64,000 nt of DNA from Paramecium tetraurelia. Lineage: Eukaryota > Ciliophora > Oligohymenophorea > Peniculida > Parameciidae. Numbering within the stretch: the stretch's first letter is position 1; each line of letters opens with the position of its first letter. Made by a program: the position numbers and the translations under genes. Under the pieces are notes generated by a model. The model was not told where the DNA came from. It searched no databases and was given only the letters and a program-made list of their open reading frames with translations. The stretch covers positions 124,001 to 188,000 of the forward strand of contig NW_001798999.1 in NCBI RefSeq assembly GCF_000165425.1, given 5' to 3'. Shown piece after piece: positions 1 to 64,000 of this stretch.

Positions 1-1010
1 AAAAGATCCGAAACTTTAAATCTCAATTGAACTCCTAAAGTAATTCAGAAATGATTATAATTTTATGAAAATTTTAGAGATATTTTAAGAATGTTAGAAA
101 ATACTTATAAAGTTCTCAATTTCACAGCACAAGATATTAGAATTGCTCTAATAAGAATAGGTGATGCGTAGTACAGGGATATATAGTAATTATCGGGATT
201 TTAGTCAAAAAGAGTTTAAATAAAAAAGAAATATGATGTAAGTTTCGATTAAGACAAGAATTTGTGTAAAATAAGGAAAGTCTTTAAAGAAATTAAATTT
301 TAGACATTAGACTCGATCGCAAATTCTAATTTCAACTTGTTATATCTATTGCAATACTATTAGAAGATACAATTAAGAATAGAGGAATCAATAATTTATC
401 TATTATATTTTAGTAACTAAAAATTGGGAGTTAAAATAATTTGGATTTTTGATTTTAATTGCTCAAAATATTTTGGATAATGGCTTTTTAGGAATGGAAA
501 GTATTTATCAGTTTTTAGGAGATTATAATATAAGGGTGAAACAAAAGATCAAGTTATTTGTATTAATATTGTTAACATTAGAAATTAGGTAAGCTATATA
601 TATATGAAATAAAAAGCGGGATAAAAAGTAACTAATTGCCTAGTATTGAAATAAATTAATGAATTTTATGTTTTTAAAATAGTTTAATTTTTGAGTATAG
701 TAATTGTATGTTAAAAGCTGAATTGAGATATTTGACATTAGAGGATGTGATGAATTTTAAATAATTTGATAAGTACATATAAAATTTGCGTTGACAAGAG
801 AAGCAATACTTGATTATCTTGAAGGGGAATTGCAGAGCTTGTTGATTACTATAGTTTGAAAGGAGAAGAATTAAAGTTTGTTTAATTTAGGATAGATGCA
901 TACTACAGTGGTATCGATAGTCAATAATGAAAAAGTTGAATTTTAGATGGGAATAAAGAAGAATGTGAAAGATTGGAGAGGTGTTGATTAGCAAAATTAC
1001 AAGTGAAATA
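1..1010 (+). pseudogene. decayed protein-coding gene, multiple frame breaks
   Basis: No single frame runs through, but stretches with protein-like composition alternate between the three plus frames. Around 465-590 there is a helical stretch containing AQNILDNGFLGMESIYQFLG; around 700-790 another contains AELRYLTLEDVMNFKQF; around 780-830 a stretch contains FALTREAILDYLEGEL; around 825-925 one contains AELVDYYSLKGEELKF; a last piece ends near 1,010 with MGIKKNVKDWRGVDQQNYK. TGA stops and shifts that no GT...AG intron of normal size explains separate them. I read this as a broken gene whose 5' end may lie left of the window. The family is not recognised. A gene with badly mis-modelled introns is the alternative. 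Confidence 0.4.
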
Positions 1011-1233
1011 ACGAAATTTCTATTTTAATTAAATTCTCTATTCAATATTATTGTTTTTTTTCAAAACGATATTGCAAAATTAAAATGTAAATTGAACGAA
1101 TAATTATTTATGTTTATATATTCTCATTGAATTATGAATGGAGTGGAGAGAAATACATGCACTGGAACCTTTTCTGAGGGTCAGTATTTAGAATCTATAA
1201 TATTACTCTACAAATAAATAATTAATATAAAAT

Positions 1234-2770
1234 ATGATAGCTCAAAAGATCGAGAGACATTTCTCACGAACAGTCCAAGCATAAAAATAATCAAAAAAGA
1301 AGATGAAATTTGTTGAATAGGTATCATTCAAATTGATTTGTGTATAGTCCGATAGGTTTTTATAAGTCAACGAAGACTCTCCAAAGTTAAGTTAGGACAA
1401 GGTAGAAACAAAAAAAAACTTGACTTCGAGACACCTTTAAGAAAATGAGGCTTAAATTTCTGGTCCGGAGGAGACTTTCTCGAGAGGACATGATGCTTAA
1501 AATGATTCATAAGTAAAGTGCTTTTAATAAACTCATCTAGACTGTCACACCTCTAGCTGTTCCAGAGGTTTAGGATCTCGAATAAATTCCAAGTCTTGAA
1601 CACAATCTCTTTCCAGAGTACAATTCTAAAAAGTATTATTTTTCAAATAACTTCTTCAGTAAATAGAAAGCGACAAAAAGAAAAGTCCTGCTCAAAAGAT
1701 TTAAGTCTCACTAAAAGTCATTACTCGCAATGGACAGTAATACTTCTTTGCCAACAGCAGTGGATTTACAATTCGAGAGTCAATTTTTAGAAAAGAATGA
1801 ACCAGACAATAAATCATTTTCAAATAATCAATAACCAGTTCACGAATCTAATGATGAGTCGAAAGAGGGGGAATTATTTAAATAAATTCAAACTGAAGAT
1901 TTTAATTAACCCAAAAATAAAAGAACTTATTACACTGATAAATTAATAAGCTTGATCAAAGGAGATTACGTCGATACATTTATGGCGTAAATGTATCTCA
2001 ATCATTTTATTTAAACCTATGGAATTCTCAAAAAATCAAAGTTATTAAATTAACCTGAAAGTTATGAAATATTATAAAAAATCAACCCCTAAATAAGTAA
2101 TCATAATATTAATTTCATAAGATCGATAAAAGACATTGGTTATAGATTTGGATGAAACCTTAGTCCATTGTAATGAATCAAAACTTATGCCAAAAGATCT
2201 AGTGATAAACATTAAATTACACGATACGTTAACAGTAAAAGTAATTATTTGAAGCATATTCAAATTAGGCCGAAATTAGTGTTCGACCTTATGCTCAGCA
2301 ATTTCTATAAAAAATGGCTAAACACTTTGAAATTATGATATACACTGCTTCAAATGAAGATTATGCGAATTAGATTATAGAATATTTAGATCCAACCAAA
2401 TCGTTGGTGAAGTATCGTCTCTATCGAAATGATTGCATAAATCTCTCAGAAGGATGTCATATAAAAGATTTAAGGACTTTGAACAGAAATTTAAAGGATA
2501 TAATCTTAATTGATAATTCTGCTTATTCTTTTGCTTACCAATTGAACAATGGAATCCCAATAATTCCATATCTTGATAACAAAAAAGATGATGTAATATT
2601 TTTATAATATGTTTCAATAGGAATTAATGGAATTGGAAAATTACTTGATGGAATTACTAAATGTTGATGATGTAAGAATTGAGAATGAGAAGAATTTTCG
2701 ATTGTAGCAGATATAAAATAGTAGTTCAATATAGCAAGCTGTTAATTACTTGATGTGTAATAGAAAATGA
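1234..2770 (+). CDS. FCP1/NIF-type (CTD small phosphatase-like) protein phosphatase
   Basis: Predicted 466-aa HAD-superfamily phosphatase of the FCP1/SCP/Dullard type, which dephosphorylates Ser/Thr residues (RNA polymerase II CTD or membrane regulators in relatives). The N-terminal half is polar and probably disordered. The catalytic motif DLDETLVHCNES follows at about residue 265 (DxDxT nucleophile/acid), then FEIMIYTASNEDYA (motif II Thr), the conserved RLYRNDCI segment and IILIDNSAYSF (motif III Asp). Five short introns restore a single frame: 1321-1347, 1513-1540, 2097-2121, 2241-2268 and 2593-2620. The third ends AAG, the others TAG. The 1234 ATG is the most upstream in-frame one; 1303 is an alternative. 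The catalytic residues visible are intact, so it should be active. Substrate cannot be inferred. Confidence 0.9.
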
Positions 2771-2817
2771 TTTTATTTAATTCTTATGTCTTAACTTGTT
2801 TAATGAAATTGTTATAT

Positions 2818-3854
2818 TCAATAGAGTTTAGAACTTCTACGGACTTCTGTGCGAACTTCAGATTTCTTTTACTCTTGCATGGCTTTGTCAGCAGCTTCAA
2901 CCTGTGCCAATTGTCTCTTTAAGTCTGCTATTTTTTGTGTGCTTTCAGCGTAGTTCTTCTCTAAATTGCCATACTTCTTCATCCAAGTTTCAACTTCATT
3001 TGATGCATAAGTAACTTTTTCAGTGATGATTATTTCATATTCCTGTCTCAATTCCTCAAGTCTATTTCTCAATTCATCCATCAATTGTTCATCTTCATGA
3101 ATTTTTTATTCTAACTCCAATTTTTAGAGTTCTAGGTTTTTCACTTTAGTATCATCTTATATTTCTTAAACTGTCTCTTCAACAATAGTTCCATTGTTCT
3201 TTCTTATTTATATCTATAATTCCAAGATCTGTCTCTCTAGAGTGGCACATTTCAGTCTCCAGGGAGCTTCGATTTCTGATATAAATATTCAACTAAATAT
3301 TTACCATCTACTGTGATGACTTAGAGTGGTCTTTCGACATGTCTGAACTCTTGGACCTGGGTTTAGGGTTGAACAGCCTAGGGAAATTATTGTTAGAACA
3401 GGGTACTACTGGTTATTGCAAGATCACTTGTTGAACGGGAGGGGCAACTTGGACAGTAACTGGTTGATAGGAGGGTCTGATGTTGATGGGACTTTGTTAT
3501 CGAGCAGGAATGAAGGGTTGAGAAGTAACAGGCAGAATTGGGTTCTATTATACAGGTAGTTGAGGTTGTCTTATTTGGGGTTGCTAAAGAAATTGCTATG
3601 ATTGGGGGATCTAGTAGGGGGAGCTCTTTAAATAAATGAATTAGCAATACAAACTATTATTGGGGCTAATAGGTTTGTGGGGATTGAATTATTGGATTTT
3701 GAGGAGATTGCTAATATTGCTATGGGATGCCTGGAGATTAAAGCTAAGATAGGAATTTGAATCTTCATCATACGTATTGACTCTAAATGGGTGAACCTTA
3801 GTAGATGTTGTTCATTTGGAAAGGCTGTTATTATCTGGGGTCGGTTTAGTGCAT
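2818..3854 (-). CDS. P/Q-rich coiled-coil protein, function unknown
   Basis: Reads on the minus strand from ATG at 3854 to TGA at 2818, about 307 aa once four short introns are removed (30, 25, 29 or 32, and 29 nt; 3' ends TAG, AAG, TAG and CAG). Residues 1-130 are low-complexity and rich in Pro and Gln. A short conserved-looking stretch, EFRHVERPLQVITVD, precedes a heptad-rich helix containing LELQKLELEQKIHEDEQLMD and LRNRLEELRQEYEIIITEK that runs nearly to the C-terminus. No catalytic motif is visible. The coiled coil suggests a structural or scaffold role, for example in basal-body or cortical structures, but that is inference. It converges tail-to-tail with the phosphatase gene, with 47 bp between stops. 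Confidence 0.75.
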
Positions 3855-4054
3855 ATTGTTTAAATAATTTTTATTTGAGTATTAGCAAATTATCTCGTTA
3901 ATTTAAAAGGAAGTCATTAAATACTATACGAGGATTTAATATAAAAATCAATAATATGTCAATTCAAAATGGAAATCAATTATAATATGTAAGTTAATTA
4001 GTATAGATGTCATTAAACTGTTTATAAATCTTATTATTTAAGTTAACATTTAGT

Positions 4055-4627
4055 ATGCTTCATCATTTCTCAAAATATAGATTCACTCTTAACAAAGTCG
4101 CCAACTTGGATTCCATCAAAGTGTTCATTAAAGATCTTAAGGATGTAGCCTCAATTGTTCCTTCCAAGTTGGACGAAACTGAAGTGTAGCTCTCTCTCTA
4201 AATCCATGCGCTGGAGAAGAATTGGAAAATCGTATGAAACTATAATTATAGGTTTAGAATTCAAAGTCTTTGGCCAAAGAGTACAAATTCGAAACATTCA
4301 AACAAGCATTCGTGTTCATGAACACAGTTTCCCACTTGGCAGATCAGATGAGTCGTAACTTTGAGTGTTTAATTAGATTACCCCAAATGGATCAATGTCT
4401 ACAATAAATTAAGCGTGGAAATAACGACCTAAGATGTGAGTGGCATTTCAGTAAAGGATGTGCTCTTAGCTTACCTAATGGAATCAACCTACAAAGATGT
4501 TAAAGAATTGAACCCAGAACACGTTGGTGAGATTTCAAAGGTGTCAGCTCCACAATTGTTACAAAACTGGAATGCAAATTTCACTTAATATTAGGAGATC
4601 TTGAAAAAAAATGTTCACAAACTCTGA
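4055..4627 (+). CDS. pterin-4a-carbinolamine dehydratase (PCD/DCoH)-like protein
   Basis: About 176 aa from ATG 4055, after introns 4232-4251 (20 nt) and 4355-4376 (22 nt). The N-terminal 65 residues are helical with no domain I recognise. The rest matches the PCD/DCoH fold: FKQAFVFMNTVSHLADQM, then HYPKWINVYNKLSVEITT, then DVSGISVKDVLLAYL. PCD enzymes dehydrate 4a-hydroxytetrahydrobiopterin and normally carry a His-His-Pro-x-Trp motif. Here the pair is His-Tyr, so catalysis may be altered. In-frame ATGs at 4007 and 3956 could add residues. MLHHFSKYRF at the chosen start is basic and hydrophobic, and might be a mitochondrial presequence. A C-terminal helix extends about 45 residues beyond the usual domain. 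Confidence 0.8.
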
Positions 4628-4719
4628 AATTGATAAATGTTATGACAATTAAATAAAATTTAATATATATCTGATTCACACGTCAATAGTTTATACGACA
4701 TATTTATTTATTATTATTA

Positions 4720-6971
4720 ATGAATAAGTTCATACTAATTGCCTTGTTGACTCTGTCTACGTAGGCTTTATTCGAAAATTCATACACCATAAAGAGTGCC
4801 AACAAAATGTAAGACTTTAGAGCAATTTTGGAGTCAGATTTTGTATCTCTGGTTTACTTTTACACAGAAGAGTGCGAGAATTGTTAAATGGCAGCCTCAT
4901 TAGTAGAAAAGGTGGCAGAGGATTAAGAAGGAATAATCAATGTTTTTGGAGCCAATTGCGATCAAATCAACAAGGATCCAAATTCTGTGTAATCTTCATA
5001 AATTACCTTAGTAATAAATTACCATACTGCTCTGAGGATATGCTAGAATAATTGCCTCAAATCTCCTTTTTTGAACCTCCTCAATTTAAAATCAATCCCT
5101 ATACTAAAGAACCCATGATAGCAACTGAACATAGATTTTAAGGAGAAGCATCTCCACAATCCTTGGGAACCTTTGGCCACAAGTTCATACCCAACCATGT
5201 TATTAGAATCAACACATTAGAAGAATTGAAACAATTTGAAACTACAGATCCAAAACTAAATAAAGTTCTCTTATTTACTAAGAAGAAGGAAACATCACCT
5301 ATTTTGAAATCTTTGAATTTACATTATTTTGAAAGAGTCAAATTTGGTGAGATTATTGCATCACCAGAAACTCAATCACTTTTGGATTAATTTGATATCA
5401 AAGATCTTCCCTAAATTATTGGATTAGAAAATAATGGTGATAACACTTATAATCATGATATATTTGATGGAGATTTACTATTCAAACCTATTAAAAAGTT
5501 TGTTAGAAGTTTGGCCTCAAAAGATAGAGTTCCATATGAGTAAGTTAATGAAAAACCAAAGGAGGACAATAGAAGAAACAGAAGAAATAAACAAAATGAT
5601 CAAGAAGAAGACACGTAAAAACCAGTAGTCATTACTCCCACTAAATTAGATTTAAGTGTTTTGAATAAGTAGTTGTTAAGGAATGATAAACCTGCTCTTG
5701 TTCATGTGTACAAAGATCAAATGCATAAAGCCTGGGATGACTCTCTCAAGAAATATAAATCCCTATTTGATTATTATGAATTACAAGTAGATACACAACA
5801 AGATGAAGAATTAGCTAAAGAATTATTCATTAAGAGTTACCCTAGTATCAGATTCTATTAGGTTGGTAATGCTGGAAAAAAGAAATCCAATAAAATCTCA
5901 TTCACTAAAGAATATAAAATAGAAGAAATCAATAAGGACATTCAAGACTTAATTGATGATAAGACTATTAATATCAATGAATAAACCCTTCAAATGTAAT
6001 TAAGTTAATTCATAGCTGACAACAACATCGTTGTTATCTATTTCTATTAAACTCCTATTGTAGGTCTTACCTATAGAGTTCTTAGTTAATTGCAAGAATA
6101 TTATGGAAAATATAAGTTTTTGTCTTTCAAAAATGCTCCAGAAATGGTAATTAAATAATTTTAAATTCCTTCTCAACCTGCAATTACAATCATTTTCAGA
6201 GAAGTCGCTGATAAAAAGGAATTAGAAGAGGAACTTAAACCTGAATAAGTGAGATAGGCATTATTCACTGGCAAACATTCTTATGAGGAAATAAAGAGTT
6301 TCATCGATTCAGTATAAACAAATAATTATTTTAGTTTGATGAGACCAAGAAGACCTCTCATAAAAAAGTCATCGAGATTTCTACTTAAGAATAGTTATTA
6401 GAACAATGCAACAAAAAGTAAAAGTTGTGTTATATTGCACTTTTGAATGGAGAACACAAATAATAAAAACATGATGAGATATTGACAAAATGGGAATATC
6501 AATTAGAAGTTCTAGATAGAATTAAAAATGCACACGGAGATAAGCAAGCTTCTTTTGTTTATATTGATGCTTCATGTCATGATGAAGTATTATTAAAATT
6601 TGACATCTCTGATGACTCTTTACCTAATTTTGTAGCATATTCGAACGCTAAGAAAATGTAACTTAAATTATTATTTTAGTTATTCAAAATTAATAGGACG
6701 ATTTGATTATGAATCTATTAATAAATTCATAGAGAGACAGTATAAAGGTTAGTCAAACAATATCTAAATACATGAACTTGAAATCTTAGAAAGAGATTGT
6801 GAGGAAGTATTTTAAAAGAGGAAAGAAGCAAGTCAAAAATCTGGACTTTCTGATTTTGATGAAGAAATCTTAAAAGAGATATTGGAGGAAGAGAAGTAAA
6901 GAAAGAAAGAATTAGAGAAAGAGTTAAAAAAAGGAAAGAAAAAGAATAAAAAATCAAAAGATGAATTATGA
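4720..6971 (+). CDS. ER thioredoxin-domain (PDI-like) protein with KDEL signal
   Basis: About 727 aa after three introns of 23, 23 and 22 nt. A signal peptide (MNKFILIALLTLSTQA) starts the protein and KDEL ends it, so residence in the ER lumen is well supported. The first thioredoxin-like domain carries a CENC active-site motif (FYTEECENCQMA, near residue 47). Later repeats of the fold can be seen (KPALVHVYKDQMHKAW, DNNIVVIYFYQTPIV, KQASFVYIDASCHDE) but lack CxxC pairs, as in structural domains of PDI-family proteins. A basic linker (RRNRRNKQNDQEEDTQ) follows residue 250. The C-terminal 80 residues are Lys/Glu-rich helix. The role is probably oxidative folding or chaperoning in the ER; a single redox-active site among several domains is the oddity. 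Confidence 0.88.
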
Positions 6972-7603
6972 ATTTTTATGTACATAAACTTATCATCAAT
7001 GTTAATCTAAAATATATATGGATTATAATTTAATGATCTCTAAAATATTAAAAAAATAATAATTGAAGAAAATCTCATTAGATACAATTTATTTCTTATA
7101 AAAAATACTATTCAAGAAAATATACAGATACAATTTTATATACTATATATTAGGAATTTTATTTAATAATTCATATATAATTAAATTTGATTAATTAATT
7201 TATAAATATCCATTTTTAAAAGCTATAATCATTATATAAATAATGACTACATCTGCATATAGATTCAATAAAGCTAACTTCATTTTTTTAGCAAATATTC
7301 TTATATAAATTTTTATCAAATTAGCTGGTTGTCTTTTATTATATTATAAAAATTAATTCATTTCTAATCACTAATAGAAATAATATTTAAAGGATAGCAT
7401 GCAATAAGAAGAGGAAATATGATGGATTTGAAACTCTCTTGAATATTTATTTTGTTCTAGCTTAAATTAATATCAAATAGTTAGGATGGATTTATTTAAC
7501 AAAATAGAATAGAACAAAAAATAGGGTGTTTGATGAAACTCGATTGAATTATGTATGAGAATAATAAGTTTTAATGTTTAAATCTTATATTTTATAGTTA
7601 ATA
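6972..7603. other. intergenic region with one weak ORF
   Basis: AT-rich spacer between convergent genes. A 59-codon ORF at 7242-7421 (plus strand, starts MTTSAYRFNKANFIFLANIL) has a hydrophobic segment and ends in QQEEEI. Its composition does not distinguish it from chance, so I do not call it a gene. Nothing else is recognised. Confidence 0.3.
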
Positions 7604-8328
7604 TCACAATTACTATAATTTCTTTTCAAAATCATCCAAATCCTAATTAGCTTCTTACTGTTTCATCTATTGTTGTTGAGGCAATTACTTATTTGGTCCT
7701 GCTTGTTATGATTCAATCTAATATATTAAGTCGTCAGCCTAAGATACATGTAATAGAATACTTATGATTACATGTCTCCAAGATCAACATCATCATTCAT
7801 GTTCTCCATTGCATCATCCATTTATTCTTGGACGATACCCATTTTCATCATTTCTTTTTACAAATCTTGCATAGTTGCTGAAATTTCCTTAATATTCATC
7901 AGCTTGTTAATGTCTTTCATAACATTAGAGATGCATCCCATAGCTTGAGCCATTTTTATGTTGGCAAACATATTATCTATGCCGTACATAACATTTTAAA
8001 TCTTTCCTTTATTTAAAAGATTTCTCTCCTTTTGTTTTTAACAAGTAATGACCTATTTTGCATAAGTCTATTTAATAAATTTGTCAGCCTTATCTCCTTT
8101 CTTTATTTCTTTTTGAAGTAAGTCTTCAGCCTTCTTCCTTGCCTATTCAATTTAAAAATTTTGTCTTTTAAAACATAGAATAATTAAGTACCTTTCAATT
8201 TCCCTCATTTCCTTCTACAATTCTTTATTCATTGATCTTTATTTATCTCGTAGTTCTTCTTTAGTCATTGATTATAATTTTGGTTCAGGAGGAGGAGCTT
8301 GTGCTTTTTTAGATCCAAAAAAATTCAT
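7604..8328 (-). CDS. VPS2: ESCRT-III subunit, VPS2/CHMP2 type (Snf7 family)
   Basis: About 224 aa after two introns (27 nt ending AAG, 23 nt ending TAG). The N-terminus MNFFGSKKAQAPPPEPK is followed by the basic helix LRDKQRSMNKELQKEMREIE and the long helical hairpin typical of Snf7-domain proteins (ARKKAEDLLQKEIKKGDK, KQTYAKQVITCQKQKERN). The segment MFANIKMAQAMGCISNVMK matches the CHMP2/VPS2 central helices. An acidic region (MDDAMENMNDDVDLGDMQSQ) and a C-terminal helix (NQDLDDFEKKLQQL) sit where VPS2 has its MIT-interacting motif for Vps4. ESCRT-III polymers remodel membranes at endosomes and in cytokinesis. Length fits the family. The gene starts 39 nt after the TGA of the preceding minus-strand gene. 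Confidence 0.92.
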
Positions 8329-8367
8329 GATGAATAAAATATATATAATAATGTATATTGTTATGAA

Positions 8368-8550
8368 TCATAATGCTGTATTTAAATGAAAAAATTCGTA
8401 ATCAATATTTTAACGAATAACTTATCCTCGATAATAGCCATCAATTTTGGTTACGACTCCCTTAAAATCATATTCCTCCTCTGCCTTAGGTTTAAGTTGG
8501 GCTGGATTTTAATACTGAATACTTGTGGATGGAGCACAACACTATCCCAT
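8368..8550 (-). CDS. small MGQCC-type putatively acylated protein
   Basis: A 60-aa ORF from ATG 8550 to TGA 8368. It starts MGQCCAPSTSIQYQN, a classic N-terminal glycine followed by a Cys pair, consistent with myristoylation and palmitoylation and thus membrane attachment. The C-terminal half (AEEEYDFKGVVTKIDGYYRG) looks like folded protein. The 90 nt before the ATG are AT-rich like other 5' flanks here. The same frame stays open upstream to an ATG at 8859, which would make a 163-aa protein; I prefer the short form because of the acylation signature. Function unknown. Confidence 0.55.
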
Positions 8551-8639
8551 TAATTTAAAATAAAAAATATTATCATTTTTTGTCAATTTTTGGTTTGATA
8601 ATTTTTCCAGATTAAAATCTTATTTTCTTTAGTGAACTT

Positions 8640-9480
8640 ATATTCTTATATTAATAATCAAGAGATTTTCAGTATTTATGAAAATGGAACTGAATACTTC
8701 ATAAGGATTAATACATTATTCTGATTCGACTTGATATCCCAATTCTGCAAACAGCTTAGAAGATTGCAAAGCTTAAGTACATGCTTCTATACTTAAGTAC
8801 TAAATTATATCAAATAGAGATGATAAAAGAATAAATATATTAATATCAACCGAAAACATTGCTACTTGTTTATTTCATCAAATCATCAAATAGGTAGATG
8901 CAAAATTGAAAAAACTATAATCCTACTCTATTCCAAATCTAAAAGATTATACGGTAACGAAAGTATTCTTCACAATAGTTGAGGTAAACAATAAGAACAA
9001 TTAACTAAAAAAGCATAATTTAAAATAGATTTTGAATAGGAAACTATTCTTAATACAGGTTGGTTTCCAATTAGTTTGATACTACTTATTTAGTTATTTA
9101 GATTGGAACTATTTTCATTTTATAATCAAAACTGTTTCTAGCCTAATAATTTTAATCTAATCTTCAATCCTTCTACTAAAAATATTAAACAGATCAAGTT
9201 CATATTATTAAAAGAGAATATGCCATATCAACGCTCATATATTCTGAAACGCTCTGCACTATTTAATCCAAAATTTTCATTATTTAAAAAAAATATATAT
9301 ATAATGCAGAAGCTATATATTTTTGAATATTTTATTTGTCTCATATTCAATTTGAAATACCCCACAGAGAAATTGAATTGTATCTATTTTGATGTGAGTA
9401 TTTAGAATAATAAGACAGAATTGGCACTTGATTTTAAAGATTTCAAAGAATATGTTTATGATTATTAAATACTAATGTAT
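8640..9480. other. region with unresolved coding signal on both strands
   Basis: On the minus strand 8859-8640 has coding-like codons (AELGYQVESEQCINPYEV) continuous with the MGQCC frame. On the plus strand 8895-9480 shows protein-like stretches in different frames (KQQEQLTKKAQFKIDFEQE near 8990, then a frame open to 9480 that includes KTELALDFKDFKEYVYDYQ). I could not find a set of short introns joining the plus-strand pieces or a convincing ATG, so this is either a gene needing a better model or a relic. No family is recognised. Confidence 0.3.
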
Positions 9481-9498
9481 CTTATACTATTGTAAATC

Positions 9499-9850
9499 TC
9501 ATTTGGCATTTTTCTTAGCTTCTTATTGTTTTTTAAGTTGATTGGCATCAACGAATACTATAGTCTTGCATCTCTTGATGACCTTTAACCACTTCAATTT
9601 ACACTTAACACATTCAAGTCTAAAACGATTAACAAAAGTAATACTTTAAGGCAACTTTCTTTGTTGTCTTTGCCTTCTTTCTGAAGATGGGTTTAGTTTG
9701 TCCACCATAACCAGCTTGCTTCATGTCGTACCTTCTTCTGCCTTAGGCAAAAGGACTTTCCTTGCTCTTTTTGTATTGGGACACTTTGCAACTTTAATGA
9801 CTTCCACATTTTCTGCAATAGGTCTTTCTGTTTTTGGGGACGTTCACCAT
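9499..9850 (-). CDS. RPL36A: 60S ribosomal protein eL42 (L36a/L44)
   Basis: About 108 aa after one 25-nt intron. The start [18 protein letters not shown] and the later [17 protein letters not shown] carry the CxxC...CxxC zinc-binding pairs of eL42. The middle [18 protein letters not shown] contains the strongly conserved GGQTKP loop near the ribosomal E site. Length and very basic composition match the family (105-106 aa) with a short C-terminal extension (QLKKQQEAKKNAK). This is a reliable anchor for the genetic code, since several conserved Gln positions are written TAA or TAG. Confidence 0.96.
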
Positions 9851-10016
9851 TTATTATTTTTTTAATAAAATTTAATCATTTTTTGAAAATCCAAAATAAT
9901 CATTATTTTTGTGATTCAATGAACTCCCCAATTATTCATCTCTTATCTAATCAATACTGAATAAACTTGATAAAATAGGAATGATGGTAATAATATAATT
10001 TAAGAAATTTAAATAT

Positions 10017-11283
10017 TCATAGTAATTTCTACAATCTCAATAAATACTATTTAATCAATTCCAATTGTTGTTTCTGCCCTTCTATTTACACATTGTACTA
10101 TTAAAATTAATTAATATTATACATCATTTGCCATCTATTCAGTGACTTTTAGGACTGAATTATAGTTTTAAGCCTATTTTAAAAATTCATCAATTTCAGC
10201 TCCTTCGTCACTTTGTTATTCAACTAAAAAGCTTTGACAAAATTCGTAGTCTCTTTTTTACTCTTTAATCTTCTCGATTTAATGATGTCTTATCTATTGT
10301 TATGAATCAGAGTAATTATTGATATAATCTTAAAGTTGATATGTATTGGATTCATGTTGTTAGCATACTTTATTCAAATTCTTCGATTAGGATTCAATGT
10401 TATTCAGGATTTGATCATAGATTAAATCATTATTTTTGACTTTCTATTCTTTGATATCTTAAAATGTTTAACAAATTTGATTAAACAGTTAATTCACTTA
10501 TTTGTCTATTTAATCGGAATCCTGGAATTATGGTGCATCTTTATTGAATGTAATATTGGCATTTGACTTTTCCATCTTAAGAACTTCTTATTGTAAATCA
10601 CTTTCAACTTTAGCAACAAATTTCAATTCAATAGTTTTTTCCAAGAGCTTCAATTCGTTATCAATGTTCATCTCCATTTTTTGCACTACTTGATCAGATA
10701 AATTGTTTTGTTCTTCTATTTTCTCAAATATAATCTTTCTGGTTTATTTTACTTTTAATTCTAATTGAGAAACTTATTGTTGATATACAATGTTATTCTT
10801 CTAATCCTTAATGAATTAGACCATTTCATTTTTATAAATATCTTTGTTGTTTGAAGTTAATGATGAATGATCTAAAGGTTGATTTAAGGATAATATTTGT
10901 GTTTATGCTTCCTCTTGAAATTTATAAACCTATTGCTTATTACTTGCAGACTATTTTTAATCAATTCTCAAGGAGATCTCTGATATAGATTTGGAGATGT
11001 CACTAATTAATTCGATTAATGCAGTATATTAACTTTCTAAGTATTCGCACAAGAGGGGTTTATTGAAATGTTCTTCAATCAAATTCAAATCATATTGATT
11101 TCCTATTTGAACTTAATATTTCTAATTTTGTACAGGTTTAGCTTTTTGATCTTCAAATATTTGCTTTACTAATTCTATTTGTTAATCTTGGGGAATTTAT
11201 ATTTCTAGAATTTTCAATTCTTTGATCATATTTCTAATGGATTCATCCTCAATATCGACATAATTCGAGAGTGTTTAAAGCAT
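10017..11283 (-). CDS. coiled-coil protein, function unknown
   Basis: About 413 aa, nearly a single exon, with one 25-nt intron near the 3' end. The protein is almost entirely helical and rich in Gln, Glu, Asn and Ile (examples: VVQKMEMNIDNELKLLEKTI, KIKEQKRDYEFCQSFLVEQ, GQKQQLELIKQYLLRLQKLL at the C-terminus). No globular domain or catalytic motif is visible. The start MLQTLSNYVDIEDESI is the first ATG in the open frame. A cytoskeletal or scaffold role is a guess from the coiled coil. Confidence 0.75.
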
Positions 11284-11528
11284 ATAATTTGAATTTGAAT
11301 TTTGATTAATAAAAAGAGTAATATTGAATATAAAATAATATTTAAAGAAGCACTATCAACTTTAAAAGTAGTCATATGTTGTTTACACTTAGAAATAGTT
11401 TAAGATTAACCATAAAGAAAGAGCGCTATGAGTTGCTTTAAAAGGGAGAATAGTATTTAATGTCATTCTGAAGTGAAGAACTGTCATATAGTTGAATTGA
11501 TGATAATTTAATAGTTATTTTATTAATA

Positions 11529-14228
11529 ATGATTGCACAACCTAGATACTCGTAGAAAATGGCTGACACCTTCTCAAACAGCAAAGACTTTTATTCTTTT
11601 CACTAAAAATAACTGATTGGAACGAAGGTGCATCCCTAACTCTTAGAACATTTATCAATCTCTTAGCGAACGAAAATGACGACTTTGAAAGACCGGACAA
11701 GTTCAGATATATTTACAAGTTTCATTAATAGAGGGATGCTGCATAGTGAATAGAAGGAGATCAATCTTTAGACTTACGACAATTCTTCAACGATGATGAT
11801 TAAGCAGAATGATGATGACAGAATTAGTAAAGAAGAGTAAACAACTCCACAGATTCTGCAAACTCAAGGGGAATAAGAGAAATGTAAGAAATCATATTAT
11901 ACATCGATAGCAAAGAAGTTATTGCCTCCTCTTAAGTTGATTACAAATAAACTGAAACAAAAGGAGAGACAGAACCAATCAAAAGAACGTACTGAAACCT
12001 TTAAAAGTTCCCTCATCGAGACGTATGCCATATTTATATTGTAGACCTACAATGCAAAAAACTTTAGCCAGAAAGCATAGAGCATTCGGATAGGGTGAAC
12101 AGAAGTCAACGATAGAAAATGAAACCAGTGTGCATAAGATGGGAAGAACTTCTTCAACTCCTTTTATGTAAAAGTCAAAAGAGGACAAGGAGGATCATCT
12201 AACAAGCAGATCTGGTACACCGCAAAAAGAGTTGTTTCATGCAAGTCCTCTAAGAAATAGACAAAAACTGTAAAATAAGTAGGCTGTAATTCAAACCCCA
12301 TAATCCAAAGGAGTAAAAGAAAAGAAGTAATCGAATGCTTTCTATTCTTCCTCCTCATAATAGTAATAAATTAAAGGCACAGACATTTAAAATGAAAAAA
12401 AAGTAGTACCCAAGAAAAAAAAGAAAGTGAATCAAGGAATTGCAATTTAATAATAGAATCAATAAAAAGAAAAGTTAACATAACGTCACACTTCATATAG
12501 ATGCTTTATCAATAAAATCAATTTCTCAAATAATTAATGTATTTGTTGTCCCACCAAGTTGGAAGTTCCCTCCTACTTTTATTATGTGGGCAAGGGAAAT
12601 AATGGTAGTCTCATCAAAAACATGTTCCGTTAAAGATGGTGGTGGTAAGAGGTAGAGACTTTGGATATTACCAAAGTGAATATGTCTTGGACATAATTAA
12701 AATAAAACATGTGCATAACCTAATTGCATCCCTGCATTGTGGATTCAGGACCATAGAGTTCTGAGTCATTCCTTTTGAGTCATGAAGAAACAATAGGAGA
12801 CACCAGTGACTCAGACATGGAAGCTAGACCTAAATAATTAAATAGTACTGCAGGCCAATTAAAGTCGACTCCTTAACAGTAATAAAAGAGACCCTAAAAT
12901 TACTATTCTTTAAGAAGAATCTTTAATCAATAAGATCTCTAAAAAATCTTAAATTATATGGAGGAAACTGGATGTTAAGACACTTAATTAATTTTTAGCG
13001 ATTGCACTGAAAAGTTGCTCAAAGACATTAAATCTCTCTGCACTAATCAAAGGCAGGATAGCAAAACCTTTAGAATGCACAATCATATGGAGGATAATTG
13101 GCATTTGGGTAACAAAAAAGCATTGTTCTACAATATGAAACATTACTATTAGATTACAAAGGAGGATTATAATAAGTTACTTCCAGTCACTTTTCATGTA
13201 TAAAAAGGGGTTAATGACATAGAATATCAGAGGTTTTTAGAATACTTTAATAGGAGGACTGAGGAAATTAAAGAAATTGAAAGAACTAGAGAGAGGAAGG
13301 ATAAAAAGAAACTTCCAATTAATTTATGGATTATCAAACCAGGTGAATTAACAAATAGAGGTAATGGAATTACAGTTTGTAATGATCTTAATGAAATCAA
13401 CAAGATCATCAATGAGGAAATTCAAGAGGGCAGACCAAGAACATATATTGTATAATAATATATAGACAATCCTCTTTTATATAATAAGAGGAAATTTGAT
13501 ATCAGATGTTATATGCTATTGACTTCTTAAAATGGGATCTTCAAGGGGTACTGGTATCAGGAGGGATACATTAGAACATCATCAAAGGAGTTCACTACGA
13601 AATGTTTGGATAGATTTGTTCATTTGACCAATGATGCTGTCTAATCTAAGGATCAAGACTATGGAAAACATGAGCCTGGAAATAAAATATCTTATCTTGA
13701 ATTTTAAAGATACGTTGAAGCCAATCATCCGAATTCAAAATTTAATTTCTTCATAGACATTTATCCAAAGATGAAGTCTGCTGCTCTTGAAATGATGAAG
13801 GCTACTTATGGTAAAATAGATCCACATCGTAGAATTAATAGTTTTGAGGTATAATAATTATAATTTATGTGAAGCTCTATGGATTAGACTTTATGATTGA
13901 TGACAATTTTAAATTGTGGTTGATTGAAGCAAATACAAACCCTTGTTTAGAACTCTCTTGTCCACTTCTCAGCAGGATCATACCTACTATGGTTGAAAAT
14001 CTATTTAGGATTGCAGTAGACCCAATTTTCCCTCCTCCTTTTTTTGAAGAATGGCCTCAAAATAAGAAACTATTCATACCAGACAATGTTATTGAAAACA
14101 ACAAATTCGAACTCATTTTTGATGAATTGATTGAAAAAAAGAATATGATCAATCTATTTCGTGATAATAAAATAGAACAGGAATGCTTTGATATTGAAGA
14201 AGAGGAAGAAGAAGAAGAAAAGGATTGA
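11529..14228 (+). CDS. tubulin-tyrosine-ligase-like (TTLL) enzyme
   Basis: About 883 aa after introns of 22 nt and 26 nt (the second ends AAG). Residues 1-300 are basic and low-complexity. The catalytic TTL domain follows: YYVGKGNNGSLIKNMFR, INLWIIKPGELTNRGNGI (ATP-binding Lys and glycine-rich loop), RTYIVQQYIDNPLLYNKRKFDIRCY written in part as YIVQQYIDNPLL and RKFDIRCYMLL, HLTNDAVQ, and LYGLDFMIDDNFKLWLIEAN, whose Asp/Glu/Asn residues bind ATP-Mg. These enzymes ligate Tyr, Glu or Gly to tubulin and other proteins, mostly in cilia. The visible catalytic residues are intact. The C-terminus is acidic. I cannot assign the specificity (glutamylase or glycylase) by eye. Confidence 0.9.
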
Positions 14229-14283
14229 GAACTTATCTGATAACTTATTTGTAAAAATATTATATAGATAAATGTTAATTAAC

Positions 14284-15053
14284 TCACTTACAAATTGAAC
14301 AAAAATAATGACCACTCCCCATCTTCTCCTAACGAATTCCAACACATTCAAAATGATACCATTCCTTACATGAATCACACTATTATATATCGTTTTATTT
14401 ACCTAAATGTATTTTCTATCTGGATTTAAAGGTTGATGACACAAGCAAAATTTTTGTAGTTTATCATACCCCCTAAATTTACTTTTTTCCAAATCCCATG
14501 ACAATCTATTAAAGTAAACATTTGACTCTATTTCATTCAATTCAGCATATTCTTTACATGTCACAATATTGCATTTGTCTATTATCGTCTAAGCCAAAAT
14601 ATACTCAGAAAGTTTGGTTTTAAAGATTTCCTGTTCCGAGGCCCATTCATTACTTTTTGGGTGGTTTTTAATAACCTCACTCTTTCTCATGTACCATTCA
14701 ACATTGCATAAGCAAATGTATTTGTTTGTTCTAGGGACCATTACAGATACAATTTATTTGATAATCCCAACATAATCTTCCTCATGATTATCGCCACTGT
14801 TGATTAAAACTGCCTCTCCAACATTGATGTCTCTCCCTTGCACTCTAATTTAGTCGTACTCTTAGAACAACCCTCTATTTCGTTTTGAAATTGCAATAAG
14901 TTGCGACCATTTTTCCTCCTTATACAATTCTCGTATGCCTACTAATTCTTCTTTAATGATTTTTTTCTTAGTGGTACTTGAGGTATTTGGGGATGCTTTT
15001 TTCATTTGTTATTTGTTTGGTATAGTTTTTTTAATCCAGTGAGAATAATTCAT
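14284..15053 (-). CDS. BAH domain plus PHD finger chromatin reader
   Basis: About 248 aa, one 23-nt intron. After a basic N-terminus, residues about 60-180 form a BAH-like domain (DINVGEAVLINSGDNHEEDY, VGIIKQIVSVM, KYICLCNVEWYMRKSE). A PHD finger closes the protein: FCLCHQPL, CDSCKEWYHFECVGI, HYFCSICK, giving the Cys4-His-Cys3 zinc ligand order. BAH-PHD proteins in plants and protists read histone-tail methylation in gene silencing. The intron sits between the first and second zinc ligand pairs. It is convergent with the TTLL gene, 55 bp between stops. Nuclear chromatin binding is the likely role; the target mark is not predictable by eye. Confidence 0.85.
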
Positions 15054-15149
15054 TTTATTTATTATGATTTCGCAAATAATTTATTGATAATTATTGATTT
15101 ATAATATTTTAGGATATAAATTTAATTGATTTATATTTTAATTAAAAAA

Positions 15150-18128
15150 TCAATTTGAATCACCACTGCTTTCAGATACATTCAAAATGTCTTAATCCTT
15201 GAATTGTGGGGAACAAAACAATGTTTTTTGATATTAGTCTTTTCGTATTTCTACATGACTATTATTTTGACTTGACTCGCTGGGATATGTCATTTACTTT
15301 TAATCACTGAAATGTTTCATCTCTTTGGAACTAAACATCTATTACACTTCCTTGTCTTCGTCATTCTCAAATTCACTTGGATCTTATTGATCATCACACA
15401 GATTCATTTATTGAACTGAATCCATCAATTAAGATTATTTATTTGACAAAATAGCCTTCTTACAGGTTTCAGTATCTTGTAGATATTATAAACATTAAAC
15501 TCCTTATAGTTCGTATTTCTTAATGTCAGGTGTTTCTAATACAAACTTTTGACTAGACTGAATCATCTATTGATAAAATCTAAATAGGAATAAATGGGAT
15601 TATTTACTATTATGTTTTGGATTGATTATTCGAGATTTTGTTTAGAATAGTTCTGAATTTCTCACTTTTAGCAGGACTGACGCTCGAATCGTTTTGGAGT
15701 ACTTCACTATTTTATTGATCTTCAGTATTATCAAATAGAGTTCTGAAAGTGCTTTTTGATTTTTAGAAGGCATCCTTTGGTATTTGAGCATGCTCTTCTA
15801 ATTTGGTGGCTGTCCTTTAGACTGATTGTTTAGTTTATCCACTGGCAGGACTGTGAGGAGTGGATTTGGGTGATTCATGATCACTTAATTGTTGCTCTTC
15901 TTCAGGTATGTTCTTTTTGGATTCTCTGTAACTCTCTAAAATCATAATAGGATTAGAAGTGACAGATTATTTGTCTTCGTGTATGCTTTATTTGGAATTC
16001 TTTTCAGATTCCAAAATATTCATAAATATATCTTTATTTTCAAAAGAAATATAAAGATTGTTTTTATTTGGGTGTTATTGTGATTGTTATTATTATGATT
16101 ATAGTTTGGAAGCACTGAGTTAATAAATATTTGTATCATTAAAATATTAGTAAAAATTAGATGGAGTTTCATTGTTTTATGGTTGAGTTTTGGATCCACT
16201 GTAATCGGTTTTAACTCTCTATTACTAATTTGATTAGTTGATTTAAGAATCTACAGTATCAGTTCGTTTCTTTGGAGGAGTAGGCTATGTTCTAATGGTT
16301 TGATTGAAAATTGAATTGTTATGTAGAATTAATTGTTGTTCAGATTCATTTAATTAAAAACTAATATTTAGAGAAAGTCAATACTTCGACACAATCAAAG
16401 CTAAGGTAGACTGCATATCTGTCTTCGCCAAAGACTTCATTTGAATTGTTGATGATAGTAACTGAATTTGGAATTCATTCATTTTTACAAATTCAGACTA
16501 ATAATAATCCATGATCTTTCTGAAAGGTTCCATTCTTATATCTTCTAAGACTTCAGTCCAATTCTTTTCAATATCCTATTTGATATTTTAGGCATCCAGT
16601 TAATGCTACTATAATACGTAGTATAAGTTAGATAATTATTTTAAAGATTCTTATCGTTAATTCTACAGTATCTGAATACTGTTATTACAAGCATCATTAA
16701 TTATCTGCTGCATTACTTGTTTGGACTATTGACATTTTCCAATTTAAGATTCATACCATGCATTAATTTTCTCAATTTGATTTTGCATTTAATTTAACAT
16801 ATCACCTCTTTGAGAATGTGAGTATTCCAATTTGGTTAAAAACCCACTTAATTCTCTTTCCTTGAAATTAACATCTGAAGAATTTGAATGTCTATTTGAA
16901 TCTACTGAACTTGATTAAAATGATAATATTTAGGATTCTTAAGACTTGATAATCAATTGGCTTAAATCTTACACAATCTTGCCTTGACTAGCAACAACAA
17001 TAGCACATTGTGAACAATAGAATTACTGCTTTTGATGTTCATCAACAAAGTATTTAGCCTTCTTGGTTCTATGATTTATGCATGTTCTAACAGGAAATGA
17101 TTCCTGTAGGTGATCATTGGATCCACTTGTATTTTGATATGGCGATTATTAAGTTAACATTTTGGCTTAATGGAATTTGCTATTTAAACTTTCACCAACC
17201 TATTATCAATGTTACTATCTTACACTTTGTTATTCTATTGATATTTTAGAATGCAAATAAGTACTTGGAGTACCAATGTTTAACAAATTCATGTCATTCT
17301 CTTTCTCTCTGTCATAATATATCATTCTAATACACTGCTCATCCAAAACTGATTTACTCTTGCTATGTTCTGTGTTTAATGTTGTAGTCGTAACTTTCGT
17401 TGGTGTGTGATTCATTCCGAAATCGCATTTCTTTAGAATATGTGGTTTCAAATTATATGAAACTGAATTGGCTGAACTATGCCCTTTCAATTTATGGTTT
17501 GATTTAGGTTGCTACTATTGGATTGACAAATAGGGTCCCAGTTGCAATGGATTAGTCTTTGGTTTTTGTGAATTTGAACCTTTTGGAGATGAAATAGCTT
17601 GAAATTACATAAGAATTTATTACTTTAATGGTTTTAGAGTAGAGAAGCTACGCTTTCTTATATTTCGGATGGTGTTGGAGATTTTGCTATAAATCTGTTA
17701 ATTTAAGGAGTGGCTGAATATTCATCATTCACAAGTGAGGAAGGTCTCCTTTATATGAATTCTTCGTTTTTTTTATAGTTGCTTAATTGGGAATTGGGTG
17801 AATAATCTCTCCTCTTACTAAATTGGTTCAATTTTTCTTAGAATTATTCATTTACAATATGACTTTTATTTTGCAAGGAAGTGTTGGATTTATGAATGGC
17901 GATTTGTTGGGATGGCTTTTAAGATGGTTTAGATGCTTAATTGCTTGATCTTGGTGATAAAGGTTTCTTCTCCATAACATCATTGGTTATTTTGTTAAAA
18001 AAGTTCTCATTGATCTGTGTAGGAATCAAATTTGAAAGTTTGATCTTATCAGGTTTGCTAGAAAATTATTGTGCTAAAAATTATTAAGCTTATTGTTATT
18101 TGAACATTTATTGCATTTGTTATGACAT
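15150..18128 (-). CDS. large Q/S-rich protein with B-box-like zinc motif and coiled coil
   Basis: About 958 aa after introns of 26 nt (AAG), 24, 24 and 28 nt (TAG). Long low-complexity Gln/Ser/Asn tracts flank one ordered core near residues 335-580. That core has a Cys/His cluster, RTCINHRTKKAKYFVDEH followed by FYCSQCAIVV, resembling a B-box zinc finger, and then a long helix (ELSGFLTKLEYSHSQRGDM, QIEKINAWYESQIGKC, SLKQLSNLYYVLQQHQLDA) as in TRIM-like B-box plus coiled-coil proteins. There is no RING finger. The C-terminal 380 residues are Ser/Pro/Gln-rich. A scaffold function is plausible but unproven. Confidence 0.75.
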
Positions 18129-18772
18129 TTCTTAACTATGAAATTCAAATTCAATTTCTAAATTAATTATATAAATGCCTCCAAATATTTATTAATCTAA
18201 TTACTTTATATTAACAGCTACTTTCCTAATGGTGTGTTTTCAGTATTACCAACCAACAACTCTTTACACTTATCAACATACTTTCATTTAACCAAATCCT
18301 AAAAAACAAATCCTTTTAATATTAGATTTATAACCAATCCTTGAATTAAAATACTCCTATATCCTAATCAGTTTCATAAAGAATTCCAACTATTCTTTAT
18401 AGTGCTTCAACTTCCAATATGTTTACACACAAGTGTTTATTTGTTTTACAATAGTAATTTTACTTACTTGCTTGCTTGCTTACTTACTTATTTAGTTTTA
18501 ACAATCACTATAATATTTTAATATATCTTTAAATTCACCTATTTTCAATAATAAATTAAGAATCACCTTCATATTATATCATCTATCTACTCCAATACTC
18601 TCAATTCCAACTTCAGTTCAAAACCACCTTTCTCTCAAATTAATTCTAATAGAACTTAAGTAACAGCAAGGTCATGCAAAATTTGTTCTATTATTTGTTA
18701 TTTTACAATCTTAATAGGTTTGCTTAAAACATTAGAAGTTCACTTTAATTTGTAGCTTATTAAAATTTTTAT
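18129..18772. other. promoter region between divergent genes, G-depleted on plus strand
   Basis: A 644-bp spacer between divergent starts. On the plus strand 18181-18660 I count about 96 C but only 25 G, and a 4-nt-period repeat (ACTT/GCTT) occupies 18461-18490. A frame from ATG 18175 stays open for about 200 codons but its protein (starts MPPNIYQSNYFILTATFLMV) looks like a translated biased sequence, so I do not call it. Confidence 0.5.
18461..18490. repeat. 4-nt-period simple repeat (ACTT/GCTT)
   Basis: Alternating ACTT and GCTT units run for 30 bp in the G-depleted spacer between divergent genes. Probably a simple microsatellite; a regulatory effect is not shown. Confidence 0.85.
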
Positions 18773-19285
18773 ATGCTTGATAAAGCACTATAATTTTCCT
18801 AATTCAAGGAACCTCCATCTTAGTTCCTTGAAATTTTATAGCAACCTCTAAATGTAATCAAATCAAAGCCCAACTACTTTTATAAAGAATACGAAAATTC
18901 CCCCAACAAATTCAAAAGATTGAGAATTTCAACTCATCATGAAGGCGCTGCCAATAATATTGTTATTGACTTAAATATTCCGAGTCCTAACTTTAGAGTT
19001 TAACAAAAATTGGATTACCATGACAACAACATCACAATCCATTCTCAAATCACTAGTTAAAAAACCACACCTAAAACATCGAGATCAAATAGTCCGTTAA
19101 AGAAAGTTTATTTGGGCTCTAGTCTAGTAGCCAAAAGAAAATTAAATGGCTATGTAAAACGCAAAAAATCACCTGACCCATATGAGATATGTCGATAAAT
19201 GACAAAGAAAATATAATATAAGAAAACCGAAACTTTGACTATTGCTTCTCAAACCCTCTTTCTTTTAGCAAAATATGGTACTTGA
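18773..19285 (+). CDS. basic protein of unknown function
   Basis: An uninterrupted 170-aa frame from ATG 18773 to TGA 19283. The protein starts MLDKALQFSQFKEPPSQFLE and has a basic, Ser-rich second half (KTSRSNSPLKKVYLGSSLVA, RKLNGYVKRKKSPDPYEICR). TAA and TAG codons are distributed as in neighbouring genes and base composition rises relative to the flanks, which supports real coding. No family recognised. A cytoskeleton- or nucleic-acid-associated role would fit the charge but is only a guess. Confidence 0.65.
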
Positions 19286-20590
19286 TAACTCAGATAATGA
19301 TTTTTTAAATTTTCTTAGATTTACTTAGAAACAACCCTTTAGAATTTACAATATGTATTGATTATTTAATCTTATATAAAATTAATTTATATATCTAGCA
19401 GATATATATATCAATGTTATTTAATTCAGTTATTTGATAATCTGGCTAATCAATTTCAAATTATGATTTACATTTAATTAGTTTTACAAAAATCAAAGTT
19501 ATTTTTCTCACTGATCTTTTGAAGACCTTGAGCGATGAACTTTAATTGTCATTAGTTAACTAAAGGTTCAAAAAAGCCTAATCTTAATCATTAATAATAA
19601 TTTTATGTAGTAAGATAATGGCCATATTGAAATATATTACTATCAACCCAAACTTTTTACATAGTATTGAAATAAAATAATGATGCAATATACACAAGAA
19701 AATTTATCAGCTTTTGAGAATTTATATGCATTAATCAAAATAATTAGTCATTTCTTAGATTTCTTTTGAGTATAGTTATTATCAAATAAAGAATGCCATT
19801 GTTCCCCATTCTATAAATCTTCTATTGTTATTTTTATTAATTTGCTAGCCATATATATTGCACAAAGAGTACGAGAAAAGTACATTCAATTTTAGCTTTA
19901 ATTATTTTCTTTGATTTATACTATAAACATGATTTATAGAGGAATAATCTGATAAATATTACTATGAAAATTAAATCAATTAATTACTATCCTCTTAACT
20001 TACATCGATTTTAGTTTTTACTTCTTATAAGTATACCTACGTGACGATGATATGTAGATCGTATCCTATCATTTATAAAATGTAGGACTCTACTTCAATT
20101 TATTTTGAAATTATCTAGTATGTGTTCTAATCATCATATTTTATCTTCTATCCATCAATATCTACTTTCTTTTAGATATGCAACAATTAATGAAAGCAGT
20201 TGCATATCACCATACTTAAAAGTATCTCGTAATCTCTTGCAATATAAAAACATTCTGATGAAATTTTAACTTCCTATGAAAATAGGATATAATCTAGAGA
20301 TAATGTAGAATTCTTTCAATTTCCAAATAGAAACTATTTAATAAGTATATAGTATGTTTAAAGTTATTATTATTCTATTTATTCTAAATTTCACAAGAAA
20401 TTAATAATATAAATTACAATTTTATTATATTTTTAAATAAACTGTGCATTGATTTGTTTCATTTTATCACCCAATAACTGGATTATTAATTTATCCACAA
20501 AAATGCTTAAAATCATTTATCATTCATTCAAAATCTAGAGGAGGAGATTTTTTATATTATATATTAAAATTAACAATTAAATTCTAATTT
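19286..20590. other. 1.3-kb gene-poor stretch with one hairpin
   Basis: No protein-like frame of useful length on either strand and no tRNA-like or rRNA-like sequence seen. A perfect 10-bp inverted repeat (GATATGCAAC / GTTGCATATC) at 20175-20208 with a 14-nt loop is the only structured element noticed. The stretch could hold an unrecognised ncRNA. Confidence 0.45.
20175..20208. repeat. inverted repeat, 10-bp stem and 14-nt loop
   Basis: GATATGCAAC at 20175-20184 pairs perfectly with GTTGCATATC at 20199-20208. It lies in non-coding DNA. It may be a hairpin in an RNA or a dyad protein-binding site. With this AT content, a perfect 10-bp dyad that includes CG pairs is mildly unusual but could be chance. 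Confidence 0.5.
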
Positions 20591-22586
20591 TCAAATAGGT
20601 TTTCTAAACTAAGATGAAAGAACTTCTTATTTCTACTACTACTTGGTTACTTAAGATATCATTTATTGTATTAAGGAGTTTTTGGTACTCATTGAGCATT
20701 TCAAAGTTGTTGTTCCACTACTAACTCGTTTTAATTTTTGAGTCTTTGGGGAATTTTGACAAGAAGCAGCAATGCTATTTTTGAATAAAAATTCGCTAGC
20801 TCCTCCTCTGTCAGTTAAGCAGACATATTCTTATTAAGTATCAGGTAAATTAGTATTCAATTAAAGTGGTTTACCTTCCGATTAATTTTTCTTATGCTTT
20901 TATTATTATTCTAATGGTTATTATTTAATAATTACATTTCTGCAACTCTGGATGATCATTAATATTGATGTTGATATTAATGACTTTGTCTTGATTGGAT
21001 GTATAACGAATATGAATATTAGGTTGAGAAGATTTTCGATTCGTTTGAGATCCTGATTATTTAGTTATTTTTGAATTTGCTTATTATGATGCGGTTGGAG
21101 TCTACTTGATTTTATTTATTTTTAAATCATTTTGTGCTCCCCTGGAAATAGTGGGACTGTTTCTGTTTGAAAAGAAATTTTGAGTCCCTGATTGAGGTCT
21201 ATGGGTTTAGGATCCATTTTTCCATTTGATTTCTTATTCAGTAGGGTCTTCCTCAATCAATAATTTAGATACTTATTTTAGATTCAATTTGCCTACATAG
21301 ATGATAGAGAATAATTACCTATATTTGTTTGATTGGATGTAGATACCTTATTATGAGGATTGGTTGTAGGAGATGGTATGTTGTTTTGATTATATTTATT
21401 GAGTAATTAAGGAATAGATTGCACATTTTTCTTCAAGTCTTTCAGGAAAAGTTGAGTAGAGATCTTGGGCTAATGTTAGATAATAGTTTTAGATTTTGGA
21501 TTGGCAGATTATTTAATTTGTTCATTCTGATCAACTCTTGTCAGACTTTGAGGATTGTCATTACTTTATTTGCTTTTGAATAAGGAATCAACTTGATTTT
21601 TCACAAAATTCACATTGATATCTTTCGATAATTTATTCATCTGTAGCAATAATTCAGTATTTTATTTAGAATGCTGAGAGCCAAACCTAGATTTAGATTC
21701 TTCTTATTGTTTTTAAATCAAGGTTTAAATTAACAACTCATGAGGTTGACTCAACTTTTTCTTAGACTTTAGGTGTTGAGAATCTCCTTTGGGCTAGGCT
21801 TTTTTGACCTGTTGATTCATGTAGTTTAGGAATTTATTCAATTGCAATTCTTCTGTTTTACCTGCCTGGATGAAAAGTGAGGATTGTTCAAACGCCTAAT
21901 TACCCAGATGTTTGCAAATTTCTTGTAATGTGCATGAAATGTCAATTTTCTATTTATTTAATATTCTTGATTTATTTAACCAACTCAGGTCTTTCAAAAT
22001 TTGAATATTTCTGAATCTCCTTGCTGCTGTAGGTGATTCCTCTTCTTTTTGGGTTTCCTGTGAATTAGCAGGGGAGGGTCGTTCACCAACAATACCTTTT
22101 GGAGGGCGATTGGGATTTTTCTTATTCTCATCTTCAATTAAACGAGCAATCCTGTAGTACTCATATTTGCGCTTCTTATCGTAGTATTTGTTTAGCAAGG
22201 TCGCAATTGGTTCCATAAATAATCTGGCAATATCTGTATGAAACTCTTTTATATGGTTAATTTTACTTTATAGTATTCAGTTAACAACTGGACCTTCTGC
22301 GGATATTCATCAGTAAAATAATACCTTTTTAGGTACTCATCCTTAGAATGATTGAAAACATTACATCATCGTCATATCCATACCAATCCTTGTATCTGAT
22401 CACAGCTTTTGATGAAGTATCGGCAAGAATTTCATTTACATCTCTAGTGTAATAATAATTCTAAGATTGGCAATAACGAAGGAACAAATTTTTATTGGTC
22501 CACACCACTGTATTTTGAATCAGTTCAGATTATCTAATTATCTTCAGATTTTCCTTGTTGATTAATTATTCCTTATTATGTTTCAT
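20591..22586 (-). CDS. Q/S-rich protein with conserved helical N-terminal domain, unknown
   Basis: About 632 aa after introns of 23 nt (AAG), 23 nt (apparently GAG), 26 nt and 25 nt (TAG). The first 175 residues look folded: VNEILADTSSKAVIRYKDWY, EYLKRYYFTDEYPQ, DIARLFMEPIATLLNKYYDK, RKYEYYRIARLIEDENKK. The rest is disordered (Gln, Ser, Asn, Lys) with a few short conserved-looking islands, such as EYVCLTDRGGASEFLFKN. No catalytic motif. I do not recognise the N-terminal domain. Function unknown. Confidence 0.7.
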
Positions 22587-22712
22587 CACTTTTATTGTAA
22601 ATTAATAATATTTTTAAGATAATAAGGAGAGAATTTAATCCCAATATTCAAGTCTTTATAAACCTCAAACTAGGTTTACAATTTTAAGAAATAGCAAATT
22701 GATTGCTTGTGA

Positions 22713-22874
22713 ATGGAAAGTTTTGCTAAAGGAAAAATTGAAGCAGAATAAGATATAAACCAATTTAATAAAAGCATGCAAAAAAATAAATCGAGCTCAA
22801 AGTAGAAGATTATTAAAATTGTTGAATAAGAAGAAGATAATGATTCTTTTGGTGTAGGCATAAGAAGGGACTGA
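22713..22874 (+). CDS. small acidic/basic protein (53 aa), hypothetical
   Basis: Single-exon ORF MESFAKGKIEAEQDINQFN... ending DNDSFGVGIRRD. Charged residues and TAA/TAG glutamines are distributed like real genes here, and AT-rich flanks bracket it. It sits 126 bp downstream of the divergent start at 22586 and 154 bp before the CK1-like gene. No family recognised. Confidence 0.5.
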
Positions 22875-23028
22875 TATTGATAGATGAATATTTAAAAAGA
22901 ATATGGATAGGAAATATTCATTTATTGTTAAATATAAAGTGTCTAATTAAAATATAAGATATAGCAATGATTAAATAAACCTAATTTTAGTTATTACTTA
23001 AACCACATTAGAATTATAATTATCATTT

Positions 23029-24078
23029 ATGGATATAAATATAGGGAGTTCGTTTAAAATGACAAAGAAATTGGGTTCAGGTATTTATGCAGAAGTATTT
23101 CATGGATTCAATATCAAAACGAACATGGAAGTGGCAATTAAACTTGAGCCTGTAAACACAAAGCGTCCACAACTGTTTTATGAAGGAAAATTATACTAAT
23201 ACTTGTAACAAGAACCCTCAGTTATTGATAAAGGAATTCCAAATGTTTACTATTGTGCAACAGAGGGTACATATTTTTTGTAAAATTAAGGTGGAAATAA
23301 TATTATGGTAATGGATCTCCTTGGCCCTTCTTTAGAAGATCTATTCAATTTATGTGGCAGAAAATTTTCTCTAAAGTCAGTATTAATGTTGGCTGATCAG
23401 ATGATTTAAAGGATTGAATATGTTCATTCTAGAAACTTTTTACATCGAGATATTAAACCAGACAAATTTTTAATTGGAACAGGCAATAGGTACTAGATAT
23501 TTAAATTTAAATAGAGCTCATAAGGTTTATATTATTGGTTTTGGATTTGCAAAGAGATATATTCAAAAAGATGGCAAACACATTCCCTATAAGGAGGGTA
23601 AAGATTTAACAGGGACTGCCCGTTATGCTTCAATCAATAACCATCTTGGTATTGAGCAGGTAAAAATGGATTTAAATTTTAGGGAAGAAGAGATGATCTT
23701 GAATCATTAGGCTATGTAATGATGTACTTCTTAAGAGGATCTCTCCCCTGGTAAAACTAGAGGACTAGGAAACTAGAATACCGCGAAAGTGTTGATAAGA
23801 AAAAGCTTTCAATATCAATTGAAAAATTATGCGAAGGATTTCCATAAGAATTTGCTACATACTTAAATTATGCAAAAAAATTAAGATTAGATGAAAAACC
23901 TGACTACAATCACTTAAGAACTTTATTTAAAGATTTATTTACCAAGAGTGGATTTGAGATGGACAATATTTATGATTGGAATCTGATTTAGAAAATGGAT
24001 GGTACTCCTGGAAAAACCACAAACAACAATTAAACAGAATAACTGCCAATAGGTTAAGTGCTCCAAAAATAAGGTTGA
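23029..24078 (+). CDS. casein kinase 1-like pseudokinase
   Basis: About 333 aa after introns 23490-23514 (25 nt) and 23660-23682 (23 nt). The CK1 fold is clear: [14 protein letters not shown] glycine loop, VAIKLEP with the ATP-anchoring Lys, [16 protein letters not shown] and [20 protein letters not shown]. The catalytic loop reads [12 protein letters not shown], where Lys replaces the metal-binding Asn, and the DFG motif reads [10 protein letters not shown], with Gly replacing the metal-binding Asp. Active CK1 kinases need both. I therefore predict a catalytically dead or very weak kinase acting as a scaffold or decoy. The domain is otherwise complete and the frame is intact after splicing, so this is not a pseudogene. 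Confidence 0.85.
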
Positions 24079-24639
24079 TAATCAACCTTAAAGATTATTA
24101 TTGTTATATATATATAAATTTTATAAAAGAAATATTTATTAATTATCTCTATCCTTTTTTATTATAAAATTTAGCCAATCAATGAATCGCATATATCTTA
24201 ACGAGTAATAATAAGGATTAATAAAAACGATAGATATATTCTAAATTATCAAACAAATAATTTTGATTACAAACATTAGTATACAAAAGTGAGAATTATC
24301 TTTGTGAATACTTTGTGAGTTGAACATGTAAATTTTTCACAAGAAATTCAAAAAGTATATCAAAAAGAGCATGTCGATAAGATTCTGTTAATGAAGCAGA
24401 AATCTATCTCAAGGTCTCATATAAATTTCGCAAATTTCAACTTATTTAATAAATCAATAAAATTCTCTATCTGAATATCGAAAGATAATGCACTGTATCT
24501 TTATTTCTAGAGGCAAAGAAAAAAGATTTTTAGATTTCGAAATATAGAGTAATTAATGTTGACCAGAACTAAACTCTTTTATTCATTGTCCTGGTTTATT
24601 TTATTATGAAATAAAATTTAATTTCAAATCACGTTTATT

Positions 24640-25340
24640 TAGAGATAAATAATCAATAACTTTATGCAAATAATTACTAAGATTGTTGAGCATTTTAAAA
24701 ACTAAAAAATAATTATATTTTATTTATTCAATTGTATCAAAATTTATGAAAACCAACAATTCAGAATGAACTCAAATTTATATCTCCAAAAAATATACCT
24801 AAATAGTTTTATATTGAAAGTAGAATCCATATATAATAGTTCCTAATAAAAGTTAAATTTAAACCAATTGTTTTCAGAACTAATTTTATTTTCAAATCAG
24901 AAGGACTACTAAACTCGTGTATTAATTGAAGAATTAGATTTATAGGATATTTGATTGTTGCAAAATAGAAAATTTAGAATTATTAAGCTTTTACAAATTC
25001 TTGATTTTTCATCCAACAATACGAAATTAAATTAAAAATTTTAAAAACTAAAAGAACCCTCAAAAGATTGTTCTGTTATAATTAGATTTGGCCCATAATA
25101 ATATTACAGACTAATTATAAAATGATAAAATTTTAGAGTATTATTAATTAATAGGTGAATAATGATAAAATAGAATATTTAAAAAATTTTGTACTATGAT
25201 ATTAAACCAGAATATTAAATCAATTAATAGTAAATAAAATCCTGTGCTTAATTCCATGATTATAAAATGAAATTGTTGTCTTTAATACTTAATTTGATTC
25301 AAATAGATGCAGTTAGAATTAGATGAGTATAAGTATAAAA
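24640..25340 (+). pseudogene. possible decayed protein-kinase gene
   Basis: Between two intact genes, 24.6-25.3 kb carries degenerate coding-like pieces in shifting frames. One piece near 24960-25155 includes LLQLDLAHNNITDQLQ. A later one near 25170-25250 includes ILYYDIKPEYQINQ, resembling the kinase catalytic loop H-x-D-I-K-P-E-N followed by the β7 strand. No ATG-to-TGA frame joins them. I read it as a kinase relic, weakly. The rest of 24,079-25,364 shows nothing. Confidence 0.3.
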
Positions 25341-25364
25341 ATATTAATAATTTAAAAAATTAAC

Positions 25365-25840
25365 ATGCAGAAACCAGAATAAGTGATGCAAGATTTTGCT
25401 AATCTATTGGAAAAATGTAATTCCTTATTTGTAAAATCTTAGATAGAAATGACCCTGAGGCGTGGTCTTAAATTTATAAGGTTATAAATTATAAGCCAAC
25501 TCAAAACATTCCTAAAGGATAATCGTTAGACCCAGAAAAAATTCGAGAGTTCCTTAGATTAGGAAAACCTGGAACCTAAGAATTTGATCCTTATGATGAT
25601 ATGATATACTTTGATGATAACAAGGTCAAAGAAATAGTTTTAAGATAAAACTTTCTAATTGCAAAAGGTTGATTATGAATCTATGATGTTCTAGGGTACT
25701 TTGATCCGAAGGCATACTTTCCATCAATTAATTTAAGTAGTTTAGACGATACATCATTTGATGAGAAAATCAAAGGTATTATGATTTATAATTATTAAGA
25801 AATGCTTAAAATACCTGATTAGGCCGACAAAAAAATTTGA
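25365..25840 (+). CDS. small conserved-looking hypothetical protein
   Basis: About 132 aa after introns of 26 nt (GTA...TAG), 27 nt (GTT...TAG) and 24 nt (GTA...AAG). The protein begins MQKPEQVMQDFANLLEKY, continues NDPEAWSQIYKVINYKP, EKIREFLRLGKPGTQEFDPY, YFDPKAYFPSINLSSLDD, and ends EKIKEMLKIPDQADKKI. The three-intron model gives a single clean frame, which is good evidence of a real gene. Family not recognised. It converges with the histidine-kinase gene, 47 bp between stops. Confidence 0.7.
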
Positions 25841-25887
25841 AAATTATATCATGTCAAAACAATAATTCATATTACTTTACTATTTCA

Positions 25888-28556
25888 TCAAACCTACCTA
25901 TAAATGCGAATCAACGCTTGTTTGAAATCGTCAATATTCAATGGTTTAGTCAGCACCTTTTGCATTCCACTATCAAAACATTTTTCTATTTCATATTATC
26001 CATTGAAAGCAGTTAATCCAATAATAGGAATAAAGGGAATGATCTTCCCAATCATCATATTTCTCAATCTTTTGGTTGTTTGCCAGCCATCTAAAATTGG
26101 CATTTGGCAATCCATCAAAATGAAAACATAGAGTTAACAATCCTCATTGCATCTCTTGGCATTTTTGACAATCTCAATTGCCTATTAACCATTGTAAGCA
26201 AGTAGTATTTCAAATCCCATCTGTGCCAGAATCAATTCGAGAGCCTTCTAATTAAAAGAATCGTCATCCACAGATAGAGCTCTTTGACATTAACATTTAA
26301 ATTTGAACTTAACCTTACTGAAATTAGATTAGATTTAACTTTGATCATCTATCTTTTGTTGCATTCTGGATACTAATGAATTTTGACTCTGTTTATTCGT
26401 TATGAATTTAGGATTGAAATTTGATTATACATACATAAGTTGATGAGACAATTCAAATCTATCAGAATCTAAAGGCTAATATAATATCTCTTTCTACCTT
26501 AAAATTAAACATCCGTCTCAAATTAACATTAAATTTCCAGCTTCTAATTCTATTATGGTTTCCCATAATAATTGGCCACGGATGAAAGACCCTTGACAGG
26601 TATGTTCTTAACTGAAGTATTTTTATATTCAGCATTAGCTATGATTAATAGGCCTATTAAAATAGTTCTATATGTAATACCTTACAAGCCTTCGCTAAGA
26701 TCAGGAACTGTATTAGGTGTAGCTAGAGATCCTCTTTTGAATGTTTTAATTTAACCTAATTATTAAGAGAACACTTATGTTTGAGTCTTTATTCTGAATT
26801 TAACTTCGACACCTTGATTTAATCCTTTAGAAGCAATTTAGAGATGTGATTTATTTTAAGGAGCTAAAGTGATCAAATTCATCTGACTTACTAAAAGTCC
26901 TAAGCCTTACCACTCGTGCTATTGAGAAATACTTCTATTCAAAGCAAAGTCTTAGAGAGTTTATTAGATTTTTGCTAGGAGTTAAGGCTCTATACCCTAT
27001 CCTTAATCCTATACTTTGAATAAGACGTAGTCATCAAACCCTTGAATCACCACTTCAACTTAGCCTTAAGAACTAAATTTAACTGAATTCGAGATAATAT
27101 TAACTAAGATTTGCATAATTCGATAGAAATCAGACTTTATGATAATTGGAATAGACCTTTGAGCATTAACATGCAATCCTATTTTCTTGTGTTAAAATAT
27201 AAGCTTAAATAAATCGTTTATTTCTTGGATGATGTCAACGAAATTGAAATCTGAAAAGTGATATTTAATCATCTTCTGATTGAATTGTGTGAAGTCAATG
27301 ATGTCTCTTATTATGTATGCTTACAATCTTAATGAGTTCTTAGCAGGGTCAATAAAAAGTTCTTTCAATTCAATAGGTAATTAATTTGTTTAACTTAATC
27401 CTTATAAAAATAGTTCTGCACTATTTAATGGTGTTCTTAATTCATGTGAAAATGAATCAATCATTTTTACAATGAATTGTTCTTTTGTTTCCATCTTTTT
27501 GAAATTTGTTTAAAGTGTAATATCTTGAATTATTATCAAATATTCACTTTCATCTTAAGCATATGAAACTTTAAATAATAGATTTCTCTCTTCAAAAAAT
27601 GCTTCATTTCCCTTACAAAATGTAGCAGATAATTCTAATTGATCATCATTTGACTTAATCTTCTCTAATTGCCCTAAGTTTAATAGATTTAGAATTTGTT
27701 TAATAGTGAAGGTCTTGTTCTAAATTTAGTGCTAAGTTAGATTGATGGAACCCGAAGCCTGGAGGAGACTATTTTTCTCTAACACTATGCTTGTTTGATT
27801 AGTAAAATAGGTGTTTTTCTTTTGGATTATTGTGCATTCCAAACTCTCAAGGATGAATCTGCCAATGTCTCTTTCAGCCTAAAAAATTTATAGCAATTAA
27901 TCATTTTCAAATAAAATTTCTAAATTGTCCTTTTTAACTATTACGATACCCACAGGGAAACTTTGCAATTTATTCATCCACTTCAGACTAACAGATTCAT
28001 TAATCCTATTAATTAACAAGGATTATCTTATCTAATTTTATATTGGTTTTATCTCTGTTTTTGATAATTATTCGAATTTAATTTTCTCCTATTTCCTTAT
28101 AATTAAATGTTTTTCTTTTAAGAGCAACATAGTTGCATAACCTACTGCAATGTATGTAACTCCTAATTCATTGTGAGAGATCATCAAAAATAATTACACA
28201 GCATTCAAAGCGATTAGGATGATGTAACTAATTTATTTCTATAGAACATCTATTAATTGTTTCTCATAAAATTTAATAAGCAGATAACCATATCTCAGTA
28301 TCTCTGTAAAATAAAAGCAACAATAATATATTTGCACCATTTGTGCAGATAACATCACAATTTATATGTATTTTCTCTTTTTGCCACCAAATTTCTTCGC
28401 TATGTAAGGCGATAATAAAATGCCGAGCAATTGAATTATGATTGTATTGATGGATACTATAAAAGAATCTTTTGAATAACTATAAATTATTCCCGATAGA
28501 GCAATATCAATAAAGCATTTCAAATAATACCAAAATTCTTTATTATTAAATTTCAT
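25888..28556 (-). CDS. membrane hybrid histidine kinase with receiver domain
   Basis: The N-terminus has several hydrophobic segments (for example SINTIIIQLLGILLSPYIA). Then come a PAS-like linker (LPVGIVIVKKDNLEILFEND in part) and the kinase core: H-box SFSHELRTPLNS with the phospho-accepting His, N-box QILVNIISNSVKFS, and G-boxes VQDQGQGIEP and GLGLLVSQ. The C-terminal receiver has the acidic pair VDDDSFNQKALELI, the phospho-accepting Asp in VFILMDCQMPILDGWQ, the Thr in IIGLTAFNGQ and Lys in VLTKPLNIDD. It is a complete phosphorelay sensor kinase at a membrane. Exon joins between 26,300 and 27,000 are not fully resolved; one exon has a TGA near 26,530 that a 30-nt GTT...AAG intron would remove. 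Confidence 0.85.
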
Positions 28557-29482
28557 TATTAAATTTACAACAATTAAGTGTCTCTTAAATATAGTTAATT
28601 AGTTATATTTTAGAGTGCAAAGAGATGATAATTCAAAATATAATTTAATTCAACACATTCCTGTTAAGTCATAAAAGTGAAAAATTAGTTTGAAACCTGA
28701 TAACGGCAGAGGCATATTGATGCAAATGAAAATAAGACCATCAAGAACATTTTTAAGTATTAATTATCATATTATTTAATATATTTATTTACAATGGAAA
28801 GCTTTATTTCATAAAATTTTATTTTCTAGTAAATCAAATTACTTAAATTGCTTTATCCAACTAAATTGAAGCACTTATGATGAATATATATTGTTATACC
28901 AATTTCTATCGGCTTTGTTAGACTAGTTCATTAATTCTTGATATATTATTCTTGCATGTGAACGCATATAGTGAATGCTTCTTTATACGCTCTTTTTATT
29001 TAATTTAATAATAATTCCATAATGATGGTTCAGTAAATTTATAAGCCTTTAGCATAATGATTATTTTAAAAAGAGATTATTTTTGAAATCGTCTTGCATT
29101 AGATATTTCCAATTTCAAACATTCCTTTCAAACCATAATTTCAGAATAAACAACCATTTTCGGTTATCCTAAATTTAAAAAATATTATGTATTTATGTTT
29201 GCTTATATTTTATCTTTCTTAAAATTACAAACCTCTAATACCAATAATTAAAATCTAGGGATTTATGATTAAATTACATTTAATAAAGAAATTGTGATTC
29301 TTGCATGCTAATTTTTAATCATTTTGTCAACTATTTCTGAGTATGCAATTCTAAATACTTAATCTATTGTTACTCACTAATGGATTAAATCATATGAAAT
29401 TTATATAATGATGATGAAGAGAGATAAATAGATTATAAATAATATAAAAACATTAATTACTCTCTTTTCTTTCTTTTTTAAT
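28557..29482. other. gene-free intergenic stretch
   Basis: About 925 bp of AT-rich sequence upstream of the histidine kinase. I see no coding frame with protein-like composition on either strand, no tRNA and no repeat. Confidence 0.5.
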
Positions 29483-29773
29483 TCATATCTAATCAGAACA
29501 CATTCTAAAGCTTCTTCTTTGAAAAAGTTCTGAGTCCATCGTCAGTGAAACTCGCCTTTGTTGTTTTGGGGGTGTCAGTGCTGCATCAAGACTATAAAAT
29601 GAATTTCTTTAATTGCAATGTTTTTCTACTTATGTTAGTTGATTAATTCCCAACTAATCCAAATAGGAAACTATTGATTATTCAACATCATTTTTGATTG
29701 GTAACCATCCATAAGTAAATTATTCGCTTTTTGAGGAATTCTCATTTGATTTCTAGAATTGAGGTGATTGCAT
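29483..29773 (-). CDS. small hypothetical protein (96 aa)
   Basis: Single-exon frame starting MQSPQFQKSNENSSKSEQF and containing GWLPIKNDVEQSIVSYLDQL, then a basic tail with Ser/Arg motifs (PPKQQRRVSLTMDSELFQRR). The RRVSL and RRSF sites look like basophilic-kinase targets. It starts 28 nt after the TGA of the CENP-B-like gene on the same strand, so the two may share regulation. No family recognised. Confidence 0.6.
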
Positions 29774-29801
29774 AAGTATTATTATATTTTAATATTATAT
29801 T

Positions 29802-30296
29802 TCATGATTTTGAAATCCTTTTATTTCTAATTAGTTTATATTTTCTAACAAATTTATCTGTCCAACCTTTACTTGCTTTGAAATCCACTCCTTGCTTAAT
29901 CATTTTCAAGGCCTATGTTTAGATCATGGCTCGAGAGACCCTTTTATTGGTATTTCTGATAGTTTCATGACACCATGCTGCCAGTTTTTATTCCATTTCC
30001 AAATCAATAGATTTGCGCCCACAACCCTTCTTACGAAAAGGACCTTGCTTTTTCCACCGTCTAATGTTCTTCAATGGAATGTCTAATTCCTCAGCTATCG
30101 TTCTTTCATCTCTTCCTTCCTCAATCCATTTGAGCGCACAAATTTTTAAATTTAGACTATAGCTCCTATACTTGCCTCTCTCCTTTTTCTTTTTCTTCCT
30201 TTGCTATCTTGTCTTTAAGTCTCTTATTCTTTAGCAAAGGTTCTTTCTAAATTTTACAGGAATGAGTTGAAATTTTTCACAAATAGGTTTTTCCAT
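29802..30296 (-). CDS. CENP-B/Tc5-type helix-turn-helix DNA-binding protein (domesticated transposase-like)
   Basis: A 164-aa single-exon protein. Residues 50-95 form a first helix-turn-helix of the psq/CENP-B N type (NLKICALKWIEEGRDERTIA then LDIPLKNIRRWKKQGP). Residues 105-160 form the second, CENPB/Tc5 type: LEMEQKLAAWCHETIRNTNK, AMIQTQALKMIKQGV and the hallmark FKASKGWTDKFVRKYKL. This bipartite DNA-binding module belongs to pogo/Tigger/Jerky transposases and CENP-B. No DDE catalytic domain follows: TGA comes right after the second motif, and no transposase-like frame lies downstream (the small MQSP gene is unrelated). The ORF is intact, so I infer a host DNA-binding protein of transposon origin. 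Confidence 0.8.
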
Positions 30297-30839
30297 GTTG
30301 TAAAAAAAGTGAAGAGTTATCATAATTTTATTAAATTCTATTTTATATTAATCAATCTCAATCTCTAAATACCTCATTTCTTTCTAAATTACAAATTTCG
30401 AATTTTCTCCAAACTTATCCTCATAATTTAAAATCTAAATTTTTCCATTTAAACAAATTCTACTAATATTCAAAAACAAAATAAATAATCAATACAAATT
30501 CTTGCGTATTCAATGCATATTAATTTTACAAAATACTAATTGTATTCTATTCTTTATCCCTTAAAATAAAATATAATAGAAATCTATAATAGATTATTTT
30601 AACAGTATAATATTAGATATATAAATAATAATTAAATTTTTGTAGATCTATTACATTGTAACCATTAATATTCTAAAAGTATCTTTGGGAATATTTTAAT
30701 ATTAAATATATTTGTTGATATTAAAATTGAAACACAAAAGTATTAATATTTCATTTAATCTGTATTAATTAGGAGTACAACAATTTATTAAATCCTTTCT
30801 GATGAATTAAGGCAGGTGGAAACAATGTAGCAATCAATT
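30297..30839. other. intergenic AT-rich spacer
   Basis: 543 bp upstream of the CENP-B-like gene and downstream of the TmcB-like gene. 30,320-30,490 is poor in G on the plus strand. No genes, terminal inverted repeats or RNA genes seen. Confidence 0.45.
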
Positions 30840-33800
30840 TCAATTGATTTAATCTGTTATACTATTTGTTAATCCAAAAAGCTGACACAAAAGAAGTAAA
30901 GATGAGAAATCTAAGATAATTAAAAATATTTACGCAACTGATGAAGTGATTAGATAAGTTAAGATTTAATTTGATAATTTGTTGCTTAATATCTGTGTTT
31001 CAGTAAAAATATCTAAGAAACAAAAATAGATGCAAGTTTGCAGTTCAATAAAGTATTGTAGAAATAAATGAAAATGAAGAGATGATTACAGAAATTAGTC
31101 TGAATGACTCTAATCATACTCATAACGTAAATTAACTTTTTCAAAGTTGAACTCCTCTTTGGATAATTTATTTAAGTCTTAAATTATCCCATAAATACCT
31201 TTATCAATCAAAGTGAGATAATTTTCATTTTCAAAATATAGCTATTTGATGTTACTTATTTAGCAAAAACTCAATATGCTGGCATAGTAAGTACAGAGAT
31301 CATCATTAAAGATATCAATTAATTGTTGCTGAAATGATTAATTATACGAGGTTGTGGTGACTAGTTCATTATTGATCTAATCTGAAAGATGGAGCAAAAC
31401 ATCAATATTATTGAAAAAGAATTCAATATGATCAGTTTAATTTATGTAATCTATTGCACTATTATTTTTGATTATATGTTCAGTCTTCATGACTTCCCCT
31501 ACAATTACTGCAGAATCAAGTCTTGACTTCAGTTTCAGATACTTCATAGTAAGGATTAAGCTACTTTAATATTGGCTATTATATAATTTGGAAATCAATT
31601 GAGATCCAAATATAAACAATATCAGTTCGCAACCAATAATCAATGACAAGATTATCAACAAAGTGTACTTTTCATTGTAATTTTCCAATTTGCTTAGTGG
31701 ATTGAATTTTGGTTAATTTGCAATAGCTTTCTCACTTGGTTTTTAAGTGACAGGTTCTTCTTTTGATTACGATTATATCAGTAATAGTTTTGATAATTGG
31801 TCTTTTTAAAAATGCAAAATTTCTATCTATTCTTGAATAATTTTAATGTTTAAATATTACAAAAGTCTAATTAATTTGGTCTCAGTCCTTAATAATCTAC
31901 AATTGATAATAAAGAAGATAATCAACAGAAATAGTATGACTATCGAAGAATATACACAAAATATAAAGGTTTGGTTCTCAAATTAAGAAAATGATTACTC
32001 AGTTGATGAAATCATATCATCTAGTACAAAATTGTGAAATTTAAATATGTTTAACATATTCTATCTAATTAATCCATCAGTCTTGAGTATATCTGGATCA
32101 AAAGTCGTGATATTCTTGAAGTCTGTTTTTTTAAACTGCCTTACCAGTGCTTCTCTGAGAATAGTATAAAATTAATAGTAATCCAAGCTAGATTAAGTCT
32201 TTTAGCCATTCTAGTAACTAATTAAATCAATGGTATCCATCCCCAACTGAGTACTCTTCTTACTGAGGTTCATTGTATATTCTTCATGTACACTGCCCCA
32301 GAAATCAAAAACATATATTAATTAATTTTCTCTTCTAAATTCTAAGTATGGACTAATTCGATACAGTTAGTTTTCAATACAATACTGATTCCACATCAAC
32401 ATGAATGAGGCTCCTATGTTGAAAGTCATAGCCTATGGAGTATTCAAAAAATTGACATCATATTGTTAGTGGATCATATTATAATAATTCAACAGATAAC
32501 TCACCAGTAAAGAAATTGTGGTCACACATATCATTAATAATAGTATCCAAATGTTGTACTTTAATGGAGTATACAATTTCTTGCTTTTGATAAGATTGGA
32601 AATGAATTCATAATCTGATTACAACCCTTCAAATTACGACTCATCGGTGATTAAAGATATATTTTAGATATCTTCTATCTAAGGAATTTAAACAATTTTT
32701 TATTGTTAAAATTCTTCTATCTATTTGAATTTCAAAACAAAGTAGGTTGTATCTGACTCTATAAACTTCTGTTGTACAAATTCCAATGATCCTTCAAAGT
32801 CAATACTTTTCATTCGTGATGGGGGGACTACAAGTGCTTGTATTTAGTTCATGATTTGCATTTGCATAATCTTTATTTTTGTGTCTTTAATGGTGGGCAC
32901 TTCATCTGTTAATTTAGGTTATTTAGAAGAAGGCAAGCGCTTTGTGGAAGATGAATAAAAGATTTTTTTAAATTTCGAGGAAATAGTTGCTTCATCGTTG
33001 ACAAGTCCTAATGCTTAAGTTTAGTCAAGACACTTCTTATGATTTACAGGGAATTGCCATCTAGAAGCAATATTCACTGATTGTTGGAATGTTCCTAAAG
33101 AATATTAAGTGGCTAATTCTTGAATATGAGAGTATATTTCTGGAAGATAATATTGAATCATTCCTGATTGGATGAATTCAGAAACACCTAATTTTTTTGT
33201 AAATGCATTATCTGACTTAGATGTAAAAAATTCATATATTTATTAGGAGATCCCCAACATCTTCCCTTCTGAATCGAATAATGCAAAATGATTGGGTTGG
33301 TTTTTAATTACTATTAAATTTTACAATATGATATCGTCCTTACTAATTGTTACATAGATGTATAAACTACATTCGACTAAATATTCATCTTTATAAAAGT
33401 ATAGAGTCAAAGGCTAATTTATATCTAGGCCTTAATACAAATACTGATTGACAAAACTATTATAAACGGTTTTTTAAAATTATGGCAACAAATCAACTAA
33501 TTGTTTTGGTTCGAGTTGGTCTCCTATGATTTGGAGTAGCCTCTTATTATTTTTATTGATTATATTATTGGAATTCATAATAAAACTAGATGACAACAAG
33601 AATGCTTCATCTATGAATATTTTTAAATAAATATTTACTCTTCTAAAATTTAGTGTTCATTATCCTATCGTAGGCAAGCAAATCATTTTGTTTCTTCCAG
33701 AGATCTTTAACCTATCATTAATTTTGTTGATTACTTTAAAATAATTACTGTAAAAAATAAACAAAAATGAAGATACAATATTAATAGATATTTAATCTGA

Positions 33801-35243
33801 ATTCTGAAATTCCAATAATCTTCCACTTTCCAAGTCATATTGTCTTTCAAAGATATTCTTGTATTTCTCTAGTGTGCTTAAGATTTTGTCAAGCTATATT
33901 CTAAACGTATTCAGGTATTGATCCAAAGATTACTCCTTTTTCAATAAGAGATAGAACTAGCTTTTTATGTCTATAAAATTAATTAAGAGTTAATAATTTT
34001 ATTATTCTAAAAGAAGCGTTTTAATGTACAAATTAACATTTAAAGGAGATTTAATTAATCCATCACAGTATTAGATGACATTTAATAAATTTGCCTCCAA
34101 AGTAGATTATTACAGAATACTTAAATTTGTTTTGTCTATATTTATTAAATTTAGATAGAGCTGTATTTTCTTGTACTTGAAAACATACTACAAGATAGTT
34201 AATCTCTCAGGGATATCACCATTCTACAACACATGTTTTTAGTATTTAATGACATTCTATTCTTGAGTGGCTGTAAAAAATTAAGAGTATGATGTAAAAT
34301 ACTTTACTAATTCTGGATTTTTAAAAAGACTGTATTTGAATAAATTTGTTTATGAATTTTTCGAAAATAATTCTTCACCTAGTCTCTTTTACCGAATTGA
34401 AGTTTAAATACTAATCAACAAAATATAAATTAAAACTAAATCGTACCAATACTATTTTATCAAAAACACGATTATATACGATATGATAAAATTTGAGATT
34501 TGTAAATAGTACCAACTGTTATATTGATAGTTATTCATCTTTTATGTAATCATGATAAATCTTGAAAACAACAAGAGAATTGGTGCCACCAAATACTATT
34601 CTTGGCTCTGCACTACAAAGCAAATTATAAGCTACATAATTAGGTAAAATAAGTTCACCAGTCTTGAGGAGTAACAGCCTTCAATTTCAATTAAACTGTT
34701 TTGAATATTACAAAAACAGTACATAATTTCTAGTGATAAACCTAAAATGATTCCTATAATAGACAGTTCTATATATTTTAAGGATAAAGCAAAATTAAAT
34801 GTAATATTCAAAGTGGGCAGAAATATTATTAAGTGATAAATGTTTTGAAAATATTTGAAAAATTATCCTACCAGAATAAATTTTTCATTTTTATCAACAT
34901 AAACAATTGCTAGCATCAAAAGGTATAAGACTTGTGTGGAGAGCAACAAAAAAAACAATGGTTCGACTTAATCATATTTAATCAAATTGATGGAAAACTT
35001 CTATTGAATAGACAATAGAGAACTCTGAATTTATGTGGAAGTTTGATTTTGAATTTCTGTTGAAGTGATTAACTATATCTCCTGTAGGGCTGAGACGAAT
35101 AGAAGGATTTTTGCAAAGATGAGATTAAATAGTGTTGGCTCAATTTTGTTTCTGATCATTATTTATTGCATCCGCACTAAGCCATTGAATACTAGTTTCC
35201 CCAATTTATCATTTATTTTCTTCTTTTTTAAGGCCCTCCTCAT
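30840..35243 (-). CDS. large multi-pass membrane protein, TmcB/tiny-macrocysts-like
   Basis: A very long protein (about 1,400 aa). The N-terminal half has many hydrophobic helices (for example FFLLLSTQVLYLLMLAIVYV, IIGIILGLSLEIMYCF), then a long helical stretch, a PAS-like segment (NKINDRLKISGRNKM), a second PAS-like region (NNKRLLQIIGDQLEP, VIKNQPNHFALFDSEGKML), a basic linker, and further membrane segments in the C-terminal third (YNIWILLLMICVTTISLLV, FCVYSSIVILFLLIIFFIIN). This is the architecture of the TmcB/tiny-macrocysts family, abundant in ciliates and probably sensory. The join near 33,640-33,690 and the last exon are uncertain. Confidence 0.65.
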
Positions 35244-35395
35244 AAATAACTCAATATAAATAATATTAAAATTAAGCAATTTAATAATTCAAGTAAGGAG
35301 ACACATTTTACATTCTCTAATTGATTGAATATCAAAAAATCTATATGAAGATTGAGGAATTAATAAAAATAAAAGCTCAATAATATTATATTGCA

Positions 35396-38300
35396 TCATT
35401 CAAACATATCGTCTCTCTTGAAATTTTATATTACACTATCTTATTGATTTTCTTCATCAGAGCATTTTTCCGAAATATACCCTCCTAGTTTCTTGACTTG
35501 CTTTTCACTTTGAGTCGCTTAGAGAGTTCCTAAACTCTTATCAGATTTGATTGCAGGAAAATCGATTTTTTGAGTTTCATGTACAACTTTCATTGGAAAT
35601 CCATTGCACATTTCGTCAGGATCAATATAAAAGTTTAGACTAGTCAAAGAATTTTTGTCATCCTTGTTTTGTTATTATTTCTAGTAGTTTTGATGCATAG
35701 CTCTCTTTGGTTGATGGATGGCTTGTTCAATATCAACATTGATTTCACTCCTTCTTTAGACATTGGTTTATTAGAAGTTATACACCTTTTTTCTTATTTA
35801 GCTCCTTCTTCTGCCTTTATTTCTTTCAAGCAGAGTCTTGGTGGTGATGTAAGCATTTTCATTAATTTCTAATTGCTTTAAGTTTTTCTCCTTTTGCATT
35901 TCCTTGATTCTTTTCTTGATCTTCCTCCTCTCAATAACTCTAAATTAATAACATCAATACCCTCTCAAAATGTCAGTGATGGAATTAAAAGCAAAGATAT
36001 CTACAACAAATTGTTAGGTTTTCATTCCAACCAAATCAGGATATCTGGACTCCCATGATTTTCTTATTTAACGTAGAATGATCTTGTCTTCAATCTATTC
36101 GATTCCTTTGAGTTCATTCTTCTTTTTTATTGCATTGTAAGCCAACTGGATACATATATCCTTGAAATGAACCATTTTATTTTGATAAATTTACACTTGA
36201 TAATCACTTAGTTTTTGAAAGATCTCAGTTTTGAATAGTCTCATCTTTTTCTTATGATTATAGAAATGGGACTTCAATTTTTGATTTTCTAATTATAGAG
36301 TTTTCTATTTTACTTGCAGCAGCAAAGTCGTAATATTGAGAATTTTCATCTTTAAATCCTAGAGGGGGATTTATTTCGAACATCAAAAATGCAAAATCTT
36401 CTGGGGTTATCCAACCTGTACCTTGAGGATCATAATCCGACCATTTAACTAAAAAGTCCTCTAATTAATACGGATTTATGGCAGCCGTATTTTCTAATTG
36501 ACATTCCTGATATGATTCAATAATCATGGCTAAAAACAATGAAGTCATGATGATGCGAATCAAAACCAGAAAGCTAATAAAGAAAAAATAACCAAAGATT
36601 GTACTACACCCCCGAGCACCTTCCGATTCAAATTGTTCAGGAGTTTGGGCATGACATCCTTTGGTATCAATTGTATAATCAGCCATATACAAAGACCAAT
36701 ATTAACCAGTAGAAATATCGATTAAAATCAAGACTCCATCTAAGAAATTTGAAAAGGACTTAGTTCTTTAGCTTTCTTCCATCGTATAGGGATACTGAGG
36801 ATCTGATGACGTGCTCCATACTGTTGAAAAGGTCTGGACTCCTATTAGTGAATATATGATTATGGTGATTGCAATGAATACTATGACACTCAATAAGGTA
36901 GGAATCAGATCTTAGATCACATCAATGAGAACTCTCAATTGTTTATTGAACCTAAATAATTTATTGGCTTTTATGATTCTCAGGGATCTTATAATGAGTG
37001 GAATCGTGTAAAGTCTAGGCAAGTCAAAACTGTCCTTCATTATCAAGAGCACATCTGTCACAATCAATATGATAATATCGAATTTATTGAGAATATCTCT
37101 GAAGAAATGAACCCAGTATGCGAGTAGTTTGATGAACAATTCCACATGGAAAATTACTATAAAGAAAATACTCATTCCATATAATGCCTCTTAAGTGGTG
37201 ATACTCTACTTGCCACTATAGGATGAACAACTAGATATGAGTGCAATAATTACAAAATTAGATTGACCACAAGCAAAATTAGGATGACAGTCTCGAAGTA
37301 TTAGTTGCTAGCCAAATGATAACAAATTAGTCTGTATTTGGATGAAGGTTTGGGTATGAGATATATAAGTTTCTTCTTTTGCATTATTTACATCATTTAT
37401 ATCCATTGTCTTTGAAATTCATTTAATTACTAAAAGTTGGCAATGTTCTCCTTGATAGTTCTGTAATTGTTGATGATCAAGCCAGTGATTAGATTGAGCA
37501 ATACGATATTCAATGAAAAGATCAACACATAAAAGAAGAATTGGTATTAGGATGATGAATTAATTTTAGGATTGAGTCCTCTATTGGTGATGTCAGATAC
37601 ACTAAACATTTATTAGGTCCAACCCTCTCCAATGATTAATCTGAACAAACAAAGTAGGGAATCTTGGATTGTATCATAATTGGTTATATTATTTATCCAT
37701 TATCCTCCTTTGGCGAGACAATCTTCTACGTTGACAATATCTTAAAAGTCTTTCAACGATACTTAGGAGCAAAAATAGAGTTTGCCCTTCCATATTGTCA
37801 TGCATATGATACTTAGAATCCACAGACTTATGCCAGTAACAAATATCATTGATGAAAGTAATGAGATGGTTTATAATAAAGATCTGGATATTAGATTCAG
37901 TTACTCATTTTGCGATCCTCTCTACATATATCAAAATTAATTACCCGTAATGTGATCAGAATTCTTAATGTTCTCAGAGCTCTGAAGGCTCTTAAGTATT
38001 AGCTCTTGTAAATATTGAGATCATCAAGAGAACTAATAATGAGGACTACGAAATCTAATTAATTGTTATTGTTCATGATATAGGATTTTTGAGGTTCCTA
38101 TTTATTCCAATAGAAACCTTGGGCTAGGATTTTGATAAATGCGTCCAATATGAAAATGCCAGTAAATGCATAATTAAATACATCAATAACTAAATTCTCC
38201 TTTCTGAGAGGTTGATCATACCCTAAGAGTATTAAATTAGACAAAATAATGAAACTCATTGCCCAATCATAATATTTAGATTGAATGAGAATGTGTAATT

Positions 38301-40750
38301 TCTTCCTTAAATTAGATCGGTTGTGTAGGATAAAAAGTGATGAATTTCCAAAGAATTCTTTCCAATTCTATTAATAAAGTGATATTATTTAGAAATCATC
38401 ACTGCTTTTGAAAATCTACACCTACTAATATTTTGATTATTGTCTTTTTAACGCAGGGTGTTATTTTGAATGAGTCTCCTCTTTCTCACTGTCATCAGAG
38501 ACCTTAGACAATCTTCCAAAGAAGCGTTTCTTTTCAGATTATGAATTGCTGACTTGCAATAATGAGGTCTCTTTTGTTGGTACAATTCTAGATTTATTTT
38601 GCATTGTTGAAATAATTTTAGTAGCTCTAGCTTTTGAAATATCAGCTTCGTTTTTAGCATCTTCATAATTATCAAGCATCAAAGTCAAAAACGAGGGAAG
38701 TATAAAAAATTTACAAATAAATTAGACACAAATGAAAAAGATATACGGAATCCAAGATCCAGTTTCCAATGTAGTATAAAATATGGTTTACCATTAATCC
38801 GAAGATATGATTATAAACAATGTAGTAATTGTCTCTCTCATACTGTCGAAATTAGCCCTTGGAATATAGGAACCATCCAAATCATAGAATCCTAAATCAT
38901 TGAATCTTAATTTCCCAGCAAAAAAGTTACGACCCATCAAACCAATCACTAGACCGTAAATAAAGAGTATCAAAATCATGATGGGGATGTTGTTGAACGA
39001 CTTCCATAAGGCTGATAATAAAACTCGATAATTTGACCAACTAGTTTAGTAATTGAAGACCCATAGCAATCGTATTCCTTTGATTGTATTTAAGATGAAG
39101 GGATGTTCCAATTAATTGACTTGGACTATCAAACCAACAAAATCACAAATAAATTCTAATAACACAATTATTTTGCTTTCCTTTTATTTCCAAATATAGA
39201 TTCTTGCTATGTCTTCTATTAAATAAATTACCAAAAACACCACATTTATTTTGGCTAATGTTCCTTCTAATTTGTTTATATATGCTGATTCATCATTTAG
39301 AGACAACACAACAAGATTAGCCAAAAATAAAAGACTGTAAAAATATTGCGTTATTTTTGAAGATAAAATAGATTTGATAATTACTCTAATCTTTCTTTAA
39401 TCACTACTTCTTTTAGTTGAATTCATAAGCATAGTCATAACTCTTTGTTTACTTCTACTAAGATAATTGGGACTCTAAAACACAGTCTTTCTTTTTTCAT
39501 TCGTTAATGATATTTTGGTATGACTATTTAAAAATAAAACTGTTTAAGCTGGTTCATCTAAATGAACTTCTTGTTGAGATTACTTCAGAAATATGGCAAC
39601 CACCAAGTTTTACAAAAAGAATGAACAAATAAAAATATAAGTCCACAAATACCCAGTACTCACATATTTATTGAATGAGTCAGCCAAACTCTATTCAATT
39701 TCTACCCATCCTTCAATATAATGGACTATAAACAAACTAGCCATTGATTCTTGAATGTAATCAAATTTAGTGAAATTATGTGAATACTAAATGAATGGTT
39801 ACTCAAATTGAGCCTGCTGACATTCATATCCATCAGAACAAGACCTTCCCAAACCACAAAATCGAGTTGGATAGTAGTCAACCTCATTATCTTTGTTGAT
39901 GCATTAATTTCCGATAATCCCAGTCCAAATTTGTAATCCTACCACTGCAAACACATAAAAGAAAAAGCAAATTATTATTGTGATGTAAACAATTGAGATA
40001 AATGAATGTTCTACTGTCAAACAAAATTTTCGGACTATTCTTAAAATTTTGTAGTGCATAAAAAACTCAAGCAAAAATAGTATTCTTAATGTATAAAAGT
40101 AAGATTGTCTCAAAATTAAGGCGAAGAACAAGGCTATTCCATTTATGAATGCTATTGGGTTCCTGTAGTATCCGTATTTACAACTCCATAACCTACATAG
40201 TTATTCTAAATACCCATATGAAACTATCGATATTAGGTGATGAGCAGCAAATATCACATCTGCGGTGACTATTACTCCCAGGATCTGATCATCATTTAAA
40301 CTGAACCCAAATCCACTCTTTTGACCATTGTAAGGCTTGATCATCAAAATCACTATACAAAATGTTGTCTAAATAGTTTGGAAATAATACGAATATGTAC
40401 ACAGAATATTAATAAACTCGAGATTCATTTATTAAAATGCAATATTGCCGAAATTTATTATTCATTCCAAAATAATCCAAAGAAAATTAGCAATAATAAG
40501 GATTCTCATTTTTTTAAAACTGTTCATCAACATTTTCTAAAAAGTGTAATCGAATGTTTGCTTACGATGGATTTGGTGAAAAAATCCCCTACTCTTAATT
40601 CAACCTATTTAAATCATTTGTTGCCTAAAATTCCTTATTATGGCTTTCTATTTGATTCATATTTTACTTGTTATACTAATGTTTCTAAAAGGACTATGGC
40701 AAAATGTCCTAAACTGAAGATAAGATATCCTTCTCATAATCGCGATTCAT
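35396..40750 (-). CDS. four-domain voltage-gated cation channel, pore ring Glu-Asp-Glu-Gln
   Basis: About 1,700 aa with the 24-TM architecture of Cav/Nav/NALCN alpha subunits. Four repeats can be seen, each with S1-S6. S4 helices are charged, e.g. RSLRIIKANKLFRFNKQLR in repeat IV and YLRAFRALRTLRILITLRV in III. Pore loops read HYIEGWVEIE (I, about 39,700), ISSDQWQTIF (II, about 38,790), IIGEGWTQQM (III, about 37,630) and ISTGQYWSLY (IV, about 36,700): Glu, Asp, Glu and Gln at the selectivity position, the Gln being a TAA codon. After S6 of IV comes an EF-hand-like region (WSDYDPQGTGWITPEDF) and an IQ-like helix (LRQIRKSWESRYPDL), as in calcium channels. Several 21-25-nt introns. The N-terminal 115 residues are cytoplasmic. 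Probably ciliary or plasma-membrane; the ion is not predictable. Confidence 0.88.
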
Positions 40751-40841
40751 CCTAAACTTCGGTTACTTTTTGAAGCAATTTAAAAAAGACTAAAGCATAT
40801 AAATAATATAAATTTAGTATTATTATTCTCAAAGCTCTTCA

Positions 40842-42547
40842 TCAAATCCACCTCCTCCTCTAAGAAGTCTGAGTCGATTGAAATGATCCTCCAATCTGAC
40901 TTACCCTTCTATCTCCTTAAGTTTTCACCTACTCTGATAAATGTCCTGGAATCCAAATTTCTCTAACTTCCAAACAAGACTTAGAAATTTCTGGATGCAA
41001 CAACTTCCGTATTTCTGATTGGCTGGGAGGCTTAAGAGGTAAGGTTTTCTAAATTGATTGTGCTTCATTAAAAACATCATCTTCACTGTCTCTTTAGGAT
41101 TTTAAATATGCTTCATCAGCACTTATCTTCCTCGAAGGTTGTTGTCCTTGTTAGTACTTTATTCTCCTTTTCCCAACAGCATTTATTTCCACTGGTCTTA
41201 TGGGTACATTTTTATTTAATGTAAATCCTACATGGGCGATACTACTTCTCCTTTTGAGACTATGCTACATGGACTATAATTTTTATTCCTCTTAAGCGTA
41301 TGTTAATCTTTATTGACTATGAGAAGCTATCCCATTCTTGCCTCTTATTTACATTAATTCGAGAGTGGTTTTCTTTTGGTTCTAATTATTAGTGTTTTTC
41401 AGAAGATCTAATATAGATGAGGATTTTGTATTAACTTTGTGATAATTCTCAATTGAATTGAAAGGTTTAGAGGAACTTAAATTTACATAATAAAGTTTTT
41501 CTTACTTGGAGACTTTGATGTTGTACATAGCATATTATACAAAGTTTTTGAGCAAAGTATTTGTAAAAGGGTATTTGGTATCAATTTCAAACATGCAAGC
41601 CAAAGCCTTGGGATACTCAATTATTGATGGTCCTTCGTCACTTTCTGCAAGACAGATAAATTTCTTTTCGGAATTATTGAATTAGAAATTGTGAATATCC
41701 CATCTATTCAATAATGGTGCTAAAAAGCGTGATTCAATATCTTTAAATGCCTTTGTTGTTTTAATTTAATGAATAATACCCAATGTTATAAATAAACATT
41801 TCTTATTGAGACAACAGTTTCAGTGTTTTTATTTTTACTTAGAAAGGAGCCATTTTGTTTTGGTTTGTAAATAGGAGCCTTAACAACATACTTTCCTATT
41901 GATTAGAATTCTTGGGCTGCACTCCTTAAGTGAATGCCTACATTCAATTTTGGAATCCACTCAGAAGTTTCATAATTAAAAACATATAAATCCCCTGATG
42001 TGTTTTCCAAAAACATATCGCTTTGTTAAATCTGGATTTTTAATTCTCTTAGATCTGATAATTTTCCTCCATTCTAATTGATTAAGTTGATAGGCTTATA
42101 TATCATATTAAGTGATTACTCTCTCAATATTAGATGCTGATAAATACACTAAGGCCTACATGGCAAATCCTGAAGCAAAGAGTAGCTTCTATACTCTTAA
42201 ACACATTCTCAACAAAACCAATATTTTTGCTAACTATGATTCTGAAATCCATACCCATGTGAGCAGCCCAAGGTCGAGTGTGACAATCTCCAATAATGAA
42301 TATGACATCAAGTTGATCGAATTTTTGAGCTGCTTCCTTTTTCACATAAGAACTTTCTACTTCGTATAGAAAGTCCTCTATAGTATCCCTATTACGAACA
42401 TAAAATTCATTTTCTGTATCTATTAACTCTTTTTACTCTGCTAAATACTATATTATTCGGATATTTTACTTTCATAACATGAAATTGGAAATGTTGGAAT
42501 TTTTCTAGGTCTTTGTTATCATAGCAATTTATTATTAAAATTCGCAT
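40842..42547 (-). CDS. hypothetical 543-aa protein between two channel genes
   Basis: Three introns (22 nt TAG, 23 nt CAG, 29 nt AAG) give a clean 544-codon frame. The N-terminal third looks like an α/β fold, beginning MRILIINCYDNKDLEKF and containing VIFIIGDCHTRPWAAHMG, faintly like a Rossmann or amidotransferase-type domain, with no residue set I can name. The middle (GDLYVFNYETSEWIPKLNVG, FICLAESDEGPSIIEYPKAL) looks folded. The C-terminal 200 residues are basic and low-complexity. It lies on the same strand as both flanking channels, 91 bp before the start of one. A role linked to the channels would be pure context inference. Confidence 0.7.
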
Positions 42548-42734
42548 TATAAAAAAATAATAAGTTATTTTATTAGTCTTGGTGAAAGTTGATTTTGCTG
42601 ATAAAAAGTGAAGATATACTGGATAGTTTTTATATTTTGAAGATAAATTAGAACTTTGTGAGCATTTGATCCATGTAAGTCATAGTGTAATTATAAAATT
42701 AACAAATATCAAGAAAATATAATTTAAATATTTT

Positions 42735-42980
42735 TCATTATTTTTCTTGTATTCCTAGTATTCCTTTGACAGTAATTTTACTTTTGTTTATTGTTTGTAG
42801 TCCGATTCTCATCTCACCAGGTTTAGAGATACCTACAACAAATTTATGGGTTTCAATCCTATTGGAGAATTATTCGATTTCCATTTGACTCTAACATTTA
42901 TCCTATAAATCCGTATCCATATTGATACAATCATCTTGACTGGATTTTCGTGAAAGTTTTTGTGAATATTCTAAATTCAT
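42735..42980 (-). CDS. small hypothetical protein (81 aa)
   Basis: Single-exon frame. It starts MNLEYSQKLSRKSSQDDC, and the C-terminal half looks folded (RIETHKFVVGISKPGEMRIG, INKSKITVKGILGIQEK). It is well separated from its neighbours (124 bp to the channel stop upstream at 43,105; 187 bp to the next gene start), and its composition is coding-like. No family recognised. Its position between two channel genes makes it worth testing as an accessory subunit, but it has no membrane segment. Confidence 0.6.
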
Positions 42981-43104
42981 GGAAGATTAATTAGTGCTGA
43001 ACTTTAATTAATTTATGAAGCAATTTATGAATACTATTTAAAATTCTGTTATTTGATATAAAACAACTTATAAATAATAGAGTATCAAAAGTATTATGAA
43101 ATAA

Positions 43105-46100
43105 TCAGAATTTTCTTATTTTGAAAGATTAATCTGGAGATATAAAGGCTTATTCAAATAATCCTCCTGATTGCTAATCACTCTGCCATCTGTAAACAGG
43201 AATGTCTTCCTTTTTAGGTTGGTCTTCCTCTGAACAATTGGTATTTGGATGAATATTTTCTGGTCGTGGTTCATCATTTGATATAACTTATTGTGTAATA
43301 TCATCTTCAAGAAATTAATTACAATCTTAATCAATGCTAAAGGATACACTAAAATAAGTACTATTGGTTATTTATAGATTTTTTATCGAATGAAGAATCC
43401 TGCTCATCCAGATCTTCCTCAGTGAATTGTTTCTATTTGATGTTGAGCTTCTTAATTAGTTTTCTAGAGTAAGCCTCCCATGCTTTGTATAAAATGAGGA
43501 CTGTCAGATAATCATGTAATATATTGAAGTTGGCTTTCAAATGCAGAATGGGACTGATGTTGCTTCTCTACAGGAACCTGTTTCTTCTGTAATACATCAG
43601 TCGGAGTTACATTTCCTTGTTGAATTACTTGACTTTCTTGATTGAGGAAGAAGTGCCGTTCTTGAACACTTCACCATGATAACATACTCTAAATAGTTCG
43701 TATATTAATTGATTATACTGAATGTATCCAAAGTGGTCACTATTTTATTATTAACAATAAATACCATTATAATTTAAATGAAGAAGCCAATTTACCAACA
43801 TCCCATAAATTCTCATCACTCCCACCACCCAAAGGTTTCCCAATATCCAATAAGAAACGACACAAAAACTTATAATGCATTGCTTGACCTTATGTTTCAG
43901 AAGAGTATTTACACCAAATTGTTTTGATCTTATCCATATTTTCAACGTAAGTTTGAATCATTGAATTTTAGAGCATAAAGAATTACTCAAACTATTCCAC
44001 CAAGCCCAAAACAAACAAATTTAATAGAACATAATTTGACAGCAACATAAATAGGAAGAAGTAGATTTAATTATAAATACTTCCACAATAGGTTTCATCT
44101 TCCGCACAATAAGGATTATAAAATATTGTGTCAGTCATTATAGTTCTCCAATCATCTCCTGATGCACATTTAGAAAAGGGAGAGCATGGCTTAAGCCAAC
44201 ATTCTGGAAATTGATTTAATCATCCATCACCTATCCCTTTTCTAATCTTCCATATAATTGACAGCCGAAAAGTGCAAAAATATACATCGTTATGATCAAC
44301 AAGCAGAAGATCTTCCCCAAAAATGGCATAGCAAAGACCATGACTCTCATTAATCTCTACAAATTAATCAATCCTTAGAAAATCAAAATAATTCTTAAAC
44401 ATCTGATGGCAAAGAATAACCGAAGGAGTTGATATCCTGAATCAGCTGGTGATGATCTAAAATAGACCAAGGCCCAATCTGATTCGAAATCAGCTATAAT
44501 ATCAATGATGGCTATTAAAATCAAGAAGAAATAGAATCTTCTCCAATGATTATCAAAAAATCTATTGACTCCTAAAGCAAAAAACAATAGGATATTCCAA
44601 ATGATGTAGATATATGTTAAACTATTGTGAGTACTATTCAAAATTCTGAAAAAGTTGTCATCCATCTCAGAAAAGAAGAGCAATAACACCATTAAATCGA
44701 GCAGTAATAAACAAAACATAATCTTTTGAGCAGTATTACTGTTTGTTAAATCAGAAGCAAATCTTCTAATCTTAGAAGTAGGAGGTGAAGAGTACAATGG
44801 AAAGTCTTTAATAATTATTTATGAAATCTCCATAAACTCTACTTGAGCTTTGGTGATATCAGACATTTCTATTTTGCTCTAATTGGCTTTCAAATTTGAA
44901 TATAAGACTCCCGTAAATAGACTCAAGAAAAACATTGATCCAATAAAACAAAATGTTATAAAAAAGGTGTAAGTATGTATGTAACTATTAAATGCCTCAG
45001 GACCTATATTTGGATTCTAACTGTTTTCTGATATCTGCATAATTTCACCCCATCCATCAAAAGTGGAAACTACAAAAAGAGTGGGGATAGCTATTGTAAT
45101 ATTGTCGAAATTATGTTTATAATTGATCCATGTCCTGTTCTACTCTAAACATTCCCGCTTGTTAACTTCAAATTGCATTTTGTCTTCACAAAATCCAAAC
45201 TGCTGCTCATATAAGATAATTCCATAAACTCCAAATATAATCCACACTGAAAGCATAGTAATCAGCACATTCCAAATGTCTGCTAGAGATCTACCTAATG
45301 CTAATCGAAGTGTGTCTAACCATGATATTCTGTACATCAATTTCATCACTCTGAAATATCCTAAATATAGAATTAACTCCACTATTATGCTTTTGTTTTG
45401 ATTTGATAAAAAATTGAGGAAAAATGAAATGATATAGATGACATCCACTATTTACCATGTGTATGTAATGTATGCTCCCTTATTCATCCACATTCCCTTT
45501 GCAATACTACCGAAAATAATCTCTAACAGAAATATAATATTGGCTATGAATTGCAAAACCTCTGGATAAAATGAAGAATCACTCTCATAGTCATTATATG
45601 TCTTCAAAGCAAAGACAACAATTGAAAAATATAAAACAGTATCTATAAAGTAATTGAAGAATTTTGAAGTGATTATTCTGCAACATATTATTCTGAAAAG
45701 GTTTTCCTTTTCAAATAAATAAAACGATTATTTGCATTAGATTCCATCATATAAATTAGGATATTTGTTTAATATATCTTTATGAACTTGTCTGATTGAT
45801 TTCATTAAGTTTGTTATTAAATGCTACTTGGACTTTTTCTATTGGGTTTCACTTAAATTAATTTATGATATCAATGGATTTAAATTCAACTAAAATTCGT
45901 TTATTTCTTGTTGTTCTGTGATCTGTGAGTTTTATTCCTCCTATTTCTCATTATTCTTTTCCTCATCTTATTCTTTTTCTTCATCCAACTCCTGCATTTC
46001 CTTGTCAATAGCTCCGAACCCATCCAACAATATAGCCAACACCAAACCATAGGTGATATAATTCAATAATATAACCATTGAATACGAATAAATTACAGCA

Positions 46101-49100
46101 AATATATAGTTAATATTTCCTCCCATAACATAGACTCCATACCAATCATCATTTGTTAAGATGTTGAAAATCGTCATAAAAGCCTTTAGAATATTGTCAT
46201 AGGAATGCAATTATCCTAGAGCATCTGTTTAGTCGAAATATCCGGCATACATCTCCATGCCAATCATAGCATAAACAAAGATGACTAAAAAAAACAAGAA
46301 GGTCAAATATATATATTATCTGAAAGTTCGCTAAGCAATATGTCCAATCGCCACTGCCATTTTATTATATTTCAATACTCGATAAAACAGAAGACACTTG
46401 GTCCCCCTTATCAACCTAAGATTCTGTTCATTTAAGTTTGTCATTACTGAACTCATAGTAAGCTCGATGAAGTTCAAAATCACAATGCAGGATTGTAGAA
46501 CGTAATCGGGACTTTAAGATATGTCTTTAAAAGAAAAAGCAAAAAATCTAATTACTAATTCTATGCATAGAAATATTGTTGAAACATCCTCCTCATTAGA
46601 TATTGTTACTGAATCAGCTATTCCTTATAATGATAGAAATGTAAAATTAATTAAGATAACACTATCAAAAAATAATTAGCTTAGTTAAGATGTAATTAAA
46701 ATATAAGAGTATTTTCGCAGAGTTTCAATTTTACCTTTAAACCCAAGCATCCAAATTTAAATGTCAATAAAATTAAGTCTCTTTAACACTTCTCTGAAAT
46801 TGAATAATCTAGACTCATTTAATTTAAGAACGTCATTTCCAGACCAAGTTTTTTTTGAAATCTAATTCTATTGAATATCCTTCCTTCTTAGTAATCTATA
46901 CTAGAATTCATTGGATGGCTAAGAGTGTTTGTTTTTCTGAATTTTAGCATTAATTTTTAAAGAAACTCCTGCATAATTTAAATAGTATCCTTGGATATGG
47001 ACCCAATTTTAGTCTTATTTTTTAATTGCAAATGGAACCTTGCCTTCATTTTATGAAAATTTGAGTTTATGAGATAGTGCCATACTTTGTTTTTAAATAA
47101 ATAGGTTTTGATCCAAAGAATTGTTGGTTTCTACTTCTTCATCCTCAGTCTCATTCAATTTGATCCTTTTCACCTTTCGAATCGGAAATTGACTGAGTTT
47201 CTTGCGATCATATACAATTTATTAAATCTTTTTTTATTTTATATCAGGATAAACAACAGGTATTTTGATGTTCCTCATGTTGAGAATTTCCTTTTCTAAT
47301 TCCTTTTTCTCGCAATCAGGCAAACTATTTATAGAGGAATCTCATTTACTTTAGAGTTGGCAAAACGTCTCCTTCACTTTCAAATTTCTAATGAATTTGT
47401 TAATTGACTGAGGATTACAATTAGGAGAATTATAAAGACTTTAATCTTTCTAATATTTACAACTCAATCTCGTCTTCAGTATACCTTTTAACATGAATAG
47501 TCTTTTGTTTCTCATTCAGTAAGTAGAATTTAGGCAATAGAATGTTTTTTACTGTTAAATTCTAAATTTTATAAATTAATCTTTTAAAATAACCTTACTA
47601 AAACAATGTTATAATATTTTATTACTTTTGGATTGTAATCTTCATTCTTTTTTTGTTTAGCTGACAATATTCTTGGTCCCTTTTACTTATTTGAATTGCC
47701 TTTTTCATTGACATTTTCTTCTAATTTGAAGGCTCGATAAGGGGATTTTAAAGCCAACCGATATCTTTGAATAACAGGAAAAAATTCAATATATCTCAAA
47801 AAAGCCACATCAAAAACATTAATAATATCTCTTTCGGGAAGTTCCCTATTCTCCTTAATCTTCTACTGTATTTATCTCATTTCTTCTTCCTTTGCATTCT
47901 CCTCTGCAGCTTCAGCATAATGTATTTTAATGACCGCAATAACTAAATTGAATCCAAAGAATCCGCAAACAAAAATAATGAATAAATAATACAACCAAGT
48001 CCATGGATGATAGATTCTCATCGTAAAGAACATGACCCAACTCCAATCATCCATTGTAATAGTTCTCAAAACTTGTCCATATGAATAAACGACATTGTTA
48101 AAGGAAGTCGGAAGTTTCGGAGTGAATGATGAATATTTACAAGACATTCCTTCCTCATAACAGGAATTTTAATTGCATTGGACCCACCCGTCAGTTTCAT
48201 CCCCATTATCATATTGACATCTATAATTAAATAATCCTTGAAACAAAAAAACTCCTGTGATTGCAAAAAACAACGAAAACAATCCTACTATCATTAAAGC
48301 TTCTAAGAGAAATCGAAAAGACTATTTCAATGCTTTCAACATCACTCCCAACCCTGAAAAGATGTCTCCTAAATACAGTAACAATGTTATCACACGCAAA
48401 GGCGATACATCTACTATGAATACATCAGGATAATTAATGTTTAAAACATAAACTACAACCAAAATGCAATCAAATAAGTCTTAAAAATTCTTGAAGAAGG
48501 CTCCTTTTGGAATTAATACACCTGAAGCTAGTATTCTGATTCCCAGTTCTATCAAGAAACAAATCATAATTGCTGTTTCCATATCTTTGGTTGACAGGGG
48601 GTCTTAATTGGTTTAAGAGTATATGTATAGGGTGACATTGAAGATAATTAGAAAGGACATGATGATTTTGAATGGAACACTCCTTATTATCCTTTTGCAT
48701 AAGATTGGAATAAATAAGGAATAATAGACTATAGACTTTCTTAGATTCAGAAATTTTTTATCATCATTATAAGCCTAACAATGGAAATGTTAAATTTACA
48801 TTTATTTCATAGTGCAATCTTTCGAATCCATGCAGATCCTACAACTTCACATAGTAAGGATCCTCAAATGGGTTTCTTTCATATAGTTTTTTAAATTTTC
48901 CTTTTAACTTATCCTCTACCGATTCATTATCAGCATAATCATCCTCTTCACTGTCACTTAGTTGTTATTTGACTCTATTATGAACTGCTAACAACTTAGA
49001 TTAAAAGGCTCCTTTTTTGCTACGATGAGACATCTTTAAGGATCTTTGGGATGACATTCCGTCACTTACTTAGGATTGAAGCATTTGATCTCCTCCACAT

Positions 49101-49724
49101 TGTTTTTGAATATTGATATCTTGTTTCATTCCCCATCGATGTTCAAAATCAATAAACTAAACTTTTAAAATAGACTTTTCAATTCCATCTGAGATATCCA
49201 ACGGATTTATGAAATCTTAATCAAATGACATATTCGGCAATATTAATTTATCCTACACTTAATAAAAGGAGGATTGGGCTTATTATATAATACCAATATT
49301 GTCCTTTAAAATTATTGATTAGTCTAACTTCTCCTTGTTCGATTCCGAATCACTAGAAAAAGATGATGATCCTGAAGATAAATCTTTGTTCATTGAAATG
49401 TTCACTTTTTATTTGCTTTTGATAGATGAAACGGAATGTCTGCTTCCTATCATTCTTATTTTACTTTCTTCCGACGAGAATAAATTAGAGTTGCTCATTT
49501 TTCTATTTGCAATTTCCCTTGAAATTGAGAAACGCTTCTTAGAACTTCTGGCTACTTCATTCTGCTTTCTATCACTTATCTTCTGCATTTCCTATAAATA
49601 ATAAATTAATCATATTTAAAGTCAAGTTTGAAAACAATAAATTCACCTCCACTTCCTCATCTGACCTAGAATATCCCCCCTCCTATCTTCGTCCTCGAAC
49701 TAGAATAGACAAGTGAATTTTCAT
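43105..49724 (-). CDS. four-domain voltage-gated cation channel, pore ring Asp-Asp-Asp-Asp
   Basis: About 2,000 aa with four S1-S6 repeats. The cytoplasmic N-terminus of about 280 residues is Ser-rich. Pore loops read TITMDDWSWV (I, about 48,060), ILTNDDWYGV (II, about 46,150), VSTFDGWGEI (III, about 45,070) and CASGDDWRTI (IV, about 44,160). Asp occupies the selectivity position in all four repeats, giving the T-x-D-x-W consensus known from CatSper channels. S4 helices have fewer charges than in typical Cav (LRLFFAIRCLRIILI in IV). After repeat IV come an EF-like segment and a long helical tail. A frameshift separates FQNVGLSHALPFL from CASGDDW in repeat IV. The start at 49,724 needs a 55-nt GTG...TAG intron; 49,588 is the safer internal ATG. 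Confidence 0.85.
44165..44176 (-). other. apparent one-base frameshift in repeat IV pore region
   Basis: Upstream of this point the minus-strand frame reads INFQNVGLSHALPFL, and downstream the next frame reads KCASGDDWRTIMTD. Together they make one uninterrupted conserved P-loop, so the joining frame change is real in the sequence. It needs one extra base (or two fewer), most simply one A missing from the CTAAATG run. No normal intron covers it. Candidates are a sequencing or assembly indel or a true mutation. Confidence 0.7.
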
Positions 49725-49743
49725 TTGAAATTATTATAATATA

Positions 49744-52216
49744 TCATTTCATAGCTGAGCGATTGCTTTTATGTATTGTTGTCCTACTGTCTCCTAGCAA
49801 CTCTGATTCGGTCTCATAAATTATATCAGTTCTATTTATGTTCGTGCTTTTTCTACTCTAACTCACTCTAGAATCCCTATTTAACTAGAACTTCTCAGAC
49901 AAAGAATATAATCTATCAGCCAACGATTATATATCATTTTTCAATTTGCTTTGTTCCGGCTACTAACCCCCCTATTAGGAATGATTTTCATTAGATTTAC
50001 TTCTGTACTCCTCCTAAACCTGAGTCGGTTTCTAAACTAAATTAGTTATGATTAATTTAATACTTTTCTAATCTTAAATTTTTTTAGCAAAATTTTTAGC
50101 ATCTCTCAAATTTGGCTTCTTGAGTAAAGGAGACTTGTTTTCATTATTAGAAAGCGTCGATAATCGATTAGATGTGGCCTTGAAATAGCTTTATTATTGC
50201 TTTTTTGGTTGCAATTGTTTTACATCCTTTTTTGGAGTTTTCTTATAGCTTTTAGGCAATGAGTCTTCTCTACTTTTATTATGTTAATTACTCCTCAATT
50301 CTACGAAAATCTTAACTAGCACTACTTCTATCTGATCTCAAAGTCTCTGTTGGTTGAGTAAATAAAGGCATTGCATCTATATTCAACTATTAAAATGAGT
50401 TCCTTCTTTATTTTTCTATCTAAGTATTAAGTAATTTAATTACTTTGATTTCCTATAAACATTACTATATTTAATGTTCTAAGTTTTAAAGATCTTCTAA
50501 ACTAAATTTTTTGAAATTTGGTTATCCCTCATAGCACGAAAGTCTATTTAGGGCATTTTAAGATAGTTTTTCAAATTTCTCATTTTACAATTTTAATTCT
50601 TTTATTTATTATTCCATTTCTTTGTGGGAATTGAAATAAGTAAGAATCTATTCATTAGATTTCTATAATCTTTTATGAAGTTCTGTACAATTCTTTTCTA
50701 AAAGTACATTCTTTTCCATTTCTTATTGTAGTTATGAATTTAATTCTTGGGTTTTCTCCAATAGGGATACATCAGTTTCATTGAATTGACTTACTGATGG
50801 CTTTGAAACTAATTAAATTTCCGATTATTTAAAATTTGTTAAGATTTCTGAACCATTTTATGTTTGTATTTGCTATTTTAATGAGTCAATAATCTTTTAT
50901 TAATCTTAAATGATCTTTTCATTTTGTTTGTTTTTTTGGATTAACTAATTTAATTTTTATTAATTATTAGAATAGGAAGCATCAAAATTTACATTCTATT
51001 CAATTTTAGATTCAACCAATTTTGCACTTGTGCCAAATCTCAGAGTAGATTGTGTTTGGTCATATTAACTCAATCCAGGGTTAATACTCAAAAGAATCAA
51101 GGTTTTGAAGTTCCCTGTGAGTGAAGATCTAGAGAAAATACAATAGATTAGATACTTTAATAGTTTAGTTAATGTTGAGTTACGATAGGGGATGTGTTGA
51201 GGTGGAACCTTTTAAGTTTTTAATGCAATAACTCTTGTTAAAAAGAACAAACTCTTATTGATTGCAGAGCTCTCTTTATTTCTATCCTTCCTATTGGAAT
51301 TTCTAGTGATATCATCTGAAATTGGACTCGATGTTATTTTTTCACTGCCTGCTAAATCAATAAAGTTGATGCATGCTTCAGTGGAAAAAGTAAAGTTTTC
51401 CTCTTCTTCGGACTCATTGGAGTAAGCACTAATGAGCACTTTGAAGATTGTGTGGCTTCTGCTGCTTTGGTGATTCAATATGGTTTCTGCATAATGTCTA
51501 TTTTTTTCTCCCTTTGAAATGCATGCAATCACATCTTCAATGGAGGTAACATTGAATTCTTTGATATTTTTGATGACAAATTCCTTATTTAAATTAGGGG
51601 ATAATTTACCTTACGATAATCAGTTCCAAAAATGAGGGGTTCAGATAACTCATTTTCTTCACGTAACAGATCATAAATAAACTCATTGTAGATTTCATAA
51701 TAACTACATTTAATTTCGAACTATCTCTTTTCATCCTAGTGATATAGAAGTAGCATATACAATATTAATCTGTTTAAAAAGTTCCATCATTGAGTAGATC
51801 AAAATTCCCACATCGTTGTATTGATTATTTGCAAAACTATCTTTGATTAATTACTAGATGTTGCTATTGTTGTTTTGGAGCATCTCCTAATTCCTCTTTC
51901 CTAACATTGTAAAGGTTTTGCCTGACCCTGTCTATCCATACATGATGACAGTCCCATTGATGCCATCTAAAGATTGCATAATTACTTGTTTGACAGAAGT
52001 TGAAAACAAAAAATAGTTGTCAGCTTGTTGACCATAGCAATGATTGAATTCGTAAATCAAACTATTGACTACTTTTTTTTAAGCAATCAATTCCTTTAAG
52101 CAAATTTTATTGAGTTAAATTTTTTAGTCATTGGCATCCCAAGCTATTATTTCGTTGTCATTAATTTCTTTTTGGTTGAGTGGTCGTATTCTTAAGCATA
52201 CGCTAATTTTTTCCAT
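49744..52216 (-). CDS. kinesin-family motor protein
   Basis: About 789 aa after introns of 25 nt (TAG), 26 nt (AAG), 27 nt (TAG) and 25 nt (AAG). N-terminal motor: KISVCLRIRPLNQKEI, P-loop MYGQTGSGKTFTMLGK, switch I QSSRSHTIFKV, switch II INFIDLAGSEK, ESSAINKSLFFLTRVI, and STLRFGTSAKLVESK near residue 360. All nucleotide-binding residues I can see are intact. After a neck the protein has long coiled coils (LNSQLQQEMEKNVLLEKN) and then a Ser/Lys-rich, Gln-rich tail. N-terminal motors usually walk to microtubule plus ends. Subfamily is uncertain. Its TGA lies only 19 nt upstream of the proposed channel start at 49,724 on the same strand. Confidence 0.92.
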
Positions 52217-52360
52217 ACTAACAGATAATTATAAATATATTATTATCAAAATTGTTATAATTTCAACTCCAATATTAGGAAGCAAAATTGTTGTAATTAA
52301 ATTTGATATCACACAATCATAACTATTGGAAATTTATTTAATAAATTTTATTCTTTGTCT

Positions 52361-53290
<930 letters not shown>

Positions 53291-53323
53291 TCTTTAATTT
53301 AATAATATTTAATTTAATACTTT

Positions 53324-54672
53324 ATGGACTCGATCACATTCAAGTAAAAGGAGTCGAATTCTAAGTTGACTAACTTTGATAACATTGACGATTAAAATAA
53401 TAAAGTAGATATGGGAAATATTTAGAGAATTTGATCATGCTTACCACCTAAGTGGAGAGACTTACACTAGCGTTGAAAAAGAAAACTAATGAGGTCGAGA
53501 TTCTTTAAGGCTAAATTGATACTCAGAAATCAACCCAATATCCACAAGAGATGGAAGAATTGATAACAGTACTATTAATTTAAATTTTAGACAGTTGAAG
53601 AATAAACTAAAGAAATTGAAAAATGGGCTTAGAAATACTAGAATTTGCAACAATAATATTAGCAATTACATCAATCAAGTCTATAATTACAATAAAAAAA
53701 CTAGGAACTAGAATAAGTAGTCCAATTACTTAAAAATTCATCCTCATTAGAATTTAAATCAACTGAAAGTTAAATTCAATTTTATTTTGTTTAGGCCTTC
53801 CATCTAAGCGATTTTATTAATCTGAAATCAGTAGGAAAGAAAATAAGCTAGAAACTGATGATAATAAATTCATTTCTCAATCTAAACTATAATCCAAATA
53901 AGAGGAGATCAATTAATTGAAATTGCAATTGGGATAGCTAAAACAAGAACTTTTAGAAGAAAAGCAAATTCATAGAGAACTACTTGAAGCCGAAGAAGCC
54001 AGAGTTAGAGATTAAGAGAGAAAGAACTTGAATCAATATAAGTTGGAAACTAAAGAGCAATTAATATTATACAAAAATTAAATTCAAGCCTTATAAGATA
54101 TGTTAGATAACAAATAATCAATGCAAAAACATGATAACTTTGAAGAAAAGAATAGAGAACTTAATTTATAATTGTTAGAGAAGAATAAGAAAATAGAATT
54201 ATTGGAAAACCTAATTTCATAAAAGGATTCATAAATTAATTAATTGTAATAATAATTAGAGAGATATTAAAAGGAGTAAGTCTAATTAATTAAATAATAG
54301 TAATCATAAAAATAGCTTACACTTCCTTCCTCCTCTTCTACATATAGAATTGTTTCAACCTAACATTCTTCTCTTGATAATAATTACAGCTCTTTAGTAA
54401 ATCTCAACAAGCCTAACTCCATTTAAGATCAAATTAATTAAACTATGGCTTAAATAAATAGATCTATTCAGTAGGTTGATCAAATGAAATAGGCAAATAG
54501 TGTTAATCAAAAATTATTTTAGGAATAATTTAACACTAACAATCTACCTAGTTCCTTAAGGAGTTCGCAAATGCCATAAATGCAATCAAATTTAAGCATT
54601 CAAGATAAGATTAAAGCTTTAACCTCATTGACACAGTAGTAAAATAGTTAAAATTACAATAAATATATTTGA
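53324..54672 (+). CDS. coiled-coil protein, function unknown
   Basis: About 425 aa after introns of 23 nt (apparently GAG), 22 nt and 26 nt. From residue 30 on the protein is nearly all heptad repeat (ERLTLALKKKTNEVEILQGQ, LQLGQLKQELLEEKQIHREL, LLEKNKKIELLENLISQKD), then a Ser/Thr/Gln-rich tail containing LPSSSSTYRIVSTQHSS. It starts only 33 nt after the stop of the upstream kinase gene on the same strand. Scaffold or cytoskeletal role inferred from the coiled coil only. Confidence 0.75.
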
Positions 54673-55514
54673 ATTGAATAATATAAGATATATCAATATA
54701 TATTTTAACTGAAATCCAATTACGTAATTGAATCCTTTAAATAATAATATTTTATATGAATATTCGAGAAATTAAATTTTAGATTCATCTTCAAAAGAAT
54801 TCATTTCTCATAAGCAAAAATTATCAGAAATATTATTTCAACTAGAAACATAATTTAGACTTACGAAAGCGTCACATTAAGATGAAGAAACAAAAGATGA
54901 ATAATTCACTAAGCGACTATAAATTTGAATGAAAAGACATAAAACAGGGTTAAAAGCCTTTTATCTATCAATTTTCTTAAAAACTGAATGAGGATATGTA
55001 GACTGACCAATACATCAAATAAATGCTATTATAAGCGGTTTATTGATTGTCGAATGCATTTAATTAAAAGATTTCTAGCATTTTCCTTTTGCTTAAAGAA
55101 TTAAATATTTTGAGTTTTTGATTTTTAATTATATTTAGTATATATATTGATTATATTTATATTGTTAATTTCTTATTAAACTCTAATTAAATTTAAAACG
55201 AAGTTTTCCATGTTATGTAATTTGTTGAATTTGTAATTGTTGGTCGATTTCCATTGAAAAATATAATTAATATACAAAAAGTTGTTAAATATTCATAAAA
55301 TTAAAGTTCAGCTTATTCCGTTCTTAGTTATAACTGAACTCATCTAATAAAATTGATTATATTTCATACATTAAGACAAGTTTATTCCGTAATCATTTTG
55401 AGATTCCTCAATTGGAAATTTCTTTTGATATTTTCGCTGAAATCTAGTAGTTTTCTTAACATTTGACATTATATAAGGGACAAGCAAAGATTGAATTAAT
55501 AATAATTAAATTAG
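54673..55514. other. intergenic region with two overlapping short frames
   Basis: At 54756-54932 an ATG frame encodes 58 aa (starts MNIREIKFQIHLQKN). A second frame, open from about 54715 to 54925 but with no ATG, is more protein-like (EFISHKQKLSEILFQLETQ, then DEETKDEQFTKRLQI). Either a very small gene or a relic is present; I cannot choose. Nothing else is seen up to 55,514. Confidence 0.35.
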
Positions 55515-55883
55515 ATGGATAGTATTAACACTTGTTTATTCTTATTGAATGAAAAAAATGAAAAAGAAAGTGAATGTACCAAGGATGAACTTAATGATTC
55601 CATTGATTTGTATGTAGACTCGAAGATTAGTGAAATTGAAAGACGAGTCGTGAGGTACTTACATGACTAGGGAATATAAACAAAAACTGATCCTGGATTG
55701 AAATAATAACGATATTGGAATCTAAGAAGGATTGAAAGTAACAAGTAATTAGAATAATTTTGGAGCCAACCAAAGTTATCATTAAATTCTTCTGTTAGTA
55801 GATTATTAAGTGGGAGAGAATCATCGTTAAGCACATACTTCCACAAGAGTGGAAGCTCCCTTTAAGCATTCCTAACTTCCTGA
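55515..55883 (+). CDS. small hypothetical protein (122 aa)
   Basis: Single-exon frame starting MDSINTCLFLLNEKNEKESE. It is acidic at first, then basic (ISEIERRVVRYLHDQGIQ, GLKQQRYWNLRRIESNKQLE), and ends Ser-rich (SRLLSGRESSLSTYF). Coding-like composition and TAA/TAG glutamines support it. No domain recognised. Confidence 0.6.
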
Positions 55884-56231
55884 GATAGAAAACAAAGAAG
55901 TTGAGTTAATTAAATGTTATTATAGATTATACGCTTTTAATAATTTAGTTAAAATTTATATTTTAAATAACTAATATGCATATACAAGTAATTTAATCGA
56001 ATAAAGATAGTAAATAAATTATTATTATAATTTCTCTGAATGCAAAAATATTTGATTACCACCAAAGTAAATTAATTATGATAGAGTATGAATAAGGAAT
56101 GATTTTTCTCAAGGAAATATTTTGGTTAAATAGATTAGTTACTCGGTTTCATAAATTTTAGATTTAGAAAGTTAATGAATAGAGGTAGTGTGATAGGCGT
56201 GAAATAATATCGATATTAAAATAATTACAAT
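55884..56231. other. intergenic spacer between convergent genes
   Basis: 348 bp, AT-rich. No coding, repeat or RNA signal seen. Confidence 0.5.
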
Positions 56232-57534
56232 TCAACGATTAATACAGCCAAGGGATATTAATATACGTTTAAATAAGGTTTATTGGGGTTACTCAGACAC
56301 TTGTTAAGGTTGCTGGAATACAAAGTGTTGGGATCTCTATTTCATGTCTTCCCATTCTTTATTAGTAGTCTTGCGTTCTGACAACACAGTTAATGAAGTT
56401 TATAAAGGAGATTGATTTTATTCGTCAATTAATAATGAGACACTTCGATAGGTTAGGTTTTCATTGAGAGGTGGGTGTTATTTGATTTTGGATAGCATCC
56501 ATCGATGACTAAGAATTCCTTGGATAGAGGGTCTATTGAAAGGGTTCTACTGAAGAATCATAGATATAAGAGACTTGCAATCTTCTGAAACGTACTCATC
56601 GTATTTGAGAGGGGATCCGGAAAGAATTGCTTAGCATTTTTCTTAGTCGTTCCTTCCAGTGAAAGGAGGTTTCCCTTGCACCATTTCATAGAGCAGAACA
56701 CCCAAACACCAGATATCGAGTTTGTAGTTAGTACTTTGAGATTTAATCATTTCAGGTGCCATGTATTCAATTGTGCCACAAAATGCTTTTTTCAAATTGC
56801 CCATTTCAGTCGACCAGCCAAAATCACAGATCTTGATATTTCCTTTGTTATCGAGCAAGAGATTTTCTGGCTAGAAAATAGGAAGGCTAAATAACCTTTA
56901 TATCTCTGTGAATAATCTTTTGTTTGTGTAGATAATCAATGCCAAGACAGGTTTAGTAAAGATAATGAGAAGCTTCATCTTCGGATAGATGACGCTGTTT
57001 CTTTATTTATTTGAACAAAGAACCACCTTCTGCATACTCCAGTACCAAGTATACATTGGTCTAAGGAAATTAATTTGCATATTACCTTATCTTCAAAATA
57101 ACTATCCAATTTAATTATGTTTGGATGGTTTAATTTACGTTAAATTTTTATTTCCCTCTTTAAATTGTCAACTGTGCAGTATTTAAACAGTTCTGCCTTT
57201 TTCATCTGCATACTATAACAAAAATCATCAGTACAGCCTTCATTGCCAGCAATTTGCCTGTTGATATCTCTTTAACTAGAGTGACCCAACCAAATGAACC
57301 TTATCCCAATGTCTATTGCATAGCTTAAAAGTCACTAATATCTCTGAAACACATGTACATTTATGATTTCTTTCGAATTGTGCTGGAAGATGCTTTGCTA
57401 CTAGATGCTGGTCTATTTGAACTAATTTTAATTTTGCGAGGTTACCAATTTGTTTCATGCTTGTTGGCTGAGACATTCAATCTCAAACTCTTACAATCAC
57501 AAGTAGTCTCTGAATAAGTTTTATTGGAGTTCAT
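56232..57534 (-). CDS. Aurora-type Ser/Thr protein kinase
   Basis: About 407 aa after introns of 29 nt (CAG), 25 nt (TAG) and 25 nt (GTT...TAG). After a 75-residue Ser/Lys-rich leader the kinase domain runs TLGQGSFGWVTLVKE, LAMKAMKKAEL (Lys), [67 protein letters not shown] and LGVLLYEMVQGKPPF. DFGWS followed by a CGTxxYxxPE block is the Aurora signature. All catalytic residues are intact. A 110-residue tail follows. Aurora kinases control chromosome segregation, cytokinesis and cilium disassembly. This is the second Aurora-like kinase within 5 kb; the other is divergent enough not to be a recent copy. Confidence 0.9.
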
Positions 57535-57653
57535 TAATATAATAAATATATTATCAAAATTGAATTTTAGTCTAAAAGCCAAAGTAACACAACATGATCT
57601 AGGCTACTATTAATTGCACGAATAGGAATTCCCACAACTGTTCATGCAAAAAG

Positions 57654-58944
57654 TCATAAACACTATAGGCCATAAACATCCCCCCAAGATGACGGCACAC
57701 TTATGATAATCCCAAAATCATCGTACGGTAATCCTTAGGTTATCGACCAAGTTACTGAGCTGATATCGGTGGTTATATTGTAATGGAACACTCCTTGTAT
57801 CAAACTAGCTATCAATAGCATCAAATCTGACTAAAAATAGATGTAACTCAACTTCAACAATTAACTAATTATGCAAATTGATTCTAAAATAACAGTAAAT
57901 TTACATGAAATTTGATAAACTTATTTCTAAGTATACAATCCAGTCATAAATTGATAGAAGGGTTTACTAAGAGCCCCAAAAAAGGACAGTAGCATAATAT
58001 CAATATACTTATTGCTGTTATCAGAGTTGAAATATTTCAAGTATGTCAAATTGCTCAAATTAATAATACAAGTACCTATAAAATAGAAACCCTTGGAGAG
58101 TTGAACAAATAAAGTACTTATAAATTTATTCATTAATTTTTGACAATTTGGTGAATAATTTTCTCAAGGTTGGTCTATGTACTTTTACCTAAAAGGTTTG
58201 AATAATTGAAATCTGTTCATTGGAGTTCTTACTAATTTATTATTTAATCAATATTATCATACTATTCCTCGTAATTTAACACTGAATTACTCTCAGCACA
58301 CTTTTCAATATATTTGATGTAAATATCAAATTCATTATCAAGGCATTCCTCCATCAGAGGAGGCAGATGAGAAAATTGTTTCAAGAATATCACTATTAAA
58401 CAAAATTCGGCAACGCAAATAAAGCGAAATAGAGAATACTCAAATCTCTTGCACACTAAGCCTATGAGACTGAAAACTATAGTTATCAAGTATCCAACGT
58501 TTACAGATATCTTTATGAGTTGAAATCTTATCATCTAAAGTCCCTGATTCATGTATCCATTTATGAGTGATTTAATAATGAAGGCAATCAAAACGATTAT
58601 ATCTTGTTGCATCTCCATATATAATACGCAAATCAAGACAATTTAAAATATCTAACAATAAAATTAATATCGCTGCACATATTTGTTCAAGGCCGCCAAT
58701 TGACCAACTGTATAACATGCAAAATATATTAAAAGTATTAATGGATTGTCATATACAAACATAGCAATGCAGCTGTCGAATATATGAATGATATGTCCAA
58801 AACCTATTGTATTTCAATCATGTTTATACAGATCGTAAAAAATAGTTTACGCTAGAAATCGCTCTGTGGAACTGCATTAATTTGATCCTGCAAATTCGAT
58901 AGGTGAATTGAAGCTGTCAATTTATCCTCCAACTCAATTATCAT
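57654..58944 (-). CDS. multi-pass membrane protein, function unknown
   Basis: About 403 aa after introns of 26 nt (TAG), 31 nt (TAG) and 22 nt (GAG). A 40-residue soluble N-terminus with LTASIHLSNLQDQINAVPQ precedes several hydrophobic helices (LFFTICFGHIIHIFDSCIAM, ILLIYFACYTVGQLAALN, VNVGYLITIVFSLIGLVC, LMLLIASLIQGVFHYNITT). A cytoplasmic stretch of acidic residues (MEECLDNEFDIYIKYIEKC) lies in the middle. The C-terminus includes SWGDVYGL. Number of passes about 8. No channel or transporter signature that I recognise. Confidence 0.7.
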
Positions 58945-59014
58945 ATTATTATAATATAATTAATATAAACTGGTGATAGTAAATATCATTATTTTAAAAT
59001 TCATATGAAAATTA

Positions 59015-60137
59015 TCAAATTACTTAGTTATTATCTAATTTTGATGAAAACAACCTACTAATTATCTTTTTTTAAGGTGTTCTTTCTAAGAAATTTTTTG
59101 GTTTTCCTGAACCTCCCGTTGATTGAAATGTAAATTATTATTTAGTGCTTGATTAAGGTGATTGTAATGAAGGTAATTAATGAATTTGATCGCTCTGTTC
59201 TATATTCTTCAATTTCTAACCAAACTTGAATTACAATTATTAATCCTAATTATCCCTTAGGTGTTAAGCAGTTCTTGATTTCCTCGAAATATCCTCTTCA
59301 GGTAAATTAAAATTGATAAATTCATTAACAGGAGTGATCGTTTGTTTTGAAGAGCTAGTTCTCAAGGCAGTTTCTTACTGTGATTATTATCCATTTGATC
59401 CATAGCCTATGAATTGGTTAATGTTAATCTTTTAAATGGGAGGTTTGATTCGTGGCAGAAAGGCAGTCGAATTAGACTTCTGCATCTGTTCACTATTGAA
59501 ATGAGATTATCTACTGTCCAGGAGAGCCTTTTAATAGGAAGGATATTCGGGTTTAACATAATCTTCAGCTGCTTTTGTAGAATTGTACTTGGGAATTGGC
59601 TGTAGGTCTGCCATACTGATATTGAATTCCTTTTCAGTAGTTTTGGGAGTCTGAAAAAATCTGCCATTTGCACTTCTTTGGATGCCTGAGGCAACAGAAT
59701 TGTTTTGAGCTATGATTACTTACTCTGAATTAGATTTGGGTTGAGGTGGAGAGAAGGGTTTTATCGATGGAACTTTCATCAATTTGGGTGGAGAGCTAGT
59801 TAGGTAGCACTTCATACCCATATTTATGCATAACAGGGGTTATGTATTGATTCTATACAAATTACTTCGCCGATTTAGCGATACTCTCTTGTTAAGATGG
59901 TTATGAGGGTCTTTTCTGATTAACTTATTAACTTAACACATTCTTTTTTCCCTCAGAATTAATTTTGAAAGCTTGATCTTTTGTGTTTTTGAATGGGACT
60001 CTTTATAATTGCTTTTATTAATATTTTATAGTTTGGCCTAACGAACCCAATTATGGATTGAAGAATTGAGCTGTTTACTTCATCTCTTAATGCAAACGAT
60101 TATGCTCAAACGAAGATGAATCTTGATGATTAATCAT
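59015..60137 (-). CDS. disordered Q/S/K-rich protein, unknown
   Basis: About 366 aa after one 22-nt intron. Composition is low-complexity (Gln, Ser, Lys, Pro) without helices long enough to call coiled coil: SSPPKLMKVPSIKPFSPPQP, NISMADLQPIPKYNSTKAA, QSTGGSGKPKNFLERTPQKK. No domain recognised. It could be a regulatory or cytoskeletal linker. Confidence 0.65.
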
Positions 60138-60305
60138 TTGCTTTAAATAATAATTAATATATCAATAACTATTAGCATAATCCAAACTGGAAAACTTAAT
60201 GAAAACTCTCAATTTATTATATGTTATTCTTGAATGTAGTTTAATTTTTAATCTATTAATTTAAAATTGATATATATATATATAAACCACACAAACAACA
60301 ATCAA

Positions 60306-62835
60306 TCATGATCCAAATTTAAGTATAAAATATTGAAATTGCAATATCAATTAGTTCAAGATTTCTTAAATTGATTAAATGTTCATTTAAGGAGTTGTTA
60401 ATTTGATCTACAATTATGTTAATTAAGCAGCCATCCCTTTAATGAATTAATCCATTCCTGTTACAGGCTGTATTTACACTTATTAATTTTAAGTTAACAC
60501 TTATAAATCATTTCTTAATTTCACAATGTGCTCCTCAATCTTCTACAATCTATCCTCAGATTAAAAGTTTTATTATTATTAAGGTTGTTATTACTAAAAT
60601 TCTGCTAACTTGAGCCCTTTCTTTGCATCCTCATATTATTTTACCATAAATTCAGTTTATTAAATCAACTAATCCAATTTCTACAGAGCATCTTGTCCTG
60701 GCCTATTATTTTCAGCCAGTTAGGCAATGTTTTTACTCAAAGTTTGAAGTTATTGAGTAGAACTGTCAATGAATGCATTAAAATTCACCAATTTTGTTTA
60801 GTCTATGAATTACATGTCATTGAAGTATTAAATTACCTTTTCAAATATTAACACTACTCCTTGAGACATTTTTGCTAACTCAACCTAGTAAAGTTGTCCA
60901 ATTTGTTCCTTTAAATAATCATTAGTTGAATTTTAGACTATTTGTGTACACTTTTATTATAAATGTAATATTTACTTCTGGCTAAGATATTTATTGATTA
61001 GCCAACACTTTAAGATGACTGCCTATTCTATCATCTATCAATTACTCGAAATATGACTAATTAAAATTATCCATCAAAAAGTTTTCACATGTCTATTGAT
61101 ATAATTCCAGATTCTGGGTAACCATTTCTTCCATTCTAGTTTCTAATTAGCACAAATCCTATTTAAATTGTTGTTCTAATTTGAGTAATGCTTATTAATC
61201 ATTTTAGCCTTGCTTATCTAGTTCCGTCTTTACTTGGCTTTCAATCAAATCTTTGATGTCAAAAATGAATGTAATGTCTTCTATTAGATCTTTCTTCACA
61301 TCATTGCTTATCATTTAGAATTACTGCTATTGTTAACACTATTAAACTTTTGGGATGAGTTCATTTTCAATAATATTATTTGCTTTAACCAGTGGGTCAA
61401 TTTCACCACTATTATTCTATTGGTTATTGTTTTCCCATTATTATTACTTTTATAATTGCCTTACATCTTCTTCTTTTATATAGGGAGGTGGGATTAATTG
61501 AGATTATTGAATAATACTGGAGCCTTGCTTTTTTGAAGTATTTTAGTCATACAATTAAAGTAAGTTCTCTGGTAATACTGCACCAAGCACAAGATCACTA
61601 TAAAACCAGCACAAATCAATTTTATCCCTCTTCTCAGATTATAATCCAAAAATATAAGGCAATTCATGATCTGTGAATTCTAAGACTTGATTTTAGAAAT
61701 CCTTAAATCCTTATTAAAATTCTAAATATTCTTGCTCTGATTAGCAGTTATTTCCACCATGTAAGAACTTTTGGTTTTATTCAGGTGGTATTATGAATTA
61801 TATAAAGAATGAAGATGTTGATCTTTCCTTAACAAACTTTTTGATATGTTTAATTTTGCTCTATTCTTTCTTCTAAATCTAAATTGAATGATAATTAATT
61901 TAAATACTTGAGATTGATTCAATTGAGCCACATAAATCTGTACTGCCATTTCTTATGTCTGATATAGAATGAAAAGAAAGTTTTACGTTGAATCTATTTG
62001 AAAATCAATTAATTCTACTTCTTATTTGCTTTAAATAGATTAGATATAAAGTACCTTGAACTAAATTTAAATTTGACAGATTCATTTGGCAAAAGGCTTG
62101 AAGTATGTAAATCTTCTTTTTCGAAAGTCCAAAATATGATCCTTTTTTCTAATGTAATTGTAAATAGAGCAATTTAATTGTTGAGTTCAAACAATTAAAA
62201 CCTCAAGGGCTCTGATTCTGTATATTTAAGATTATGTTCATTGATGATTTATAATGTTTTTGAATTGAGAACTTACAATTTTGAATCTTGAGTAAGTATA
62301 AATATGTATTTTAAACATTTTGTAACAATCACTTATTTAGCTGCTTGTTTCAATTACGATTTGATTATTTTATTGTCTAATTGAAGTAGATATATTTATG
62401 TATTATCAATCAATATTGCACCTATCTATTGTGAACAATATAATTTAGGTTATTACAATCCTTCAATTTTGAGTTCAGTTGCCAAAGAAAATTGATATTG
62501 GCAATCAATTTTGAAAAATTAAATATTCTCATTATTTTGGATAATTATTAGATAATATGTATGCGCAAAATACACAAGGACGAAATCCGATATATCTTTA
62601 TCTGAATTCAGATAGTATTTTTCAGAGCTATTGATACATGATACTAAGTAGAGACACTTAGAAGATTTTTTGCATACAAACAGATAATCCAAACTCTTGA
62701 TTTCTAATGCATGATAATTTTCAACATCAGATACATCAACAGTCTCTTAATCTAATATTGTATTTTAATTAGAAGCACAAGTGTACCTATCATTCGAATC
62801 AGAATTTACTTGTAATGATTGATGCTTGAAGACAT
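60306..62835 (-). CDS. WD40-type beta-propeller plus long coiled coil
   Basis: About 808 aa after introns of 23, 26 (AAG), 29 and 25 nt (AAG). The N-terminal 330 residues form a WD40-like propeller (IGAILIDNTQIYLLQLDNK, CLKYIFILTQDSKLQVLNSK, LFTITLEKRIIFWTFEKED). A Gln-rich linker (IPPPYIKEEDVRQLQKQQQ) leads to about 350 residues of helix (IKDLIESQVKTELDKQGQN, LLKLEQQFKQDLCQLETRM, LQKIEEHIVKLRNDLQVLT). Propeller plus C-terminal coiled coil is the layout of the Ge-1/EDC4 decapping scaffold, but I could not match its conserved C-terminal motif, so this is only one candidate. Confidence 0.7.
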
Positions 62836-62999
62836 AAAAGTGGATAAATAAATAATATTTAATATATTTATCAATTATATTAAATAACTTTGAATATATT
62901 CCTAATTCATAGTAAATCAAAATGATTGTTATAGATTAACCTTAACTCAAATATTATATAATTGAAATATAGTTATTGTGACATAATATATTGTAGTAA
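62836..62999. other. short intergenic spacer
   Basis: 164 bp, AT-rich, nothing recognised. Confidence 0.5.
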
Positions 63000-64000
63000 T
63001 CAGAATAAAAACTTCTCTAACACCTAACTCTATATCAATAGCATCTCCATTATTTCGAATTAATTTTTTTGTGCTATTAAATATTCTTAAGAACAGTTTT
63101 TTTTGCTGGCATTATATTACTGCGTCCTGGACTTCGGTATACCATACAAACTTCCAGTCTAATTAGTAGATTAACTTTGAGACATTGATTCTTGTCCAAA
63201 ATTTGATTCTTGTCCAAAATTAGATAACAAATTCTCTGAAAAATTAGCGATTGCATTCAATTTGGCATTAAGAGTATTCTCAGAATAGAATAACTCTTTT
63301 TATAATTAAATCAAGTCATTAGCCACAGATTCAGGTTTAAAATTTACGATTCTATCCACAAGGCTTTTGTATTATTTGCCAAAATACAAAGCGTCCCCTA
63401 ACAAATGATTCTAATATAAATAATTCTATTTACAATATTGACTTAGTTTTCTCTTAGTTCATTTCTCAAATGACTAATTTCTTTCTCTTTAGCTTGTTGA
63501 ATTTAATTGAATTAAGCTTAGTAATAAGCAAATGTCTCCTATTTGTAATTCTCAAATTAGTTTTGACTAACCTCTAAAGCATTCTTATATAATTTAAATA
63601 ATGTTATACCTCAAGTTGTTACAAATTCGATTTCAATTCAATATTTTCATTTTCATATTCTTGAAAGACCGTATGATATTTTTCTTTCTCTTCTTGATGA
63701 ATTAGATCTTTGGATTAGAGCACTTCTATAGATTATAATAATTTTTCAATCTAAATAATTAACCTATATATATTTACTTCTTGCTGTTTTAATTCTAATT
63801 CCTGCTTTAATGATGCAATTTAGCAATTTGAATCTTAGATCTAGACTTGTTATTATTTACTCGTATTCTATAAGGATGCAATTTATTCATTTAGTTTGTT
63901 CACTAGTTACTTTTTCTAATCTAATTCGTCTATTTAGAACCTAATGATTTTTTAAGAACCAGATATATTATTTTGTTATTTCTGATGACCAGATTTGTAC
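63000..64000 (-). CDS. coiled-coil protein, 5' end outside window
   Basis: Partial gene: the start lies beyond 64000 and the TGA is at 63000. Introns of 26 nt (AAG) and 23 nt (TAG) keep the frame. The visible ~315 residues are mostly coiled coil (ELDQKKQLVNKLNEQIASLQ, LIHQEEKEKYHTVFQEYENE, KEKEISHLRNELRENQVNI). A short folded-looking segment (NHLLGDALYFGKQYKSLVDR) follows, then a tail with a tandem 6-residue duplication (NFGQES twice, from two 18-bp copies at 63185-63220). Family not recognised. Confidence 0.7.
63185..63220. repeat. tandem duplication of an 18-bp unit inside a gene
   Basis: Two perfect copies of TTGATTCTTGTCCAAAAT, at 63185-63202 and 63203-63220. They add six residues and keep the frame. 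Probably a recent in-frame slippage duplication. Confidence 0.9.

Follow-up and report, generated by a model that had tools for sequence, protein, structure and literature searches.

Two four-domain cation channel genes with different rings of pore residues lie side by side on the minus strand of the window, the 64,000-nucleotide stretch of Paramecium tetraurelia DNA analysed here, and this raises the question of whether they are copies of one another or two kinds of channel, and of what each would let pass. The first-pass annotation had described them as a local pair of paralogs that suggests two different permeation properties. We assessed both genes, hereafter A and B, against solved channel chains, the other four-domain channels of the genome and published ciliate channels.

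Gene models and pore rings

Both genes were read with genetic code 6, in which TAA and TAG encode Gln, and with introns of about 21–28 nt, and the resulting models bear out the reading of two minus-strand four-domain channel genes (Table 1). Gene A matches PF00520 (Ion_trans) in four stretches (357.8 bits), giving four repeats in one chain, and its C-terminus scores 27.6 bits against the GPHH family PF16905, for which the cut-off is 26.8. A sixth intron in the model of A, at 35434-35413, was discarded by eye as the frame is already closed by the stop at 35396. For gene B, repeats I and III pass the PF00520 cut-off among the 150 of 154 genome matches listed, the end of repeat IV reaches 26 bits against a cut-off of 25, and repeat II and all of the loops were located by alignment.

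Table 1. Features of the two channel genes and the DNA between them, in window coordinates.
Feature	Position	Strand	Basis
Gene A, four-domain channel, ring E-D-E-Q, ~1750 aa	35396..40798	-	gene model; start 40798, alternative start 40750; stop at 35396
A introns	40390-40369, 37944-37922, 37253-37231, 36313-36289, 35960-35940	-	gene model
A repeat I loop, Y-I-E-G-W (E)	39700..39723	-	alignment and translation
A repeat II loop, S-S-D-Q-W (D)	38785..38805	-	alignment and translation
A repeat III loop, I-G-E-G-W (E)	37613..37633	-	alignment and translation
A repeat IV loop, S-T-G-Q-Y-W; neutral Gln at the Glu of Cav T-G-E-A-W	36690..36713	-	alignment
A GPHH region start (PF16905), typical of Cav C-termini	36414..36443	-	Pfam, narrowly over cut-off
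A basic IQ-like stretch	35903..35938	-	by eye; no Pfam IQ match
Gene(s) between A and B	40842..42549	-	weak model
Gene B, four-domain channel with ring D-D-D-D and a frame break in repeat IV	43105..49588	-	gene model; first Met 49588, stop 43105
B repeat I loop, T-M-D-D-W	48037..48057	-	alignment and translation
B repeat II loop, T-N-D-D-W	46136..46156	-	alignment and translation
B repeat III loop, S-T-F-D-G-W	45044..45067	-	alignment and translation
B stretch with frame broken twice by single extra bases	44172..44198	-	against 5/5 paralogs
B repeat IV loop, A-S-G-D-D-W; as assembled, not in the frame of repeats I-III	44142..44165	-	
B IQ-like stretch	43448..43486	-	by eye; no Pfam IQ match

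The two channel genes are neighbours as annotated, with a measured gap of about 2.3 kb rather than 2.4 kb, and of the two genes placed between them we could model one, with a low score and no Pfam family over the cut-off; a second is unconfirmed. Large open reading frames at 26232-35288 lie downstream of A on the same strand; by eye, the one at 26232-28649 is histidine-kinase-like and the others are membrane-protein-like.

An alignment of 29 channels agrees with all eight pore-loop readings of the annotation, E-D-E-Q for A and D-D-D-D for B. At the selectivity-filter position, the Glu residues of A repeats I and III stand opposite Glu, and the Asp of repeat II also opposite Glu, in solved Cav chains, whilst with repeat IV and GPHH aligned to Cav2.2 and Cav1.2 the Gln of repeat IV falls opposite the filter Glu of T-G-E-A-W. 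The Asp residues of B repeats I and II stand opposite Cav3 Glu and that of repeat III opposite Cav3 Asp; these loops were placed through solved Cav chains and the repeat IV loop through paralogs only. The residues directly after the ring are D, D, G and D in B, and in A none of the four is acidic (E-G, D-Q, E-G, Q-Y). S4 charges, judged on the alignment, are regular in repeats III and IV of A and sparse in repeats I and II; the S4s of B are charge-poor by eye, with at least one poor in Lys and Arg.

After gene modelling no pore codon switched to give a Glu ring. The four ring residues of A are shared with a paralog at C199:117769-123100, which is 57–58% identical to A in the tree alignments, and the search that found it scored 32 of 86 candidates, so that A has at least one close relative, the next best-scoring match being 27% identical. 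Since a paralog diverged by 42–43% has the same four residues, EDEQ in A is no sequencing error, and on this comparison of sequences the ring is real. The gene model of the paralog is faulty at the S4 of repeat III, where the open frame shows the Arg spacing of A, and about 18 kb from it the same contig carries a DDDD gene. Neither ring is a product of chance, because the residues of A recur in this paralog and those of B in 10 other genes.

Relatives of A and B

The 29 modelled channels give a partial catalogue of rings, set against 38 multi-hit loci of which some hold more than one gene: DDDD occurs in 11 channels, EEEE in eight, and ESLL, NDDN and EDEQ in two each, with EQDE, NEDN, TEEE and IEEE seen once each, the TEEE and IEEE calls hinging on the alignment of a diverged repeat I. 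All four examples of other rings that passages of Pozdnyakov et al. (2018; PMC5824947) give for channels of P. tetraurelia in subclades Ia and Ic (EQDE, ESLL, NEDN and NDDN) are present in this genome, which, with the code and the short introns, agrees with an aurelia-type Paramecium. The EQDE channel (L017, C190:15000-24900) has T-G-E-G-Q without Trp in repeat IV and a repeat II loop one residue short. The same passages give DDDD as the filter that dominates ciliate subclade Ic, P. tetraurelia included, and in part of PMC6259924 it is listed for protist pores; the DDDD ring of B is thus already published for ciliates and is not new. A word search of the literature, which does not reach figures, supplements or a slash-separated spelling, did not find EDEQ as a channel filter, its one hit being a paper in whose reference list the word names an enzyme; the text passages of PMC5824947 do not name it, and Figure 3 and the supplements of that paper may still have it.

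A and B fall into different supported clades in three trees (24, 29 and 26 rows), of which all rows come from this genome, without reference Cav, Nav, NALCN or published Ic rows. In the 26-row tree, from which C163a, C163b and C4 were left out on long-branch warnings, grouping the lineage of A by constraint with nine DDDD rows makes the fit worse by 171 log units (p-AU 1.34e-06, an indicative value since the group was composed after earlier trees had been inspected). Local matches between A and B are about 21–25% identical. A tandem duplication giving A and B is rejected on the trees and the AU test, which corrects the idea of a duplicated pair. Clustering the 150 listed of 154 matches into 38 multi-hit loci (69 Mb genome, 231 contigs) gave seven pairs of these loci within 25 kb, where a simple uniform estimate predicts about 0.6; the adjacency of A and B is not special, because channel genes cluster genome-wide. 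Clustered four-domain channel genes lie on contigs C4, C17, C39, C46, C101 and C199, with apparent tandems on C163, C179 and C180.

Among the 60 of 91 matches listed, the solved chains closest to A are those of Cav2.3 and Cav1. Its repeat IV and GPHH region can be aligned from end to end with HVA Cav1/Cav2 alpha-1 subunits, and repeat IV matches Cav2.2 with E 2e-21. A differs from these channels in having EDEQ in place of EEEE or EDEE and fewer S4 charges in repeats I and II, and because its ring is neither of theirs we describe it as Cav-like and do not file it as an HVA Cav; in the sequence set of PMC5824947, as far as its passages go, the AID is confined to the HVA Cav clade. Filing either gene as a Nav channel is not supported, as neither ring is DEKA or has a Lys. 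The same holds for NALCN: four domains and weak S4s are shared with it, but neither ring is EEKE or EEEE, both genes match Cav chains best, and NALCN matches repeat IV of A only weakly (E ~5e-6). Within the genome A is provisionally sister to the EEEE genes C36, C214 and C165, a deep placement graded so because its branch is long (2.7–3.6 changes per column in the three trees).

Gene B has Cav3.1 as its best solved match (E 7e-69 for the channel up to the S5 of repeat IV, among the 60 of 93 matches listed), and Cav3 is also the best match for both pore pieces tried, with E 7e-19 for the repeat II piece. It shares with Cav3 (T-type, EEDD) the Asp of repeats III and IV, but in B repeats I and II also have Asp, and its S4s are charge-poor. 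In the 29-channel tree B belongs to a clade of 11 DDDD channels, made up of nine close ones with C198b and C39. Subclade Ic, as passages of PMC5824947 describe it, has D/D/D/D as dominant filter, at least one S4 poor in Lys and Arg and an IQ motif, and is likely voltage-insensitive; B shares the ring and the charge-poor S4s, has an IQ-like stretch by eye with no Pfam IQ match, and differs in that its frame is interrupted in this assembly. Judged from ring and features, rather than from a joint tree with the published rows, B appears to fit this subclade.

The interrupted frame of gene B

The two single extra bases of gene B lie between the S5 of repeat IV and the D-D-W loop, in a stretch through which all five paralogs compared (C17, C199B, C78, C198b and C39) read without a break, and beyond it the upstream frame runs into a TGA at 44135. 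Introns were rejected as the cause of the break, as the GT-AG candidates at 44262-44237 and 44230-44204 would delete S5 and P-helix residues that are kept in the paralogs. The break may be an assembly error or a young lesion. If it were a lesion, B would be a young pseudogene, with a protein that would lack the repeat IV loop, S6 and the C-terminus, which the two extra bases and the TGA would fit. We regard this as unlikely, if still deserving of weight: no further interruptions were seen in the gene model of B, its end branch (0.43) does not exceed the distance (0.45) between the same fork and its sisters and so gives no sign of long relaxed constraint, and a one-base fault in another channel gene favours an assembly error.

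That fault came to light amongst the introns of 27 other channel genes (~135 kb of spliced DNA), where the pattern GTA...TAG with 20–31 nt holds for 52 of the 65 model introns and fails for 13. The one misfit of the 13 that was examined, a 35-nt 'intron' in the C44 gene, masks a one-base gap relative to two close paralogs. This gene is an EEEE channel (L013, C44:34500-44400) and the gap lies in its repeat IV region. A further channel, C180a (L015, C180:203000-211200), has a two-base gap relative to C44 and C149a, which could be an alignment artefact, an intron difference or a fault. One- or two-base faults may occur elsewhere in the assembly.

Predicted permeation and candidate functions

Gene structures, rings, in-genome clades and paralogs together point, we think probably, to two channels of different subfamilies at this locus of a Paramecium-type macronuclear genome, a Cav1/2-like A of mixed permeation and a weakly voltage-dependent, divalent-permeable B; selectivity, gating and membrane location are predicted from these observations. 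Two permeation types are plausible because the rings differ and are real, and this part of the original proposal stands without the local paralog pair on which it had been built.

In animal channels, a neutral residue in place of one ring carboxylate weakens Ca2+ binding. A would be a diverged Cav1/Cav2-like alpha subunit that opens with partial voltage dependence, and its EDEQ ring would weaken Ca2+ selectivity so that Na+ passes alongside Ca2+. Such mixed monovalent and divalent permeation is expected because A has lost one ring carboxylate and is also missing the 'beacon' Asp, which in calcium-selective Cav channels directly follows the ring in repeat II (PMC10120453, in part). B, provided that cells carry it with an unbroken frame, would be weakly voltage-dependent and permeable to divalent cations, as may be expected because it has four carboxylates in the ring and an Asp after it in repeats I, II and IV. 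We make no firm call on its selectivity because passages of PMC4436565 hold DDDD or EEEE rings of homotetrameric channels to be critical for Na+ or Ca2+ selectivity; selectivity, according to the same passages, is not set by the ring alone. Parts of two reviews (PMC8208649, PMC8964087) describe three Cav1-like alpha subunits as ciliary, after work of Lodh et al. (2016); a ciliary role for A or B is conjectural.

A and B might instead be ordinary Ca2+-selective voltage-gated channels in which the odd ring residues reflect neutral drift or sequencing errors. Cav chains do give the best alignments for both genes, and the single-base faults in B and C44 are known in this assembly, yet we consider this account rather improbable: the four residues of A have survived in its paralog despite their divergence, and DDDD is found in 10 other genes here and in the published P. 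tetraurelia account (PMC5824947, in part).

Currents of Paramecium were known well before the majority of the genes behind them. It is very doubtful that A or the DDDD family carries the Ca2+/calmodulin-dependent Na+ current, since the genome has many other cation channel genes. In favour are the missing ring charge and beacon of A and the IQ-like look of its C-terminus by eye; the channel of this current has activity in excised patches that is restored by calmodulin, and passages of PMC9608856, which report this, name no gene for it, a silence that need not mean that the gene has escaped identification. With equally slight probability, A and its paralog could form a conserved ciliate lineage in which a Cav1/2-type channel has become Na+-permeable and regulated by Ca2+/calmodulin, and which could encode the Ca2+-dependent Na+ current; the route would be neutralisation of repeat IV (EDEQ) with loss of the beacon Asp. 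If true, calcium permeation would have given way to sodium permeation with no Lys entering the ring. What deserves a bench test is the EDEQ lineage; DDDD, the main surprise, is already published. DDDD, EDEQ and EEEE channels in one genome are natural variants for tests of how ring and neighbouring charges bear on Ca2+ versus Na+ permeation.

That B is four fused CatSper-like repeats forming a ciliary CatSper analogue is hardly credible: T-x-D-x-W does occur in three of its four loops and the repeat II piece matches CatSper3 weakly (E 0.002–0.004), but B is a single four-repeat chain far better matched by Cav3, the repeat IV loop of Cav3 in the alignment, T-G-D-N-W, has the same motif, and CatSper is absent from the 60 matches listed for each gene (of 91 for A and of 93 for B). 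The 'CatSper-like' description of the annotation holds for the motif only. In two other channels of the DDDD clade, C198b and C39 (L022, L023), the loop of repeat IV reads D-D-F, with Phe in place of Trp.
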